A DNA stretch of 64,000 nucleotides from Gloeocapsa sp. DLM2.Bin57 (GTDB taxonomy: Bacteria > Cyanobacteriota > Cyanobacteriia > Cyanobacteriales > Gloeocapsaceae). The DNA is taken from positions 62,001 through 126,000 of the forward strand of contig RECR01000066.1 of assembly GCA_007693955.1 (NCBI GenBank), in the 5' to 3' direction. The notes beneath the pieces are model-generated. The model saw only the letters and a program-made list of their open reading frames with translations. It searched no databases and had not been told where the DNA came from. Position 1 is the first letter of the stretch. Each line of letters begins with the position of its first letter. Both the position numbers and the translations under genes were made by a program. Shown one piece after another: positions 1 to 64,000 of the stretch.

Positions 1-1803
1 AGAGAAATATTAACGACAATTGAACATCCAATAGCTTGGGATACAGAAACCACTTCTTTAGAGCCTAGGGATGCTAAATTAGTAGGGATTGGTTGTTGTT
101 GGGGAAATAAACTAGATCAAGTAGCTTATATTCCCCTAGGACATCTTCAGGGTAAACAATTACCATTGAATGAGGTATTATCATCCCTAGAGACTATTTT
201 AACTAATCGAGATTACTCTAAAGTTTTCCACAACGCTAAATTCGATCGCAAAGTCTTCTTAACCCAGGGAATTAAATTAGCTGGGGTTGTCTTTGATACA
301 ATGTTAGCTAGTTATGTACTTAATTCTGAACAAAGTCATAGCCTCAAAAGTCTCACCCAAAAGTATTTAACTAACCTAGAATCGAAAAGTTATCAAGATT
401 TAAATATCCCCAAGGGAGAAAACATCGCCAGTTTAAATATAGCCACGGTAGCAGAATATTGTGGAATGGACGCTTATACAACCTTAGCTCTTTTTCCTAT
501 TTTGCAACAAGAATTAGCCGCTATTCCCGAGTTAAATAAACTCTTACTAGAAGTAGAACTTCCCTTAGAGCCAATTCTAGCAGAGATGGAGTACCAAGGA
601 ATCAGTTTAGATATCCCTTATTTACAAGAATTCTCTCAACAACTAGACTCAGAATTAAGCACAATTCAAAAAGAAGCTTATTTACTCGCTAAACAAGAAT
701 TTAATCTAGATTCTCCTAGACAATTAGAAACAATTTTATTTGATAATCTAGGGTTAGATCGTCGTAAATCTCGTAAAACTAAAACGGGTTATTCTACAGA
801 CCATGCTACTTTAGAAAAGTTACAAGGTGACCATCCAATTATAGACCAAATTTTGAGTTATCGTACCCTAGCTAAACTTAAATCTACCTACGTTGACGCC
901 TTACCATTACTAGTTAGAAAAGATACAGGACGTGTACATACTAACTTTAATCAAACTAAGACCTCTACAGGTAGATTATCTTCTTCTAATCCTAATTTAC
1001 AAAATATCCCTATTCGTACCGCTTTTTCTCGTCAAATTCGTCGCGCGTTTATACCCCAAAGGGATTGGTTATTAGTAAGTGCAGATTATTCCCAAATAGA
1101 GTTAAGAATACTCGCCCATTTAAGTCAAGAAACTCTCTTAGTCGAAGCTTATCAAAATAATCAAGATGTCCATACTTTAACAGCACAAATTTTATTAGAA
1201 AAACCCGATATTAGTCCAGAAGAAAGACGTTTAGGTAAGATTATTAATTTTGGGGTAATTTATGGTATGGGTGCGCAAAAATTCGCTAAAGAAGCAGGAG
1301 TTAGCGCCTCAGAGGGTAAACAATTTATTGATAGATATCGTCAAAGATATTCTCGGGTTTTTACTTATTTAGAGACTGTGAAAAAACAAGCGATCGCCTC
1401 TGGTTATGTTACTACTATTTTAGGAAGAAGACGCTATTTTAATTTTAGTAGTGATGATCTGCAACAATTACGGGGTACACCTGCTAATTTAATTAATCTA
1501 GATCAACTAAAGATTAACTACGCTGATAATCAGTTACTCAGGGCTGCAGCTAATGCACCTATTCAGGGTTCAAGTGCTGATATTATTAAAATGGCGATGA
1601 TTAATCTCGACAAAATCTTAGCTAATTATCAAGGACAATTATTATTACAAGTTCATGATGAATTAATTTTAGAAGTACCCCGACAAGAATGGGAAGAGTT
1701 ACAACCACAACTTAAATCAACTATGGAAAACGTAGTTAAGTTATCAATTCCTTTAGTAGTAAATATTCATGGGAGTAAGAATTGGATGGATTTCAAGACT
1801 TGA
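1..1803 (+). CDS. polA: DNA polymerase I, 3' part (5' end outside window)
   Basis: Replicative gap-filling and repair polymerase. The reading frame is open from base 1, so the gene is cut by the window edge and the 5'-3' exonuclease domain lies outside. What remains is the 3'-5' exonuclease plus polymerase domains. All three proofreading motifs are present: DTE at 40-48, N-AKFD in VFHNAKFDRKVF, and YCGMD. This suggests active proofreading, unlike some bacterial Pol I proteins. Polymerase motif A (DYSQIELR, from 1084), motif B (RRLGKIINFGVIYG) and motif C (VHDE, about 1651-1662) are intact. The first in-frame ATG, at 166, is internal because Exo I lies before it. The gene ends in a TGA and converges on the glycosyltransferase that follows. 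Confidence 0.96.
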   Translation, partial: REILTTIEHPIAWDTETTSLEPRDAKLVGIGCCWGNKLDQVAYIPLGHLQGKQLPLNEVLSSLETILTNRDYSKVFHNAKFDRKVFLTQGIKLAGVVFDTMLASYVLNSEQSHSLKSLTQKYLTNLESKSYQDLNIPKGENIASLNIATVAEYCGMDAYTTLALFPILQQELAAIPELNKLLLEVELPLEPILAEMEYQGISLDIPYLQEFSQQLDSELSTIQKEAYLLAKQEFNLDSPRQLETILFDNLGLDRRKSRKTKTGYSTDHATLEKLQGDHPIIDQILSYRTLAKLKSTYVDALPLLVRKDTGRVHTNFNQTKTSTGRLSSSNPNLQNIPIRTAFSRQIRRAFIPQRDWLLVSADYSQIELRILAHLSQETLLVEAYQNNQDVHTLTAQILLEKPDISPEERRLGKIINFGVIYGMGAQKFAKEAGVSASEGKQFIDRYRQRYSRVFTYLETVKKQAIASGYVTTILGRRRYFNFSSDDLQQLRGTPANLINLDQLKINYADNQLLRAAANAPIQGSSADIIKMAMINLDKILANYQGQLLLQVHDELILEVPRQEWEELQPQLKSTMENVVKLSIPLVVNIHGSKNWMDFKT

Positions 1804-1806
1804 AAA

Positions 1807-1845
1807 TGTCAAACACAAAGCAATACTGCTCGGTTAGTGTTGACA
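1807..1845. terminator. Hairpin between convergent genes
   Basis: TGTCAAACAC (1807-1816) can pair with GTGTTGACA (1837-1845) with one bulged base. It sits between convergent polA and the glycosyltransferase, where a shared terminator is expected. No clear T tract follows, so function is inferred. The right arm runs into TTGACACTCCCC, a string also seen at 58010. Confidence 0.35.
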
Positions 1846-1861
1846 CTCCCCCCTCTCGAAC

Positions 1862-4285
1862 CTATTCCCCATTGCTTACCAGAGATTTTAAATCCTGCCA
1901 AGCTAAGAAGAAACGACCACGAAATAGATAAGTAAGACCTCTGAGAATAGTAAATTCAGGAACATCAGGATTCAAGGCGATCGCTTGGTTAATAGCCACA
2001 GCTGCGGGGGTAGGATTCCAATCATAGAGATAGATAAAAGCTAAATAAGCATGATGATAGGGATTGTCAGGATCTAATTTAATTAAGCGTTGCACAGCTA
2101 ATCTAGCCTGAGTTACATCTTGTTGGAGAACATTAGCTAAAGCTAAAGCGTATGTCCAATCTAAGGAATCAGTCGTAGATAAGCGATATTCTAAAGACTT
2201 TTCTAATTGAGAGAGATAATCTAAACGAGGATCATACTGATTAATCCTTGCAGTTAGGGCAAAAATTGGCTCTAAACCATCGATACCTTTAGCTAAATCA
2301 GGAGCTGCTAGACGCAATTGGGTAGGTAAATCTAACTCAGGAGCGATAGTTGATTGAGCATTAGGATCAACAGTAACAATGATATCAGGTACAGAGATAG
2401 AGTAGGTTTGATTAGTGTCACGATTAAGATAAATAGCTTCTAAACGATAATCACCAGGTATTAATTCAGCAGGAGGAAAAGTAGCGGTTCTTTCTATTAC
2501 GGTAAAGTCTCCACTAGAATTACCCCAATTTAACCTACCCATACCTAAACCATGGTCATGAATCCAGAAAGAATCACCCTGATTCGGGTCAATATTTACC
2601 CAAGTTAATAACACGATACCCTGTTTAAGTTGTTGATCCGAACCGGACCACTCATAGGTAACAGGTATAGGTATTCCAGGAGGGAAACTCTCAGGAATAC
2701 TTACAGCGTCTAGAGTAACGATCTCAGCAGTGGTTGTTGTGGGTGTAACCCTTAAACTAGGTGGTTCGCGGTGATAGAGATGTAAAATACTTTGATCGGG
2801 TAATTGCCAAGCTTTTTCTAAGCTAAAATTAGGCTCATTTTCTACTAATTCTACAATCATACCTTGAGCGGGGGGTACAGAACCCTGTCCTTTAGTTTTC
2901 GTCACAAACCAATCTAGGGAGTTAGCGTCTGAGACAACCTCTGCTTTTCTGACTCCTACTTGACGTCCAGATACAGGAAACTCCAACTGTGCGCCATAAA
3001 AAGAGAAATTATGTTGATTAATCTCGGGAGTAGAGGGTAAAACCCCTAAAGTAGAATGCAGATAAGGAGAAGTTTGATTAATAGTAGCAATAACCTCATT
3101 ATGGGGCCATTGTGCACCCTGATAGGGAAAATTATCTCTACCAGGGGTTAAAGCATGGCGTAGAGGAGATAACCCCAAGGGAAATAAATGAGCTAACATT
3201 AAAACAATACTCACCGAGATAGTCGCTACGCGTACTTGATAACCCCATCTTCCCTTCCAGGAGAGTAAACCTACTGCTAAGAGGATAGACAATACGGGTA
3301 ACAAAGGGAGAATGTAGCGAGCATCTTTATTGAGATTAACAGAGGAGAGTAAATAACCCCCCACTAGAAATACTAGTAACCAAACTAGATTGTTCTTTTT
3401 AAGAGTCCGATTGCGCCAACCATAGATAATTAAACCCAATAAGGGAACAACTATCAATACCCAAGAGAGTAAATAGGGCGAGATTTCTAGGTAAAAAGTC
3501 CACGCAGCTAGAGTATTGAGGGGGGGATCTCCTTCAGCGATCGCACTGTCAATGGTAGCCCTTTTTCCTGAAGTTAGCATCAATAACCAATTAGTACGAT
3601 ACCAGGGAAATAAAACCGCCATCCCTATTCCCCATCCTAGTAATAATTGGAGCAAAGCTGACCACTTTCTTTGTTTAATGCTACTTCCTACTAACCAGAG
3701 ATAGGGAATCAATAGAAAAAACAGCGCTGGTTGTTTCGTTAACATCGCTAACCCAAAGGATACACCCCAAATTATCATCCACAGATAAGTCTGTTTCTCT
3801 CTCCACACAGTTAAAACGGTAAAACTGAGAGTAACGATCATCGTCAGAGGATAATCTAGAAGAAATTCGAGACGATAAATATATAATCCTGGTAATAATA
3901 GACAGATGATCGCCCCTAATAATCCTACCCCAGGAGAAAATAGTAATTTTCCTAGAATATAAACACAGTAAATCAAGATAGCGCTACAAAAAAGCATTAA
4001 AATAGTAGCAGCTTCTACACTAGTTCCCCAAATATTAAGTACAGGAGTAGCCATCAGATAGGTAAAAGGCGGTACTTTTGGTGATAATAACCATAATTCT
4101 CGCCACCAATCGAGGCTAAACCACAGGGGAGATTGTAAAGCTTGATAATATCTAATTGCACCATTAAGGTACTCACTTTGGTCCCAAGCAGGTACAGTAC
4201 TATCTAAGCTTAACCAAAGGCGATCGACGATCGCCCCTAGTAACCAAATGAGGGCTAATATTACTCTTGGGTATTGCTTAATCAT
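1862..4285 (-). CDS. GT39/ArnT-like membrane glycosyltransferase with C-terminal TPRs
   Basis: Predicted polyisoprenyl-phosphate-sugar-dependent glycosyltransferase of the PMT/ArnT superfamily, acting at the plasma membrane on the lumenal/periplasmic side. The first ~360 residues hold about ten hydrophobic segments. The N-terminal loop has an acidic DQSEYL motif where the family keeps its catalytic Asp. A soluble middle region (~400-660) has no domain I recognise. The C-terminal ~110 residues form two to three TPR-like helices ([33 protein letters not shown]). Its start overlaps the end of gatA by 4 bases, so the two are probably translationally coupled. Acceptor and donor are unknown. Confidence 0.8.
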
Positions 4286-5727
4286 AGACTCGGCGTTTTT
4301 TTATGCCATATTGTACTCTGTTCATAGGCATAAGCGGTTTGTAATAATAAACTTTCACTTAAGACATTCCCGATTAACTGTACACCAATGGGTAAACCTT
4401 GAGCATCAAAACCACAGGGAAGACTCAAAGCGGGTAAACCTGCTAAATTAACCGAAATAGTCATTAAATCCAGTAAATACATACTCAGAGGATCAGCGGT
4501 TTTTTCTCCCGCTTTAAACGCAGTCACAGGAGCAGTAGGAGAAACTAAAATATCTACAGTCTCAAAAGCTTGCTCAAAATCCTGTTTAATCAATGTTCTC
4601 ACTTTTTGGGCTTTGAGATAATAAGCATCATAATAACCCGCAGAGAGAGCATAAGTTCCTAACATAATCCGACGTTTTACTTCTGTACCAAATCCTTGGG
4701 AACGAGTTTTAGTGTACATCGATAAGAGATTTTCTGCTTCTTGACGTAAACCATATTTAACCGCGTCGTAACGAGCTAAATTAGCGGAAGCTTCACTAGG
4801 AGCGATGATATAATAAGCGGGTAACCCGTAACGAAAACGGGGACAAGATACCGTGGTTACCGTCGCGCCGAGATTTTCCCATTGTTGAATCGCCGCTTTT
4901 ATCGCTGTCTCTACTTCAGGGTTTAATCCCTCTCCAAAGGTTTCCTCGATGATACCTATTTTGACCTTGGGTAATTCGGGTTTGAGTAAACTAGGATAGT
5001 CAGGAATTTCCAACCGTAAACTAGTAGAATCTTTAGGATCATGACCTGCGATCGCTTTGAGTATAATAGCAGTATCTTCCACAGTTTGACTCAATGGTCC
5101 AATTTGATCCAAAGAAGACGCATAAGCTACCAACCCATAACGAGATACTAACCCATAGGTAGGTTTTAAGCCCACCACGCCACAAAAAGAAGCAGGTTGA
5201 CGAATCGAACCACCCGTGTCTGAACCTAAAGCCACAACGCATTCTGAGGCGGCTACCGCTGCTGCTGAACCCCCCGAAGATCCCCCCGGAACACGGGATA
5301 AATCCCAGGGATTAGCGGTAACTTGATAGGCTGAATTTTCTGTAGAACTACCCATAGCAAATTCATCTAGATTAGTTTTACCTAGTAAAATTGTCCCTAA
5401 ATCCGCTAATTTTTGGGTGACTGTAGATTCATAGGGAGGTACAAAGTTAGCGAGAATCTGTGAAGCACAAGTAGTGGTTATCCCTTGGGTACAGATATTA
5501 TCTTTAATAGCAATAGGAATCCCTTCTAATAATCCAATTGCTTCACCTTGGGCGATTTTCTCATCTACTACTTTAGCTTGGGTTAAAGCGCGATCGCTCG
5601 TGACCGTTAAAAAACTCTTGACTTTCCCTTCTACCGCGTCAATTCTCTCTAAATATTCTGTAGTAATTTCTACTGCTGAACGTTCCTTGTTTACTAGTTG
5701 TTGATGTAATTCACGAATAGATGTCAT
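4282..5727 (-). CDS. gatA: Asp-tRNA(Asn)/Glu-tRNA(Gln) amidotransferase subunit A
   Basis: Amidase subunit of GatCAB, which releases ammonia from glutamine to convert Glu-tRNA(Gln) to Gln-tRNA(Gln). It is 481 aa, the normal length. The Ser-cisSer-Lys triad is visible: K75 in AIKDNIC, S150 in GGSSGGSAA, and S174 in TGGSIRQP, with spacing identical to known GatA proteins (K79/S154/S178 in the staphylococcal enzyme). gatB and gatC are not in this window. The next gene, the GT39-type transferase, starts within its last codons. Confidence 0.97.
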
Positions 5728-5784
5728 ATTGCTCTTTAGAAAAAATGTTAGAATTGCCCTGTTTGATTATATAGCTCTAGGTAA

Positions 5785-6168
5785 ATGGTCACTAATATCT
5801 TAACCGTTGAAGTTTCTGGTTTTCGCAAGATTAAGGGTAACCTTTGTGTCGCTTTATTCGATAATCCAGACTCTTATAATGATAAAAGTAATCTACAACC
5901 GATTAGAAGTTCCTGTCTGTTGTTGGTTGATGATCCTCAAAATCTAACTTTTAGTGAACTTCCCTATGGGAGTTATGCGATCGCTGTTTTTCACGACGAA
6001 AATGAGGATTTTCAACTCAATACTAATTTTCTAGGTATTCCTAAAGAAGGTATGGGCTTTTCTAATAATCCTAGCATTTGGAAAGGTGGTCCTGATTATG
6101 AAGCGATGAAATTTGATTTTACTCCTGAACAAAGTACCATAGCTATTAAGATTAAATACTTGATTTAG
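5785..6168 (+). CDS. DUF2141 family protein
   Basis: 127-aa protein of the DUF2141 family, a small beta-sandwich of unknown function often found outside the cytoplasm. Diagnostic features are the N-terminal GFRKIKGNLCVALFD strand, the central YGSYAIAVFHDEN motif and the LGIPKEGMGFSNNP segment. There is no obvious signal peptide at the chosen ATG. It is 57 bases from divergent gatA and 2 bases before the next gene, so it is probably transcribed with the lipoprotein downstream. Confidence 0.8.
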   Translation: MVTNILTVEVSGFRKIKGNLCVALFDNPDSYNDKSNLQPIRSSCLLLVDDPQNLTFSELPYGSYAIAVFHDENEDFQLNTNFLGIPKEGMGFSNNPSIWKGGPDYEAMKFDFTPEQSTIAIKIKYLI

Positions 6169-6170
6169 AT

Positions 6171-6680
6171 ATGTTTAAAAATCTATGTTTAACTCTGATC
6201 ACTTTTTGTTTAGCAATTGTTCTCAATAGTTGTACCAGATTAATTATTGACGAATATGAGGCTGTTGCTACTACTAGCCTAACCTGGAGAGTAGAATATT
6301 ATATCGGTAGCAATGATCGACCATCGCGATCTCGTTGGGAAGAGTTTAGCAGTGCTTCTTTAGAAAATATTAACGGAGAACGTCCCCCTGATGCTTTTGG
6401 AGACGCAGATAATCAGGGTTTATGGTGGCCAAGAATACCCCCTAAACCTACCATCGATGAAGTCGAGGATCTACAAAAAACGGGAGAAAGACATAGCCCA
6501 CCTGAGATGTTGCGACAGGTTGATTATACTATTAGTTACAGACAGGGAAGTAGTTATGTAACTCTTCCTACCCATTATCCCGTCTATCGTCAAGCGGTAA
6601 GGGCTGCCCAATCTGGACAAGCTTTGAAGTTAACCCTCAGAGCTGACGAGAGGTTTGTCGAAAAAGCCGAAGCAATTTAA
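6171..6680 (+). CDS. Predicted lipoprotein of unknown function
   Basis: 169 aa. The N-terminus is a signal sequence with a lipobox-like LNSC at residues ~18-21, so the mature protein is probably lipid-anchored. The rest is soluble, with Pro- and Trp-rich stretches (NQGLWWPRIPPKP), and resembles no family I can name. It begins 2 bases after the DUF2141 gene and its last 4 bases overlap the 3' end of the convergent sulfurtransferase gene. Confidence 0.6.
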   Translation: MFKNLCLTLITFCLAIVLNSCTRLIIDEYEAVATTSLTWRVEYYIGSNDRPSRSRWEEFSSASLENINGERPPDAFGDADNQGLWWPRIPPKPTIDEVEDLQKTGERHSPPEMLRQVDYTISYRQGSSYVTLPTHYPVYRQAVRAAQSGQALKLTLRADERFVEKAEAI

Positions 6681-7483
6681 ATTAAATAAGAACACCAATC
6701 ACTCCAACCACCTAGATATAATTTTGTATTGGTAATACCCAAAGAGTCTAGAGATAAAAGATTAACACAAGCGGTCACTCCCGAGCCACAATAAACGATA
6801 ATTGAGTCATGAGGTGGGAGTTTTTGCCAGATTTGCTCTTGATCTGCCGATGAGAGAAAATAACCCTCAGAAGTAGAAACATCTAACCAAGGGAAATTAA
6901 TTGCTCCTGGAATATGACCAGCTACAGGGTCGAGGGGTTCTCGTTTACCTAAATAGCGATCGCTTGCACGAGAATCGATTAAAACTATCTCAGGGGTGTT
7001 TTCACTAGTGATGAGTTCTTCCCTAGTAGCTATTTTCTCTAATTGAGGGATAGGGGAAAAATTGCCCTGTTTAGGTAGGGGAATGTCTGAGGTTACAGGA
7101 TAACCCGAACTTACCCAAGCTGAGAAGCCACCATCTAAAACCATTACTTGTTGATGTCCAAAATAGCGTAAAAGCCACCAAAGACGAGCTGCAAAAGCAA
7201 ACCTATTATCGTCATAAGCTACAATAATACTAGCAGAATTTACCCCTATCTTGTTTAACTTTTCAGTAAAAACAGCAGCATCGGGAAGGGGATGACGTCC
7301 ACCATGTGTAGCTAATTTCCCCGAAAGGTCTAAATCTAAGTCCAAGTAATAAGCTTGGGGTAAATGACTCAACAAGTATTGTTGATAGCCCCAAGCAGGA
7401 TCACTTAAACGAAAACGACAGTCAATAATAATTAAATTAGGGTTATCAAGATTTTCGAGAAGCCATTGGCTATTAGTAATCAT
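6677..7483 (-). CDS. Two-domain rhodanese-type sulfurtransferase
   Basis: 268-aa thiosulfate/3-mercaptopyruvate sulfurtransferase. It has two rhodanese modules: an inactive N-terminal one (IIDCRFRLSDPAWGYQQYL) and a catalytic C-terminal one starting near IVLIDSRASDRYLG. The active-site loop is CGSGVTAC; CGSGVTA is typical of mercaptopyruvate sulfurtransferases rather than CRKGVTA of thiosulfate-specific rhodaneses. Substrate preference is inferred from that loop only. Confidence 0.9.
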   Translation of the reverse strand: MITNSQWLLENLDNPNLIIIDCRFRLSDPAWGYQQYLLSHLPQAYYLDLDLDLSGKLATHGGRHPLPDAAVFTEKLNKIGVNSASIIVAYDDNRFAFAARLWWLLRYFGHQQVMVLDGGFSAWVSSGYPVTSDIPLPKQGNFSPIPQLEKIATREELITSENTPEIVLIDSRASDRYLGKREPLDPVAGHIPGAINFPWLDVSTSEGYFLSSADQEQIWQKLPPHDSIIVYCGSGVTACVNLLSLDSLGITNTKLYLGGWSDWCSYLI

Positions 7484-7648
7484 AAGATCTTCAGTGTTAA
7501 CTTTGAGTATAATAGCTAGAATCGTTATATTTAGATATATTTTTTCAAGGACAACAATATTATCAAACTATATTACCTGATAATATAATATTTTAGTCAA
7601 CCTAAATCAATGTAATCGCCAATTAGCAGCAGTAACCACCTTGTCTTT

Positions 7649-8794
7649 ATGACGACTATTTTAATTATTGATGATGATCCAAGCATACAGGTAATCTTAA
7701 GGAGGATTCTAGCTCCTGATGGGTATGAGATTTTGGTAGCTAGTAGTGGTCAAGAAGGGATAGATTTAGCTTACCAATATCAACCTGCTTTAATTATCTG
7801 TGATTGGAAAATGCCAGGGATGAGTGGTCTAGATGTTTGTAGTAAAATTAAATGTAATCCTCAACTTTCAGCAACTTTTTTTATTCTGTTAACTTCAGCA
7901 GAGTCTAATGAGGAAAATAAAGTCACTGGTTTAGATGGGGGTTGTGATGACTTTTTGTCTAAATCGGTGATGCGCAAACATCATGAGTTAAAAGCTAGGG
8001 TAAGAGCAGGTGTCAGGGTTTATAGTCTCTATCAAGCACTACAACAGGAGAAAAGACATCTAGAAGCAGAATTAGAAGACGCTGCAGAATATGTTAGCTC
8101 TATCTTACCAAAACCTCTTCATTGTCAATATATTGATATTGATTCTCATTTTATTCCTTCCCGTCAATTGGGTGGGGATGGTTTTGACTATTATTGGCTT
8201 GATCAAGATCATTTAGCTATTTATTTACTCGATGTGGAAGGACATGGTATTAAAGCTGCTTTTCCTTCTGTTTCTATTTTGAATCTATTACGTTCTCAAA
8301 GTTTGAATCAGGTTAATTTTTATTATCCTCGGGAGGTTTTAGCGGGTTTAAATCGCTCTTTTCCCATGAGTGAACATAATCAACAATCTTTCACGATTTG
8401 GTATGGGGTTTATAACCGTAAAAATCATAGTTTAGTTTATGCTAGCGCCGGCCATCCACCTGCTGTACTCATTGCTACTGATGATTATGGTAGTGTGGTA
8501 GAAAAACATTTAATTACTCGTGGTGCTAGTATTGGTTTTTTTCCCGAATCAGAATATCGTCAAGAAACTTGTGTGATTACTCCTCAATCTAGATTATATG
8601 TGTTTAGTGATGGTATTTATGAGATTGATCGCAACCCAGGGGAATTCTGGAACTTGAAGCAATTTATTAGTCTATTGCGCTATCAATACTGTTCTAAGTG
8701 TAATCTAGATGATTTGCTCGCACAAGTTCGCATCATTAATGGTGGTGATGATTTTGCTGATGATTTGTCTATTATGCAGGTAGATTTCAGGTAA
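7649..8794 (+). CDS. Response regulator fused to a SpoIIE/PP2C-type phosphatase
   Basis: 381 aa. Residues 1-125 form a receiver domain with the acidic pair IIDDDPS, phospho-acceptor Asp in IICDWKMPGMSG, Thr/Ser in LLTSAES and Lys in FLSKSV. A short coiled coil (YQALQQEKRHLEAELEDA) links to a PP2C-like/SpoIIE domain from ~165 to the end, with metal-binding Asp/Gly motifs (LGGDGFDYYW, LLDVEGHGIKAA, YASAGHPPAVL, FSDGIYEI). This RsbU-like layout usually dephosphorylates an anti-sigma-factor antagonist; no such partner is nearby. The 165-base upstream region is AT-rich. Confidence 0.92.
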   Translation: MTTILIIDDDPSIQVILRRILAPDGYEILVASSGQEGIDLAYQYQPALIICDWKMPGMSGLDVCSKIKCNPQLSATFFILLTSAESNEENKVTGLDGGCDDFLSKSVMRKHHELKARVRAGVRVYSLYQALQQEKRHLEAELEDAAEYVSSILPKPLHCQYIDIDSHFIPSRQLGGDGFDYYWLDQDHLAIYLLDVEGHGIKAAFPSVSILNLLRSQSLNQVNFYYPREVLAGLNRSFPMSEHNQQSFTIWYGVYNRKNHSLVYASAGHPPAVLIATDDYGSVVEKHLITRGASIGFFPESEYRQETCVITPQSRLYVFSDGIYEIDRNPGEFWNLKQFISLLRYQYCSKCNLDDLLAQVRIINGGDDFADDLSIMQVDFR

Positions 8795-8823
8795 AATATA
8801 ACTTAAATAATCTTAATAAACCA

Positions 8824-9186
8824 ATGTCTGAGCAATATCAAGTTACTGTTCATCATCAACAAGAAATCTACAACTTTACCGTTAGTAGCGATCGCTATAT
8901 TCTCCAAAGTGCGGAAGCGCAGGGTTATCAACTACCTTTTTCCTGTCGTAATGGCGCTTGTACAACTTGTGCGGTTAAAATCCTTTCAGGTACATTAGCA
9001 CAACCCGAAGCGATGGGATTATCTCCAGACTTACAAAAACAAGGTTACGCTTTATTATGCGTCAGTTATGCTTGTTCTGATTTAGTAGTGGAAACTCAAG
9101 CAGAAGATGAGGTCTATGAGTTACAGTTTGGTCGCTACTTTGGTAGGGGTAAAGTGCGTTTTGGTCTTCCTTTAGACGAAGATTAA
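8824..9186 (+). CDS. Plant-type [2Fe-2S] ferredoxin with C-terminal extension
   Basis: 120-aa soluble electron carrier. The cluster ligands are C41, C46, C49 (CRNGACTTC) and C79 (LLCVSYA), the spacing of photosynthetic-type ferredoxins. It carries an extra Cys at 83 and about 25 residues beyond the usual C-terminus (QFGRYFGRGKVRFGLPLDED). A C-terminal tail is reminiscent of the FdC-type ferredoxins rather than the main PetF; that assignment is inference. It lies 29 bases behind the response regulator gene and may be co-transcribed. Confidence 0.93.
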   Translation: MSEQYQVTVHHQQEIYNFTVSSDRYILQSAEAQGYQLPFSCRNGACTTCAVKILSGTLAQPEAMGLSPDLQKQGYALLCVSYACSDLVVETQAEDEVYELQFGRYFGRGKVRFGLPLDED

Positions 9187-9257
9187 TCAATAATCAGGAA
9201 CTTATTTAACCAAAAAACCATCAATAATGATTATATTGTCTCTCAAGTTTTAGATGT

Positions 9258-9650
9258 ATGTACTTACGTAAACTCTATCATTTAACTCTACTCACCACTG
9301 TAATCACTCTCTGTGGTGGAGTAGTTAGAGCTCAAACCCTGAGTGATGAACAGATTAGTAATTACGCTCAAGCAGTAATGCAGATTGAATCTAATCGTCA
9401 GCAAGCTTATGCTGAAATTCAACAGATTATGGGGGAGAATCCCCCAGACATAGTCTGTAATCAACCGAGTAGCTATAATAGTCTTCCAGAAGATGCAGCT
9501 CAAATAGCGATAATCTATTGTCAAACTTCCGAAAATATCGTTAAAGATACGGGTATGACTGTGGAGCAGTTTAACCAGATTACCCAACAGGTTAGACAAG
9601 ATCAAGAGTTAGAGCAAAAACTACTAGATGTTATGAGAAGTTTACAATAA
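9258..9650 (+). CDS. DUF4168 secreted protein
   Basis: 130 aa. A signal peptide ends at about VVRAQ. The mature part is helical and matches DUF4168: LSDEQISNYAQAVMQIE, then an insert, then MTVEQFNQITQQVRQDQELEQKL. Function unknown. An out-of-frame ATG lies four bases upstream at 9254; the ATG at 9258 gives the signal peptide. Confidence 0.75.
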   Translation: MYLRKLYHLTLLTTVITLCGGVVRAQTLSDEQISNYAQAVMQIESNRQQAYAEIQQIMGENPPDIVCNQPSSYNSLPEDAAQIAIIYCQTSENIVKDTGMTVEQFNQITQQVRQDQELEQKLLDVMRSLQ

Positions 9651-9682
9651 AGGTTGAGTCTAATAATGATTAAACCCAACCT
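9651..9682. terminator. Hairpin between DUF4168 gene and psbO
   Basis: AGGTTG at one end pairs with CAACCT at the other, and the inner GTCTAAT pairs with ATTAAAC with one mismatch, giving a long imperfect stem between the two convergent genes. The T tract is weak on both strands, so it is a plausible but unproven bidirectional terminator. Confidence 0.4.
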
Positions 9683-9712
9683 AGATTCCCAATTCAGTTG
9701 GTAAAAAGGTGA

Positions 9713-10552
9713 CTAAGCTTGTGATTTAATACGAGCGTAAAAAGTACCCTTAATTTTTACATCTACTGCTTCTTTTGCTCCTAAATCAGTATCAGAGGGC
9801 TGAATACTCTCAAAAAGACCAGCGATTTCTCCAGTTTCACTATCGATTTTAGTGATAGATAGAGAGATTTCTCCTTTTCCTTTATCTAAGCGTTTGATGT
9901 TAGACGCTAGGAACTCTTCGCTATCAGCTTGAGAAGGAAGCGCTACAGCGTTTTCATAACCACTAGCTGCACCACGACCTTTAGGATCTAGGAAAACGTT
10001 ACCACGATAGGAGGGAACGTTAAACTTTCCTTTAAAGTTGGTAGAGGTGTTAATACTGCTAAAACCTGGTTCAGTCTGAGCTACTAATTGTTTAACGGTG
10101 AATAAAAAGGGTACTTGTTCTCCACCTGGTAGTTGAACAGTAACTGCTTGGAAGTCAATGCCGCTATCTTCTTTGAGGGTTAATACACCATTGTCACTTA
10201 CTTTGATTGTACCGTTAATTTGTTCCAAACTAGAAGTATAGCGAGTTAAAGCTTTAGCCGAGATAAATTCAGCTTCTTTACGCTTAATTCCGCTTTCTTC
10301 TTTAACGGCGTATTTTTGAGGTTCGATACATAACTCTTCAAAGGCGTAAGTCTCGTTAGCTTTAATAGGAAGAGATCCCCGCGCGCTTTCGGGAAGTTCG
10401 GGACATTTATTGGCTAATCCTGTATTAACAATCTGATCGTATGTGTAATCTTCTCTGTTAAAAACAGTAGTATCTGGTGCGTCAGAGCAAGCAGAGATCA
10501 ACCCAAAACATATCACCAGTAAAAAAGTGGTAATCAAGCCACGGTATTTCAT
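9713..10552 (-). CDS. psbO: Photosystem II manganese-stabilising protein PsbO
   Basis: Lumenal extrinsic subunit that stabilises the Mn4CaO5 cluster of photosystem II. The ATG at 10552 gives 279 aa beginning MKYRGLITTFLLV, the usual cyanobacterial N-terminus. The frame is open 21 codons further, but that extension has no counterpart in the family. The signal peptide ends in a lipobox-like LISACSD. The disulfide pair is present (NKCPELP and EELCIEP), as are conserved segments LTYDQI-like YTYDQIVNTGLANKC, the PSYRG loop and DPKGRG. Single gene, convergent with the DUF4168 gene. Confidence 0.97.
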   Translation of the reverse strand: MKYRGLITTFLLVICFGLISACSDAPDTTVFNREDYTYDQIVNTGLANKCPELPESARGSLPIKANETYAFEELCIEPQKYAVKEESGIKRKEAEFISAKALTRYTSSLEQINGTIKVSDNGVLTLKEDSGIDFQAVTVQLPGGEQVPFLFTVKQLVAQTEPGFSSINTSTNFKGKFNVPSYRGNVFLDPKGRGAASGYENAVALPSQADSEEFLASNIKRLDKGKGEISLSITKIDSETGEIAGLFESIQPSDTDLGAKEAVDVKIKGTFYARIKSQA

Positions 10553-10672
10553 GTTTAACCTCAATTTTGTTATTTTTAGTCTTATCGGATCTAATTTACC
10601 AAATTGAGTTACCAATCTTTCAACAATTCTCTATCATGAGATAATATATGTGCTTATTTGCAGTGGTAATTT

Positions 10673-10879
10673 ATGTTTTTACAAGAACTTAATCCAATTT
10701 TCCAAGAATTTATCAAACAACCCGTACCCTTTGTCAATGGATTGATCGCAGGTGCTTTGCGTCTGAATTTAGCAGAAGATCCCCTGAAAAGTTGGCTAGA
10801 AAAACAAGGTTTAACTCAAGTTAACACCTCTCAAGATAATGACAATGGTAATAAACCTGAATATATCTCGATTAATTAG
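10673..10879 (+). CDS. Small conserved-looking protein of unknown function
   Basis: 68 aa, beginning MFLQELNPIFQEFIKQPVPF, with an amphipathic N-terminal half and a polar, Asn-rich tail. No domain is recognised. Support for it being real: normal spacing, 6 bases to the next gene in the same direction, and composition like its neighbours. Confidence 0.6.
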   Translation: MFLQELNPIFQEFIKQPVPFVNGLIAGALRLNLAEDPLKSWLEKQGLTQVNTSQDNDNGNKPEYISIN

Positions 10880-10885
10880 GTATTT

Positions 10886-11662
10886 ATGCCTAATATAATT
10901 GAGTTAGATGTTGAAGATTTAGTCTATTCCTTGGGGATAATGGCAATGGCGATCGCTCTAGTACGTTGGCATCGGCTTGGGTTAGAATCTCAGTTAATCT
11001 TGGCTACGGGGCGATCGCTGTTACAATTAATGGTGGTAGGTTATTTTCTAACCATCATTTTTGCTTTAAACAATCCGCTCCTAGTAGTATTACTACTAGG
11101 GGTTATGTTAACTATCGCAGCCATAGTAGCGCGCAATCGGATTAGTCAAAAGCTTAAGGGTTTAATTCCCACTGTCTGGCTATCTTTGTTAGCAGGTAGT
11201 GCTTTTACCCTAGCTTACGCTCTGTTATTAATTATCCAACCTAATCCCTGGTATGAACCCCAATATTTAATACCTCTGATGGGAATGGTTTTAGGTCAAG
11301 CTATGAATAGTGCTTCTGTAGCGGGAGAGCGTTTAGTCAGTTTAATCACCAGAAATCGTCAAGAAATAGAAACCCATCTCTGTTTAGGTGCTACCCCTAC
11401 TCAAGCGATTGTTTCCTATCGACAAGAAGCGATTCGCGCGGGTTTTATTCCTATCCTTAATCAAATGATGGTGGTGGGAATTGTGAGCTTACCTGGGATG
11501 TTTACAGGACAAGTTTTAGCAGGTGCTAACCCTTTGAATGCAGCTTCTTATCAAATTTTGATTTTATTTATGATAGCACTTAGTAATCTCATTACTTTAT
11601 TGCTAGTAACTAGAGGTATTAGTCGTCAATTTTTTAATCAAGATGCTCAATTGATCTATTAA
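10886..11662 (+). CDS. FetB/UPF0014-family ABC permease
   Basis: 258-aa integral membrane protein of the UPF0014 (YbbM/FetB) family, proposed in E. coli to be the permease of an iron exporter FetAB. About seven hydrophobic segments. The family signature region is PQYLIPLMGMVLGQAMNSAS followed by the RQEIETHLCLGATPTQA loop. The partner ATPase FetA is not adjacent, so it is either encoded elsewhere or the permease works with another ATPase. Transport substrate here is inferred from the family only. Confidence 0.85.
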   Translation: MPNIIELDVEDLVYSLGIMAMAIALVRWHRLGLESQLILATGRSLLQLMVVGYFLTIIFALNNPLLVVLLLGVMLTIAAIVARNRISQKLKGLIPTVWLSLLAGSAFTLAYALLLIIQPNPWYEPQYLIPLMGMVLGQAMNSASVAGERLVSLITRNRQEIETHLCLGATPTQAIVSYRQEAIRAGFIPILNQMMVVGIVSLPGMFTGQVLAGANPLNAASYQILILFMIALSNLITLLLVTRGISRQFFNQDAQLIY

Positions 11663-11671
11663 TTAACCAAT

Positions 11672-12724
11672 ATGCGCAAATCAGCTCAATCAATTTACCC
11701 CGTGGTTTGGTATCAAGACAAAGTTAGACTCATAGATCAAACCAGACTACCAGGAGAATATAGCGTTATAGATATCAGTCGTTATGAAGATCTCGCTCAA
11801 GCAATCAAAACGATGATTGTCAGAGGTGCACCAGCAATAGGAGTAGCAGCAGCTTATGGAATGTATTTAGGTGCAAGAGAGATTAAAACCGAGAAGAGAA
11901 GTGTATTTATCGCTGAATTAGCCAAAATAGCCCAATGTCTGCGAGAAACTCGCCCCACCGCTGTTAATCTATCTTGGGCGATCGCCAGAATGTTGAAAAC
12001 AGCTTATGAAAGCGTAGGAGATATTGCTACCCTCAAAGCAACCTTACTAGAAACCGCTCAAACTATACAACAAGAAGATTTAGAAACTTGTCTAGCTATC
12101 GGTAAAGAGGGATTGACTGTATTACCAGAAAGCCCAACTCAACTCAATATTCTGACCCATTGTAATACTGGTTCTCTAGCTACAGCAGGTTACGGTACAG
12201 CATTAGGAGTAATCAGAGCAGCTTGGTCGAGCGATCGCCTATCTATGGTATATGCAGACGAAACACGTCCCCGTCTTCAAGGAGCAAAACTCACCGCTTG
12301 GGAATGTGTTCAAGAAAATATCCCTGTCACAGTAATTACCGACAATATGGCAGCCCATTGTCTGCAACAAGGGATGATTCACGCTGTTATAGTAGGAGCA
12401 GATCGGATCACTGCTAATGGGGATACCGCTAATAAAATTGGTACTTATTCTCTAGCCATTGTAGCACAATATCATGATGTACCTTTTTTTGTAGCAGCTC
12501 CCCTCTCCACCATTGATTTTAGTCTCAGTGATGGTAGTCAGATACCTATCGAAGAAAGAAACCCCGTAGAAGTGTATCAAGTAGGAGAGACAGTAATATG
12601 TCCTCAAGGAGTAGAATATTATAATCCCGCTTTTGACGTGACACCAGCATCTCTAATCACCGCGATTATTACCGAAAAAGGTGCGGTTAAACCTGAAGAT
12701 TTAGTCACTCTTAAACCAGCTTAA
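11672..12724 (+). CDS. mtnA: S-methyl-5-thioribose-1-phosphate isomerase
   Basis: Aldose-ketose isomerase of the methionine salvage pathway, converting methylthioribose-1-phosphate to methylthioribulose-1-phosphate. 350 aa, normal length. Signatures: [14 protein letters not shown] near residue 50, the catalytic Cys in [30 protein letters not shown], and the catalytic Asp in [19 protein letters not shown]. The start lies 10 bases after the permease gene. Other mtn genes are not in the window. Confidence 0.96.
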
Positions 12725-12727
12725 ACA

Positions 12728-13858
12728 ATGTCTCGTAAATTTCCCCTATCCTTACTTTCTCTGATACTTTTAGCCACAGTTTTAAGTAGTTGTAGCGGTA
12801 ATCAAAACGTGGAAGGGTTATTTACCCCTGATCCTCAGTTAGAAACCCCTACTACCACTACTGTTACCGTTACACCACCAGCATTAAGTGTACCCCCAGA
12901 ATTTCCCGAAAGCATACCCATTTATCCTGAAGCAGAAATTAAGGAGATCTCTCCTGATTTAAAATCTGATCAAGGTATGATAACTTGGGAATCATCAGAT
13001 CCTAGTAACCTGATTAGCAGTTATTATCAACAAGAGTTAGAGTCTCAAGGTTGGATCTTATCTCCCTCAGCTTCTGAAAACCAAATCAAAGCACAAAAAG
13101 ATAACCTTGATTTAGAAGTTACTCTCGACTCATCTGCTTCTCTGACAGAAATCATCATTAGTTACCAACCCCAAACAACCCCTACACCTGAAACTGAAAC
13201 TGAAACTGAAACTACTAAGGATACCCAAATATCCTCAATCCACCAACAATATATCCAAGATTTAGCTAGATTAGGTATTTTTGGCGAAATCGAAGACTTT
13301 CAACCCAATCAAATCGTTACCCGTCGAGAATACGCTCGTTGGTTATTAGAAACTAATAATCGCTTTCATCAGAATAACCCTAGTCAACAGATTAAACTAG
13401 CTTCTCCTGAAGCTAATCCAGCTTTTGAAGATGTTACCCGAGATGATCCAGATTTTGCCATTATTCAAGGTTTAGCAGAAGCGGGTGTAATCCCTTCACC
13501 ACTGAGTAGAGATGTTACCGCTACCGGCTTTAATCCCGATACTCCTCTCAATCGAGGTGATTTAATCGCTTGGAAAGTACCTTTAGACTATCGTAAGGCT
13601 TTACCGATTACTTCGCTCGATGATATTCGTCAGACTTGGGGTTTTCAAGACGTTACAGATATCGAGCCTCGGGTTTTACAAGCTCTTTATATAGACTATC
13701 AAACTGGGCAAGCTAAATCTAATGTACGTCGAGCTTTTGGATTTACTACTTTATTTCAACCGGATAAATCTGTAACTAGGGTTGAAGCTGCTGCGGTATT
13801 ATGGTATTTTGGCTATCAAAATCAAGGTATTTCAGCAGCTGAAGTTGAGGTTAATTGA
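12728..13858 (+). CDS. SLH-domain lipoprotein
   Basis: 376 aa. A lipobox (LSSCSG, residues ~19-24) follows a short signal sequence. A Thr/Pro-rich linker leads to a ~70-residue globular segment, then an acidic Glu-Thr repeat coded by four to five copies of the hexamer CTGAAA (13189-13213), then two S-layer homology modules (from IQDLARLGIFGEIEDF and around TSLDDIRQTWGFQDVTDIEPRVL), each with the FxPxxxVTRxExAxxL type motif. Such proteins anchor to the cell-wall polymer. Starts 4 bases after mtnA. Confidence 0.82.
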   Translation: MSRKFPLSLLSLILLATVLSSCSGNQNVEGLFTPDPQLETPTTTTVTVTPPALSVPPEFPESIPIYPEAEIKEISPDLKSDQGMITWESSDPSNLISSYYQQELESQGWILSPSASENQIKAQKDNLDLEVTLDSSASLTEIIISYQPQTTPTPETETETETTKDTQISSIHQQYIQDLARLGIFGEIEDFQPNQIVTRREYARWLLETNNRFHQNNPSQQIKLASPEANPAFEDVTRDDPDFAIIQGLAEAGVIPSPLSRDVTATGFNPDTPLNRGDLIAWKVPLDYRKALPITSLDDIRQTWGFQDVTDIEPRVLQALYIDYQTGQAKSNVRRAFGFTTLFQPDKSVTRVEAAAVLWYFGYQNQGISAAEVEVN

Positions 13859-13871
13859 AATTAATTGAGTA

Positions 13872-14087
13872 CTATTTGGAGATAACGCGCACATCTATAT
13901 TTTTGTCCAAACTCAACAAAATTCGCTCTACAATTGCCAAATTTATTCCTAGACGAGGATTAATGATCTGATCGATTTCTTGCTCATCTATAGCAGTACC
14001 TGTTTTTAGTTCATCTTTAGGATTACGCAAAATAGTGAAACGATCGCCAAAATACAAAGTAACATGACTTCCCTTGCCACGTTTTGA
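13872..14087 (-). pseudogene. HicA-like toxin remnant abutting obgE
   Basis: The frame is open directly after the obgE stop (14090-14088) and reads SKRGKGSHVTLYFGDRFTIL and then RNPKDELKTGT. GKGSH followed by a short strand, an R-x-T-x-x-x-x-P segment and ELK-x-GT is the second half of the HicA mRNA-interferase fold. The first half of HicA, including the start codon, is missing. After LKTGT the sequence switches to a tail (NPRLGINLAIVERILLSLDK) that resembles the end of an XRE-type antitoxin helix-turn-helix. Only a TTG at 14057 could start it. I read it as a decayed, rearranged toxin-antitoxin locus; a short functional gene is possible. Confidence 0.4.
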
Positions 14088-15086
14088 TTAAACTAATTGA
14101 GATTCTAAAGCTTGCCAAATCTTTTGTAACAGAGAGTCTAAACCCTTACCAGTGACTGCGGAAATAACTAAAATGGGGTCATTGGTTAACTGATTTAAGC
14201 CAGAGATAATTTCTGTTACCTTGTCGGGGGAAACAGCGTCAGATTTATTAAGAGCGATAATTTGGGGACGTTCACCTAAACCCTTACCATAGGCTGTTAA
14301 CTCGGTTTGGATGGTTTGATAGTCTTGAATGGGTTCATCTGCTGTACCATCGATAAGGTGGAGTAAGAGACGAGTACGTTCGATATGACGTAAGAAATCG
14401 TGACCAAGTCCTATTCCTTGGTGTGCACCTTCGATTAAACCTGGAATATCAGCAAAGACAGTACCATCGCCCGTGGGTTTACGAACTACTCCTAAATTAG
14501 GAATAAGGGTAGTAAAGGGATAATTAGCTATTTTAGGACGGGCTGAGGAGACAGCAGAAATCAGGGTAGATTTACCTGCGTTGGGTAAACCAATAATACC
14601 TACTTCAGCTAATAATTTTAGTTCTAAGCGTAGGCGTTTGTATTCTCCTTCTAAACCTGGTAAGGCGTATTCTGGGGCGCGATTTTGGTTACTTAAAAAG
14701 TGACGGTTTCCTAGTCCACCTTTTCCCCCTGCTGCGACACAGATGGTTTGACCTGGTGTGACTAAATCCCCGACTAATTCTTCTGTATCTGCATTTAATA
14801 TTAAAGTACCACAAGGTACGGCAATCAGGCGATCGCTTCCCGATGCACCAGTACAATTATTTGGTCCTCCCCGTTTACCATCTTCAGCGCGAAAGATGCG
14901 CGCGTAGCGAAAGTCTAACAGTGTCTGTAGATTACTATCAGCTACAAAAATAACCGAACCACCTTTACCCCCATTTCCTCCCGCAGGACCTCCCGCGGGT
15001 ACGTATTTTTCGCGACGAAAGGCGACGATTCCATCTCCTCCCTTTCCTCCATAAACTTCTACTTCTGCTTGGTCAATAAATTGCAT
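14088..15086 (-). CDS. obgE: Obg-family GTPase
   Basis: Ribosome-associated GTPase involved in 50S maturation and stress control. 332 aa. The glycine-rich Obg fold occupies residues 1-157 ([29 protein letters not shown]). The G domain follows with G1 GLPNAGKST, switch regions [10 protein letters not shown] and DIPGLIEGA, and NKSD for guanine recognition. It lacks the extra C-terminal OCT domain of some homologues. It lies 5 bases downstream of the M16 peptidase gene and is probably part of the same transcript. Confidence 0.96.
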
Positions 15087-15091
15087 GATGG

Positions 15092-16549
15092 TTAACTACG
15101 GGAAATCTCCAGGATTTTGGGTTCTGATTGTAAGCTAGTTAGGGGGGGTTCAATTTGGCTTTGATTACCTACTACTAGGATAACGATATTTTCGGGTTTA
15201 AGATGGGTTTGGGCGACTCTGAGGAGTTCTGCTGTGGTGGTGTTTTGTACTTGTTGTTGATAGGTAAAGATAAAATCCTCGGGATAACCATAGTATTCGT
15301 AGGACATTAAACGGGAGAGAGTCTGACTTGGTTGTTCAAATTCAAAGACAAAAGAGTTGAGAATGGAGTTTTTAGCGTAGTCTAATTCTGCATCGGTAAT
15401 GGGAGTTGTGCGTATTTGGTCAATTTCGGTTTTTAATGATTCAATCAGAGGTACAGTAGTTTCTGAGCGAGTTTGTGCACCTGCAATGAATAATCCTGGA
15501 TAATCATAACGAGGTCTCCAGACACCATAGACGGAATAAGCTAACCCTTGACGCGATCGCACTTCTCGAAAGAGACGTCCACCAAAACCATTGAGTAAAC
15601 CATTTAATACCGATAAGGTGGGATAGTCAGGATCTTGCAATTCTCCTCCTATATGTCCTAAAACAATATTACTCTGAGTTAATTGTGGTTGATCTACTAG
15701 ATAAACTCCCGAGAGTAGTTTTTGTTGGGCTACAGGAATCGTAAGGTCTTTAGTTACTTTTGTATCAGACCAGTCAGCGAAAGTTGCTGAGATTAATTCT
15801 TTGATCTGATTAGTTTCAAAGTCTCCGATTATCCCTAAAATAACCTGTTCTGGATGTACATAGGTTTGGTAAAATCTGATGACATCTTTACGTTCTAAAG
15901 GTTTTAAGGTTTCGTATTCTACTGTACGTGCGTAAGGACTATCTTCCCCATAGATTAATTTATTAAATTCTCGATTGGCGATCGCTCCTGGATTATCGTT
16001 ACGACGGGCGATACCTCCTTCTATACGGGTTTTGGCTATAGTGACTTGTTGAGCGTCAAAATCAGGATAACGAATAATTTCGCCAAATAGGGGTAAAATC
16101 GTCTCTATATCGCTGCTGAGTGCGTTAAAACTCACGTTTCCTAGGGATGTCCCAATACTAGATTCTATGATGGCGGCTTTATTTTCTAGTAACAGATTAA
16201 TTTCCGTGGGAGAATGATATTTAGTCCCTCCACTGCGCCAAGTTATCCCTGTTAATTCCGCTAATCCTACTTGTTGGGGTTTTTCCCATCGAGATCCTAC
16301 CTTGATTAAAGCTGTTCCTTGGATTAGGGGTAATTTATGATCCTCCATCAGATACACTACCATCCCATTGTCTAATTCGTAGCGTTCATAATCGGGTATG
16401 CTTAGTTCTGGTAGGGGTGGAAATTCCAACTCAGTATAATGCGCGGCTGCTTTTGCTAATGCGGGATTAATCCCTAAGCCAAATTGGGCGATCGCTATTG
16501 CTAAGATTAGCCACAGTAATAGTTTAGTAAATTTTTTCATCGTTAACAA
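15092..16549 (-). CDS. M16 peptidase-like protein, non-catalytic subunit
   Basis: 485 aa with a signal peptide ([20 protein letters not shown]; the ATG at 16540 is as likely a start as 16549). It has the M16 two-module fold but lacks the zinc motif HxxEH: where the active partner has HYLEH this protein has [15 protein letters not shown]. It keeps the C-terminal R/Y substrate-pocket region ([16 protein letters not shown]). Such proteins usually pair with an active M16 subunit, here encoded by the gene immediately upstream, which it overlaps by 26 bases. Confidence 0.9.
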
Positions 16550-18023
16550 TGCGTCCTCTGGTTCTATTTTCTGGGGTAAAGGTTATCTTTGCTACTCTTT
16601 GGATGTCAGCTGGTGTGACTTCGGCGATCGCCTCTAAATCCTTAAACAGATTTTTCCAGCTTCCTGTTTTCACGTCATATTCTACCAATAATCGTGCCAT
16701 TCCCCCATTAGTATCTAGGGTTCGTAATAAACTAGCTTTAGCTTGAGTTTTGACTCTATCTAACTCTGCTTGGGTGACCTCTTCGGTTTTGAGTCGTTCA
16801 ATTTCTACACTTAAAGCTGCTTCTAGTTCTTCGAGACTGTGATTAGGTGCACTTAAAGCGTAGAATAGGATTAAATTAGGGTATTTATTACCTGGAAAAC
16901 CATTAAAGGTTTGTGCACTTAAAGCTACTTGTTGTTCTTCTACTAGAGATTGATATAGTCTAGAAGTTCTTCCCTCGCTTAAAATACCGCTAATCACGTC
17001 ATAAACCACGCTATCGGGATCAGTTAAACTAGGACGATGATAACCCTCTAGATACAATGGTTGAGATAGTAAGTTTAAGTTTACTTCCCGTGGTTGGTTT
17101 TGGGGTGGTTCAACTATTTGTAATTGGGGTGATTGAGGTTTTTGACGATATCTGCCAAAATAGATTTTAGCTAATCGTTTTACCTCTTCGGGTTGGACGT
17201 CTCCTACTATAGCCATGGTCAAGTTATCGGGTATATAGTAAGTTTGGAAGAACTTTTCTACATCTGTTCTGGTTAAGTTGCGGATATCTTCTTCATAACC
17301 AATAATTGGACGTCTATAGGGATGTTCACTAAAGGCTGTATCTAAAAAAGCTTCAATCATTCTCCCAATGGGAGAGTTATCTGTGCGTAATTGTCTCTCT
17401 TCTAGGATAACTTCTTTTTCTTCGTAGAATTCCCTAAATACTGGTTGTAAAAATCTTTCTGATTCTAGAGACATCCATAATTCTAGTTTATTAGCGGGAA
17501 AGTTATAAAAATAAGCGGTATAATCGGCGCTAGTTACTGCATTTAAACCTACTCCTCCCTCTATCTCCACGATTTGACCAAATTCGTTTTGTTTAACGTA
17601 TTGACTAGCTTCTTGTTGGAGTTGTTGCCATTTTTCGATTAATTCGACAGTGGGATTCTCCATTAATTCAGCAAAGGTTGCGTCTAAACGCGCTAAGACT
17701 TTTTTTTCTTCTTGATAGTTGGTTGTTCCTATCTTAGTAGTTCCCTTGAAGGCTAAATGTTCTAAATAATGTGCTACTCCTGTCTGACCATCAGGTTCAT
17801 CCACTGCCCCTACGTCAGCATATGTCACAAATGAGATTACGGGTGCTTGGTGATTCTCTAGGATAATAAATTTTAGACCATTATCTAGGGTAAATTCTTG
17901 TAAACTTTCCGTGACTTGATCTAAATAAGGTTGAATTGCTTCTGCTGCATTAACTGGTAAGATTAAGCAATTTAAGGCAAAATAAAGGGGTACAATCGTC
18001 AAAAACAAAATTTTCGTTAACAT
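16524..18023 (-). CDS. M16 zinc peptidase, catalytic subunit
   Basis: 499-aa secreted insulinase/processing-peptidase family protein. Signal peptide at residues 1-27. The inverted zinc motif H85-Y-L-E88-H89 is intact, with the distal Glu in the EEKEVILEERQLRTD helix. The module pair continues to the end. It is the first gene of a tight run with the non-catalytic M16 gene and obgE. Acts outside the cytoplasmic membrane by its signal peptide; substrate unknown. Confidence 0.93.
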   Translation of the reverse strand: MLTKILFLTIVPLYFALNCLILPVNAAEAIQPYLDQVTESLQEFTLDNGLKFIILENHQAPVISFVTYADVGAVDEPDGQTGVAHYLEHLAFKGTTKIGTTNYQEEKKVLARLDATFAELMENPTVELIEKWQQLQQEASQYVKQNEFGQIVEIEGGVGLNAVTSADYTAYFYNFPANKLELWMSLESERFLQPVFREFYEEKEVILEERQLRTDNSPIGRMIEAFLDTAFSEHPYRRPIIGYEEDIRNLTRTDVEKFFQTYYIPDNLTMAIVGDVQPEEVKRLAKIYFGRYRQKPQSPQLQIVEPPQNQPREVNLNLLSQPLYLEGYHRPSLTDPDSVVYDVISGILSEGRTSRLYQSLVEEQQVALSAQTFNGFPGNKYPNLILFYALSAPNHSLEELEAALSVEIERLKTEEVTQAELDRVKTQAKASLLRTLDTNGGMARLLVEYDVKTGSWKNLFKDLEAIAEVTPADIQRVAKITFTPENRTRGRIVNDEKIY

Positions 18024-18120
18024 GAGTCTCTTAATAACAATCTGTAAAGTTTAGCGAGATTTAGCGGGATTTTTATAGCAAAATAACAATAAGTCTCCTC
18101 AATTAGACACTTTAAATATT

Positions 18121-18762
18121 ATGCAAGTTTTTCGGTTCAAAAATACCAACAAAAATTCAACTCACAACGATTCTAGAGAAGAAAAAATCCGTAAACGTAT
18201 TTTAAAACAAGCTCAAAGTTTATTTGCTAGCAAGGGTTTTGATGGCGCTACCACTAAAGATATCGCTGCTGCTGCTCAAATTGCTGAGGGTACACTTTTT
18301 CGTTATTTTCCCAATAAAAAGGCTATTCTCATAGAAGTGGTAACCGAGGGTTGGGTAGAAATTCTCACCGATTTACTCACTGAGTTAAGCGAAATGGATA
18401 ACTACAAAGCGGTAGCAAAAGTAATGCGCAAAAGAATGCTCAGACTAAAAGACAGTGGCGAATTGTTTCGCGTTTGTTTTCTAGAAGCGCAATTTCATCC
18501 CGATTTGCGCGATCGCATTCAGACAGAGATTATTAGTAAAATGACTACTGTTGCTGAAGCTTTTTTTCAAACCGCTATGGATAAAGGTATTTATCGTCGT
18601 AGTAATCCTCGTATTGTCGCTCAAGTCTTTTTAGGAATGTTTGCGATCGCTGGTTTTTCTAACCATACCATCATTGAACCCGACGCGTCACCTGAAGTAT
18701 TACAAGAAATGGCTGAGGGTATCGCTGATATTTTCCTTCATGGAGTTTTAGCAGATAAATAA
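18121..18762 (+). CDS. TetR/AcrR-family regulator
   Basis: 213 aa. N-terminal helix-turn-helix TKDIAAAAQIAEGTLFRYFPNKKAIL (residues ~41-66) is the TetR signature; the C-terminal two thirds are ligand-binding helices of unknown specificity. Divergent from the M16 genes across a 97-base gap and 2 bases upstream of the membrane protein gene, so it probably controls the run 18765-22057, itself, or both. Confidence 0.92.
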   Translation: MQVFRFKNTNKNSTHNDSREEKIRKRILKQAQSLFASKGFDGATTKDIAAAAQIAEGTLFRYFPNKKAILIEVVTEGWVEILTDLLTELSEMDNYKAVAKVMRKRMLRLKDSGELFRVCFLEAQFHPDLRDRIQTEIISKMTTVAEAFFQTAMDKGIYRRSNPRIVAQVFLGMFAIAGFSNHTIIEPDASPEVLQEMAEGIADIFLHGVLADK

Positions 18763-18764
18763 TT

Positions 18765-20279
18765 ATGACTATTACCACTCGTAAATATAAATCTACACAT
18801 AATCGGATTTGGTTTGAGAAGATCATGGCTATTTTAGCTCTGATTAATCTTATTTTAGTCTTTTTTGACTTAACTTATATTCCCTTACGGGATTTTTGGT
18901 TACAGGGAAGACTGCAAGTTTTTGTCAAACTAGGTACATTAGAGTATGAAATACCTAATCCTCCTCTGAAGGTTTTACCCTTTAATATTACTCCATATTA
19001 TGATTTAGTGAAAGGAATTGAACCTGAACGTTTTACCAGTGATTATTTACAAACCGTTGCTGAATTAAGACAACTTTTAGAAGAAAATGAGGTAAATCCT
19101 GCTCCTGAAAATATTGTTCGTATTGATACTCTCTTAGCAGATTTAAGAGAAAAAAGTGAGCAAATGATTGCTAATGATCCTTTTTCTGCTGCTAATAAAA
19201 CTGGTACGTTAGAGAGAATAAAACGCAAAATGCGTTTACACATTTTTGGTAATAAACAGGCTTCAGCTACCCAATCATTCAATATTTTTTGGTCTCGGAG
19301 TCACTTATTAACTAATCACCAACAAGAATTAGATTTTTTTTACGAACAAATTGAACCATTAATAGCGACTAATTATTTTAGACCTGTAGGAGAAACGGGA
19401 CAACCAGTTGATAACTTTGGTTTAATAGATTTCCCTTTTGGGTTAATTTTCTTCGCTGAATTTCTCTTAAGAACATTGATTATTAGTCGTCGTTATACCG
19501 GTGTAAATTGGCTTGACGCGATGTTATGGCGTTGGTATGATGTGTTTTTATTTTTACCAGTTTTTCGCACTTTGCGGGTAATTCCTGTAATTATTCGTTT
19601 GAGTCAAGCTAAATTATTAGACTTACGTCGAGTCCAAAGACAAGTTAGTCAAGGTTTTGTAGCTAATATCGCGGGAGATATCACCGAAGTGGTGGTAATC
19701 CAAATCATTAATCAACTGCAAAATTCAGTCAGAAGAGGAGAATTAGCTAATTTTATCTCTCAATATAATGACCAACAATATATTGATTTAAATGATATTG
19801 ATGAGACGAAAGAAATAGTTAAATTAGTCTCTAATCTGATGGTGAGGGAAGTTTTACCTAAACTAGAAACAGATATAGAAGCATTATTTCAACATATTTT
19901 AGGTCAAGGTTTAAAAGAATCTCCAGCTTGGCAAAGTATAGCTAAATTACCAGGAGCAGAACAAGTCAATAAAGGAATAAGTGAACAAATAGCTAAACAA
20001 GTTTATCAAAATGTTTATAATGTTTTATTCGTTATCGTTGAAGAAGATCCTGTATATGATCAAATCTTAGAAAAACTCTTAAAAGATTTTCGTAAAATTA
20101 TGACTTCAGAAATGCAAGCACAAAAAAGTATGAAAAAGATCGAATATCTGATCACTGCTTTATTAGAAGAGGTTAAAGTGAATTATGTAGAGCGTCTCGC
20201 TGAAGATAATATAGAGGATATCTTAGAACAGAAACGCGCTTTACTGCAAACTATTAAAGAAGTAAATTATGACAGATAA
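18765..20279 (+). CDS. Conserved membrane protein of unknown function
   Basis: 504 aa. One hydrophobic segment near residues 20-45, a soluble loop, then two to three more around residues 220-290 (FGLIFFAEFLLRTLIISRRY, WYDVFLFLPVFRTLRVIPVI), with a basic, amphipathic stretch after them that recalls S4-S5-like regions of ion channels without a recognisable pore. The C-terminal 200 residues are predicted helical and soluble. It overlaps the next gene by 11 bases. Confidence 0.72.
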   Translation: MTITTRKYKSTHNRIWFEKIMAILALINLILVFFDLTYIPLRDFWLQGRLQVFVKLGTLEYEIPNPPLKVLPFNITPYYDLVKGIEPERFTSDYLQTVAELRQLLEENEVNPAPENIVRIDTLLADLREKSEQMIANDPFSAANKTGTLERIKRKMRLHIFGNKQASATQSFNIFWSRSHLLTNHQQELDFFYEQIEPLIATNYFRPVGETGQPVDNFGLIDFPFGLIFFAEFLLRTLIISRRYTGVNWLDAMLWRWYDVFLFLPVFRTLRVIPVIIRLSQAKLLDLRRVQRQVSQGFVANIAGDITEVVVIQIINQLQNSVRRGELANFISQYNDQQYIDLNDIDETKEIVKLVSNLMVREVLPKLETDIEALFQHILGQGLKESPAWQSIAKLPGAEQVNKGISEQIAKQVYQNVYNVLFVIVEEDPVYDQILEKLLKDFRKIMTSEMQAQKSMKKIEYLITALLEEVKVNYVERLAEDNIEDILEQKRALLQTIKEVNYDR

Positions 20280-20982
20280 AAGTAATTGGGTTGATGAAGA
20301 TTCCAGCGAATCCTACTATAGTAAACCTACTCCCCCTAATCAACTAAAACCTATATCTAAAGGAAAGAGTAAAACTCTAGTCATGGTAGAAACCGCTTTT
20401 TTAGCGAGTACTTCTGCTTTGATTTGGTTGATTAACTATTATTTTCCTCTAGGTCCAATTTTAAGGCTATTTTTTCCGATTCCCATCGCTTTGATTTACC
20501 TACGTCAAGGTCAACGGGCGGCTTGGATGGCTACTTTAGTGACTAGTTTGTTATTATCTGTTTTAATGGGACCTGTGCGCAGTATCGTATTTTTGATACC
20601 CTATGGCTTAATGGGAGTACAATTAGGCTTATTTTGGCGACGGGGTGCGACTTGGAATTTTTCGCTAATTGTGGGTGGAATTATTGGGACTTTTGGGGTT
20701 TTCTTCCGTGTCGCGTTGTTTTCTCTCTTTCTTGGGGAGGACTTGTGGAGTTATTTTATGGTACAAATCACGGAATTAGCTAACTGGATTTTTCTCAAAT
20801 TAGGGTTATTGATTGAACCTAGTTTGTGGATGATTGAGTTATTAGCATTGGTGATGATTTTTATCAGTAATATTATCTATGTGCTGACGGTACATTTAGC
20901 AGCGTTACTGGTTTTAGATAAGTTGGGTAACCCCATTCCTCGTCCTCCTGAATGGTTAAAAACGATCCTAGACTATGATTAA
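20269..20982 (+). CDS. DUF2232 membrane protein
   Basis: 237 aa. A polar ~40-residue N-terminus precedes about six hydrophobic segments. The FPIPIALIYLRQGQRAAWMAT and GPVRSIVFLIPYGLMG motifs match DUF2232, whose members resemble membrane substrate-binding (S) components of ECF transporters. It overlaps the CobT-like gene by 8 bases, suggesting coupled translation. Confidence 0.82.
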   Translation: MTDKSNWVDEDSSESYYSKPTPPNQLKPISKGKSKTLVMVETAFLASTSALIWLINYYFPLGPILRLFFPIPIALIYLRQGQRAAWMATLVTSLLLSVLMGPVRSIVFLIPYGLMGVQLGLFWRRGATWNFSLIVGGIIGTFGVFFRVALFSLFLGEDLWSYFMVQITELANWIFLKLGLLIEPSLWMIELLALVMIFISNIIYVLTVHLAALLVLDKLGNPIPRPPEWLKTILDYD

Positions 20983-22057
20983 GGTTTATCACTCTCTAGA
21001 GCAAGGAAAAGCGTGGTTAGAGCGTCATCAAGGTAAAAAACCTGTGTTTGCTTGTATATTGGGTTTTACCGCTACAGGATTGTTAGAGGGAATTTCTGCC
21101 GCGGGTGCTACTCCTGCTCAACGTCAATATACAGCGATCGCCGATGCTGAGTTTTTAATCAATGGACCTGGTGTGACTCCTTGTTACCCTTTACCTCCTT
21201 TAGATGTAGGTGCATCTCCTGCTTTAATTAGTCGTGCTGTAGTTAGTGCTTTAGATATTCCTGTTTATTTATTTAACGCTGGGTTACCTACTCCTCCTGT
21301 AGTTTTTAATATTAATCTAGGTGGTATGCCTGCTCTTTGTGTAAGTTCTGGTAAAGCTTTACCTGTTGAGGTAGTAAAACATCTTTTTAACCAGGGTTTA
21401 AGTTGGGGTGAGAAATTAGCCCAAGAGCATGATTATGTTATTATTGGAGAGTGTGTGGTAGGTGGAACTACGACAGCTTTGGCTTTATTGACAGCTTTAG
21501 GAATTGAGGCTAAAGATAAAGTTAATAGTAGTCATCGTCGCTGTAATCACGCGCAAAAATGGTCAATCGTACAACAGGGTTTAGAGGGGTTAACAATACC
21601 TCTGTCTCCTTTATTAGGGGTAGCGACAGTAGGTGATCCAATGCAAATCGTAGCTGCGGGAATGGCGATCGCCGCTAGTCGTTATACTGGTGTAATGCTC
21701 GCAGGTGGTACACAAATGTTAGCTGTTTATGCTTTAATTAATGCTTTAAACCTAGAAATGAGACTAGAATACATTACCATTGGTACAACTCGTTGGGTTG
21801 TGGAAGATTCTACAGGAGATACTGTCGGTTTAGCTAAAACTATAGAATCATTTTATCAATTACAGGGTTTACCTGTAATAGCGACTCAACTCAATTTTAC
21901 CCATTCTCGCTATGAAACTCTCAGAGCTTATGAAAGGGGTTATGTTAAAGAAGGAGTAGGTGCAGGTGGTTGTGCGATCGCTGCTCATCTTGCTCAAAAT
22001 TGGTCTCAAGTTGAGCTATTAGAAGCTATAGAAGCTGTAGCTAGTGGTTTAAGCTAA
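20975..22057 (+). CDS. CobT-like nicotinate mononucleotide phosphoribosyltransferase (UPF0284/TIGR00303 type)
   Basis: 360 aa of the cyanobacterial/archaeal CobT-like family, related to the enzyme that activates the lower ligand base of cobamides. Conserved glycine-rich segments: ILGFTATGLLEGISAAGATP at ~28-47, EFLINGPG, VIIGECVVGGTTTALALLTALG, and MLAGGTQMLAVYAL. Cyanobacteria make pseudocobalamin, so adenine activation would be the expected role; this is inference. Tail-to-tail 4-base overlap with the coiled-coil gene. Confidence 0.85.
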   Translation: MIKVYHSLEQGKAWLERHQGKKPVFACILGFTATGLLEGISAAGATPAQRQYTAIADAEFLINGPGVTPCYPLPPLDVGASPALISRAVVSALDIPVYLFNAGLPTPPVVFNINLGGMPALCVSSGKALPVEVVKHLFNQGLSWGEKLAQEHDYVIIGECVVGGTTTALALLTALGIEAKDKVNSSHRRCNHAQKWSIVQQGLEGLTIPLSPLLGVATVGDPMQIVAAGMAIAASRYTGVMLAGGTQMLAVYALINALNLEMRLEYITIGTTRWVVEDSTGDTVGLAKTIESFYQLQGLPVIATQLNFTHSRYETLRAYERGYVKEGVGAGGCAIAAHLAQNWSQVELLEAIEAVASGLS

Positions 22058-22401
22058 ATTTTGCTTCTCACGGCTAATAATTGTTCTTCGAGGGCAGCGA
22101 TACGATGGTAAGATGCGGTTAACTGCGCGGTTAGTCTCTGAATCTGAACATCTGGTGAGAGTAATTCTTCTAAATCAGATTTTTGATAATGTTCTTGACC
22201 ATTGTCATTATCGTCTAAAATATCTTTATGTTTATTCTTTTGAGTTGTTTTTTGTTTTTTATAGCTAGTATAATTACTGACAGGGGTTTGTTTAGAGTCT
22301 TTGAGCAAACGTTCTAATTTATTGCTCAAGCCTTCGATAGTGCGGTAAAGTTGGTCAACTTTGTAGTGTAATTCGAGAATTTGCCTCTGCATTGATTCCA
22401 T
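22054..22401 (-). CDS. Small coiled-coil protein of unknown function
   Basis: 115 aa. The N-terminal ~35 residues (ILELHYKVDQLYRTIEGLSN) and the C-terminal ~30 (RLTAQLTASYHRIAALEEQL) are heptad-like helices, separated by a charged Lys/Asp-rich linker. No family recognised. Divergent from the binding-protein gene at 22490. Confidence 0.6.
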   Translation of the reverse strand: MESMQRQILELHYKVDQLYRTIEGLSNKLERLLKDSKQTPVSNYTSYKKQKTTQKNKHKDILDDNDNGQEHYQKSDLEELLSPDVQIQRLTAQLTASYHRIAALEEQLLAVRSKI

Positions 22402-22489
22402 AGTTATTCTATTATTTAACTGGTTACTGCTATCCTAATCATACTTTTGGGTTAAATAGCAACTATTTCTGATTAATTTAATATTCCTA

Positions 22490-23566
22490 ATGTTAACTCG
22501 TCGCTCTTTATTAATTGGTTTAAGTGGTATCGTAGCAGCTAATCTTTTAACAAGTTGTCAAAATAAGCACAATGGTTTACGGGTATCTCTGTTGAGAAGT
22601 TCTATTCCTGCGCAACTTTTAACTAAATTTCGTCAGGGAGTAGATCAAGATAGATTGATTAATTTTCAACTAGAAACTAGTTTAGACAACCTCTGGGAAT
22701 TACTAGTTAATCAAGAAGCAAGTTTAGTTACTCTTGGGGATACTTGGTTAGAAAAAGCGATTAGAGAAAATTTAGTACAACCTCTAAGTAAAGAGGAGTT
22801 AAGCAATTGGCAACAATTACCCTCTAACTATCAACAGTTGGTAACTCGCGATCGCCTTGGTTATCCTAACCCTAATGGGCAAATTTGGGGAGCACCTTAC
22901 CGCTGGGGTACAATGATGATCGCTTATCGCAGTGATTATTTAAGTAAATTAGGTATTACCCCTAATGATTGGGGTGATTTATGGCGAGAAGAATTGCGCG
23001 ATCGCTTTTCTTTACCTAATGATCCTCGGGAGGTTATTGGTTTAACCCTGAAAAAACTAGGTTATTCCTATAATCAAGAAAATTTAACAGCTATACCCCA
23101 ATTAAAACCCGAATTAGAACGATTACATCAACAAGTTAAGTTTTATAGTTCTGACTCTTATTTACAACCGTTAATTATGGGTGATACCTGGTTAGCTGTA
23201 GGGTGGTCAACAGATATTATACCCTTAGCCAAAAATTATAGCAGAATTGAGGCGGTTATACCCTCTTCGGGAACGTCTCTTTGGGTAGATGTTTGGGTTA
23301 AAGCAACTCAAGAAAATCATCAAGATACTAATATAATTAAACAATGGCTTGATTTCTGTTGGCAACCCCAAGCCGTTGAAGCTATTACCCGTTTGACTGA
23401 TGCTGCTTCTCCGATGATTTTAAATAATCCTATCGCTGCGGAAATAGATAAACCTTTAGTAGTTGTTGACGAGAATATTTTAGAACGTAGCGAGTTTTTA
23501 TTACCTTTATCTGCTGCTACTTTAGAGGAGTATCGACATCTTTGGGAAGCGGTAGTGTTGGGATAA
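22490..23566 (+). CDS. PotD-like extracellular solute-binding lipoprotein
   Basis: 358 aa. The N-terminus combines a twin-arginine-like TRRSLL with a lipobox LLTSCQ, so export and lipid anchoring are likely. The body resembles spermidine/putrescine-type binding proteins (WGAPYRWGTMMIAYRSD, MGDTWLAVGWSTD, W-DFCWQPQAV). No permease or ATPase gene is adjacent. Ligand is inferred from the family and unproven. Confidence 0.82.
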   Translation: MLTRRSLLIGLSGIVAANLLTSCQNKHNGLRVSLLRSSIPAQLLTKFRQGVDQDRLINFQLETSLDNLWELLVNQEASLVTLGDTWLEKAIRENLVQPLSKEELSNWQQLPSNYQQLVTRDRLGYPNPNGQIWGAPYRWGTMMIAYRSDYLSKLGITPNDWGDLWREELRDRFSLPNDPREVIGLTLKKLGYSYNQENLTAIPQLKPELERLHQQVKFYSSDSYLQPLIMGDTWLAVGWSTDIIPLAKNYSRIEAVIPSSGTSLWVDVWVKATQENHQDTNIIKQWLDFCWQPQAVEAITRLTDAASPMILNNPIAAEIDKPLVVVDENILERSEFLLPLSAATLEEYRHLWEAVVLG

Positions 23567-23603
23567 TCTTAAAAACAAAGCAAATTAATTGCCTGTTGCT
23601 TGG

Positions 23604-23634
23604 CTATAACCAATAAGATTATTAAATAACTATA
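23604..23634. repeat. 31-bp direct repeat, copy 1
   Basis: Perfect 31-base match to 24617-24647. It starts CTATAACCAATAAG, and its core AATAAGATTATT is an inverted repeat. It lies 14 bases before the DUF4351 gene. Confidence 0.9.
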
Positions 23635-23648
23635 GAGATCATTTTACC

Positions 23649-24530
23649 TTGACTAGATTTATCTATGACCAATTTAATAAAGATTATCTCGAAACCCTTT
23701 TAACTCCTTATGGAGAAGTACAAGTGGCTAAACAACTTTCTGACGAAATCAGAGAAATCGACCTTTATTTTAACCCCACCGTTGCGACACTTCCTACTGA
23801 ATTGGGTATCCTAGCTAAACTAGCAGCGACAAAGTCTCTATTTGAACCTTACCGTAATCCCGTTACTCCTAGAGAAATTGGCGATTGTCTGCTCAAACTT
23901 TTAGCCGTTAGAGCACAATTATACCGTGAAGGTAACCGAAATAAGCAAACTATCTTAGATTCAGACTTACCCCGACTCTGGATTATTACCCCAACAGCGT
24001 CTAAAGCAATACTGAGTCAATGTGGTGGAGAGATTCAATCCGATTGGGGAGAAGGTATCTACTTTTTGGCTAATCTATTAAGAGCGGCTATAATAGTGAT
24101 ACACCAGTTACCCTCTACTAGTGAGACTTTATGGTTAAGATTATTAGGAAGGGGAAAAGTACAACAACGAGCAATAGAAGAGTTAATCAACTTATCTCCA
24201 GATAATCCTCTTAAATCAGTTATTCTAGAGATACTCTATACCTTACAAAAGAATTTAGAAGTTAATCAACCAAGTACAAACACAGAAGAGAGTGAGTTAA
24301 TCATGAGACTAGCACCATTATATCAAGAAGATAGAGCCAGAGCTAAAACTGAAGAGGCTTTAAGTCTAATTCAGCGATTATTAACTAAAAAATTAGGAAA
24401 TATTAACCCTGATTTAATAACAACAATTTCTCAATTAAATTTAGAATCTTTAGAGACATTAGCCGAAGATTTAATGGATTTTACTAGTCAAGCAGATTTA
24501 GAGAATTGGTTGAGAAATAAAATAATTTAG
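23649..24530 (+). CDS. DUF4351-containing protein (Rpn/PD-(D/E)XK-like family)
   Basis: 293 aa, starting with TTG; no ATG fits. The C-terminal ~60 residues (LIQRLLTKKLGNINPDLITT and LESLETLAEDLMDF) are a DUF4351 domain, which normally caps Rpn-type nuclease/putative transposase proteins in cyanobacteria. The N-terminal ~230 residues are the diverged body (YGEVQVAKQLSDEIREIDLYF); the catalytic residues of an active nuclease are not obvious. The gene sits inside a 1-kb segment bounded by a perfect 31-bp direct repeat, so horizontal arrival is likely. Confidence 0.75.
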   Translation: MTRFIYDQFNKDYLETLLTPYGEVQVAKQLSDEIREIDLYFNPTVATLPTELGILAKLAATKSLFEPYRNPVTPREIGDCLLKLLAVRAQLYREGNRNKQTILDSDLPRLWIITPTASKAILSQCGGEIQSDWGEGIYFLANLLRAAIIVIHQLPSTSETLWLRLLGRGKVQQRAIEELINLSPDNPLKSVILEILYTLQKNLEVNQPSTNTEESELIMRLAPLYQEDRARAKTEEALSLIQRLLTKKLGNINPDLITTISQLNLESLETLAEDLMDFTSQADLENWLRNKII

Positions 24531-24535
24531 GGTTA

Positions 24536-24608
24536 GGTGGAACGGTGGAACGGTGTTATTCTGAATTAAGAATTAATTATTGTTTCCTACACCCTACACC
24601 CTACACCC
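24536..24608. repeat. Short tandem repeats (octamer and heptamer)
   Basis: GGTGGAAC is repeated 2.5 times at 24536-24555, and CCTACAC three times at 24586-24606. Short tandemly repeated repetitive sequences of this kind are common between cyanobacterial genes. Here they lie between the DUF4351 stop and the second copy of the 31-bp repeat. Confidence 0.8.
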
Positions 24609-24616
24609 TCTCTTCC

Positions 24617-24647
24617 CTATAACCAATAAGATTATTAAATAACTATA
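24617..24647. repeat. 31-bp direct repeat, copy 2
   Basis: Identical to 23604-23634 over 31 bases in the same orientation; flanking bases differ on both sides. It marks the right boundary of the DUF4351 segment and lies 40 bases from the amine oxidase relic. Confidence 0.9.
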
Positions 24648-24687
24648 TAATGCCGAGAAAACCATAAAACTTATAATGTCAAATTTC

Positions 24688-25440
24688 TTAACCAATTTCT
24701 CTGATAATAATCTGAGCAGCTAATCTACCCGTTTGAGCAGCACCATTCATATAACCGTAAAATTCATCGCTGAAATTTTCTCCTGCGAAAATCAGTTGAT
24801 CTACTCTTACTTCTTGGGATATTTCCCCATCTTCTTCTACATAAAAAAATTCACTAAACTCAGTTAATTGTCCAGGTTTAAAACTAGTATAACTACCTTG
24901 AGAGAGAGGATTAGATGTCCATTGAGTTTTCTTCATAATCGCTGTAAATCAAGCCTGAATCTTCCCCTATTTGTGTAGCAATTGGGGTTAATGCTTCTAC
25001 TAGTTCAGCTTCAGAAAGACTGCGACCATCGAGATAATATTTAACCAAAGGATAATCAAGAGATTCTGCGTGTTCGTTACGATTAAATAATTTTAGTTGA
25101 AAATCATCAATTAAGCTAAGCATATCTTGGTGATTTACATTAATAAAAGACCCGCCTAAATCTGATACTAAGTCTTTACCTACTCTAGAAGTAATTGAAA
25201 TAACTCTTCCTCCTAAGCGATTATTCGCTTCATAAACTGTTGCTTTGATACCGTTTTTTTGTAGTTGATAAGCTGCGTTTAAACCTGCTAAACCACCCCC
25301 AGCGATCGCCACATGAGGAGGACTCTGACTATTTACGGGTAATCTCGGAGATACTAGACTGGTAGTTATGGCTGTAGCTGTGGCTAAAGTAACTTTTTTC
25401 AGGAATTTACGTCTGGTGTAGGCTTTTTTGAGTAGTTTCT
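24688..25440 (-). pseudogene. Flavin amine oxidase, internally deleted and frameshifted
   Basis: Two fragments of one FAD-dependent monoamine oxidase. The N-terminal one has a twin-arginine-like leader (TRRKFLKKVTLATATAITTS) and the dinucleotide-binding motif IAGGGLAGLNAAYQL, with EANNRLGGRV and LGGSFIN, and ends at 24911. The C-terminal one (24936-24688) is in another frame and has the FAD-binding end IFAGENFSDEFYGYMNGAAQ. Family members are roughly 450-500 aa; here some 250 residues in the middle are gone. No ATG, GTG or TTG precedes the leader in frame; only GTG 25312, inside the FAD fold, is available. Clearly non-functional as an oxidase. Confidence 0.85.
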
Positions 25441-25586
25441 GTAGTTGAATAGTTAAAATACTATTACAATTAATGAGTATTTAAGCTTACTTTTATTGGA
25501 TTAAATATTAAATTTTTATAACTAAAACAATCTCTTGATTAATTAATAGTAGAATAAAAAATAACGTGACTAATTTGATTAGAATC

Positions 25587-25946
25587 ATGAAAGTTATATT
25601 AGCAAGTGTATTATTACTAAACCTGGGGTTAAATTCTGTACCTGTTTTAGCCCAAACAGAAACTCAACCAATACCAGTAACCGAGGTAGAGGAATTAAAA
25701 CCAGTAGAAGGATCAGCCGCGGATTTAGCTAATCTAGACGGTATAAACAATCAAACGGATAGTTGGAGTGTAGGTGGTGATAACTATCCCAATAATGAAG
25801 CGCCTACTTATCAAATGAGAACAGAATCAAAAGATAGCTTGATTATCTTTGAACAAAACCAGCCAAACCCTTATGAGTGGGAAAAACAGAATCATGGAGA
25901 TGTACCTAGTCAGGGTGGGACAGTACCTCTATCGAGATTTCGTTGA
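25587..25946 (+). CDS. Secreted protein of unknown function
   Basis: 119 aa from the ATG at 25587, which places a clean signal peptide (MKVILASVLLLNLGLNSVPV, cleavage after VLAQ) at the N-terminus; a GTG at 25566 would add seven residues. The mature part is short, acidic and Asn/Gln/Pro-rich (NNQTDSWSVGGDNYPNNEAP) with no recognised domain. Confidence 0.6.
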   Translation: MKVILASVLLLNLGLNSVPVLAQTETQPIPVTEVEELKPVEGSAADLANLDGINNQTDSWSVGGDNYPNNEAPTYQMRTESKDSLIIFEQNQPNPYEWEKQNHGDVPSQGGTVPLSRFR

Positions 25947-26008
25947 GATATAGCGAGTTACTAATTGTAATAATGCTATAATCACCAAAAATTAGTAACT
26001 TTGGCTGG

Positions 26009-27712
26009 ATGAATCGAATTAACCTGACTGTTGTTAAAAGATTTTGGGCGATCGCTAAACTTTATTGGTTAGGAGAAGAAAAAAAAGGCGCACTCACCCT
26101 GTTAGCTTTATTAGCTGTCTTATTAGTAGCCTATACCCAATTGAGTGTACAGTTAAATACTCAACAGGGTGAGCTTTTTTCGGCTTTGTCTCAACAGGAT
26201 ACCTCTAGATTTTGGCGCACTGTCTGGATATACTTAGGGGTGTTAGTAGTGTATGTACCCCTGTTTGCTGGATTTAGTTATTTACAAAGAAGGTTAGGTT
26301 TATATTGGCGACGTTGGTTAACTTATCATTTCTTGGGTAAATATTTTGGTAATCGGGCTTTTTATAATCTTAGTCATGCTTATAATGATATAGATAACCC
26401 TGACCAACGTATCTCAGAAGATATCCGCAGTTTTTCGCAAGATTCTCTGTTATTTTTATTAGTTTTTGCTCAATCAATTTTACAGATAATCGCCTTTAGT
26501 GTAGTTCTCTGGAAAATATCCCAACCTTTAGTAATTTTTTTGATAGGTTATGGTGTAATAGGCACAATCGTAACGGTTGTCGTGTTTGGTAAAAAACTAA
26601 TTAAACTTAATTTTAACCAACTGAAAAAAGAAGCAAATTTTAGGTTTGGGTTAGTCAGAGTTAGGGAAAATGCCGAGTCCATCGCTTTTTACCGTGGAGA
26701 AAATAGAGAAAATAACCAGGTAAAAAGAAGTTTTGTGGAAGTCTTTGATAATTTTAATCTCTTGATTATCTGGCAAGAAATTTATTTAGGCATCTTTACA
26801 AATACCTATGAATTTTTACCCTATATTATTCCCGCTTTAATTATTGGACCGAGTATTTTAAACGGGGATTTAGAAGTAGGGAAACTACAAGAATCTACGG
26901 GAGCATTTTTGCGGGTGTTTTTCTCCCTTAATATAATTGTAAGCCGTTTCCAATCTCTAACTAGTTTCGCTGCGGGGATTAATCGTCTTTATTCCTTTGA
27001 AGAGTATCTCTCCAAACCTCAGTCGATTTCCGAAACTAATGGTTATGATACGATCGAAACAATCATTAAACCGAGTTTGAGTTTTGATAATTTAACCCTA
27101 CAAACCCCTAATTATCAAAGAACATTGATTAAGGATCTTTCTTTAAGTTTACAACCAGGACAGGGTTTATTGATTATGGGTGCGAGTGGTTGTGGGAAAA
27201 GTTCTCTGTTAAGGGCGATCGCCGGTTTATGGAATTCTGGAAGTGGGAAGATTAATCGTCCTGATTTAGATGATATCTTGTTTCTGCCCCAACGTCCCTA
27301 TATGATTTTAGGAAGTCTAAAAGAACAATTACTTTACCCCAAGGGTAACCTAGAGATAGAAGAGTGGGAGTTAGAAAAAATCCTCAACTTAGTTAACCTT
27401 CCTGATTTAATCAGTAGATTTGGTAGTTTAGAGATAGAGAAAGACTGGGGAGATGTTTTATCGCTAGGGGAACAACAGAGAGTGGCTTTTGCGCGTATCT
27501 TAGTTACTAAACCCGCTTATGCTGTATTAGATGAAGCTACTAGCGCCTTAGATATTAATAACGAAGAAAGTCTCTACTCTCATTTAAGAAGTACGGGGAC
27601 AACCTATGTTAGTGTAGGACATCGTCCCACTTTAACTAAGTATCATGATTTGTTGTTAGAACTGTCTGAGGAGCAAATCTGGCAATTGAAACCACTTAAG
27701 AACTTAAGATAA
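26009..27712 (+). CDS. SbmA/BacA-like ABC transporter, permease and ATPase fused
   Basis: 567 aa. Six-helix membrane domain (~25-330) of the YddA/SbmA/ABCD type (YLQRRLGLYWRRWLTYHFLGKYF, NPDQRISEDIRSF, the EAA-like NAESIAFYRGE), then an ATPase with Walker A GASGCGKSS, signature LSLGEQQRVAFARI and Walker B YAVLDEATSALD. Relatives move peptides or very-long-chain acyl/vitamin substrates; substrate here is unknown. Works as a homodimer by family rule. Confidence 0.88.
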   Translation: MNRINLTVVKRFWAIAKLYWLGEEKKGALTLLALLAVLLVAYTQLSVQLNTQQGELFSALSQQDTSRFWRTVWIYLGVLVVYVPLFAGFSYLQRRLGLYWRRWLTYHFLGKYFGNRAFYNLSHAYNDIDNPDQRISEDIRSFSQDSLLFLLVFAQSILQIIAFSVVLWKISQPLVIFLIGYGVIGTIVTVVVFGKKLIKLNFNQLKKEANFRFGLVRVRENAESIAFYRGENRENNQVKRSFVEVFDNFNLLIIWQEIYLGIFTNTYEFLPYIIPALIIGPSILNGDLEVGKLQESTGAFLRVFFSLNIIVSRFQSLTSFAAGINRLYSFEEYLSKPQSISETNGYDTIETIIKPSLSFDNLTLQTPNYQRTLIKDLSLSLQPGQGLLIMGASGCGKSSLLRAIAGLWNSGSGKINRPDLDDILFLPQRPYMILGSLKEQLLYPKGNLEIEEWELEKILNLVNLPDLISRFGSLEIEKDWGDVLSLGEQQRVAFARILVTKPAYAVLDEATSALDINNEESLYSHLRSTGTTYVSVGHRPTLTKYHDLLLELSEEQIWQLKPLKNLR

Positions 27713-27781
27713 TTATTGCCTTTTCTCGGGGAATCTGGTAAGCTTTAGGGTAAAAAGTTAAGATCTAGAATCACTCTGACT

Positions 27782-28210
27782 ATGGTAGAAGAAGCTAAAC
27801 CCCAAAGCAAGCCACCCGCGGCTAAGAAAGCAAAACCTCCCGCATTAGAAGATAAACCCTTTGGGGAATTTATCGAACAGCATTTTTTAGGTGCGCTGGA
27901 AAAGGCTTTAAAGAGTGAAGGGATAGAAGATATTGAGCTAAAATTTACCCAAGATAGTTTACCCATAGCAGGGAATGGTCAGAACTGTTGGCAAGTACAA
28001 GGAAAGTTTCTAGATGGTCAACGTCGTTTTAATGTTTATTTTCTAGAAGAGAGTATCAGTGGTCAGAAGGCTTTTTCTTATAGTACATTCAATACCAGTC
28101 CTAGTACGATTGAGTCTTTTATGATTGATGAACGTAAAATCACTCTAGATTTGCTGGTTTTATATACTCTACAACGTCTGAATGGTCAAAAGTGGTTAAG
28201 TAGGAATTAA
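27782..28210 (+). CDS. DUF2996 protein
   Basis: 142 aa. Lys/Ala/Pro-rich N-terminal ~25 residues precede the DUF2996 domain (GEFIEQHFLGALEKALKSEG, CWQVQGKF, RRFNVYFLEESISGQKAF, the TFNTSPSTIESF motif). Conserved in cyanobacteria, function unknown. It is 5 bases upstream of the VOC gene. Confidence 0.82.
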   Translation: MVEEAKPQSKPPAAKKAKPPALEDKPFGEFIEQHFLGALEKALKSEGIEDIELKFTQDSLPIAGNGQNCWQVQGKFLDGQRRFNVYFLEESISGQKAFSYSTFNTSPSTIESFMIDERKITLDLLVLYTLQRLNGQKWLSRN

Positions 28211-28214
28211 ATTT

Positions 28215-28565
28215 ATGACTGCTGAATTCAAACACGTAATGTTGATGGTCAAGGATGTACAAGCAACTGCTAAATTTTATGCAGATGGTTTGGGTTTACC
28301 GATTAGGATGTCTAGTCCTGGTTGGGCTGAATTAGACGCCAATGGGACGACGATCGCCCTTCACGCAGCGGGAGAAGGAGTAGAGGGGAGTAACTCACCT
28401 ATCCTCAGTTTTCATGTCACCGATGTACAGGATACTTTGACTAAATTAGAGAGCTTAGGTGCTAAACTAGAGGGTAGAGTTAGAGAGCCTTCTTTTGGTA
28501 AAGTAGCAGCGGTAAGAACCCCTGATGGACACTTACTCAGTTTGTTACAACCTATAGCTAAATAG
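28215..28565 (+). CDS. VOC-superfamily (glyoxalase-like) protein
   Basis: 116 aa, one vicinal-oxygen-chelate module pair: FKHVMLMVKDVQATAKFYADGLGLP, then ILSFHVTDVQDTLTKLESLG and VRTPDGHLLSLLQ. H4 and the C-terminal H and nearby residues could bind a metal. Too generic to assign a reaction; glyoxalase I, bleomycin-resistance-type or dioxygenase-like roles are all possible. Confidence 0.85.
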   Translation: MTAEFKHVMLMVKDVQATAKFYADGLGLPIRMSSPGWAELDANGTTIALHAAGEGVEGSNSPILSFHVTDVQDTLTKLESLGAKLEGRVREPSFGKVAAVRTPDGHLLSLLQPIAK

Positions 28566-28571
28566 TCAACT

Positions 28572-28592
28572 ATCCCGCTTTTTAAGCGGGAT
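28572..28592. terminator. Bidirectional terminator hairpin
   Basis: Perfect 9-bp inverted repeat ATCCCGCTT / AAGCGGGAT with a TTT loop between the VOC gene and the convergent gene that ends at 28593. It is followed by only a short T run. Confidence 0.65.
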
Positions 28593-29864
28593 TTACATCA
28601 TTTGTCTTAAGAAAGATAGGTCAGCTTTACCGAAGTTAACGCTAAAAGCGATATTCATGTTTTCTAAGGCTTTAACTAACCAGGGTACACCTTCTTTGGT
28701 AAAGGATTCGTAGTGACCAAAGAGGATAGAGAAGCGTTTTTCTAAGTAGGGTTTGACTTTGTGACAGAGTAAAACTACTTTAAGGAGTAATCCTACCGTA
28801 GGTGTTGCTCCCATATTAGTAATTAAGTCCATGAAGATGTAGTGATTGGGGTTAGCACCACTTTCTACCACTAGGAAATTGAGGAGTTGACTAGTGGTAC
28901 GTAAGACCAGGAATTCGTCGGGTTTTTTACTATCACAATGGGGTAGGGTTGTCTGGATTCTTTTATAAAGTTTCTCGTTAAATTTATGTCTGCCGTATTT
29001 AGTATCTACAGAAGTAATCAGATAATGGTATAGTTCGTCTTTAAAGGTTTTATAGTCTTTGGTTTGACTGGTGTGAGTCAGAAAACTTTGGGAGAGGTCT
29101 CTGTAGCTATAACCTCCTTCTATTGTCCCGACGAATTGTTTTAAAGCCATACCTAATTCGCGATCGCTTAGTAAGGTTGGATTGTCTATGGGTGTAATTA
29201 TCGATTTATTCGGTGTGATTAAGTCTGGTTTACGGGTTACCTGTACTTGTCTAACTTTATAGGTTACGTATTTAGATAAATCTAGTTCAAAGCGTTGTTG
29301 CGATTTCGATTGTAGTTGTCTAACTGTTCTTTGATCTTCAAAGTTACTATCTTCTGAGAGTAAGTAATGTTCATAGAGATAGGGATAACGATTAATCAGA
29401 TTCCCTACATAGGTTGTATCTTTTCCTTGGGTAATTACTCTTCCTAGACGTTTTAGTCTGAGATAGTGATCGGTTTTGCTAAACTCGATTACTAGTTCTC
29501 TGAGTCGAGCAGAAGTATTTGAGTAAGTAGATGTAGGAGGGGCTAGGTGCTCGAATAATTCAGACAAAGCGGATATAGCCGTTTGATACTGCGGTTGCAT
29601 TTGCCAACGGTTAACCAGAATATGACAACATCTATTCAGTATATAATTAAACTGTTGTTCTCCTATTTTAGAGTTAATTATTCTAGCTAGGGCTATACGA
29701 ACTTGATGATCGCGATAGTCTTTGCCTTTGATAAAAAGACAACGAAAAGCATCGATCACCTCTTCTGGGGATTGATGTTGCACACATTCGAGTAGGTGAT
29801 CATAGATTATTTGTTCCTCTTGACTGGTATTTTGGAGGAAACTCTCTTTCACTGATGTAACCAC
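28593..29864 (-). CDS. Large soluble protein of unknown function
   Basis: 423 aa, mostly helical and basic, no signal peptide or membrane segment. Segments such as QSPEEVIDAFRCLFIKGKDY, IGEQQFNYILNRCCHILVNR and LQSKSQQRFELDLSKYVTYK look conserved in style, but I do not recognise a domain. Single gene facing away from murF across a 166-base gap. Confidence 0.7.
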   Translation of the reverse strand: MVTSVKESFLQNTSQEEQIIYDHLLECVQHQSPEEVIDAFRCLFIKGKDYRDHQVRIALARIINSKIGEQQFNYILNRCCHILVNRWQMQPQYQTAISALSELFEHLAPPTSTYSNTSARLRELVIEFSKTDHYLRLKRLGRVITQGKDTTYVGNLINRYPYLYEHYLLSEDSNFEDQRTVRQLQSKSQQRFELDLSKYVTYKVRQVQVTRKPDLITPNKSIITPIDNPTLLSDRELGMALKQFVGTIEGGYSYRDLSQSFLTHTSQTKDYKTFKDELYHYLITSVDTKYGRHKFNEKLYKRIQTTLPHCDSKKPDEFLVLRTTSQLLNFLVVESGANPNHYIFMDLITNMGATPTVGLLLKVVLLCHKVKPYLEKRFSILFGHYESFTKEGVPWLVKALENMNIAFSVNFGKADLSFLRQMM

Positions 29865-30030
29865 CTTTTTTAGCCATCCTTAAGTCGTGAACTACTTTAG
29901 TTAAAGCTCACCGTTTAAATTACATTATAAGGCATAATCTTCTAAAATGAGTACAGCTTTCTTACCTATTTTTTGGGGTTAATTTCTCCTTGTTTTTGCG
30001 GTAATTTTTCTTTTTTTCTTGATTTTACTT

Positions 30031-31398
30031 ATGTCTTTACGGTTTTCTCTTGCTCAACTCAGTAAGATTATTAGACCTAGTCTAATTATCAATTCAGTAG
30101 ATTTGACTAATCGTTTTCTCACAGGAATTTGTACAGATAGTCGTTGTTTAGAACCTGATCAAGCTTTTCTAGCTTTAAAAGGCGAAAATTTTAATGGTCA
30201 TGATTTCTTAGATGTTGCTGTTAGTAAAGGTGCGAGTGTTATTATTGTAGATAAACTTGTTTCAGTGAGTTTACTTAAGCAAATACCACAATTTATCGTT
30301 GAAAACACCCTAGAGGCTTATCAAGAGATAGCCTTATGGTGGCGTAATCAACTGCCTATCCCGATTATTGCTGTAACTGGTTCAGTAGGAAAAACTACTA
30401 CAAAAGAGTTAATTGCGGGGGTGTTAAGTACTCAGGGGGAGGTTTTAAAGACTCACGCTAACCAGAACAACGAGATTGGAGTACCCAAAACGCTCTTAGA
30501 GTTAGAGGTTAAGCATGACTACGGGGTGATTGAGATGGCTATGCGAGCTAGGGGCGAAATTGCCCTTCTTACAAAGATAGCTAGACCTAATATTGGGGTC
30601 ATCACTAACGTAGGTACAGCTCACATAGGAAGGTTGGGTTCAACAGAGGCGATTGCACAGGCTAAATGTGAGTTACTAGCTCAAATGTCTCCAGAGGCGA
30701 TCGCTATACTTAACTATGATAACCCAAGATTAATCAAAACGGCAAGAGCAGTTTGGCAAGGTAAAACGGTTACTTTTGGTTTAGAGGGTGGGGATGTACA
30801 AGGTGAGTTAATCAATCCAGACAAGTTGAGAGTAGATGGTTTAGAGTTTCCTTTACCGTTACCAGGGAGACATAACGCGCTTAATTATTTAGCAGCGTTA
30901 GCTGTAGCTAAAGTCTTAGGAATTGATCTACAACCATTAACTCAGGGGCTAATAATTAATATACCCAAGGGTAGGGCTAAAACCTATCACCTTGAACCAG
31001 ATATTGTAATTTTGGACGAAACCTACAACGCGGGTTTAGAATCCATGGAAGCAGCTTTAGAAATGCTCAAACAATCCCCCGGTCAACGTCATATCGCTGT
31101 TTTAGGTACGATGAAGGAGTTAGGAGATTATAGTCTTGAGTTTCATCATCGGGTGGGTGAAAAGGTGAAACAATTAGGTATTCAATGTCTATGTATCTTA
31201 GCTGATGAACCTGCTACCGAAGCTATAGCATTAGGTGCTACTGGTGTTGAGACAGAAATATTTAGAAACCACCAAGAGTTGTTAAACTATTTACAAGGAT
31301 TAATTATCCCTGGCGATCGCCTCTTATTTAAAGCTTCTCGTTCTGTACAATTAGATCGAGTAGTGCAAGACTTATACAATCAATGGATAAAATACTAG
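30031..31398 (+). CDS. murF: UDP-N-acetylmuramoyl-tripeptide--D-alanyl-D-alanine ligase
   Basis: Adds D-Ala-D-Ala to the peptidoglycan precursor in the cytoplasm. ATG 30031 gives MSLRFSLAQLSKII, the usual start; an upstream TTG at 30019 is less likely. Mur-ligase features: LTNRFLTGICTDSR at the N-terminal UDP-binding domain, P-loop VTGSVGKTTTKE, NQNNEIGVPKTLLEL, the carbamate-region motif EMAMRARGEI, and the C-terminal LDETYNAGLESMEAAL. Its last 16 bases overlap the HTTM gene, making it the head of an overlapping surface-glycan run. Confidence 0.96.
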   Translation: MSLRFSLAQLSKIIRPSLIINSVDLTNRFLTGICTDSRCLEPDQAFLALKGENFNGHDFLDVAVSKGASVIIVDKLVSVSLLKQIPQFIVENTLEAYQEIALWWRNQLPIPIIAVTGSVGKTTTKELIAGVLSTQGEVLKTHANQNNEIGVPKTLLELEVKHDYGVIEMAMRARGEIALLTKIARPNIGVITNVGTAHIGRLGSTEAIAQAKCELLAQMSPEAIAILNYDNPRLIKTARAVWQGKTVTFGLEGGDVQGELINPDKLRVDGLEFPLPLPGRHNALNYLAALAVAKVLGIDLQPLTQGLIINIPKGRAKTYHLEPDIVILDETYNAGLESMEAALEMLKQSPGQRHIAVLGTMKELGDYSLEFHHRVGEKVKQLGIQCLCILADEPATEAIALGATGVETEIFRNHQELLNYLQGLIIPGDRLLFKASRSVQLDRVVQDLYNQWIKY

Positions 31399-33203
31399 GT
31401 TTTGACTTGCGTTCCCTCGCTATATTTCGTTTAGGAATAGGGGCGATCGTCATAATTGATTTGTGGATACGTTGGGGAGATGTTAAAGCCCATTATAGCG
31501 ACTCAGGGATTGTTCCGCGTAAGCTATTAACGGATAACTTCTATTGGTCTATTAATGCAATTAGTGGTTATCCTTGGGTACAGTGGTTGATTTTTTGGGT
31601 TGCTTTATTAATCGCTATCTGTTTTTTAGTGGGATATCGTACCAGATTAGCGGCGATCGCCACTTGGGTAATGATGATTTCCTTACACAATCGTAACCCT
31701 TTTATTTTGTTTGCAGGAGATGACGTTTTAAGGGCTTTATTATTTTGGTCGATGTTTTTACCTTTAGGGGCTACTTATTCTTTTGATAGTGCTTTAAATA
31801 ATCATAACCAACCCTTACCAAAAAGATGGTTATCTGGAGCAACTATTGCTTTAATTTTCCAGATTTGTTACTTTTATATGTGGTCAGTAGCTTATAAGCA
31901 TCAAAGTCCTTTTTGGCAAAATGGTGATGCTGTTTATTATTCTTTAAGTTTTGACTATTATGCAACTCCTGTGAGTAACTTATTACTATCTTTACCTGAT
32001 AGTATTCTCAAGTTTTTAACCTGGTTTACCCTTTGGTTTGAACTTTTAGGACCATTGATTGTGTTATTACCCTTAATACCTATTTTCAGTGCAAAAATTT
32101 GTCGTTATTTAGCGATTAGTCTATTTGTGGGGTTACACTTTTCCTTTGGTTTAATCTTTACGATTGGTCTTTTTCCTGCTTTAGGAATTATTACTTGGTT
32201 AGTTTTTCTTCCTAGTGAGTTTTGGGATGGTTTACAGCAAAGGTTAGATACTCCTTCTCGACAAGGATTAAAAATTTACTATGACTCAGATTGTGGCTTT
32301 TGTAAAAAAGTCGTCCATTTATTAAGAACCTTATTAATTTTACCAAAAACTCCTCTCTTACCAGCCCAGGATTATCCTTCTATTTATACTGATTTAGAGA
32401 GATATAATTCTTGGGTTATAGAAGATTGTCAAAGTAAACGTTATTATAAATGGCAAGGTTTAACCTATGTAGTCAGTTTATCACCAGTTTTCTTCCCTTT
32501 AGGGATAATTATGAGTCAGAAGCTAATATCATTTTGGGGTAATAAATTCTACACAGCGATCGCCAATAATCGTCAACTAGCGGGAACTTTTATTAAACCT
32601 TTAAAATTTCGTCCCCTTATTCTCAAGTCTTCTTTAACTTTAAATATCATTACTTTGAGTTTATTCGCTTTAGCTTCTTTGTGGAATTGGCGAACTTTTA
32701 TTAATACTCTATATTGGCGAGATGATTTAAGAAAACCTTGGGTAGAAACTCAATATCAAGTCTTGAATCGTCGTACTGTTAATAGATTAGAACCCTTGGC
32801 TAAACTAACTCGTTTAGATCAATCCTGGAGTATTTTTGCTCCTAATCCTCCTATGGATGATGGTTGGTACGTGGTTACAGCTACCTTAAAAGATGGCTCA
32901 GAAGTTGATATTTTACGCAATCAAATTGGAACAATTACTTGGGATAAGCCAACTAGAAAAGAAAGAAATAAAGTCTTAAAAAATATGCAATGGCGGTCTT
33001 ATTTTATTAGATTAAATCGTTCAATCGGGGACATATTATTACCAGAATTTGCAGCTTATTTAGTAAGAGAATGGAATCAAAATAATCTAGATAGTCAACA
33101 CATTAAAAGTTTAACCATTTATTTTATGGATGAAACCACTGTCTCTCCAGGAGAAAAACAAACTGTTACTAAGGTTGAACGTTATGTTATTCAATTCCCT
33201 TGA
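31383..33203 (+). CDS. HTTM membrane domain fused to a DCC-type thiol oxidoreductase domain
   Basis: 606 aa. Residues 1-~280 are a horizontally transferred transmembrane (HTTM) domain, related to the membrane part of vitamin K-dependent gamma-carboxylase (DLRSLAIFRLGIGAIVIIDL, HNRNPFILFAGDDVLRALLF). A DCC1/DUF393 domain begins at ~297 with YYDSDCGFCKKVVHLLR, giving the D-x-x-C-G-x-C active site. A further membrane segment near 420 and a soluble C-terminal region (WSIFAPNPPMDDGWYVV) complete it. Overlaps murF by 16 bases and the MBOAT gene by 20. Confidence 0.85.
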   Translation: MDKILGFDLRSLAIFRLGIGAIVIIDLWIRWGDVKAHYSDSGIVPRKLLTDNFYWSINAISGYPWVQWLIFWVALLIAICFLVGYRTRLAAIATWVMMISLHNRNPFILFAGDDVLRALLFWSMFLPLGATYSFDSALNNHNQPLPKRWLSGATIALIFQICYFYMWSVAYKHQSPFWQNGDAVYYSLSFDYYATPVSNLLLSLPDSILKFLTWFTLWFELLGPLIVLLPLIPIFSAKICRYLAISLFVGLHFSFGLIFTIGLFPALGIITWLVFLPSEFWDGLQQRLDTPSRQGLKIYYDSDCGFCKKVVHLLRTLLILPKTPLLPAQDYPSIYTDLERYNSWVIEDCQSKRYYKWQGLTYVVSLSPVFFPLGIIMSQKLISFWGNKFYTAIANNRQLAGTFIKPLKFRPLILKSSLTLNIITLSLFALASLWNWRTFINTLYWRDDLRKPWVETQYQVLNRRTVNRLEPLAKLTRLDQSWSIFAPNPPMDDGWYVVTATLKDGSEVDILRNQIGTITWDKPTRKERNKVLKNMQWRSYFIRLNRSIGDILLPEFAAYLVREWNQNNLDSQHIKSLTIYFMDETTVSPGEKQTVTKVERYVIQFP

Positions 33204-34638
33204 GTTTATTTTCCTTTTTTTACCCATAAGTTTAATAGTATTTTTCCTACTCAAGCAAGGTAGATTAATCTGGTTAATCATAACTTCGTTGTTTTTTTAT
33301 GCTTATTGGAATCCTTTTTATCTACCACTGATGTTGTTTTCTATCCTCTTTAACTATCAAATGGGAAACGTCATTTTAGCTACTAAACCCAAAAGCAATC
33401 AAGCTAAATTATTTCTAGGGTTAGGAATCGGAGTTAATTTACTGATAATTGGTTATTACAAATACGCTGATTTTTTTCTTGATTCTCTGAGAATTAACCT
33501 AAGCTTAACAGAGATAATCCTTCCTTTAGCCATTTCCTTCTATACCTTTACTCAGATTGCTTATTTAGTAGATGTTTATCGCGGAGAAACTAAAGAAAAT
33601 AAGTATGACTTAATCACCTATAGTCTCTTTGTGACATTTTTTCCCCAATTAATCGCAGGTCCTATTTTACGTCATGATCAATTAATTCCCCAATTACAAA
33701 AACCTGCAATATTTCGACTCTCTCAACAAAATCTGGCGATGGGATTGAGTTTATTTAGCTTAGGATTGGCTAAAAAAGTCCTCATTGCTGATCATCTTTC
33801 TCCTTGGGTATCAACAGTATTTAATCACTCTCATGAGGTGGTATTTATTGAAGCTTGGGTGGGAGTATTAGCTTATACCTTTCAGCTTTATTTTGATTTT
33901 GGGGGTTATTCGGATATGGCGATTGGTTTGGGTTTATTATTTAATATCAATCTTCCTATTAATTTTAACTCTCCCTATAAGGCTACCTCAATTAGTGATT
34001 TTTGGCGCAGATGGCATATTACTTTGTCTAATTTTCTGAAAGATTATCTGTATATCCCTTTGGGGGGAAGTCGTCGCAGTGAAATCCGTCGCTATGGTAA
34101 TTTGTTCACCACTATGTTACTAGGTGGGCTATGGCATGGTGCAGGGTGGACTTTTGTACTTTGGGGAGGGTTACAGGGAATGTATCTCTGTATTAATCAC
34201 GCTTGGAGTAAATTAAATAAACCTCTTCCTGGTTGGTTAGGGTGGGGGTTGACTTTTGTTGCAGTAGTGATAGGGTGGGGATTATTTCGGGCTGAAAGTT
34301 TATCTGATGGGATAGCGATCGCCCAAACTCTAATGGGTTTACATGGTATTATTTTACCTGGTGAAGCAGAGGGTAAGTTAGCGGTTATCACTCATTTAGG
34401 GATACAACTACAATCCTGGACTAAGTTAGCTTATTTACCCCTAGTTTGGGAAAGTAAATCTCTAAGTATAATAATTTTAGCTATACTGACAATTATTGTT
34501 GCCTTTACTCCGAATACCCAAGAAATTATGGCTAAGTTTCAACCTAACTGGAGATGGGCTTTAGTTATCGGTTTATTAGCCAGTGTATCCCTATTGTCTC
34601 TGAATCGAGTTTCTGAATTTTTATACTTTCAATTTTAA
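33184..34638 (+). CDS. MBOAT-family O-acyltransferase (AlgI-like)
   Basis: 484 aa from the ATG at 33184, which gives the standard family N-terminus MLFNSLEFIFLFLPISLIVF; the frame is open 18 codons further but that part overlaps the HTTM gene. Multi-pass membrane protein. Family motifs: FPQLIAGPILRHDQLIPQL, YFDFGGYSDMAIGLGLLF, FWRRWHITLSNFLKDYLYIPLGG and the catalytic His in GGLWHGAGWTF. By analogy it moves acetyl groups across the membrane for O-acetylation of an exported polysaccharide. Confidence 0.94.
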   Translation: MLFNSLEFIFLFLPISLIVFFLLKQGRLIWLIITSLFFYAYWNPFYLPLMLFSILFNYQMGNVILATKPKSNQAKLFLGLGIGVNLLIIGYYKYADFFLDSLRINLSLTEIILPLAISFYTFTQIAYLVDVYRGETKENKYDLITYSLFVTFFPQLIAGPILRHDQLIPQLQKPAIFRLSQQNLAMGLSLFSLGLAKKVLIADHLSPWVSTVFNHSHEVVFIEAWVGVLAYTFQLYFDFGGYSDMAIGLGLLFNINLPINFNSPYKATSISDFWRRWHITLSNFLKDYLYIPLGGSRRSEIRRYGNLFTTMLLGGLWHGAGWTFVLWGGLQGMYLCINHAWSKLNKPLPGWLGWGLTFVAVVIGWGLFRAESLSDGIAIAQTLMGLHGIILPGEAEGKLAVITHLGIQLQSWTKLAYLPLVWESKSLSIIILAILTIIVAFTPNTQEIMAKFQPNWRWALVIGLLASVSLLSLNRVSEFLYFQF

Positions 34639-34640
34639 CC

Positions 34641-35759
34641 ATGAGTAAATATCGTCAATTTAATTTACTCCTACTGTTATTTACTAGTCTCCCTCTGGTT
34701 ACGGTATCAGGGTTTAATTGGCTAATTGATCCTTATCAGGTATTTAATACTCCTAACTTTTTAGGGATAAATCATATTAAACCAGAAAAAGATAATAACG
34801 ACAGACTCTATAAAGCTTTAGATATTATCAGAATCAAACCCAAGACAATTATAGTTGGTTCTTCCCGCGTCAAACAAGGTATAAACCCCAACAATCCTAT
34901 CTTTGAACGAAAACAACCTGTTTATAATTTAGGTCTCAATGGGGCTAATATGTATGAATTATTAAGATACATAGAACATTCTCTGACTAATCAACCAGAC
35001 TTAGAAACAATTATCCTCGGTTTGGATTTTTTTATGTTCAACGCTGATTTGGGTAATCAACCTAGTTTTAGTGAACATCGTTTAGGTAAAACTTTTATTA
35101 CTCCTCTTGATGGAATTAATGCTTTATTTTCTGTTGGTACTCTATCTGTGAGTCATAACACTTTGTTAGCTAGTTTAAATCAACCAGGGAGAGAAAAGAG
35201 TCAGAATGGTTTTCTGGTTAATCCTGATACCAATGATGGAGAGACAGTGAGAAGATTTGAAAGTTCCCTGAGACAATATTTTAGCTTGCATTCTGACTAT
35301 CAATTATCTCCTGAATATCTCAGAGATTTTGAGAAAATTGTGCAACTTTGTCAAGAAAATGAAATTAACTTAATAGTCTTTATTTCTCCTCCGCACGCTA
35401 GTAGATTAGAAGCTATCTATATTACGGGACGTTGGCAAATTTTTGAGGATTGGAAACGAGAAATAACGAGAATTACTACCGTTTGGGATTTTTCGGGGTA
35501 TAATAGCGTGACAAGAGAACCTCTTGCTGATTACATGAGTAATTATATAGATGAGTCTCACTATACTCCAGAAATTGGTGATTTAATTTTAGCGAGAATA
35601 TTCCAGACTCAAAAAGAAGGAATCCCCCCAGATTTTGGGGTTTTCTTGACTAGTGAGAATATAGAAAAACATTTGGCTAACATTCGTGAGGATAGGGAAA
35701 AATGGCTACAAACTAACCCTAGAGAAGTTGTCTTGATTAAGAAGTTACATGAGTATTGA
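34641..35759 (+). CDS. Exported SGNH/AlgX-like partner of the MBOAT protein
   Basis: 372 aa with an N-terminal membrane anchor (FNLLLLLFTSLPLVTVSGFN). Motifs TIIVGSSRVKQG (block-I-like Ser in GSSR), NLGLNGANMYELLRYIE, TIILGLDFFMFN, and a C-terminal DESHYTPEIGD (D-x-x-H like the SGNH catalytic pair) fit an SGNH-hydrolase fold such as the acetyl-transfer partners of AlgI. It begins 2 bases after the MBOAT gene. Assignment to polysaccharide O-acetylation is inference from motifs and context. Confidence 0.75.
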   Translation: MSKYRQFNLLLLLFTSLPLVTVSGFNWLIDPYQVFNTPNFLGINHIKPEKDNNDRLYKALDIIRIKPKTIIVGSSRVKQGINPNNPIFERKQPVYNLGLNGANMYELLRYIEHSLTNQPDLETIILGLDFFMFNADLGNQPSFSEHRLGKTFITPLDGINALFSVGTLSVSHNTLLASLNQPGREKSQNGFLVNPDTNDGETVRRFESSLRQYFSLHSDYQLSPEYLRDFEKIVQLCQENEINLIVFISPPHASRLEAIYITGRWQIFEDWKREITRITTVWDFSGYNSVTREPLADYMSNYIDESHYTPEIGDLILARIFQTQKEGIPPDFGVFLTSENIEKHLANIREDREKWLQTNPREVVLIKKLHEY

Positions 35760-36708
35760 GGTTTCCATAGTTATTCCTATGTATAACGAAGAGTCTAATC
35801 TTGACTATCTCTTTGAGAGATTGTTTATAGTGATAAATAATTTAGCAATAACTTACGAAATTATCTGTATCAACGATGGGAGTAAAGACGAGACATTATC
35901 TAAATTACTGCAATATCATCAACGCTATCCCGTGATTAAGGTTATTAATCTTTCTCGGAATTTTGGTAAAGAAATTGCCCTGAGTGCGGGAATAGACTAC
36001 GCTAATGGTAATGCGGTTATTCCTATTGACGCGGATTTACAAGATCCACCAGAATTAATTGTGGAGTTATTACAGAAATGGCGAGAAGGTTATGATGTTG
36101 TTTACGCTACTAGAAAATCTCGTCAAGGGGAGAGTTGGTTAAAACGTTTTACCGCTAAAGCTTTTTATCAAACTATCAGTAATTTAAGCCCTATTGCCAT
36201 TCCCCCGAATACTGGTGACTTTCGTTTACTCGATCGCCAAGTAATAGAAGCAATCAAGCAAATGCCCGAAAAAACTCGCTTTATGAAGGGATTATTCGCT
36301 TGGGTGGGTTTTAAGCAAACTTCGGTGTTATTTGAACGTCAACCGCGTTTTCAGGGGAAAACTAGCTGGAATTATTGGCGATTATGGAATTTAGCGATCG
36401 AGGGTATTACTTCTTTTAGTTCTCTTCCTCTGAAAATTTGGAGTTATTTAGGTTTATTTATCTCTTTTATCTCTTTATTGTATGCTAGTTTTTTAGTGTT
36501 GCGTACCCTTATTTTTGGTATTGATGTTCCAGGTTACGCTTCACTTATTGTGGCTATTTTATTCTTAGGGGGTATCCAACTAATTAGTTTAGGAATTATT
36601 GGAGAATACCTGAGTCGTGTTTATGAAGAAGTTAAAAGAAGACCTTTATATCTAATCAGAGAATCCTATGGTTTTAGCAAAGATAAACAAGATAATCCAC
36701 CCAACTAA
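35749..36708 (+). CDS. GT2 polyprenyl-phosphate glycosyltransferase (ArnC/GtrB/DPM-like)
   Basis: 319 aa. N-terminal GT-A domain: SIVIPMYNEESNLDYLFERL, CINDGSKDET, and the metal-binding DADLQDPPELI. GKTSWNYWRLWNLAIEG precedes two C-terminal membrane helices (~230-285), the layout of enzymes that make polyprenyl-phosphate-linked single sugars. Overlaps the SGNH-like gene by 11 bases and the GT39-like gene by 41. It would supply the lipid-linked donor used by the next protein. Confidence 0.93.
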   Translation: MSIEVSIVIPMYNEESNLDYLFERLFIVINNLAITYEIICINDGSKDETLSKLLQYHQRYPVIKVINLSRNFGKEIALSAGIDYANGNAVIPIDADLQDPPELIVELLQKWREGYDVVYATRKSRQGESWLKRFTAKAFYQTISNLSPIAIPPNTGDFRLLDRQVIEAIKQMPEKTRFMKGLFAWVGFKQTSVLFERQPRFQGKTSWNYWRLWNLAIEGITSFSSLPLKIWSYLGLFISFISLLYASFLVLRTLIFGIDVPGYASLIVAILFLGGIQLISLGIIGEYLSRVYEEVKRRPLYLIRESYGFSKDKQDNPPN

Positions 36709-38227
36709 CCAATTAGAAGTTATCGGCTTAATTTTAATTGCTTTAGGGATATTGTTCGGGTTTTTTACAAGAATTATTGCTGTTTTTACTTATAATACTT
36801 TTGATATAGGGCCAGATCCTGACCAAATTAGAGATGCTTTTATTTATATGGGTATTTGGTCAGGAAAATTCCCTCATTTAGGTCCATGGGCTTCTCAAGG
36901 CAATTATTATTTACCACCTTTATATTATTATCTGGTTTTCCCTTTTACTATTTTTGGTCCAAATCCTGTTTATCAAGCTTTAGCTAATGGTGTCTTTTCT
37001 TTTTTATCAATTCTTTTATTAATGTATTTAGTTTACTTGTTATTACCTAATTTAGCTAGAGATCAACGAATATTTTTAGCTGGTGTAGCTGGATTTTGGT
37101 ATAGTACAATTTTTCCAGAAATATTTATCAGTAATTTTAATTTTAACCCTAGTCCTACCCCTTTTTTCTTATTATTATTTGTGTTGTTATATAATTATCA
37201 AATGACTAGTCAAGCTTCTTTACCTAAACAGGTAATTGCTTGGATAGCTTCGGGAATAGTGTTAGCTATCTTAGTCAGTTTACACTCTAGTACCCTCTTC
37301 GTGATGCCAGTAGTTTTTATAATTACTTCTCTCTGGTTTATTTATCAAAAACGTCAGGATAAGTATCATTTTTTATTACCAATAGTTGCGGTGATTGCTA
37401 CTAATCTAGCTTTATTGCTTTATTGGAAAATAGAAATAGCTAGTAATTTTAATAACAGTAGAAAAATTAGACAATTAATTACTTCTAGTTCAGAGCAAAC
37501 TAGTTTATGGTCAAAACTACTAGTTATCAAAGATTATTTAGAGTTAGGACAACAAGCGTATTTTATTGGTGAATCATCCTTAAGTGTTTGGTTATCTGCT
37601 ATTTTTATTGTTGCCGTAACATTGTTAGGGTTAATTAAATTCAAAGGTAATCAAGTAATTTTAGGTTGTTTAATGTTAACTTGGTTAATCTTTCTCTATG
37701 CTGCAGCTAATTTTCAAGGACAATATTTCTTTATAACTTATAAGTTACTTATCTTATTTGCGCCAATAATTTTTACTGTTTTAACCCTAGGTAATCAGTT
37801 TATCCCTAAAGTAGTTAAATTGATAATTATTGGTTTAATTGTCCTATCTATAAGTATTAATCTACATCATACTAGTAAATACTTAGCTAGTAAATATGGT
37901 CAACATAGAGTAATGGCGGTTAATGATGTTGTTAATATTTTAGCAGCAATACCCCCAGAATCAAGAATATGTTATCCCGAGAAAACAGGTAAACGAGAAG
38001 TTCACAATCAATATGATTATCTAGATACTTATATAACTAAAAGAAACTTGATCATTACTCCTGACTGTCAACAGGGTGATTATTATATCTCTGCTAAATA
38101 TAAATTGGTTATCCCTTTAACTAATATTTGGCCCGTTTTAGAAATAGAAGAGAATAATATCTTGTTTGAACAAGCAAATTTATTTCTAGATACCTCAACA
38201 GCTTATGTTTATCCTTTAGATAAGTAG
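36668..38227 (+). CDS. Polytopic GT39-like membrane glycosyltransferase
   Basis: 519 aa with about ten hydrophobic segments. The first extracytoplasmic loop has an acidic stretch (FDIGPDPDQIRDAFIYMG), as in PMT/ArnT-like enzymes, and LPPLYYYLVFPFTIFGPNP is typical of the superfamily. A soluble C-terminal tail of ~110 residues follows. The start overlaps the GT2 gene by 41 bases. Likely transfers the polyprenyl-linked sugar to a surface acceptor; donor and acceptor unknown. Confidence 0.78.
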   Translation: MVLAKINKIIHPTNQLEVIGLILIALGILFGFFTRIIAVFTYNTFDIGPDPDQIRDAFIYMGIWSGKFPHLGPWASQGNYYLPPLYYYLVFPFTIFGPNPVYQALANGVFSFLSILLLMYLVYLLLPNLARDQRIFLAGVAGFWYSTIFPEIFISNFNFNPSPTPFFLLLFVLLYNYQMTSQASLPKQVIAWIASGIVLAILVSLHSSTLFVMPVVFIITSLWFIYQKRQDKYHFLLPIVAVIATNLALLLYWKIEIASNFNNSRKIRQLITSSSEQTSLWSKLLVIKDYLELGQQAYFIGESSLSVWLSAIFIVAVTLLGLIKFKGNQVILGCLMLTWLIFLYAAANFQGQYFFITYKLLILFAPIIFTVLTLGNQFIPKVVKLIIIGLIVLSISINLHHTSKYLASKYGQHRVMAVNDVVNILAAIPPESRICYPEKTGKREVHNQYDYLDTYITKRNLIITPDCQQGDYYISAKYKLVIPLTNIWPVLEIEENNILFEQANLFLDTSTAYVYPLDK

Positions 38228-38448
38228 GTAGCCAGATGTGGAGATAACGAAGCTATTCCTCAGGATCCCAGGTTTGAAGATGTTGATTGTCTAATCTTTG
38301 GGCTTGGCTTGGTTTCTGGTTATAAATTTAGACAAACTATAATAACGTTAAATAAATCTTCCACACCGTGAGTGCTTATCTCTTCGGGATTCCTTCGGGT
38401 GGATAACAACTTGATATAAGGTTATAATATGTTTATTGAGTTTTAAAA
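38228..38448. other. Intergenic region with promoter-like elements
   Basis: 221 bases between the glycosyltransferase and the rhomboid gene. TATAAT occurs at 38338-38343 and again near 38423, the latter closer to the rhomboid start. A short hairpin TTATC...GATAA encloses two CTTCGGG/CCTTCGGG strings. The frame of the glycosyltransferase stays open for 44 codons after its stop but has no start; no coding function is supported. Confidence 0.35.
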
Positions 38449-39051
38449 GTGACAACAATGGTTCACAAAACTAAAAATAAAATCAAGCAACAATTGACTA
38501 TTCTGATTAGCTTTGTTGCGGTATTTTGGATTTTAGAGATTGTCGATATCGTGATTTTTGGCGGTAATTTAGATCGCTTCGGGATTAGACCAACTCGTAT
38601 TAGTGGGTTATGGGGGATTCCTTTAGCGCCATTTTTACATGGAGGGTTAGGTCATTTAATCGCCAATACCATCCCTTTTCTGATTCTGGGTTGGTTAGTA
38701 ATGCTGCAGAGAATTAGGGATTTTTGGCTAGTTACTATCTTAGCAACGCTAATTGGAGGTTTAGGTATTTGGTTTTTTGGTGCGCCTAATTCGGTACATA
38801 TTGGCGCTAGTATTTTAATTTTCGGCTATTTAGGCTTTTTATTATCCCGTGGTTTATTCCAGGGTAATCCAGCTTCGATCGCCCTAGCTGTAGTCACATT
38901 TCTACTCTATGGTCACATGATTTGGGGTATATTACCTGGTGTTCCCCATATTTCTTGGCAAGGTCATTTATTCGGGTTTCTAGGGGGGGTATTCTCAGCC
39001 CGTGTAATTTCTCAAAACGGCAAAAAGGACAATACTGATAAATGGGTTTAG
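38449..39051 (+). CDS. Rhomboid intramembrane serine protease
   Basis: 200 aa (GTG start; the ATG at 38458, three codons on, is an alternative). Six or so membrane segments. The rhomboid features are present: the HGGLGHLIANT loop with conserved His/Asn, the catalytic Ser121 in HIGASILIFG, and the catalytic His173 in QGHLFGFLGG. Cleaves membrane-anchored substrates within the bilayer; substrate unknown. It overlaps the LRAT-domain gene by 10 bases. Confidence 0.92.
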   Translation: MTTMVHKTKNKIKQQLTILISFVAVFWILEIVDIVIFGGNLDRFGIRPTRISGLWGIPLAPFLHGGLGHLIANTIPFLILGWLVMLQRIRDFWLVTILATLIGGLGIWFFGAPNSVHIGASILIFGYLGFLLSRGLFQGNPASIALAVVTFLLYGHMIWGILPGVPHISWQGHLFGFLGGVFSARVISQNGKKDNTDKWV

Positions 39052-39725
39052 GTGAACAAATTTACGTTTATCGTGAGTTATTAAATCTCGAAGGAGTCTA
39101 TCAACATCATGGGATTGACTGTGGTGATGGGACAGTAATTCATTATCGTAAACCATCAGAGATAATTGAGCAAACTTCTTTAGTAACTTTTGCTCGGGGT
39201 AATCAAGTTTACCTTAGAGAATATCTCGATGGTTTTTGTTTTATTCCCGAAATAGTCGTAGAAAGAGCGAAAAGTCGTTTAGGAGAGCAAAAATATAACC
39301 TCTTGTTTAACAATTGTGAACATTTTGCTACTTGGTGTAAAACAGGGATTAGTGATAGTAAACAAGTGCGGGATTTTACACCCATAATTTCTCGCCTGAA
39401 TGTAGATGAGTTAACTAATCCTCTGTTCAACGCTTTTAAACAAACAGATTCTGCTAACGCTCAAAATATGATTAATAAAGCTTTAGGAGATATTAGAACA
39501 GTTTGGGATAAGATTCAACCCCAATATCAACAAGCTTTACAAGAAAGGGATAGTTGGCAAAAAGTCGCTCAAGAAGCTTTACGACGTAATCGCGAAGACT
39601 TAGCTAAAGCAGCATTGCAACGTAAATTATCTTATCAAAGTCAAGCACAAGATTTAGAAAAGCAATTAGCTGAATTAGCAAAAATGACCGAAAACCTACT
39701 CAAAAATGCTCCTAAGCAAAAGTAG
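39042..39725 (+). CDS. LRAT-domain protein (NlpC/P60 superfamily acyltransferase/peptidase fold)
   Basis: 227 aa. The LRAT domain spans ~1-110: [16 protein letters not shown] provides the catalytic His (H23) with its second polar residue at H35, and [14 protein letters not shown] provides the nucleophile C92 in the family NCEHF motif. The C-terminal ~90 residues are a long charged coiled coil ([20 protein letters not shown]). It overlaps the rhomboid gene by 10 bases and its end overlaps the 3' end of hisA. Substrate unknown; LRAT proteins act on acyl groups or peptides. Confidence 0.88.
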
Positions 39726-40479
39726 AGAAATTCCCTTCAGGGGGTACATCTTGCCAACGCCCATTACCAATAGCGCGAATCGCTTCGGTTAAATCAACCG
39801 CTCCCGTATAAAGAGCCCGTCCCAGTATTACTCCTGTTACTCCTAATGATTCTAAAGATAATAAACTTAATAAATCTGTCAGAGAGCTAACCCCTCCAGA
39901 AGCGATAATCGGTACATCTACGACTTGGGCTAATTCCCTCAGTGCGGTCAAATTAGGTCCTGTAAGTGTACCATCTCGTTGAATATCGGTATAGATAATA
40001 GCTGCAGTGTTAGGAAATTGTTGAGCTAAAGATGTTGCTGTGATCCTTGAGGTTTCTAACCAACCTTTGGTAGCTACTTTACCGTCTCTAGCGTCAATAC
40101 CAATAATTACCTTTCCTGGAAAGTCTTGACACCAGTTTTGTACTTCTTTGGTGTTTTCTACGGCGATCGTCCCCACAATTACTCTAGCTACACCTAAAGC
40201 AAATAACTCTTGTAAACTTTGGCGATCGCGTAAACCTCCCCCTACTTGTACAGGGATATCTACTGCTGCGATAATGGCTTTAATTACCTCTAAATTAACT
40301 GGTTTACCCTGTTTAGCTCCATCTAAATCCACCAGATGTACGAGACTAGCTCCTTTTTGCGCCCATTCTTGAGCAACTACTACAGGATCAGAATTATAAA
40401 TCTGTGCTTGTTGATAGTCTCCTTGGTACAATCTGACGCAATTTCCATCTAATATATCGATAGCGGGGATAACTTCCAT
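39712..40479 (-). CDS. hisA: Phosphoribosylformimino-5-aminoimidazole carboxamide ribotide isomerase
   Basis: TIM-barrel isomerase of histidine biosynthesis, ProFAR to PRFAR. 255 aa. Begins [20 protein letters not shown] with the catalytic Asp in [13 protein letters not shown] and [14 protein letters not shown] hold phosphate sites; [14 protein letters not shown] carries the second acid; [12 protein letters not shown] closes the barrel. Single gene convergent with the LRAT gene. Confidence 0.97.
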
Positions 40480-40530
40480 AGTAATTTAGTCGCCTTGAGA
40501 TTATCTCAGTATAGCAAAAAAGCTTAAAAA

Positions 40531-41721
40531 TTAAGCAATACTTCCCCGTTTACTAGTTTCCTTATAAGAGATACTGACATTTTTTAAACCTGCGCTAATC
40601 ATTTCTTTTTCTAAAAGTGCAAAAAAGCGATAGCGATCGCCTCCTTTAACTACCGCTTGATTATGTGCTTCAGCTAGAGAAATAGGATAACCATCACCTT
40701 TATACACTTGTGCGAGAATGATACTCAGGGATTGTTCGAGTAAGGGTGGATTTTCCACCACCCAAGCTGGTATATCTAACCTAGCTATCTCTGTACCTAC
40801 GTTGAGATAACAAAAATAGACACGATCAATCTGATTATAGTCATTTAAAATCCTGATATTACTACGCCAGAGTGGACTTCTTTCTCCTGGTTGTAAAAGA
40901 TAACCCCAAACAGTGGTATCTCTGAGAGACTCTGTGACATGACAAGGGGTTTTATCGAGATTAGCGCAATATCGTTGACAATCGCTTTCAGGGTAAGGAC
41001 AAGCTTGTAAACGTAAAAAACTCAGACTTTCTCTACTCCTTGAAGCGCTAATATAACCTATTAAAGGGATATTTTCTGCTCGTAAAGCTGCCCAAGAGGC
41101 GAAAATTTCCGGAAGAATGAGATTTTTAGCTTCTGTGGGTAAAGTTTCTAAAAACCAGTAAATCAGTGAACCATCTACTAAAGCTAAATTTGGTTCATAA
41201 TGTGCACCAGGTGGTTTAACCCAATCACAAGCGGTGGTAGCGAGTGCTTTTGCTTCTGCTATGGTGCGTTTATAACTCATCCATTCTTCGGTACGAATTC
41301 CCCATTGTTTAGCGATGTATAAATCTTCTGGCTTATAATATATTTCTGGAATACTCTCTAAAAGAGGGTGAAGATTTTGCCCATAGTGAAGCATAATCAA
41401 ACCGATATTAATCAGATAACAATAGGCTATTTCGTGATGAGATGGGGCTATTTGTGAACCATCGGTAGCAAACACACTATGACTGGTAGGAGGTTTAGGG
41501 ATAGTAATGGGTGTATCTAGAGATTCAATGGGAGTGGCTGCGGGAAAAATCAGGCGATCGCTCCATTGTTGCTGTTTTTCCAATAACTGTGCTAGATTGT
41601 TTTGAGCCTCATTTAATAATTCTAGGGCTTTTTGCAGCCTTTTAGCGGAAGCTAGGGCTTCTTGCTTCATCTGCTCACTCATACCGGGTAATTGTTTAGC
41701 TAATTTAACCAAATCAAGCAT
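40531..41721 (-). CDS. NurA-domain nuclease-like protein
   Basis: 396 aa. The NurA fold is indicated by VFATDGSQIAPSHHEIAYCY (Asp of the metal site), LALVDGSLIYWFLE with its second Asp, and the late VYFCYLNVGTEIARLDIPAW and SLAEAHNQAVVKGGDRYRFF segments. The first ~90 residues are coiled coil. NurA normally works with the HerA helicase in end resection; no HerA gene is nearby. A conserved Cys cluster (LQACPYPESDCQRYC) might bind metal; this is inference. Confidence 0.85.
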   Translation of the reverse strand: MLDLVKLAKQLPGMSEQMKQEALASAKRLQKALELLNEAQNNLAQLLEKQQQWSDRLIFPAATPIESLDTPITIPKPPTSHSVFATDGSQIAPSHHEIAYCYLINIGLIMLHYGQNLHPLLESIPEIYYKPEDLYIAKQWGIRTEEWMSYKRTIAEAKALATTACDWVKPPGAHYEPNLALVDGSLIYWFLETLPTEAKNLILPEIFASWAALRAENIPLIGYISASRSRESLSFLRLQACPYPESDCQRYCANLDKTPCHVTESLRDTTVWGYLLQPGERSPLWRSNIRILNDYNQIDRVYFCYLNVGTEIARLDIPAWVVENPPLLEQSLSIILAQVYKGDGYPISLAEAHNQAVVKGGDRYRFFALLEKEMISAGLKNVSISYKETSKRGSIA

Positions 41722-42216
41722 AAACTGAGTACTCTACGAATATAATTATGATAGCAATAAATTGATTCGTTTTGATAATATCAGGGATAACCGATTAAAC
41801 ATCCCTCAAACCCTAAGCTAGAAAAGCGACTCTTCAATTATCCCTAAAAAACAGCAATAAGAATATTTTATCTAAGCTTAAAATGTCTTGACAATTGCGA
41901 TTATTCCTCATATATTCGTATAAGTCTGTTATTTTTCTGAAAAAGATGGCTACAGATGCAGTTCTTAACAAAGCTCAAAACCTATATATAATAAGGCAAA
42001 AAGCTGAAAAAACATTCCTATCTGTAGCCCAAAAACATCAGAAAAGTTAACTAATTTCTGTATAACCCTAGGTTGTTCATCGTTAAAATTACTGATTATT
42101 AATCACAACGAAAAGCCTAGAAAACCTTGAAAAAAGATAAATTTGTATCAAACAATACCAAGACCAACTATCAATTTAACAAGGTAACAAGTACGAGTTA
42201 ATCGAGGATTAAACAA
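41722..42216. other. 495-base intergenic region, promoter and leader
   Basis: No tRNA or protein gene seen. It holds a near-consensus promoter (41888-41916) and about 290 transcribed bases before the acyltransferase-like gene. Within the leader, GGCTACAGAT (41948-41957) is exactly complementary to ATCTGTAGCC (42020-42029). The left end also contains the upstream region of the NurA gene. Confidence 0.6.
41888..41916 (+). promoter_or_regulatory. Sigma-70 promoter, TTGACA-N17-TATATT
   Basis: Perfect -35 hexamer TTGACA at 41888-41893, 17-base spacer, -10 TATATT at 41911-41916. Predicted start near 41923. It points at the gene at 42217 with a long leader. Confidence 0.65.
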
Positions 42217-42990
42217 ATGCTAAACATTTCTAACGCACTCATGGAAAAACTGGCTATCTGGACAAAAGATAGAACAGAGACTGAATTTCAGACTAAGATA
42301 GATGTGCATTTGGTAAATCATAATGACATCTTTTACAAAAAAGGGCGATTACTTGCGGATGAAGTTTATCATCAGGTTTGGGGAACTGATAGACTGATCG
42401 ATGATAACGATTATGGTATTGTGATCATCAACAAAGGAAAAGTAGTAGGTAATTTAAATATAGAACTCAAAAAAGAAGACAAACTTATCAAGAGTGAGAA
42501 ATTTTTCGGAACACAACACTGGGGATGTTGCGCAGAAGTAAGTAATGATGAGGTTTTTGAGATATCGGGGTTGTCAATTAGTCAGGATGTTCCTAACGAG
42601 TTAAGACAACCCATTTTGATGTTATTGGTGTTCTCTAAATATTTGTTAGTGAGGTCTATAGGTAGAACATTAGGAGTATCGGTTCAGCGTAAAGCCTTAA
42701 ATCGCATTTTAATCAAACATCTCCATCTTCCCCTTTATCCTAATCCCGAAGTAAAAGAAATCCAAGGAGACGTACCCCAAGATAATTATTGGCAAGATGG
42801 GGAACAACCGAGTTTATACTATTTAGACTATACCGATGCTCAAACCGTAGAGAGTATGAATTCTTACCTATTCTACCTTAACAGTATTGGCATTCAGACT
42901 AACTTTATGTCCAGATTCCATCCCCAACCTACTTCTTACGCTAAATTCCGCAAGTCTTCCCTCTTCAATAAACAACCCCTAGCTGTGTAA
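42217..42990 (+). CDS. GNAT-like/autoinducer-synthase-like acyltransferase (tentative)
   Basis: 257 aa. The strand-turn patterns DDNDYGIVIINKGKVVGNLN and EISGLSISQDVP followed by the helix RQPILMLLVFSKYLLVRS resemble the acetyltransferase fold of FeeM/LuxI-type N-acyl synthases and thermostable-hemolysin-like proteins (a D at the substrate side and an E before the L-x-I strand). No close family is recognised with confidence. It has its own promoter with a long leader. Its last 26 bases overlap the 3' end of menE on the other strand. Confidence 0.45.
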   Translation: MLNISNALMEKLAIWTKDRTETEFQTKIDVHLVNHNDIFYKKGRLLADEVYHQVWGTDRLIDDNDYGIVIINKGKVVGNLNIELKKEDKLIKSEKFFGTQHWGCCAEVSNDEVFEISGLSISQDVPNELRQPILMLLVFSKYLLVRSIGRTLGVSVQRKALNRILIKHLHLPLYPNPEVKEIQGDVPQDNYWQDGEQPSLYYLDYTDAQTVESMNSYLFYLNSIGIQTNFMSRFHPQPTSYAKFRKSSLFNKQPLAV

Positions 42991-44335
42991 CTACCCATTG
43001 TTGAACTTGCAGATAATTAATTTTTCCCTGACTATTACGAGGTATCTTGTCTATCTGTAACCAGTGTTTAGGAAGTTTAAACTTACTCAATTTTCCGCTC
43101 ATTTTCTCGGTTATAGCTTGATCTGTCGGGTTAGAGGTAAAAGAGACATAAACCGCGACGACAACTTCTCCCCAATAGGAATGGGGTAAACCGACAACAC
43201 AGACATCATCCACTAATCCAGTATCTTTAATTACTTTTTCCACTTCTTCTGCACAAACTTTCTCACCCCCGGTAATAATCAGGCGATTTCTACGCCCAAG
43301 TATGGTTAAATAACCTTCAGCATTCAAACTACCTAAATCATTACTCCAAAAAAGGACATCTTGACTAAAAGTATCGGGATAATAGCCTAAACAGAGAGAA
43401 GATGCTTTAATCCCAATTATGCCAGTTTGTCCATAATCGAGAATTTCTCCTTGTTCAGTTAAGATCTCAACCTGAGCATGAGGAAGAACTTGACCCATGG
43501 TATCATTCCCCTGGAGAAATTGTTCAGGTTTAAGAGCAACTATCAAAGCTGCTGTCTCTGTCATCCCATAGGTTAAAGCTAAGGGGATTCCCTCCTGTCT
43601 AGCTTGATTAAGTAGGCTTGTCCAACTAGGTGCACCACCGAGTAAAATAGTTTTAAATTGAGATAACCACAGAGGATTTGAGGCTAATAAAAATTGTAAT
43701 TGAGTAGGGACTAGAGATAGAAAATAGTCTTGAGGAGAAAATGAGGGTATGTGATCATTTTTTAAGTCTGAGTAAGGAAAAATCAGCAGTTTTCCTCCTG
43801 TTACTAATGAACGCAAACACTGCATTAAACCACTGACGTGATATAGTGGCAACAAACAACAGGAATTGATGGTTTTTTGCGCAAAATATTGACTAAAACC
43901 CTGAATTGATGCGGTTAGAGTCTCCCAATTGTGCATAGCAAAGCGAATTTGACCAGAACTTCCTCCTGTTGGGATCATAATTTTTCCCGAAAAGTGATTA
44001 GAGGGTATTTCTGAGAAATCAGAGAAGATAAATTGCTGTTTATGGGTATCCCAAAGTAATGATGGTTGTATAAGTTGGCACACCTGTTGCCATTCCGATA
44101 CACTCCAGGAAGGATTAGCCAGGAAAACGGGATAGTCTAGGATGACACAGGCTAAAAATAAGGCTAAAAATAAATAGGGATTATCCTCAGCTAAAAGTAT
44201 TTTAGGGGGGGTTGATTTTTGCCAAGTGGATTGCAAGAGGTTAATAAACCCTTGTACTTGGTTATAAAATTTTTGATTATCATAGTTAACTAACCAGTTG
44301 TTGGTTATTTGTTGTGCTAATTTTCTTTGAACCAT
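42965..44335 (-). CDS. menE: o-Succinylbenzoate--CoA ligase
   Basis: Acyl-CoA synthetase (ANL family) of phylloquinone synthesis, needed for the photosystem I A1 cofactor. 456 aa. AMP-binding loop IMIPTGGSSGQIRF, then LTYGMTETAAL, GRRNRLIITGGEKVCAEEVE and the C-terminal catalytic Lys in SQGKINYLQ. Starts 19 bases inside the end of menC, so the two are coupled. Confidence 0.92.
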   Translation of the reverse strand: MVQRKLAQQITNNWLVNYDNQKFYNQVQGFINLLQSTWQKSTPPKILLAEDNPYLFLALFLACVILDYPVFLANPSWSVSEWQQVCQLIQPSLLWDTHKQQFIFSDFSEIPSNHFSGKIMIPTGGSSGQIRFAMHNWETLTASIQGFSQYFAQKTINSCCLLPLYHVSGLMQCLRSLVTGGKLLIFPYSDLKNDHIPSFSPQDYFLSLVPTQLQFLLASNPLWLSQFKTILLGGAPSWTSLLNQARQEGIPLALTYGMTETAALIVALKPEQFLQGNDTMGQVLPHAQVEILTEQGEILDYGQTGIIGIKASSLCLGYYPDTFSQDVLFWSNDLGSLNAEGYLTILGRRNRLIITGGEKVCAEEVEKVIKDTGLVDDVCVVGLPHSYWGEVVVAVYVSFTSNPTDQAITEKMSGKLSKFKLPKHWLQIDKIPRNSQGKINYLQVQQWVVTQLGVVY

Positions 44336-45231
44336 TGATTAACGCTAAAACCGAGGGGACGAGTTAAGTTTAATTCTCTAGCTAGTTTAAGTATCCCTTG
44401 TCTTCCGATTTCTGTCTCAAAGACTGAAGAAAAGACGATATCAAGTTGATATTTTTGACACAGTTGTTTTAATTTTTGGGGCGAACCCGCGATCGCAGGT
44501 TTAACCACATAAACCCCTCGCCAACCTTGCTGATAACAAGTTTCTAATTCTGTTAAAGTAGCCACGGATTCGTCTAGGGCGATCGCTGTGTTAGATTTTT
44601 GACTCAAGTCTAGCATAGTGCTAAATTCTCTTGGGGGTAGGGGTTGTTCGAGGAATTCCACCACACCAGTTTTATCTGCTATCTTTAACCAGGCGATCGC
44701 TTCTTGGTAATTTAACCCCCCATTAGCGTCTAACCTTAATTTAGCCCCTTTTAACACAGACACCAGTTGACTAAAAATCTGCAATTCTGTTTCTAGGGGT
44801 TGTATCGCAATTTTCCATTTAAAAGTTGTTCTCCCCTTTTGTCTTTCTTGTTGACAGATAGAGATAGCTTTTTCACCATGAGGAAGTAGATAACTATAAT
44901 TGAGGGAATCTTCCAAAACAGTAGAGGGAGAATGCAAATCCTCCCAAGCGGTTGTAAAACCAAACTGACAAGCGGTTAACCCAGAGGGAATCTGATTAAG
45001 GGTACTTTCTCTAAATTTTTCTTGGTTTAACTCTTGACAAAATAACAGTGCTTGTGCTAAAGATTCTGAACCAAACCAAGGTAAAGGAGCAATTTCACCC
45101 TTTCCTACTCTACCTTCTTGGTCAACTAAGTAGATAATTATACCTTCTCTAACTTTCCAAGTCCCATAATGTGTCACCAAGGGAGTAAGAAATGGACGTT
45201 GATAGGTAATAAAACTAAACAATATCTCCAT
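44317..45231 (-). CDS. menC: o-Succinylbenzoate synthase
   Basis: Enolase-superfamily dehydratase that makes o-succinylbenzoate from SHCHC. 304 aa. K-x-K catalytic pair in TTFKWKIA, metal ligands in LRLDANGGLN, LEQPLPP and ALDES, and the second catalytic Lys in VYVVKPAIAG. Follows the 345-aa gene after 3 bases and overlaps menE by 19 bases. Confidence 0.93.
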   Translation of the reverse strand: MEILFSFITYQRPFLTPLVTHYGTWKVREGIIIYLVDQEGRVGKGEIAPLPWFGSESLAQALLFCQELNQEKFRESTLNQIPSGLTACQFGFTTAWEDLHSPSTVLEDSLNYSYLLPHGEKAISICQQERQKGRTTFKWKIAIQPLETELQIFSQLVSVLKGAKLRLDANGGLNYQEAIAWLKIADKTGVVEFLEQPLPPREFSTMLDLSQKSNTAIALDESVATLTELETCYQQGWRGVYVVKPAIAGSPQKLKQLCQKYQLDIVFSSVFETEIGRQGILKLARELNLTRPLGFSVNQWFKEN

Positions 45232-45234
45232 GAA

Positions 45235-46272
45235 TTAGTCATTATCGTCAAAAATCTGCAGACGAATTGAGCGATCGCCGTTTTCATCTAAGTTAATCTG
45301 AATCAATTCCCCTGTGAGAGTTTCTAGAGAAGTTAACATGGAACGTAAATGAGGATTACTCGCACCTGTTTCCACATAAAGGCGATCGGCGACACTTCTG
45401 AGTCTTTTCCAGGTGGTATAAAGTTTAGCTACATTTTGTTCTAACTGACTCGCTTGTTTGACTAATTCAGAAGTATTTGACAAGACATCAAGACGTAAAG
45501 CTTCTTCTAAAGCTAATTCTAAATCACAAGAAGCACTATTGAGAGTCTGTACTTGACCTGCTAAATCTAGGTACTTGGCTAAATTACGCGCTTGAGAAGT
45601 AACTTGTTTTACCGTATCTAAATCAGGATTAGTGGCTACTTCTTGTTGAATTTCTTTGAGGTGGAGATCGGGTAATTTCTCCATTTCCCTCACCAAAGGA
45701 ACGAGATGACGGGGAGGTAAAGAACCATCACTGGCTTTTTCCTTAATTTCTGAGGGTAAAAGTTCTGAATTTAAACTCGTCCATTGATCAGCAAGTTGTT
45801 GTACTTCCCTACGGGTGATTTTTTCTCCCTGTTGCGCTGCTTCACTAACTAATTGTTGTATTTCAGGTGCTGATTTAGCCGTTTCTACAAAAGCGCGCTT
45901 ACTAAAATTATTAATACTATTTGGGTCTAATTTCCCTTCTGCGAGTAAAGTATCAGCGCTATTAGCCAATTGAATCAGCCCATAAGCTTGACTTTTGGTG
46001 ATTTCGCGGTTTTTTAACCAGTTGATAAAACCTGTACCTCGACCATCTCCCCCTTTTTTTTCGCGATCGCGTATTACTCTGAGAATTCTACCTCTCCAGA
46101 TATCTGTCTGTAAATCAAAACGTTCGCAAACTTGCCAAATTTGCTCTAACTGGGTTTGAAACTCACTTTCAGCGATGGTTTCATCTTCTGGATCTGGTAA
46201 TTCAAAGTTTAAATCAGTTGTACTAGTCAAAGCTGCGATTAAATCGTCGGGATTAGGAGAAATTGTGGTCAT
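45235..46272 (-). CDS. Soluble helical protein, possible DNA-binding
   Basis: 345 aa, acidic, no signal peptide. A central stretch (WLKNREITKSQAYGLIQLAN then TRREVQQLADQW) looks like a helix-turn-helix of the ParB/DUF3102 kind, and the C-terminal half is coiled coil. I do not recognise a named family. Being 3 bases upstream of menC it is probably co-transcribed with the men genes. Confidence 0.6.
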   Translation of the reverse strand: MTTISPNPDDLIAALTSTTDLNFELPDPEDETIAESEFQTQLEQIWQVCERFDLQTDIWRGRILRVIRDREKKGGDGRGTGFINWLKNREITKSQAYGLIQLANSADTLLAEGKLDPNSINNFSKRAFVETAKSAPEIQQLVSEAAQQGEKITRREVQQLADQWTSLNSELLPSEIKEKASDGSLPPRHLVPLVREMEKLPDLHLKEIQQEVATNPDLDTVKQVTSQARNLAKYLDLAGQVQTLNSASCDLELALEEALRLDVLSNTSELVKQASQLEQNVAKLYTTWKRLRSVADRLYVETGASNPHLRSMLTSLETLTGELIQINLDENGDRSIRLQIFDDND

Positions 46273-46350
46273 AATTTTGCTAAAAACAACATAAGTGTAA
46301 AAATTAGTTAAAGTAGAGACAGATAGCTATCAACTTAAGATTATAGTTTC

Positions 46351-46992
46351 ATGGAATCTCCTTCTTCAATCGCCGTTAGAGAACTTCCTTTATTTCCTTT
46401 ACCCAAGGTAGTGTTATTTCCAGGACGTCCTCTCCCACTGCATATTTTTGAATTCCGCTATAGAATCATGATGAACACTATCTTGGAAACCGATAGTCGT
46501 TTTGGGGTACTCATGGTTGATCCTGTAGAGGGTAAGGTAGCACAAATTGGTTGTTGTGCGGAAATTATCCATTTTCAGCGTTTACCTGACGATCGCCTGA
46601 AAATACTTACCCTTGGACAATCTCGTTTTCGAGTCCTAGAATTTGTGCGGGAGAAACCCTATTTAGTGGGTTTAGTGGAATGGTTTGAGGATCAGCCCAC
46701 TAATGAGGATCTTAACCCAAAAGCTCAAGAGGTCAAAAGTTTATTAACAGATGTGGTACATTTATCTGCTAAGTTAACCGATCAGAAGATAGAATTACCC
46801 GATGATTTACCTGAACTTCCTATGGAGTTATCTTACTGGATTGCTAGTAATCTCTATGATGTAGCTTCAGAACAACAAATGCTCTTAGAAATGCGCGACA
46901 CTGCAGCCAGACTAGATAGAGAAGGGGAAATTCTGACCTCTACTCGTAATCATTTAGCTGCTCGGACTGCTCTCAAAGACGCTTTTCAATAA
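46351..46992 (+). CDS. Lon-protease N-terminal (LonN/PUA-like) domain protein
   Basis: 213 aa, a stand-alone Lon substrate-recognition domain without ATPase or protease: ELPLFPLPKVVLFPGRPLPL, HIFEFRYRIMM, FGVLMVDPVEGKVAQIGCCA. Helical second half with the VASEQQMLLEM motif. Function not established; stand-alone forms are widespread. Its stop abuts the end of the flavodiiron gene. Confidence 0.9.
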   Translation: MESPSSIAVRELPLFPLPKVVLFPGRPLPLHIFEFRYRIMMNTILETDSRFGVLMVDPVEGKVAQIGCCAEIIHFQRLPDDRLKILTLGQSRFRVLEFVREKPYLVGLVEWFEDQPTNEDLNPKAQEVKSLLTDVVHLSAKLTDQKIELPDDLPELPMELSYWIASNLYDVASEQQMLLEMRDTAARLDREGEILTSTRNHLAARTALKDAFQ

Positions 46993-48717
46993 CTAATAAT
47001 GATTTCCTGATTTACGGTGATGCACTGCGGTTATACCAGTAGATTGGAGGAGTTCACCCACTTCGGCGATCGCGTAAATTAACCAGTGATCGCCACATTC
47101 CATACGGTTAACTACTCTACATTCTAGATAAGCTAAAGCATCACTCAAAATCGGACAACCATTATTAGCTGTGGTGGTTTCTACTCCTATAAAGCGATCT
47201 TCTCCCGGTGCGAAGGGTTTGAGAAAATGTTTCATTAGTTTTAAATGCTTACCCTCAGCGAGAATATTGAGGACAAACTTGCTATCCTGATATAACAGAG
47301 ATTCTATTGCTCTTTCTTTAGCTACAGCCACGGTGATACCTGGAGGAGTAAAGGTAGCTTGAGATACCCAAGAAGCGAGCATAGCGCTTTTAAGTTCTCC
47401 CTGTTGGGTAGTAACGATACAAAGAGAGCCAACGATTCGCCCTAAAGCTTGGTCTGTGTAATTAGCTGTAGCACCTAAAACCGAAGGACGTGGGGTTTGA
47501 GCTTTTTTAGCCTTTTTCAACCCTTGAGCAAAATCTGTCCCCGCTTCTTCACAAGTTTTTAACACTACTTCTGTAGGAGTAAATTTAACTCTGATTGGTT
47601 CAAAACCAAAACTATAACCCCCATCCCGTAACTTACTCTCCAAAAAGTCGATCGCCTCTCCACTCCAACCATAAGAGCCAAAAACTCCCGCTAGTTTCTT
47701 AGAGTCAGCGTTGGCTAGAGTTATCCCTAATGCTGTTTGTATTTGGGTTGGAGCATGACCACCGAGAGTAGGAGAACCAAAAATAAAGCCATCTGCTGCT
47801 ACGACTGCGGTTTTAATGGTTTCTCCGTCGGCAATTTCGGCGTTGATGGATTCTACCCTAACTCCTGCTTTACTGATTCCACGGGCGATCGCTTGAGCTA
47901 GGGTTGCTGTATTACCATAAGCTGAGGCATAAATTAGAGCTACGCTTAATGCTTGAGTTTTTTCCTGTTCTAGCCATTGTTGATAAGATTGGTTTAATTC
48001 TTGCAACCCATAGCGTACCAATGGTCCATGACCTGTAGCGTAGATTTTAGGGTTTTTTTCCCCTAATTTATGGATAGCAGTACTTACTTGTTTAGCACAA
48101 GGGGCCATTAAACAGTCAAAATAATAGCGTCTATCTTGTTCATAAACCCTCCAACCTTCATCAAAAACTTGATCTCCACAAACATGAGCACCAAATAATT
48201 TATCGGTATAGAGGATTTGGGTTTGAGGATCGTAGGTAGCGAGTGCGTCGGGCCAACGAGGTAAGGGTATAGGGATTAATTCTAATTGATGACCTTGACC
48301 GATGTCTAGACTTTCTTCTCCTTTAATAATTTTGAGGTTAGGAAGGTTTTCGTTAAAGATTTCCCCGAGGACGATCGCCGCGGGATTGGTACAGACACAG
48401 GTAATTTGGGGGGCTAATGCTAGTAAAGCTTTGAGGGTATAACCACGATTAGCGTTGACGTGACCTAAAATAACGTAGTCTATGGTTTTCAGGTCTATTC
48501 GCTGTTGGAGATTTTTGAGGAAAATATCACCAAAAGACTCTCCTGGAGGATCTAATAAAATAGTGCGATCGCTCTCAATTAGATAACTATTGGCGGTTGT
48601 ACCTTTTTGCAGACCATATTCTATTTCAAATTTTAATCTAGTCCAAGTGCGCGATCTTAATACCCTAGTATTTTGGGCAATTGGTAATACTTGAACGTCT
48701 TTAGCTGCTTTATTCAT
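46993..48717 (-). CDS. Flavodiiron protein (diflavin flavoprotein, Flv1/Flv2-like)
   Basis: 574 aa, the cyanobacterial three-module A-type flavoprotein: metallo-beta-lactamase-like (1-~250), flavodoxin-like (~255-400; VALIYASAYGNTATLAQAIA, GSPTLGGHAPTQIQ) and flavin reductase-like (~425-574; GSLCIVTTQQGELKSAMLAS). Flv1/Flv3 send PSI electrons to O2. The diiron site motif H-x-E-x-D-H is GHVNANRGY here, lacking the acidic ligands and second His, as reported for Flv1/Flv2-class subunits that pair with a canonical partner. The partner gene is not in the window. Confidence 0.9.
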   Translation of the reverse strand: MNKAAKDVQVLPIAQNTRVLRSRTWTRLKFEIEYGLQKGTTANSYLIESDRTILLDPPGESFGDIFLKNLQQRIDLKTIDYVILGHVNANRGYTLKALLALAPQITCVCTNPAAIVLGEIFNENLPNLKIIKGEESLDIGQGHQLELIPIPLPRWPDALATYDPQTQILYTDKLFGAHVCGDQVFDEGWRVYEQDRRYYFDCLMAPCAKQVSTAIHKLGEKNPKIYATGHGPLVRYGLQELNQSYQQWLEQEKTQALSVALIYASAYGNTATLAQAIARGISKAGVRVESINAEIADGETIKTAVVAADGFIFGSPTLGGHAPTQIQTALGITLANADSKKLAGVFGSYGWSGEAIDFLESKLRDGGYSFGFEPIRVKFTPTEVVLKTCEEAGTDFAQGLKKAKKAQTPRPSVLGATANYTDQALGRIVGSLCIVTTQQGELKSAMLASWVSQATFTPPGITVAVAKERAIESLLYQDSKFVLNILAEGKHLKLMKHFLKPFAPGEDRFIGVETTTANNGCPILSDALAYLECRVVNRMECGDHWLIYAIAEVGELLQSTGITAVHHRKSGNHY

Positions 48718-48752
48718 GTTTTCCTCAAAAACCCTCTTTGGTTCATTTTAAC

Positions 48753-49851
48753 TTATAAACTACGTAAATAAGCTTCGACAAATTGTTCTAAATCACCATC
48801 TAAAACGTCAGTTACTGCGGTAGTTTCTACGTTTGTACGCAAGTCTTTAACCATCTGGTAGGGATGAAAAACATAGTTACGGATTTGATTACCCCAAGCT
48901 GCTTCTACCATATCCCCTCTGATTTCGGCGATCGCCTGTGCGCGTTGTTCTTGAGCGATGATTAATAACTTAGCCTTGAGTAAAGCGAGGGCTTTGTCTT
49001 TATTTTGTAGTTGAGAACGTTCTTGGGTACAACGTACGGCTATTCCTGTAGGGATATGAAGGATACGTACAGCTGTTTCTACCTTATTAACATTTTGTCC
49101 TCCTTTACCACCGGAACGAGTAGTGGTTATTTCTAGATCCTTGTCAGGTATATCTACATTAACCGCGTCTAAACCTAAAGCCGGCATGACTTCTACCCCT
49201 GCAAAACTGGTTTGACGTTTACCATTAGCGTTAAAAGGAGAAATTCTAACTAGTCGATGAGTTCCTTTTTCACCTTTGAGATAACCAAAAGCGTAACGCC
49301 CTTCGATTTCCAGGGTAGCTGATTTAATCCCCGCTTCGTCTCCCTCTGATAATTCGGCTAATTGTACTTTGTATCCCTGTTTTTGTGCCCAACGGGTGTA
49401 CATTCGCAATAACATTTCTGCCCAATCCTGAGCGTCTGTACCTCCTGCACCAGCATTAATGGTTAATACCGCCCCTTTAGCGTCATAAGTACCACAAAGA
49501 AGTTGTTCTAATTCCCAGCGGTCTAATTCCTGATTGAGGGTTGTCAGAGTGGTTGTGGCTTCTTCTAATAAACTGTTATCGGTTTCTACCTCTAAGAGTT
49601 CGACGATCGCTTGGGTATCTTCTAACTGATTTTGCCATTTTTGGTATTCTTTGAGGGTATTTTTCAGCTCATTTAACTCACTTAAAACCATTTGGGCTGT
49701 GTCGGGATTATCCCAAAATTCTGGTTCAGAGGCGGTATATTCTAAATCTTTGATTTTGGCTGTTAAAGTATTCAGGTCAAAGATAGTCCTGGGTTTTCCC
49801 CAGGCGCGCGTTGGTGGAATCGATTTCTCTTTTTAGTTCTGATATCTCCAT
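48753..49851 (-). CDS. prfB: Peptide chain release factor 2, programmed +1 frameshift
   Basis: Recognises UGA and UAA stop codons. The gene starts at ATG 49851 and reads 24 codons ([20 protein letters not shown], then QDYL) to an in-frame TGA at 49779-49777. The context TATCTTTGAC with an AGGA a few bases before it is the classic autoregulatory slip site; moving +1 at CTT continues as [20 protein letters not shown] into the rest of the protein, 365 aa in all, the normal RF2 length. Tripeptide anticodon SPF (RISPFNANG) and the catalytic GGQ ([10 protein letters not shown]) are present. Ten bases after the 68-aa gene. Confidence 0.96.
49776..49790 (-). promoter_or_regulatory. RF2 +1 programmed frameshift site
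   Basis: AGGACTATCTTTGAC: an internal Shine-Dalgarno-like AGGA, then CTT-TGA-C. RF2 abundance sets the outcome: with little RF2 the ribosome pauses at UGA and slips by one base. Confidence 0.93.
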
Positions 49852-49861
49852 ATTATCATTC

Positions 49862-50068
49862 CTAGTTTAGTTTTAAGGCGTTTACAGGTACTTCGTCCCA
49901 AGATTCTACAGTACGTAAATTAGCAGACCAACCCTGTTGTTTTTGTTCGGGACTTAAACTCTCTTGCCAGGATTGGTGACAAGACTTGGCTAATTCTTCA
50001 TCAGGTGATGCAATACAGGCATATATTATGCCGCTGGGATCAATTTGTTCGTTTATCCAAATAGCCAT
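49862..50068 (-). CDS. Small soluble protein of unknown function
   Basis: 68 aa (MAIWINEQIDPSGIIYACIA), two Cys, acidic centre. Its start codon faces folP and it lies 10 bases upstream of prfB, so it probably shares the prfB transcript. No family recognised beyond a cyanobacterial-type small protein. Confidence 0.6.
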   Translation of the reverse strand: MAIWINEQIDPSGIIYACIASPDEELAKSCHQSWQESLSPEQKQQGWSANLRTVESWDEVPVNALKLN

Positions 50069-50954
50069 GAGTGTCTGCTATAATAACTACGGATTCTTAT
50101 TATACTCTTTCTCTTTGTCTAGTTTAACTATTAGAAATCATTCCTTTAACTGGGGAAGCAAAACCTATCTGATGGGGATACTTAACGTTACTCCCGATAG
50201 TTTTAGTGATGGTGGCGAATTTAATAACCTCTCTAAGGCTATTGCACAAGCTGAAAAACTGGTCAATTCAGGTGCTGATCTCCTCGATATTGGTGGTCAA
50301 TCCACTCGTCCTGGGGCTGAAATTATCCCTTTAGCAACAGAACTTGAACGAGTTATTCCTGTAGTTAAAGAATTGCGCTCAAGATTAGATATTCCTATTT
50401 CTGTGGATACCACTAGATCTCAAGTAGCTTCGGCGGCGATCGCCGCAGGGGCTGATTTAATCAACGATATCTCAGGTGGAACAATAGATCCTGAAATGTT
50501 TACAGTAGTGGCTAATCTAGGTGTTCCCCTTATTTTAATGCACAGTCGGGGTACTCCTCAAACTATGCAGCAATTAACCCAATATGATGATTTAATCACA
50601 GAAATAAAGGCTTTTTTAGCAGCTAGAATCAATACTGCTGTGGCTATGGGTATTAAGCGATCGCATTTGATTATTGACCCTGGTATTGGTTTTGCCAAAA
50701 ATTATGACCAAAATCGCCAAATTTTAGGCAATTTAGAGGAATTTAAGTACTTAGAAACTCCTATCTTAGTAGGACCATCTCGTAAAAGCTTTATCGGTCA
50801 AATTCTCGGGAAAAGTGATCCTAAAGATAGGGTGTGGGGGACAGCTGCTGCTTGTTGTCTGGCGATCGCAGGTGGTGCTGATCTTCTCCGAGTCCACGAT
50901 GTTAGGGAAATGAGTGAGGTTTGTACTGTTTTTGATGCTATATATCGTAACTAG
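50067..50954 (+). CDS. folP: Dihydropteroate synthase
   Basis: Joins p-aminobenzoate and the pterin pyrophosphate in folate synthesis. Signatures YLMGILNVTPDSFSDGGEF, DLLDIGGQSTRPGA and HLIIDPGIGFAKN, then VGPSRKSFIG are intact. Family similarity begins at LTIRNHSFNWGSKTY, so the start is uncertain: ATG 50067 overlaps the divergent gene's start, TTG 50115 would begin right before the domain, and a TATAAT at 50079-50084 favours the later start. The open frame further upstream (to 49986) runs antisense inside the 68-aa gene and is rejected. Confidence 0.92.
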   Translation: MSVCYNNYGFLLYSFSLSSLTIRNHSFNWGSKTYLMGILNVTPDSFSDGGEFNNLSKAIAQAEKLVNSGADLLDIGGQSTRPGAEIIPLATELERVIPVVKELRSRLDIPISVDTTRSQVASAAIAAGADLINDISGGTIDPEMFTVVANLGVPLILMHSRGTPQTMQQLTQYDDLITEIKAFLAARINTAVAMGIKRSHLIIDPGIGFAKNYDQNRQILGNLEEFKYLETPILVGPSRKSFIGQILGKSDPKDRVWGTAAACCLAIAGGADLLRVHDVREMSEVCTVFDAIYRN

Positions 50955-50955
50955 T

Positions 50956-53900
50956 TTACTTACAGAGTGCTCGCTCTTGTGGGGATAACTTCTGATTGGT
51001 TTGTAAATAATCAGCTACCCATTGACAACCTTGTTTTAACATTGTTTCTGGATCAGCATCTAAGATTAAATCCCAGACAATAACTTCACCTGAAGCTTCA
51101 GCAGAAACTAATTTCAAACCATCTGGAGTAAAATTAACAGTATTGATTCCTGAATTATGACCACCTAGAGTTTGTAAAATCTTTCCTTGAAGATTCCATA
51201 ATTTAATAGTTCCATCTTCACTACCGGTAGCTATGATTTGACCTTGGGGATGAAAACTGACGGTATTGACTTCTCCTTGATGACCTCGTAAAGTAATTAA
51301 CTCTTCTCCCGTTAAATTCCATAATTTGATAGTTTTATCTTTACTTACCGTAGCAATGGTTTGACCATCAGGACTAAAAATAGCTTTCAAAACACTATCT
51401 TGATGACCTTTTAAGGTAACTAATAGTTCTCCTTGACTATTCCAGACTTTAGCGGTGGTATCATCACTAGCTGTAACTAAATATTGATCATCTTCACTAA
51501 AACTAACGCTTCTGAGACTACCCTGATGTCCTCGTAAAGTCACTCTAGGTTGTCCTTGTAAATCCCAAATTATAGCAGTGGTATCCCAACTAGCTGTCAC
51601 AATTCGTTGACTATCATGACTAAAATGAGCGTCTCTGACGTCTCCTTGATGTCCTTCTAAGCTAACTAATAGTTCTCCTTGAGTATTCCAGACTTTAGCG
51701 GTTTGATCTCTACTAGCGGTGACTACTAATTGATTATCTCGACTAAAATTAATGCTTCTGAGGTTATCACCATGATCATTGAAAACAGCTAGAGAATTCC
51801 CCTGTAAATCCCATAACTGACCCATATTGTAATTTCCTGCTGTTGCCAACAAACGACCATCAGGACTCAGACTAAGATAAGCAGTAGCTGTATCTCCTAG
51901 AAAAAAACGCTCTCGATGAGGAGTTTTTAGGGTGGTATCAGACACATTCCACAGACGTACTGTCCCATCTTCTCCACTACTAGCGAGAAGATTACCATAA
52001 TTATTAAAATTAACTCCTAAAACCCCTTGGGTATGACCTTGGAATATTTCTAGTAATTGACCTTGAGTATTCCACAAACGAACGGTGTGATCAAAACTTG
52101 CTGTAGCAATGATCTGACCATCTCGACAAAAGACGACACTAGCTACTGTATCTGTATGTCCTCTAAAAGTAGCTAATTCTTCTCCTTGAAGATTCCAGAG
52201 TTTAGCGGTTTTATCTTTACTACTGGTAACTAAACTTTGACCATCAGGACTAAAATTGACGTACATTAACCAATCTGTATGTCCTTCTAAACTAGCTATT
52301 TCTTCACCCTGAAAGTTCCAAATTTTGGCTGTCCCATCACGACTAGCGGTAGCGATTAAATTATCTTTAGGACTTACAGAAATAGCCACAACGGGTTCTT
52401 GATGAGTAGGAAAGGATTGTAACAGTTCACCCTGTATATTCCATAACTTTATTATCCCATTCCAACCTATAGTAACCACTATCTGACCATTTTTACTAAA
52501 ACCTACACAAGCTACCCAATCCCCAACATCTAGGGTAACTATTTCTTGTCCATCTTCAACACGCCAAATTCTAGCGGTTTTATCCCTACCCGCGCTAACT
52601 AGGTATTTACCATCTAAACTGTAATTAACGCTCCAGACCGCATCGTTATGACCTGTGATAGTATGGAGTAAAGTTCCATCAGGTCGCCAAATTCTAACGG
52701 TTTTATCCCAACTAGCGCTAGTTAAGGTTTGACCATCGGGACTAAATTTAACTCTAGTGACTACATCTTTATGACCTTCTAAACGGTTACCTTCTCTTAC
52801 CCAATAAAGAGATTGTAGTAAGGTTTTTTCTACCTGTACGCTTAAATCTGTATTTTCCCAACCCATAGACTGTAGTTTTCTCCCGGCTTGCAGACTTTGT
52901 AAGAGTGCATCTAGGTTATATTGAGACTCAAAAGATGCCTCAGAAGCTAAGGTCATGGCTTTAATTTCCCCAAAAGCTACTTGTCTTTTTTGTCTAGAAG
53001 TTTGTATGGCTAACCATCCTGCTGTTCCTAATAAACTTAAAGCAATTAATAACCCAAAATGAATAATTTTTTTCCCTTTTTTTTCGGCTTTGCTGAGAAT
53101 TTGGTTGGCTTTTTGAGTAATAATTAAATGGCTATGTACCTCTTTTTTTTCTCTTTCTTGACTAGCCGCTAGGTAACGATAATCTTCGTTGCTTAAGTTT
53201 TTATCTTTAGCCCATATTTGAGCGTTGATTAGGTCTTGTCCTTTTAATAAATAAGCCTCATCTTCATAGTTAGAGGCTACCCAAGCTTTGAGTAAGGAAG
53301 CGTAAGGACGTAATTGATTAATTTGTTTTTCTACCCAATTTAAATTAAAAACTTCTGTATAAATAGGATTATAAGGACGTAAATAACCTTCTTGTTTAAC
53401 AACTAATCCTGATAATAATAATTCGATTTGTTCGGCAGAATCATCAGCTATGACACTATCTTCTAGTAAAATCTGTCGATAGAGTCCTAATAATCGACTA
53501 GCGCGATGTTCGTTGTTTAAAAGGCGATCGCGAATAGTTCTTAAATGGGGGGGTTCATCTTGGGCTACCCAATTATCAATTATACTATTTTGGACTATTT
53601 CTGCTACCTTTAAGGTATCTAGACCAATTTCTGAGTGAGAAACTATCATTTTACAGAGTTTTTGAGTTAGAAAAGGTTGTCCTCTGGTCCAATGTAAAAT
53701 TTCTTGCATCACCCAACGAGGTTGTTTGACTTTTTCTTGTACTCCCATTATCAAAGGTTGTACTTCTTCTAGCTCAAATCCTTGTAAGTGAATAGCGCGA
53801 CCAACATTAAAAGGAGTGCGAGTTTTATCAGCAATCAAATCAGTTGGAGTAGCAACCCCCAAGAGAGTAAAGGTTAGATGTTGATATTCATGACAAGAAC

Positions 53901-54393
53901 GTAACAACGCAAAAAAGTCATCTGTATTAAAAGGAAGACTTAAGACACTATCAATTTCGTCAAAGAAAATAATGATTGGTTGAGTAATTTTTTCGGGTAA
54001 AACATCTTGTAATAATTCTCCTAAACAATTGATCGGGGAGAGATTTTGACGTTTTGCTAACCATTGACGTAGATTAATTTCTTTTGCTAATTTTAGCCCT
54101 CTAATAATACGCATAATAATATCTGCGTACCATTGAGGAGGAGTACTGTCACGATTACCAATACCAGAGAGATCCACGCTTATACAGACGTAACCTTCGG
54201 ATTGTAACTTTTGTATTACTCTCACCCTTAAACTGGACTTTCCTACCTGACGTGCATTGAGAACATAACAAAGTTCACCAGCTTTGAGGGCTTGATAAAC
54301 TTCTTCATCAGCTTTACGAATGACGTAACTAGGTGCACCTACGGGGAGTCCACCACCGACTTGGTATTGATAGGGTGAAGTCAAATTATACAT
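50956..54393 (-). CDS. AAA-like (STAND-type) ATPase with 14 WD40 repeats
   Basis: 1145 aa. N-terminal AAA_35-like ATPase (1-~350): [20 protein letters not shown], Walker [12 protein letters not shown], Walker [29 protein letters not shown] and [14 protein letters not shown]. One membrane helix follows at ~440-462. From ~520 on there are 14 WD40 repeats, each ending LWN/IWD-type, enough for two seven-bladed propellers. Many blades are close copies ([18 protein letters not shown]), so the array is young or homogenised. Architecture suits a ligand-sensing signalling or conflict ATPase; no effector domain is fused. Target unknown. Confidence 0.9.
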
Positions 54394-54459
54394 AAGGGTT
54401 AGAATAAACAGCGGCTATCTTGATTTATACAAGATATTTCTTACTTAGTCCATACAGAA

Positions 54460-54530
54460 AAGTTAAGTAAATCAGGAAAACTAAGTCACTAATTTTTCTA
54501 TATCGACCTTTGTAGAGAAAGCGTATATAA
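54460..54530 (+). promoter_or_regulatory. Promoter region A, shares motifs with promoter B at 56159
   Basis: AAGTTAAGT at 54460-54468, TATATCGAC at 54499-54507, then TTTGTAGA, then TATATAA at 54524-54530 as -10. Spacings 39 and 25 bases are identical to those in the region before the DUF4278 gene. It points to the VCBS relic and the FAD monooxygenase. Confidence 0.5.
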
Positions 54531-54559
54531 ATTGAATAGTTGATCAAGCAGAAAAAAGA

Positions 54560-54645
54560 AAGCTGATATTAATGGGGATGGTTTTCTTGATGGTTTTATT
54601 GGCACAAATGATGGGACGATTGATTTTGTTAATGCTGTTGCTTGA
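54560..54645 (+). pseudogene. C-terminal relic of a VCBS/FG-GAP repeat protein
   Basis: One frame reads KADINGDGFLDGFIGTNDGT and then IDFVNAVA before a TGA at 54643-54645. D-x-N-G-D-G-x-x-D is the calcium-binding loop of FG-GAP/VCBS and hemolysin-like adhesin repeats, and G-x-x-D/N-G-x-x-x-F continues the same repeat. Only this last part remains, with no start codon; the frame is closed 19 codons... upstream at 54541-54543. It ends 9 bases before the FAD monooxygenase start. Confidence 0.5.
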
Positions 54646-54654
54646 AAAAAATAG

Positions 54655-56085
54655 ATGAAATCTTCAGTCGTTATTATCGGAGGAGGTCCGGCGGGTTTAG
54701 CTACGGCGATCGCCTTGGCTAAAAGGGGATGGCAAAATATTACTGTTTTAGAAAAACGTGCTACTCTAGATTACTATGAACCTGATAAATCTTATAGTTA
54801 TCAAATTGATGGTCGCGGACAAAAATTAACGGACTTATTGGGCTTAACTTCTCAATTAGCTAGTCAGAGTGTTCCTAATACTGAGTTTTATTTTACGTTA
54901 ATTTCCAAAAATGGTAACCGCAAAACTAGAAAAGTTCCGATTGTTGATCCTAATCGAAAAACGGCTTATTGGTTACCTAGACAAAGTTTAATACAGTTAT
55001 TTTATGAGGAAATTGTCCAAAACTGGTCAGATTCTATCCGTGTTTTATTTGCTACTGAATGTCAAGAAATTAAAGAACATCAACAGGGATTAGAAATTAT
55101 TGCTCAATCTTCACAGGAACAAGAATTTAGTTTTATTCCTACTTTGTTGGTGGGTTGTGATGGTTTCAACTCGGTTGTTCGTCAATTTCTTAACCAAAAA
55201 GAACAAGGAAAATCTGAACGTTTTGTTATGCAAAAATTTCCTTCTGCTAGTAGTGGTTTAAAATATAAGGTTCTTACTCTACCTCCTAATTTTCCTCTGT
55301 CAGATACTCCAGGAGATTTAGCTGAGTCAACTATGGCTTATGCTATTCGAGCAAATTTTACTGGACGTCGTAAGGCTTTTTCTTTAGGAATTTTACCCTT
55401 AAAAAATCAAAATCAACCTCGCAGTGCTAATATTATCACTTATCAAGATCACGAAATTTGGGGGTTAAAAACTACATCGCAACTTTGGCAATTCTTGCAA
55501 GAAGCTTTTCCTCATTTACCATTAACAAAAATTATCTCTAACTCAGATTTAGAAATATTTTTATCTAGTTCTGGTGGAGTTTTTCCCCCTCCTCAATATT
55601 GTTCAGGATTATCTCAAATTATTGGTAAACCTGAAGAAAACTTAGGTACAGGTGTTATTCTCTTTGGAGATGCTGTCCATTGTTTCCCTCCAGATATCGG
55701 TCAGGGTGTTAATTCTGCTTTAGAAGATGTATATCTATTCGATGAGGTATTAGCACAAACTAAAGACAACTTATGGTCAGCTTTACCCCAATATCAAAGT
55801 TTACGGGAAAATGATGTTAAGGCTTTAATTCGTTTGGTACAAATTTGTTATCCTTGGCAATATAATCAAGCGCCATTGCGTCAAAAGTTGTGGAGTGTTA
55901 ATTTTTTTGGACGTTTTCTGTTAAATCGTTTATTCCCTTTTCTATTTAATCCCCATTCTTTCTTGTTGATTCAAAATCATCAACTCTCTTATGCAGAAAT
56001 TTTGGCTAAAAGTAATCAAACAACTTTTAGGTTAACTGTGGGATTATTGCTCCTTTTAATTGGGTTATATTATAGTATTACATAA
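54655..56085 (+). CDS. FAD-dependent monooxygenase (kynurenine 3-monooxygenase-like)
   Basis: 476 aa of the group A flavoprotein hydroxylase fold. Rossmann motif VVIIGGGPAGLATAIALAKRG at the N-terminus, the DG motif LLVGCDGFNSVVRQ, and the GD motif ILFGDAVHCFPPDIGQGVNSALED. A C-terminal hydrophobic helix (LTVGLLLLLIGLYYSI) would anchor it to a membrane, as in kynurenine 3-monooxygenase. No other kynurenine-pathway gene is here, so the substrate is open. Confidence 0.88.
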   Translation: MKSSVVIIGGGPAGLATAIALAKRGWQNITVLEKRATLDYYEPDKSYSYQIDGRGQKLTDLLGLTSQLASQSVPNTEFYFTLISKNGNRKTRKVPIVDPNRKTAYWLPRQSLIQLFYEEIVQNWSDSIRVLFATECQEIKEHQQGLEIIAQSSQEQEFSFIPTLLVGCDGFNSVVRQFLNQKEQGKSERFVMQKFPSASSGLKYKVLTLPPNFPLSDTPGDLAESTMAYAIRANFTGRRKAFSLGILPLKNQNQPRSANIITYQDHEIWGLKTTSQLWQFLQEAFPHLPLTKIISNSDLEIFLSSSGGVFPPPQYCSGLSQIIGKPEENLGTGVILFGDAVHCFPPDIGQGVNSALEDVYLFDEVLAQTKDNLWSALPQYQSLRENDVKALIRLVQICYPWQYNQAPLRQKLWSVNFFGRFLLNRLFPFLFNPHSFLLIQNHQLSYAEILAKSNQTTFRLTVGLLLLLIGLYYSIT

Positions 56086-56158
56086 CACTCGCTCTGACAT
56101 TTTGGAAATTTTATCCTTAAAAACTTTTATAAGCTTGATTCAAGATTCAAGTATAGAT

Positions 56159-56229
56159 AAGTTAAGTTTCTCGATTCAAATAATTACTTAACTTTTATAT
56201 ATCGACTCTTTTGTAGAAAAATTATATAA
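56159..56229 (+). promoter_or_regulatory. Promoter region B upstream of DUF4278 gene
   Basis: AAGTTAAGT at 56159-56167, TATATCGAC at 56198-56206, TTTGTAGA, then TATATAA at 56223-56229. Same motifs and same spacings as region A at 54460. Transcription should start about 30 bases before the DUF4278 ATG. Confidence 0.55.
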
Positions 56230-56266
56230 CAATAATAACTAGAAAAAATTCAAAGGAATAAAAATC

Positions 56267-56503
56267 ATGAACTTATCTTATCGCGGTTGTCAATATCAAA
56301 AATTTCCTGTTTCTCTAGTCGGATATCACCAACAAATTAATCTTAAATATAGAGGAGTAAATTATAGTGTTAATGGAGGAATGCCCACTATTAGTAAACC
56401 CAATGTTGTTTTAAAATATCGAGGAATTTCTTATCAAGTTGTTGATAGTTATATCCATTCTGAAAAGATCATCACTTTTCCTCATAATTCTGTTATTGCT
56501 TAA
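56267..56503 (+). CDS. DUF4278 small protein with three LxYRG repeats
   Basis: 78 aa. Three copies of the family motif: LSYRGCQYQKF, LKYRGVNYSVN and LKYRGISYQVV. Soluble, basic, no signal peptide. Preceded by AAAGGAATAAAAATC, a usable ribosome site, and followed by a terminator, so it is a single-gene unit. In cyanobacteria DUF4278 genes are often stress-regulated; that is general family knowledge, not shown here. Confidence 0.85.
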   Translation: MNLSYRGCQYQKFPVSLVGYHQQINLKYRGVNYSVNGGMPTISKPNVVLKYRGISYQVVDSYIHSEKIITFPHNSVIA

Positions 56504-56539
56504 TTAAATAAGTGACTTGAAATTATGTTAATCAATCCG

Positions 56540-56568
56540 CTCCTTACCTTAAATGGGTGAGGAGTTTT
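56540..56568 (+). terminator. Rho-independent terminator after DUF4278 gene
   Basis: CTCCTTACC (56540-56548) pairs with GGTGAGGAG (56556-56564) with one G-U pair, followed by TTTT. Confidence 0.75.
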
Positions 56569-56638
56569 CATATACAGCGCTATAATTTCCTAACGAGACA
56601 CTAAAATAAAATTTAGGGACTTGTTAGGTTGAGAATCA

Positions 56639-58006
56639 ATGAATAAAAGCTACCCAGAATTACCCATTTCCTTTGAAATTGCTTTAGAAATCGTTAATAA
56701 TGCAGTTTTTAGACAAACAGCTAGACATCTCAAAAATATTGAAGTAAGCGTTTTACAAGGTACATGGTTGGGTCAAAGTTATGATGAGATAGCTGAAAGT
56801 GTGGGTTATGCTCCAGAATATATTAAGCATGATGTAGGACCAAAATTGTGGAAAATTCTTTCTAAGAGTTTGGGAGAAAAGGTTAATAAAAATAATATAA
56901 TCGCAGTTTTAATTCAAAAAGCGAGTCAAATTAATTCTCCCAATGATTCTGTGACTACTAATCCTGTTATTACTGAATCGGTTACTGGTGTTATTCCTTT
57001 AGATTCTCCCTGGTATATAGAACGTTATCCTGTTGAATCTCTTTGTTATGAAGAAATTATGCGTCCTGGTGCTTTGATTCGCCTTAAAGCACCTACTCAG
57101 ATGGGCAAAACTTCTTTAATGATTAGAATTCTACATCAGGCTCAACAAAGGTGTTCTGAAAATCAGATTACTCTGATACCTTTAAGTTTACAACGAGCAG
57201 ATAAAAGCGTTTTTACAGATTTAGATAGGTTTTTACGCTGGTTTTGTGCTTCTATTGCTCGTAAACTTCGTTTATCTACTGCTGTTGATGATTATTGGAG
57301 TGATGTATTTGGGAGTAAGAGTAATTGTACAGCCTATTTAGAAGATTGTGTCTTATCGGAGTTAGATGGTGTTTTGATTTTAGCTTTAGATCAAGTAGAT
57401 GAGGTTTTTTTACATCCAGAAATAGCTGATGATTTCTTTACTCTGTTAAGATCATGGTATGAAGAAGCCGCTTATGGTGAGAGTGGTAATCCTCTGTGGC
57501 AAAATTTGCGTTTGATTATTGTTCATTCTACGGAAGTTTATATACCCCTTGATATTAATAAGTCTCCTTTTAATGTGGGTTTAGCTATTGAGTTACATCC
57601 TTTTTCGGTTACACAGGTTGAAGATTTAGCACAACGTTATGGTTTGAGTTTGTCTCCATCAGAATTAGAAGAGTTGATGGGTTTTATCGCAGGACATCCT
57701 TATTTAACTCAAAAGGCTTTTTATTATCTTGCTTCTCAATCTCTGAGTAGAGAACAGTTACTCAGTACCTCAGCAACGGATGCTGGAGTTTATCATCATC
57801 ATCTACATCGATTGCTACAGTCTTTACAAGAAAATTCTTCTCTTAGAGATGCTTATTCTTCGGTTGTACATTCTTCTAATCCTGTTCAATTAGAGCAATT
57901 ATTGGCTTTTCAATTACATAGTATGGGATTAGTAATTTTACGAGGTAATTTAGTAGTTCCTAGTTGTGAACTGTATCGACAATATTTCTCCAGATCGCTT
58001 GAATAG
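56639..58006 (+). CDS. vMAP-N domain fused to AAA-like (STAND-type) ATPase
   Basis: 455 aa. Residues 1-~100 match the vWA-MoxR-associated protein N-terminal helix-turn-helix (ISFEIALEIVNNAVFRQTAR, LQGTWLGQSYDEIAESVGYA, KHDVGPKLWKILSKSLGEKV). An AAA_35-like ATPase follows from ~125: WYIERYPVESLCYEEIMRPG, Walker A KAPTQMGKTSL, Walker B VLILALDQVDEVF, FNVGLAIELHPFSVTQVEDL, FIAGHPYLTQKAFYYL. No effector domain is attached. It shares the ATPase type with the 1145-aa protein and lies just before an IS-like end. Confidence 0.88.
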   Translation: MNKSYPELPISFEIALEIVNNAVFRQTARHLKNIEVSVLQGTWLGQSYDEIAESVGYAPEYIKHDVGPKLWKILSKSLGEKVNKNNIIAVLIQKASQINSPNDSVTTNPVITESVTGVIPLDSPWYIERYPVESLCYEEIMRPGALIRLKAPTQMGKTSLMIRILHQAQQRCSENQITLIPLSLQRADKSVFTDLDRFLRWFCASIARKLRLSTAVDDYWSDVFGSKSNCTAYLEDCVLSELDGVLILALDQVDEVFLHPEIADDFFTLLRSWYEEAAYGESGNPLWQNLRLIIVHSTEVYIPLDINKSPFNVGLAIELHPFSVTQVEDLAQRYGLSLSPSELEELMGFIAGHPYLTQKAFYYLASQSLSREQLLSTSATDAGVYHHHLHRLLQSLQENSSLRDAYSSVVHSSNPVQLEQLLAFQLHSMGLVILRGNLVVPSCELYRQYFSRSLE

Positions 58007-58007
58007 G

Positions 58008-58138
58008 TTTTGACACTCCCCACCCTAAAGGGATGGGGATTCAAAGGTTCAGTGAGGTAACTTGCTCTAATTCAATTGCTTCAACTAAAGTAGAGGTCTC
58101 CTCTCCCCAAGGGTGAGTTCCCGTGTGCCCCACGGTAC
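58008..58138. mobile_element. IS200/IS605-like terminal sequence, transposase absent
   Basis: TTTTGACACTCCCC then a hairpin CCCCACCC-TAAA-GGGATGGGG (58018-58038), GGATTCAAAGGTTCAGTGAG, GAGGTCTCCTCTCCCC and GTTCCCGTGTGCCCC. This order resembles the structured end of cyanobacterial IS200/IS605 (TnpB) elements as I remember them. It exactly fills the gap between two genes with no transposase, so it is a solo end or a miniature derivative. Confidence 0.45.
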
Positions 58139-58435
58139 TTAATCCTCTTTGTAATATAAAGTTTTTCTAGCTTGTTTAAGCATAGCTATTAGGGTATGAT
58201 GGGCGTCTTCTGCGTCTATCAAATTATGGTCAAATTCTATTCTGGTAGTAACTTCTGTTTGTGGGGTTTGTATCAGAAGATTCATTCCTTGAGAATCAAT
58301 AGAGAGCATTTTAGCGCTTTGGACTGCCGTGACGTTGCCAAAAACTTGAGCGTATAGGGCTACTGCGTCACTATGATCCTCGTTCATATGTTGGCAAATA
58401 CGTTGACTAACTGTGTTAGTAATAGTTTCTGACAT
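58139..58435 (-). CDS. DUF2470 protein
   Basis: 98 aa. DUF2470 domain: RICQHMNEDHSDAVALYAQV with the HMNxDH motif, then MLSIDSQGMNLLIQT and the C-terminal helix. Related domains cap pyridoxamine-phosphate-oxidase-like haem-utilisation proteins; a stand-alone form of unknown function here. Confidence 0.87.
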   Translation of the reverse strand: MSETITNTVSQRICQHMNEDHSDAVALYAQVFGNVTAVQSAKMLSIDSQGMNLLIQTPQTEVTTRIEFDHNLIDAEDAHHTLIAMLKQARKTLYYKED

Positions 58436-58458
58436 GGTTTTTTATTTTTAATTTTAGC

Positions 58459-58486
58459 AAAAAAAAGGGTCAACCTAGGTCAACCC
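58459..58486 (-). terminator. Terminator after the DUF1257 gene
   Basis: On the minus strand GGGTTGACCTAGGTTGACCC folds on itself with G-U pairs and runs into eight T residues. Confidence 0.6.
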
Positions 58487-58525
58487 ATTTTCAGCTTGGG
58501 AACGCGCTTAGTAAATTTTTTGGTC

Positions 58526-58876
58526 TTACTGAAGCACTACTTTAACATTGGCGTTCTGCAGTCCACGTTGCTTAACTTCTGCTAGTGTTTTATTAACTGC
58601 ATATTTTTGGTTGATGGAATTGATTAACTCGGTTTGGTTATGTTTTTTAGCTACACCCCAGAGATCTGCGATTAGATCGTAGGTGCCATCGCTATTGCAA
58701 GACCAGCCTAAGTCGTATTCTCCTTCGAGAACAGCAACGATGTCAGCACGGATTCTTTGACCATTATAGCCACGGACATCAGCATCGTTTTGAATACTGA
58801 TTCCTAGGTCGCGCAAGGAAGCTTTAAGGATTTCAGCATCGGTGATTTTGGTACGAAGGGTGCTGAAGTGGGACAT
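58526..58876 (-). CDS. Ycf35-like DUF1257 protein
   Basis: 116 aa of the DUF1257/Ycf35 family found in cyanobacteria and some plastids. ATG 58876 is chosen because a strong GGAGG lies 8 bases upstream and MSHFSTLRTKITDAEILKAS is the normal N-terminus; an ATG five codons earlier would place the ribosome site inside the gene. Conserved GYNGQRIRADIVAVL and YDLGWSCNSDGTYDLIADLW segments. Last gene of the ribbon-helix-helix/AAA operon. Confidence 0.9.
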   Translation of the reverse strand: MSHFSTLRTKITDAEILKASLRDLGISIQNDADVRGYNGQRIRADIVAVLEGEYDLGWSCNSDGTYDLIADLWGVAKKHNQTELINSINQKYAVNKTLAEVKQRGLQNANVKVVLQ

Positions 58877-58989
58877 TGAGATTTCCTCCAAATTAAAGTA
58901 GATGTCAACAACAACGTTTGTTTTTATCGGTCTGAGACTGCTAGCAATTGCTAGCCTTTCTGAACTGTTGGGAAACAGTAGAAAGCCTG

Positions 58990-60501
58990 TTAGAACTCCA
59001 TCCGCTGATACTCAGCGACGGAGGCTGAAGCAGTGCGCGCCCTCTGTCTGGCCCAATCTCTCAGGGCGCTTACCTGCTCAGTCATTGTCCGGGATAGAGG
59101 TAGAGTTGCCTTAATAGCCGCGATGATGTCTAGCTGTGTGAATTCGCGGTCTTGAGCAAATGCGTCGTACATTGCAGCGATGATCGCTTGCTCTATCTCT
59201 GCTCCGGAAAAACCATCTGATACCTTAGCTAACTGCTCTAAATCGAAGCGAGTAATTTCAGAGCGACGTTTACCAAGGTGAATTGTGAAAATATCTTGTC
59301 TTTCTTGAGGGTTGGGGAGGTCAACAAAAAATATCTCGTCGAAGCGACCTTTACGTAGAAATTCCCCGGGTAATCTATCCACGCGGTTGGCTGTTGCCAT
59401 CACGAACACGGGAGAGTTTTTCTCTTGCATCCAGGTTAGGAATGAACCAAAGATCCGACTAGATGTACCACCATCAGAGTCAGCTGATCCCGCTCCTCCT
59501 GCGAAGGCTTTATCTAACTCATCAATAAAGAGGATTACTGGTGAGATTGATTCGGCTGTTTTGAGGGCGTTACGCAGGTTAGCTTCTGAACGTCCTACCA
59601 TAGAGCCGTCATAAACTCTACCCATGTCTAGACGTAATAGTGGTAAACCCCAGAGGCGAGAAGTGGTTTTAGCTATCAGGGATTTTCCACAACCTGGGAC
59701 TCCTAAGATGAGCATTCCCTTGGGTTGGGGTAGTCCATATTCTCTAGCTCTTTCGGTGAAAGCGTCCGCTCTCTGTGTCAGCCATTTTTTCAGTTCTTCC
59801 AAACCACCTACAGCGGCGATGGTTTCATCTTCTTCAATATATTCTAGGATACCGTTACGTCTAATGAGCTGTTTTTTCTCTGTGAGGACTATTTCTACCT
59901 CTGTCTCGGTAAGACGCCCTGCTTGAACTCTAGCTTTACGATAGACTTTCTCGGCCTCGTCTTTGGTAAGTCCTAAAGCTGCTTTGAGTAGTTTTTCTCT
60001 CACTTCAGTGGTGATGCGTTTGCCTTTGGTTTTGTCTAGTTGTGCTGACAATACCTGATTTAGTTCTCCCATGTCAGGAAGATCAAAGTCTAGCACCACT
60101 GCATCTTTTTCTAGCTCTATAGGTATATTTTGTAATGGCGACATCAGTATGATACTTTTGTCTGTTCCCTTGAAACTAGCGATCGCATCTCTTAACCAAC
60201 GTGTTGTTGGTGGTGCGTCGATAAAGGGATGTAGATCCTTAAATATATATATTCCTGGCTCTTTTTGTCTAATTACCCACTCTACCGCTGCTTCTGGGGA
60301 AACAGTATTATGTTGAGTAGTTTGTCTGGGTTGACCATATTCAACGATGCCATGGGTTACCGTCCACACATACACCCGTCGATGCTGACTGTTATTTTGC
60401 GCTATTTTATTAATCGCTTGTTCTGCTCTTTCTTCTTCTGAGGTCACAAGGTAGATTAGGGGATATTGCGCTTCTATTAATGTGCTTAACTCTTCTTTCA
60501 T
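58990..60501 (-). CDS. ycf46: Ycf46-type AAA+ ATPase
   Basis: 503 aa. A ~220-residue N-terminal region (PLIYLVTSEEERAEQAINKI) precedes a AAA+ module: Walker A ILGVPGCGKSLIA, Walker B VILFIDELDKAF, the arginine-finger region RKGRFDEIFFVDLPNPQER and SDGFSGAEIEQAI. This is the plastid-conserved Ycf46; the Synechocystis homologue is linked to stress and inorganic carbon responses. Operon: ribbon-helix-helix gene upstream (63 bases), DUF1257 downstream (113 bases). Confidence 0.92.
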   Translation of the reverse strand: MKEELSTLIEAQYPLIYLVTSEEERAEQAINKIAQNNSQHRRVYVWTVTHGIVEYGQPRQTTQHNTVSPEAAVEWVIRQKEPGIYIFKDLHPFIDAPPTTRWLRDAIASFKGTDKSIILMSPLQNIPIELEKDAVVLDFDLPDMGELNQVLSAQLDKTKGKRITTEVREKLLKAALGLTKDEAEKVYRKARVQAGRLTETEVEIVLTEKKQLIRRNGILEYIEEDETIAAVGGLEELKKWLTQRADAFTERAREYGLPQPKGMLILGVPGCGKSLIAKTTSRLWGLPLLRLDMGRVYDGSMVGRSEANLRNALKTAESISPVILFIDELDKAFAGGAGSADSDGGTSSRIFGSFLTWMQEKNSPVFVMATANRVDRLPGEFLRKGRFDEIFFVDLPNPQERQDIFTIHLGKRRSEITRFDLEQLAKVSDGFSGAEIEQAIIAAMYDAFAQDREFTQLDIIAAIKATLPLSRTMTEQVSALRDWARQRARTASASVAEYQRMEF

Positions 60502-60564
60502 GACATCGACCTCTAATGATACGGTTTTACCTTTGGTTTCGCTGAAGGGTGATCTTTTATCCCT

Positions 60565-60915
60565 TTAGCAATGAACTAGTTTTTCTTGATCCTGAGATTC
60601 GCTCTGATTGCTCACTTTTTCGCCAATCTCTAGAGGAAATTCCTCGTCTATCACGCTGGGTTGATTTTTCAGTGACACCATCTCTCCTTCTTTCAACACT
60701 AAGGCTGCGTCGCATTCTGGACAGATATGCACTTGGTGAGTTTTTCCGTATAGGTTTTCTCTAGCCTCTTCTACCACCTCTGGATTGTGTAAGTAGAAGC
60801 TGATCGCTTTTTCTACTACTGCTGACATCGATTCTGAGTCGATCGCAGATCGTATCTTAAGCTGTCGGTGAAGACTCGGGGAAACATATAGGGTTATCTT
60901 TTGCTTGTCTTGCAT
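60565..60915 (-). CDS. Ribbon-helix-helix protein with CPEC motif
   Basis: 116 aa. The N-terminal ~50 residues (KITLYVSPSLHRQLKIRSAI, SMSAVVEKAISFYL) are a ribbon-helix-helix DNA-binding domain. A single CPEC pair (HICPECDAALVL) sits after it; one C-x-x-C cannot bind zinc alone, so a dimer might share it. Acidic tail. First gene of the Ycf46 operon and a candidate regulator of it. Confidence 0.82.
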   Translation of the reverse strand: MQDKQKITLYVSPSLHRQLKIRSAIDSESMSAVVEKAISFYLHNPEVVEEARENLYGKTHQVHICPECDAALVLKEGEMVSLKNQPSVIDEEFPLEIGEKVSNQSESQDQEKLVHC

Positions 60916-60953
60916 TTTAGGGATTTACTTGATTTACCCGGGTATTGATTTTT

Positions 60954-60982
60954 ATCCTACTAGGCTTTTTTGATTCTGTCAA
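60954..60982 (-). promoter_or_regulatory. Promoter of the Ycf46 operon
   Basis: Minus-strand TTGACA (60982-60977), 17-base spacer, TAGGAT (60959-60954); about 30-40 bases upstream of the ribbon-helix-helix start codon. Confidence 0.6.
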
Positions 60983-61033
60983 GCTGTTATGCCATTATGA
61001 CGGCAATTTCGTTACATTTCTTAACAATTAAGC

Positions 61034-61068
61034 TAAAAAAAACCCGCCTACTAGCTTGAGACGGGTTT
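61034..61068 (-). terminator. Rho-independent terminator of the 72-aa gene
   Basis: Minus-strand AAACCCGTC pairs with GGCGGGTTT (9 bp including one G-U) and continues into a T run. Confidence 0.85.
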
Positions 61069-61080
61069 GATAAGGTAATT

Positions 61081-61299
61081 TCAGGATCTGCGGGGTGAAA
61101 AGAGTTTGAACTTTTCCAACAGCAGTGGAATAACTATAACTAACAGTTTAATTAGCCAAGGCGCAAAAAACAAAGAAAGAATTATCGACAAAACAGAAAC
61201 TAAACCTAGAGCGGCTTGACCAACTTCTTCTTCAGTATTAATACTTGCCCAAGCAGTAACTGTAGCGATTCCAAAACTCATCAATGATGGTATTAACAT
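61081..61299 (-). CDS. Small two-helix membrane protein
   Basis: 72 aa. Hydrophobic segments at ~5-20 and ~30-60 (ALGLVSVLSIILSLFFAPWL, LLVIVIPLLLEKF), Pro in the second, basic C-terminus. No family recognised. Supported as a gene by its own promoter (61421-61449) and a strong terminator 13 bases after its stop. Confidence 0.75.
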   Translation of the reverse strand: MLIPSLMSFGIATVTAWASINTEEEVGQAALGLVSVLSIILSLFFAPWLIKLLVIVIPLLLEKFKLFSPRRS

Positions 61300-61420
61300 C
61301 TGAACTCACCTTTCCCAATAATGGATTAAGTGCGTTCCTTCGGTTGTGTTAACCTACTTCCGTCTTGCCACTTTTGTTAGAGAGGCTAGTTTGTGGTAAG
61401 ATGAACGTTGTCTAGACCCA

Positions 61421-61449
61421 AATTTAGGCTAATTAGAGTCAAATGTCAA
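61421..61449 (-). promoter_or_regulatory. Promoter of the 72-aa membrane protein
   Basis: Minus-strand TTGACA (61449-61444), 17-base spacer, TAAATT (61426-61421). Gives a ~115-base leader before the start at 61299. Confidence 0.5.
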
Positions 61450-61474
61450 TAGTTTTTGTGAGCAACCGTTAACC

Positions 61475-62092
61475 TTACTTGGGAAAGGTATTTAAAATAA
61501 TAATATGGCGATCGCTATCTAACTTAATCCAGTTATGACGTTGAAATTCACCTAATAATCTGGTTATAGTTACTCTAGTAGTGCCAATAGTACTAGCTAG
61601 GTTTTGGTGAGTTAAGCGTACCATAATGCGGTTACCATTAGCAACAGGCTCACTCAATTCTTGTTGTAAAAGGTTTAATAAGGCTTGTAGTCTATCTTCA
61701 ACGCGACGCAAACCAGCGATCGCCAATAAAGCTTCAGTTTGTTTAATTCTAGTAATCAGCTGTTGTAGAGCTAATTGAGTTAAGTTAGGGTTATTCCCAA
61801 TTTCTTCTAACAGATACCATTTTAAAGATACATCAGAGAGAGCTTTAGCTTGATAAGCTTCGATTTGACTCAAACCTCTGCCAAAGAAAGTAGAGGCTTT
61901 AGCCCATCCCAAGAGGATTTCTTCCCCATCAAGGTGTAATTGACTCAATTGCACCACACCATAATCTACTTGCCAAACTCCCGAAGGAATCAGTGGTATA
62001 TTTTCCCCTTTTTCGTAGAAACGTAAACTTCGTCCCTGATTGTTTTCTTCTCGGTCAGAAGACTGACAAGGTGTGTAGTAAGTTAAGAGCAT
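61475..62092 (-). CDS. Crp/Fnr-family regulator
   Basis: 205 aa from the ATG at 62092 (the frame is open to a TTG at 62143, not preferred). N-terminal cyclic-nucleotide-binding-like barrel (SLRFYEKGENIPLIPSGVWQ, LLGWAKASTFFGRGL) with changes that make cAMP binding doubtful, a dimer helix, and the C-terminal winged helix RLTHQNLASTIGTTRVTITR. Downstream of glnQ on the same strand; may be co-transcribed. Not NtcA itself by its divergent barrel. Confidence 0.88.
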   Translation of the reverse strand: MLLTYYTPCQSSDREENNQGRSLRFYEKGENIPLIPSGVWQVDYGVVQLSQLHLDGEEILLGWAKASTFFGRGLSQIEAYQAKALSDVSLKWYLLEEIGNNPNLTQLALQQLITRIKQTEALLAIAGLRRVEDRLQALLNLLQQELSEPVANGNRIMVRLTHQNLASTIGTTRVTITRLLGEFQRHNWIKLDSDRHIIILNTFPK

Positions 62093-62172
62093 CGAATCAA
62101 CCCAAAATTTCAGCAGTTTATCTTCTGGCTTAACTCTACACAACCTAAGTAAAGAACAGTTTAAGAAAGCTA

Positions 62173-62949
62173 TTAACTATTCATACGACTTAAGAAAGTT
62201 TTGAGACGTTCACTCCGTGGATTTCTGAGCACTTCGTTGGGGTTACCGTCTTCTTCTACCACACCTTTATTGAGGAAAATCACCCGATTACCAACCTCTC
62301 TAGCGAATAACATCTCATGGGTTACCACTACCATAGTCATTCCCTCTTCAGCCAGAGTACGCATAACGTTGAGAACTTCTCCTACTAATTCTGGATCTAA
62401 AGCGCTTGTTGGTTCATCAAAAAGAATAGCTTGAGGTTTCATACACAAACTACGAGCGATCGCCACCCGTTGTTTTTGACCACCGGATAGTTGTTCAGGA
62501 TAGAAATTAGGTTTATCAGCCAACCCTACCTTATCAAGATAGTAGATTGCTTCATCTTTTAACTCATTGGCAGGACGTCCTAAAACCTGTTGGGGGGCTA
62601 ACATTAAATTTTGTAAAACTGTGAGATGGGGAAACAGGTTAAAATGTTGGAAAACCATACCCACCTTAATACGTAAAGTACGCAAAGCTTTAGAACTAAT
62701 TTTGGGTTTAGATAAATCAATTCCCATCACATCAAGAGTCCCACCATTGATGGTTTCTAGACGGTTAAAGCAACGCAGAAGAGTACTTTTACCGCAACCT
62801 GATGGACCAATTACCGAAACCACTTCACCACGTTTAAGAGTTCCAGTAACACCCTTTAAAACTTCTAATGCACCATAGTTTTTTCTTAAATTTTCAAAAG
62901 TAATCACCGCGTCGGTGGCTTCTTGAGTTAAAGTAGCTGGACTTTGCAT
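62173..62949 (-). CDS. glnQ: Polar amino acid ABC transporter ATP-binding protein
   Basis: 258 aa. Walker [13 protein letters not shown]-loop [14 protein letters not shown], signature [15 protein letters not shown], Walker [14 protein letters not shown] and His switch VVVTHEM. The GlnQ/HisP subgroup is clear from length and motifs. It is divergent from the fused binding protein-permease at 63094, its probable partner. Confidence 0.92.
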
Positions 62950-63009
62950 AATTAAGGTTTTTAATTAACTTTGTTGTCATCTATTTTAGAAGTTCACAAC
63001 CAAAAAATT

Positions 63010-63023
63010 GTATCTTTGATTAC
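63010..63023 (+). promoter_or_regulatory. NtcA-type site GTA-N8-TAC
   Basis: GTATCTTTGATTAC matches the NtcA consensus exactly. It lies 84 bases before the start of the transporter gene, with TAATAC at 63045-63050 at the distance expected for a class II NtcA-activated -10 element. Confidence 0.6.
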
Positions 63024-63093
63024 ATTTAACTGGAGGATTTTAGTTAATACTAACACCAGACAAAATAAATATATATAGCTAGTTGCAAAGTCA

Positions 63094-64000
63094 ATGTTGA
63101 GAATCAAAAGAATTCCGTGGTTGTATCAATCGATTATAGCAATAGTTTGTTGCGTTTTAATCATAATTGGTTCAGGGTTACCTACTAGAGCCAATGAGAC
63201 CTTAAGAGTAGCCACAGAGCCAACTTTTCCCCCTTTTGAAATGCGAGATAAAGACGGCAATCTCGTCGGGTTTGATATTGATATTATGAACGCTTTAGGA
63301 GAAGAAGCCGGATTCAATATCGAATGGGTGACCTTACCCTTTGACGGGATTGTTCCTGCGTTACAAGTAGGACAAGTTGACGCAGCTATCAGCGGGATGA
63401 CGATTACGCCAGAACGTGCGCAGACAGTCGCTTTTTCTCGTCCTTACTTTAAATCAGGTTTAGCGATCGCCGTGCGAGAAGGAAACGAAGACATTAACAG
63501 CTTTGAAGACTTAGAAGGAAAAAGAATAGCGGTTCAAATCGGTACAACAGGAGCAATCCAATCAGCCACAATACCAGGAGCGATCGTTTCCAACTTTGAC
63601 TCATCGGTTTTTGCTTTACAAGAATTAGTCAACGGTAACGTAGATGCAGTAGTCAACGATGCACCTGTTACCTTATTCGCGATTAAAGAGACTAATCTTC
63701 AAGGTATAAAAATTGCGGGAGAATTTGTCACCGAGGAATATTACGGTATTGCTTTTCCCTTCAACTCTCCCAACGTAGAAAGAATTAACCAAGCAATAGA
63801 AACACTAATCACCAATGGTAGATATCAAGAAATTTATGAAGCCTGGTTTGGAGTAGCGCCACCGACATTACCAGAAGTTGCGCCAACTTTACTAAATGCA
63901 GACACACAAGTCACAAATAACCTAGACTGGGCAAGACTATTACCTAACTTCTTAATTGGTGCGTTAGTTACTTTACAAATAACCGCGGTAGCGACTTTTG
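63094..64000 (+). CDS. Fused amino acid binding protein-permease, 5' part
   Basis: The frame runs off the window at 64000 (302 codons seen). Signal/membrane segment at ~10-30 (SIIAIVCCVLIIIGSG), then a family 3 solute-binding domain: LRVATEPTFPPFEMRDKDGN, GFDIDIMNALGEEAGF, ALQVGQVDAAISGMTITPER, VAFSRPYFKSG, VNGNVDAVVNDAPVT and YEAWFG. From ~280 a permease begins (LLPNFLIGALVTLQITAVAT). Binding domain fused to permease is a known cyanobacterial and Gram-positive Gln/Glu transporter form. ATPase partner is the divergent glnQ. Confidence 0.93.
   Translation, partial: MLRIKRIPWLYQSIIAIVCCVLIIIGSGLPTRANETLRVATEPTFPPFEMRDKDGNLVGFDIDIMNALGEEAGFNIEWVTLPFDGIVPALQVGQVDAAISGMTITPERAQTVAFSRPYFKSGLAIAVREGNEDINSFEDLEGKRIAVQIGTTGAIQSATIPGAIVSNFDSSVFALQELVNGNVDAVVNDAPVTLFAIKETNLQGIKIAGEFVTEEYYGIAFPFNSPNVERINQAIETLITNGRYQEIYEAWFGVAPPTLPEVAPTLLNADTQVTNNLDWARLLPNFLIGALVTLQITAVATF

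Follow-up and report, generated by a model that had tools for sequence, protein, structure and literature searches.

The Rpn-like DUF4351 gene described here stands between two identical 31-bp direct repeats, and the downstream repeat is probably an orphan leader, left by a head-to-tail duplication of the gene from which the second gene body was lost. The gene lies in a 64,000-nt stretch of DNA from the cyanobacterium Gloeocapsa sp. DLM2.Bin57 (contig RECR01000066.1, positions 62,001–126,000), which we refer to as the window. On this reading, the repeat is accounted for without a new mobile element, and orphan leaders offer a simple sign for recognising lost duplicates. The window locus is then ordinary in origin; it is the family to which the gene belongs, with an empty site at one paralog and variation in steps of four amino acids, that is interesting.

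The repeat was noticed in an original prediction made from the DNA letters, and a sequence check of the window shows it to be exact: the two copies lie on the same strand and agree at 31 of 31 positions (Table 1), and the match widens to 36 nt at 94% identity. With up to three mismatches allowed, the 31-mer has two matches in the window and none in 100 dinucleotide shuffles. A search of the genome with the inner 30 bases as the query returned three copies with up to three mismatches, two of which are leaders; the third copy lies directly 5′ of a paralogous gene, C59, with one mismatch. The 31-mer was not found in the 99 other genomes of a 100-genome search, and there were 0 matches in viral contigs. 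An inverted 77% match at 22397–22426 was set aside as likely due to chance in AT-rich DNA.

The two copies have different relationships to the DNA around them. The bases that follow the 31-mer into the gene are the same for copy A and for the C59 copy, and the 31-mer is therefore part of the gene's leader. The C59 protein is 92% identical to that of the window gene over residues 1–235; a further paralog, C43, keeps a diverged form of the 31-mer leader. Copy B and 24 bp of its left flank match the C59 leader and its left flank at 54 of 57 bases with no gaps, although the flank part of this match is weakened, to the detriment of the duplication-and-loss reading, by its position in dispersed heptamer repeats. 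Among the other heptamer arrays listed, none has the same following bases as the copy B flank. To the right of copy B, the match to the leader stops at once. Because the match runs leftward into C59-type flank and stops on the right, copy B would be the beginning of a further family unit that has lost its gene. The left flank of copy A is unlike those of copy B and C59, which calls for at least one change more in the history of the locus. The suspicion that 31 bp is too long for a usual target duplication is borne out, since these bases are the leader of a gene unit, common to paralog C59. Judged from these alignments, the repeat in the window is not a target-site duplication. The suggestion that it marks a recombination event also holds.

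Table 1. Features at and around the 31-bp repeat pair (window coordinates).
Feature	Position	Strand	Remarks
Left neighbour, extracellular solute-binding protein (SBP) gene	22490..23566	+	Ends shortly upstream of copy A
Copy A (31-bp repeat), leader of the gene	23604..23634	+	Spans −45 to −14 from the TTG start; counterpart at the same position upstream of paralog C59 has 1 mismatch
Rpn-like DUF4351 gene, 293 aa, TTG start	23649..24530	+	PD-(D/E)XK-like fold predicted for residues 1–167; helical C-terminal DUF4351 domain
Putative intragenic small protein (RpnS-like), 75 aa	24303..24530	+	Internal ATG (Met219); without 4-aa repeats
Spacer behind the stop, containing short tandem runs of GGTGGAACG and of CCTACAC heptamers	24537..24616	+	Final 24 bases correspond to the left flank of the C59 leader
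Copy B, probable orphan leader	24617..24647	+	86 nt behind the stop; leader homology ends at right edge
Right neighbour, decayed flavin amine oxidase gene	24688..25312	−	Two short ORFs, 24688–24936 and 24911–25312

The preferred reading can be laid out in a few steps. The unit of ~1 kb would comprise the leader and the Rpn-like DUF4351 gene, with copy A as the leader still in place and copy B as the leader belonging to a second unit, of C59 type, set head to tail behind the first. A second gene would once have lain to the right of copy B; with the loss of its body, the locus would have come to read leader–gene–leader. Ordinary tandem duplication followed by deletion would be enough, with no dedicated enzyme. 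Unit sequence is indeed found in direct order behind the first unit, in the form of copy B and its 24 bp of C59-type flank, and by alignment copy B is homologous to a family leader together with its outer flank. A search for the second gene body by blastn and tblastn gave no match in the 1.6 kb behind the stop except the 31-mer. This absence of any trace to the right of copy B counts against the reading, in which the deletion of the second gene is an inference.

The spacer between the stop codon and copy B contains the two kinds of short tandem repeats that had been predicted, both of them legible directly in the sequence. GGTGGAACG is present twice, at about 24537–24554, and CCTACAC about three times at 24586–24609; TRF at score 50 reports neither run. 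The CTACACC heptamer has 34 overlapping matches with at most one mismatch in the genome, and because it is dispersed in this way, it is not specific to the window locus. We take these heptamers to be of the STRR (short tandemly repeated repetitive) type of cyanobacteria, which they resemble as CTACACC-type runs between genes. Repeats of this type account for the tandem runs near copy B, but not for the 31-mer.

Leader repeats of this kind are not confined to the window. We compared the start region (−120 to +60) of each family gene with the 500 nt behind its own stop codon, using 100 ORFs from the same loci as controls. At score 50, a leader repeat within 500 nt after the stop was found for 15 of 66 family genes, the window gene included, and for 0 of 100 controls (1 of 100 at score 34); the enrichment (Fisher p 3e-7; 2e-6 without the window and paralog C37) should be read with the relatedness of some loci in mind (several Microcystis, G033/G073), since rows are not fully independent. 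For nine of the 15 genes, the second copy is full or, in the available sequence, extends over most of its length (L100, L076, L090, L098, L083, L114, L078, L062, and L116). At L092, it is retained from −52 to +381 only. For the remaining five (the window, L054, L081, L084, and L119), there are only leader or upstream pieces of a second copy, and the repeats at L081, L084, and L119, which match upstream DNA outside the gene-proximal leader, may be other repeats. Second copies in relatives thus range from complete through cut short to the leader alone. All 33 loci drawn from a named genome collection come from cyanobacterial records. Of the 133 family blocks in a larger set, 13 contain runs of two or three genes. 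A pair of genomes whose neighbouring genes are 96% identical, G087 and G070, appears to capture the decay itself: at the L198 site, a whole gene in G087 corresponds to a 189-nt inner fragment in G070, and at the L205 site, G087 has two copies and G070 one. Fragments of family genes that deletion has left behind are seen, then, between close species. As far as these comparisons go, duplication and decay are frequent in the family, in many cyanobacteria, and a leader remnant would therefore be a natural end point.

A different history is indicated for paralog C37 (L054), a DUF4351 gene located between cofH and mutS2. The gene is flanked on either side by a copy of a ~332-bp stretch that runs from the 5′ end of cofH across the gap into the 5′ end of mutS2. 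The two copies (1668–1999 and 3004–3345 of L054) are 83% identical, and the duplication is far longer than is usual for an insertion sequence. Stops interrupt the mutS2 start in the left copy, and it remains open in the right one. In the same-genus genome G001 (L160), cofH and mutS2 adjoin, with one such stretch and no DUF4351 gene, constituting an empty site. From this comparison, C37 is a 1-kb insertion with a long target duplication, and both neighbours were spared. The inserted piece carries the start region of the gene at both ends (2008–2060 and 2946–2998, 91% identical). In C37 (L054:1668–3345), a TGA ends the nuclease frame, and the C-terminal frame, 2682–2969, stays open.

Across the family, 16 of 129 blocks are flanked on either side by direct repeats within 400 nt, compared with 5 of 320 control genes (p 5e-6; 4e-5 without the window and C37), with the same partial dependence among related loci and with four of the 133 blocks left out because their flanks are too short. 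Of these 16 blocks, C37 is the only one with an empty site, and in the absence of further empty sites, the other flank duplications are ambiguous between insertion and tandem duplication followed by loss. At L105, L185, L227, and L233, the repeat is seen more than twice, and these blocks may hold dispersed repeats. Two candidates for a second empty site were rejected, L198 because G070 holds a decayed copy and L205 because G087 holds two copies; for a third, L258, no useful relative was found.

With P for the cofH/mutS2 junction, which G001 has uninterrupted, the order at C37 is P1–leader–gene–leader copy–P2; its inner part has the leader–gene–leader order of the window locus. Because this piece lies inside an insertion, copy B could have arrived with a cassette: the whole leader–gene–leader stretch may have been cut from a tandem array or a circle elsewhere and have come in as one terminally redundant piece. 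We regard this origin as unlikely for the window locus. Synteny breaks right at copy A, in line with a cassette. The SBP gene to its left has orthologs in the same genus (L051, 79% amino acid identity; L052, 65%), and other genes follow it in both same-genus relatives: aroE in G002, the genome with the 79% identical SBP, and in G001 a different gene without an NCBIfam match at E 1e-20, which is presumably rhomboid-like. The ABC transporter to the right of the window gene has no match in G002 and only ~50% identical relatives, located elsewhere, in G001. None of the relatives shares the right-hand neighbours, so that an empty site cannot be demonstrated for the window locus, and none was found in the two same-genus relatives. 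Against the cassette, moreover, no duplicated target DNA other than the 31-mers is seen within 2 kb of the window gene. The original description of the locus as a ~1-kb cassette therefore fits the family, which at C37 moved as a single-gene ~1-kb cassette, better than it fits the window locus, for which no empty site was found. An extension of the cassette idea supplies a mechanism. Cyanobacterial Rpn-like DUF4351 genes might move to new sites as single-gene cassettes with no transposase, by means of the nuclease that they encode: it would make cuts staggered by tens to hundreds of bases, after which repair would duplicate the target stretch on either side (at C37, 332 bp) and join in a head-to-tail leader–gene–leader piece, of which the 31-bp repeat in the window would be the terminal redundancy. 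This proposal is speculative, and we consider it quite improbable as it stands.

The notion that a mobile element of 1 kb, perhaps retro-mobilised, left the repeat as its target-site duplication or at its boundary draws on the exact direct repeats that flank the gene, on the spread of family copies over seven contigs of the genome, and on the 5′ truncation of two of them, C55 and C45. It is contradicted at the window locus by copy A, which is homologous to the C59 leader and in part to that of C43 and is thus DNA of the unit, not of the target; the short target-site duplication expected of an insertion sequence is accordingly not seen. The 5′-truncated copies keep the C-terminal protein frame, which would give their truncation a possible reason of its own. 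None of seven proteins scanned around the repeat matches a transposase or reverse transcriptase family, so that nothing points to the retro-mobilisation originally suggested, and no terminal inverted repeats join the ends of 23604–24647 among the longest 25 of 46 inverted pairs. We consider a mobile element of this type very unlikely. Just as unlikely is a pair of regulatory sites that bind a factor or drive transcription on both sides of the gene. Copy A is placed where a promoter would be and is kept with one mismatch before C59, but neither copy has a promoter-like match (in a scan whose matches do not exceed those in shuffled sequence), behind copy B there is nothing but the 3′ end of a decayed gene, on the opposite strand, and the leaders of family genes in G001 are unlike one another. 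Duplication followed by loss remains the reading that we prefer for the window.

The enclosed gene has the TTG start and the DUF4351 tail predicted for it, as seen in the ORF list and by Pfam (residues 231–288, E 1.5e-19). An AlphaFold2 model built on 30 sequences has a mean pLDDT of 86.7. Searched with Foldseek, the model matched EndoMS (2vld) at E 0.017 and probability 1.00, with no match at E 0.001; VIA-align placed 2vld at Z 8.9 (3.0 A over 102 residues) and 5gke at Z 8.6, followed by McrC, Can2, NucC, and restriction enzymes; all of these alignments cover approximately residues 1–167. We take these proteins to be PD-(D/E)XK nucleases. As modelled, the N-terminal part of the protein has a PD-(D/E)XK-type nuclease fold, which is a statement about fold rather than activity. 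Asp38 and Glu66 never vary in the alignment; located in the second and third strands, they would be the active-site acids, as expected for this fold; the usual lysine after the second acid is absent, and an invariant Arg69 follows instead. A sequence search of the PDB with the family profile found nothing meaningful (best E 0.034), and PADLOC gave no match for 3 of 3 proteins.

The C-terminal part of the gene appears to form a unit of its own. Met219, the putative internal start, is invariant in 30 of 30 aligned relatives, and the frame that begins there is open in all seven genomic copies (window, C59, C43, C37, C61, C55, and C45), with lengths of 75, 79, 79, 83, 87, 93, and 95 aa and a start codon that is ATG in six and GTG in one. 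The length differences are mostly 4-aa repeats of the G-K/R-x-E type, in variable number as in Rpn proteins; C59 also has two extra residues at the C-terminus. Five of the seven copies lack the nuclease part or have it interrupted. Selection may keep the C-terminal frame open in the broken copies, but for the lesions to fall outside that frame in 5 of 5 of them is not rare, given about one lesion per copy. By analogy with published Rpn proteins, and from the predicted fold and the anatomy of the gene, the gene most likely encodes a DNA-cutting toxin restrained by its own, separately translated C-terminal piece. Fold and anatomy likewise favour the Rpn-type affiliation originally proposed, which the profiles do not: the window protein has no PF04754 or TIGR01784 match up to E 5, and its relatives L088 and L100 reach only E 0.0066 and 0.044 against TIGR01784 (16.3 and 13.6 bits; cut-off 52.1). 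The protein is probably Rpn-like, from a divergent cyanobacterial branch outside the Rpn profiles.

Comparison with described rpn genes brings out both likeness and difference. In the parts of the survey by Zhong et al. drawn on here, RpnL/RpnS genes (COG5464) contain a small C-terminal frame with its own start, stand-alone C-terminal DUF4351 genes occur, and tandem direct duplication is given as the origin of rpn arrays (Zhong et al. 2023, PMC10327210). The cyanobacterial genes share with RpnL/RpnS the combination of a predicted PD-(D/E)XK-type nuclease domain with a putative frame of this kind, as well as 4-aa repeats of varying number behind the putative internal start, and they share with rpn genes in general the many copies per genome and the head-to-tail arrays. 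Unlike Rpn proteins, they fall below the Rpn profile cut-offs or have no match. A large cyanobacterial family thus looks and varies like Rpn toxin–antitoxin genes, yet scores below the Rpn profiles. They differ also in C37, with its ~332-bp target duplication and empty site; the same parts of the survey report no target-site duplications for the rpn genes studied (PMC10327210), so that this one clean empty site shows a long duplication that the survey, to that extent, did not see. Empty sites make the movement of rpn-type genes testable. A further parallel is RpnA–D of E. coli, for which RecA-independent recombination is described, likewise a nuclease family tied to DNA joining and to sporadic gene gain; as far as the portion used here extends, that work deals with E. 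coli paralogs only and includes no cyanobacterial DUF4351 protein (Kingston et al. 2017, PMC5350276). Relatives of the window protein also occur in 38 plasmid records, all of them <60% identical.

Several smaller observations concern individual sequences. In the array of L185 (G041), which is the same array as L076, two full genes are followed by C-terminal-only copies that start at residue 219, the conserved internal start. A promoter-like match (10/12) lies inside the window gene at 24066–24094, 209 nt before the internal ATG, and does not exceed shuffle expectation. The flavin amine oxidase ORFs at 24688–25312 are without the middle of the domain; the gene bordering the repeat on its right is thus a decayed one. 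Elsewhere in the window, a tandem repeat at 51394–51682 (period 123, 2.3 copies, 70% match) is, judging by its period, likely a WD40-type coding repeat.
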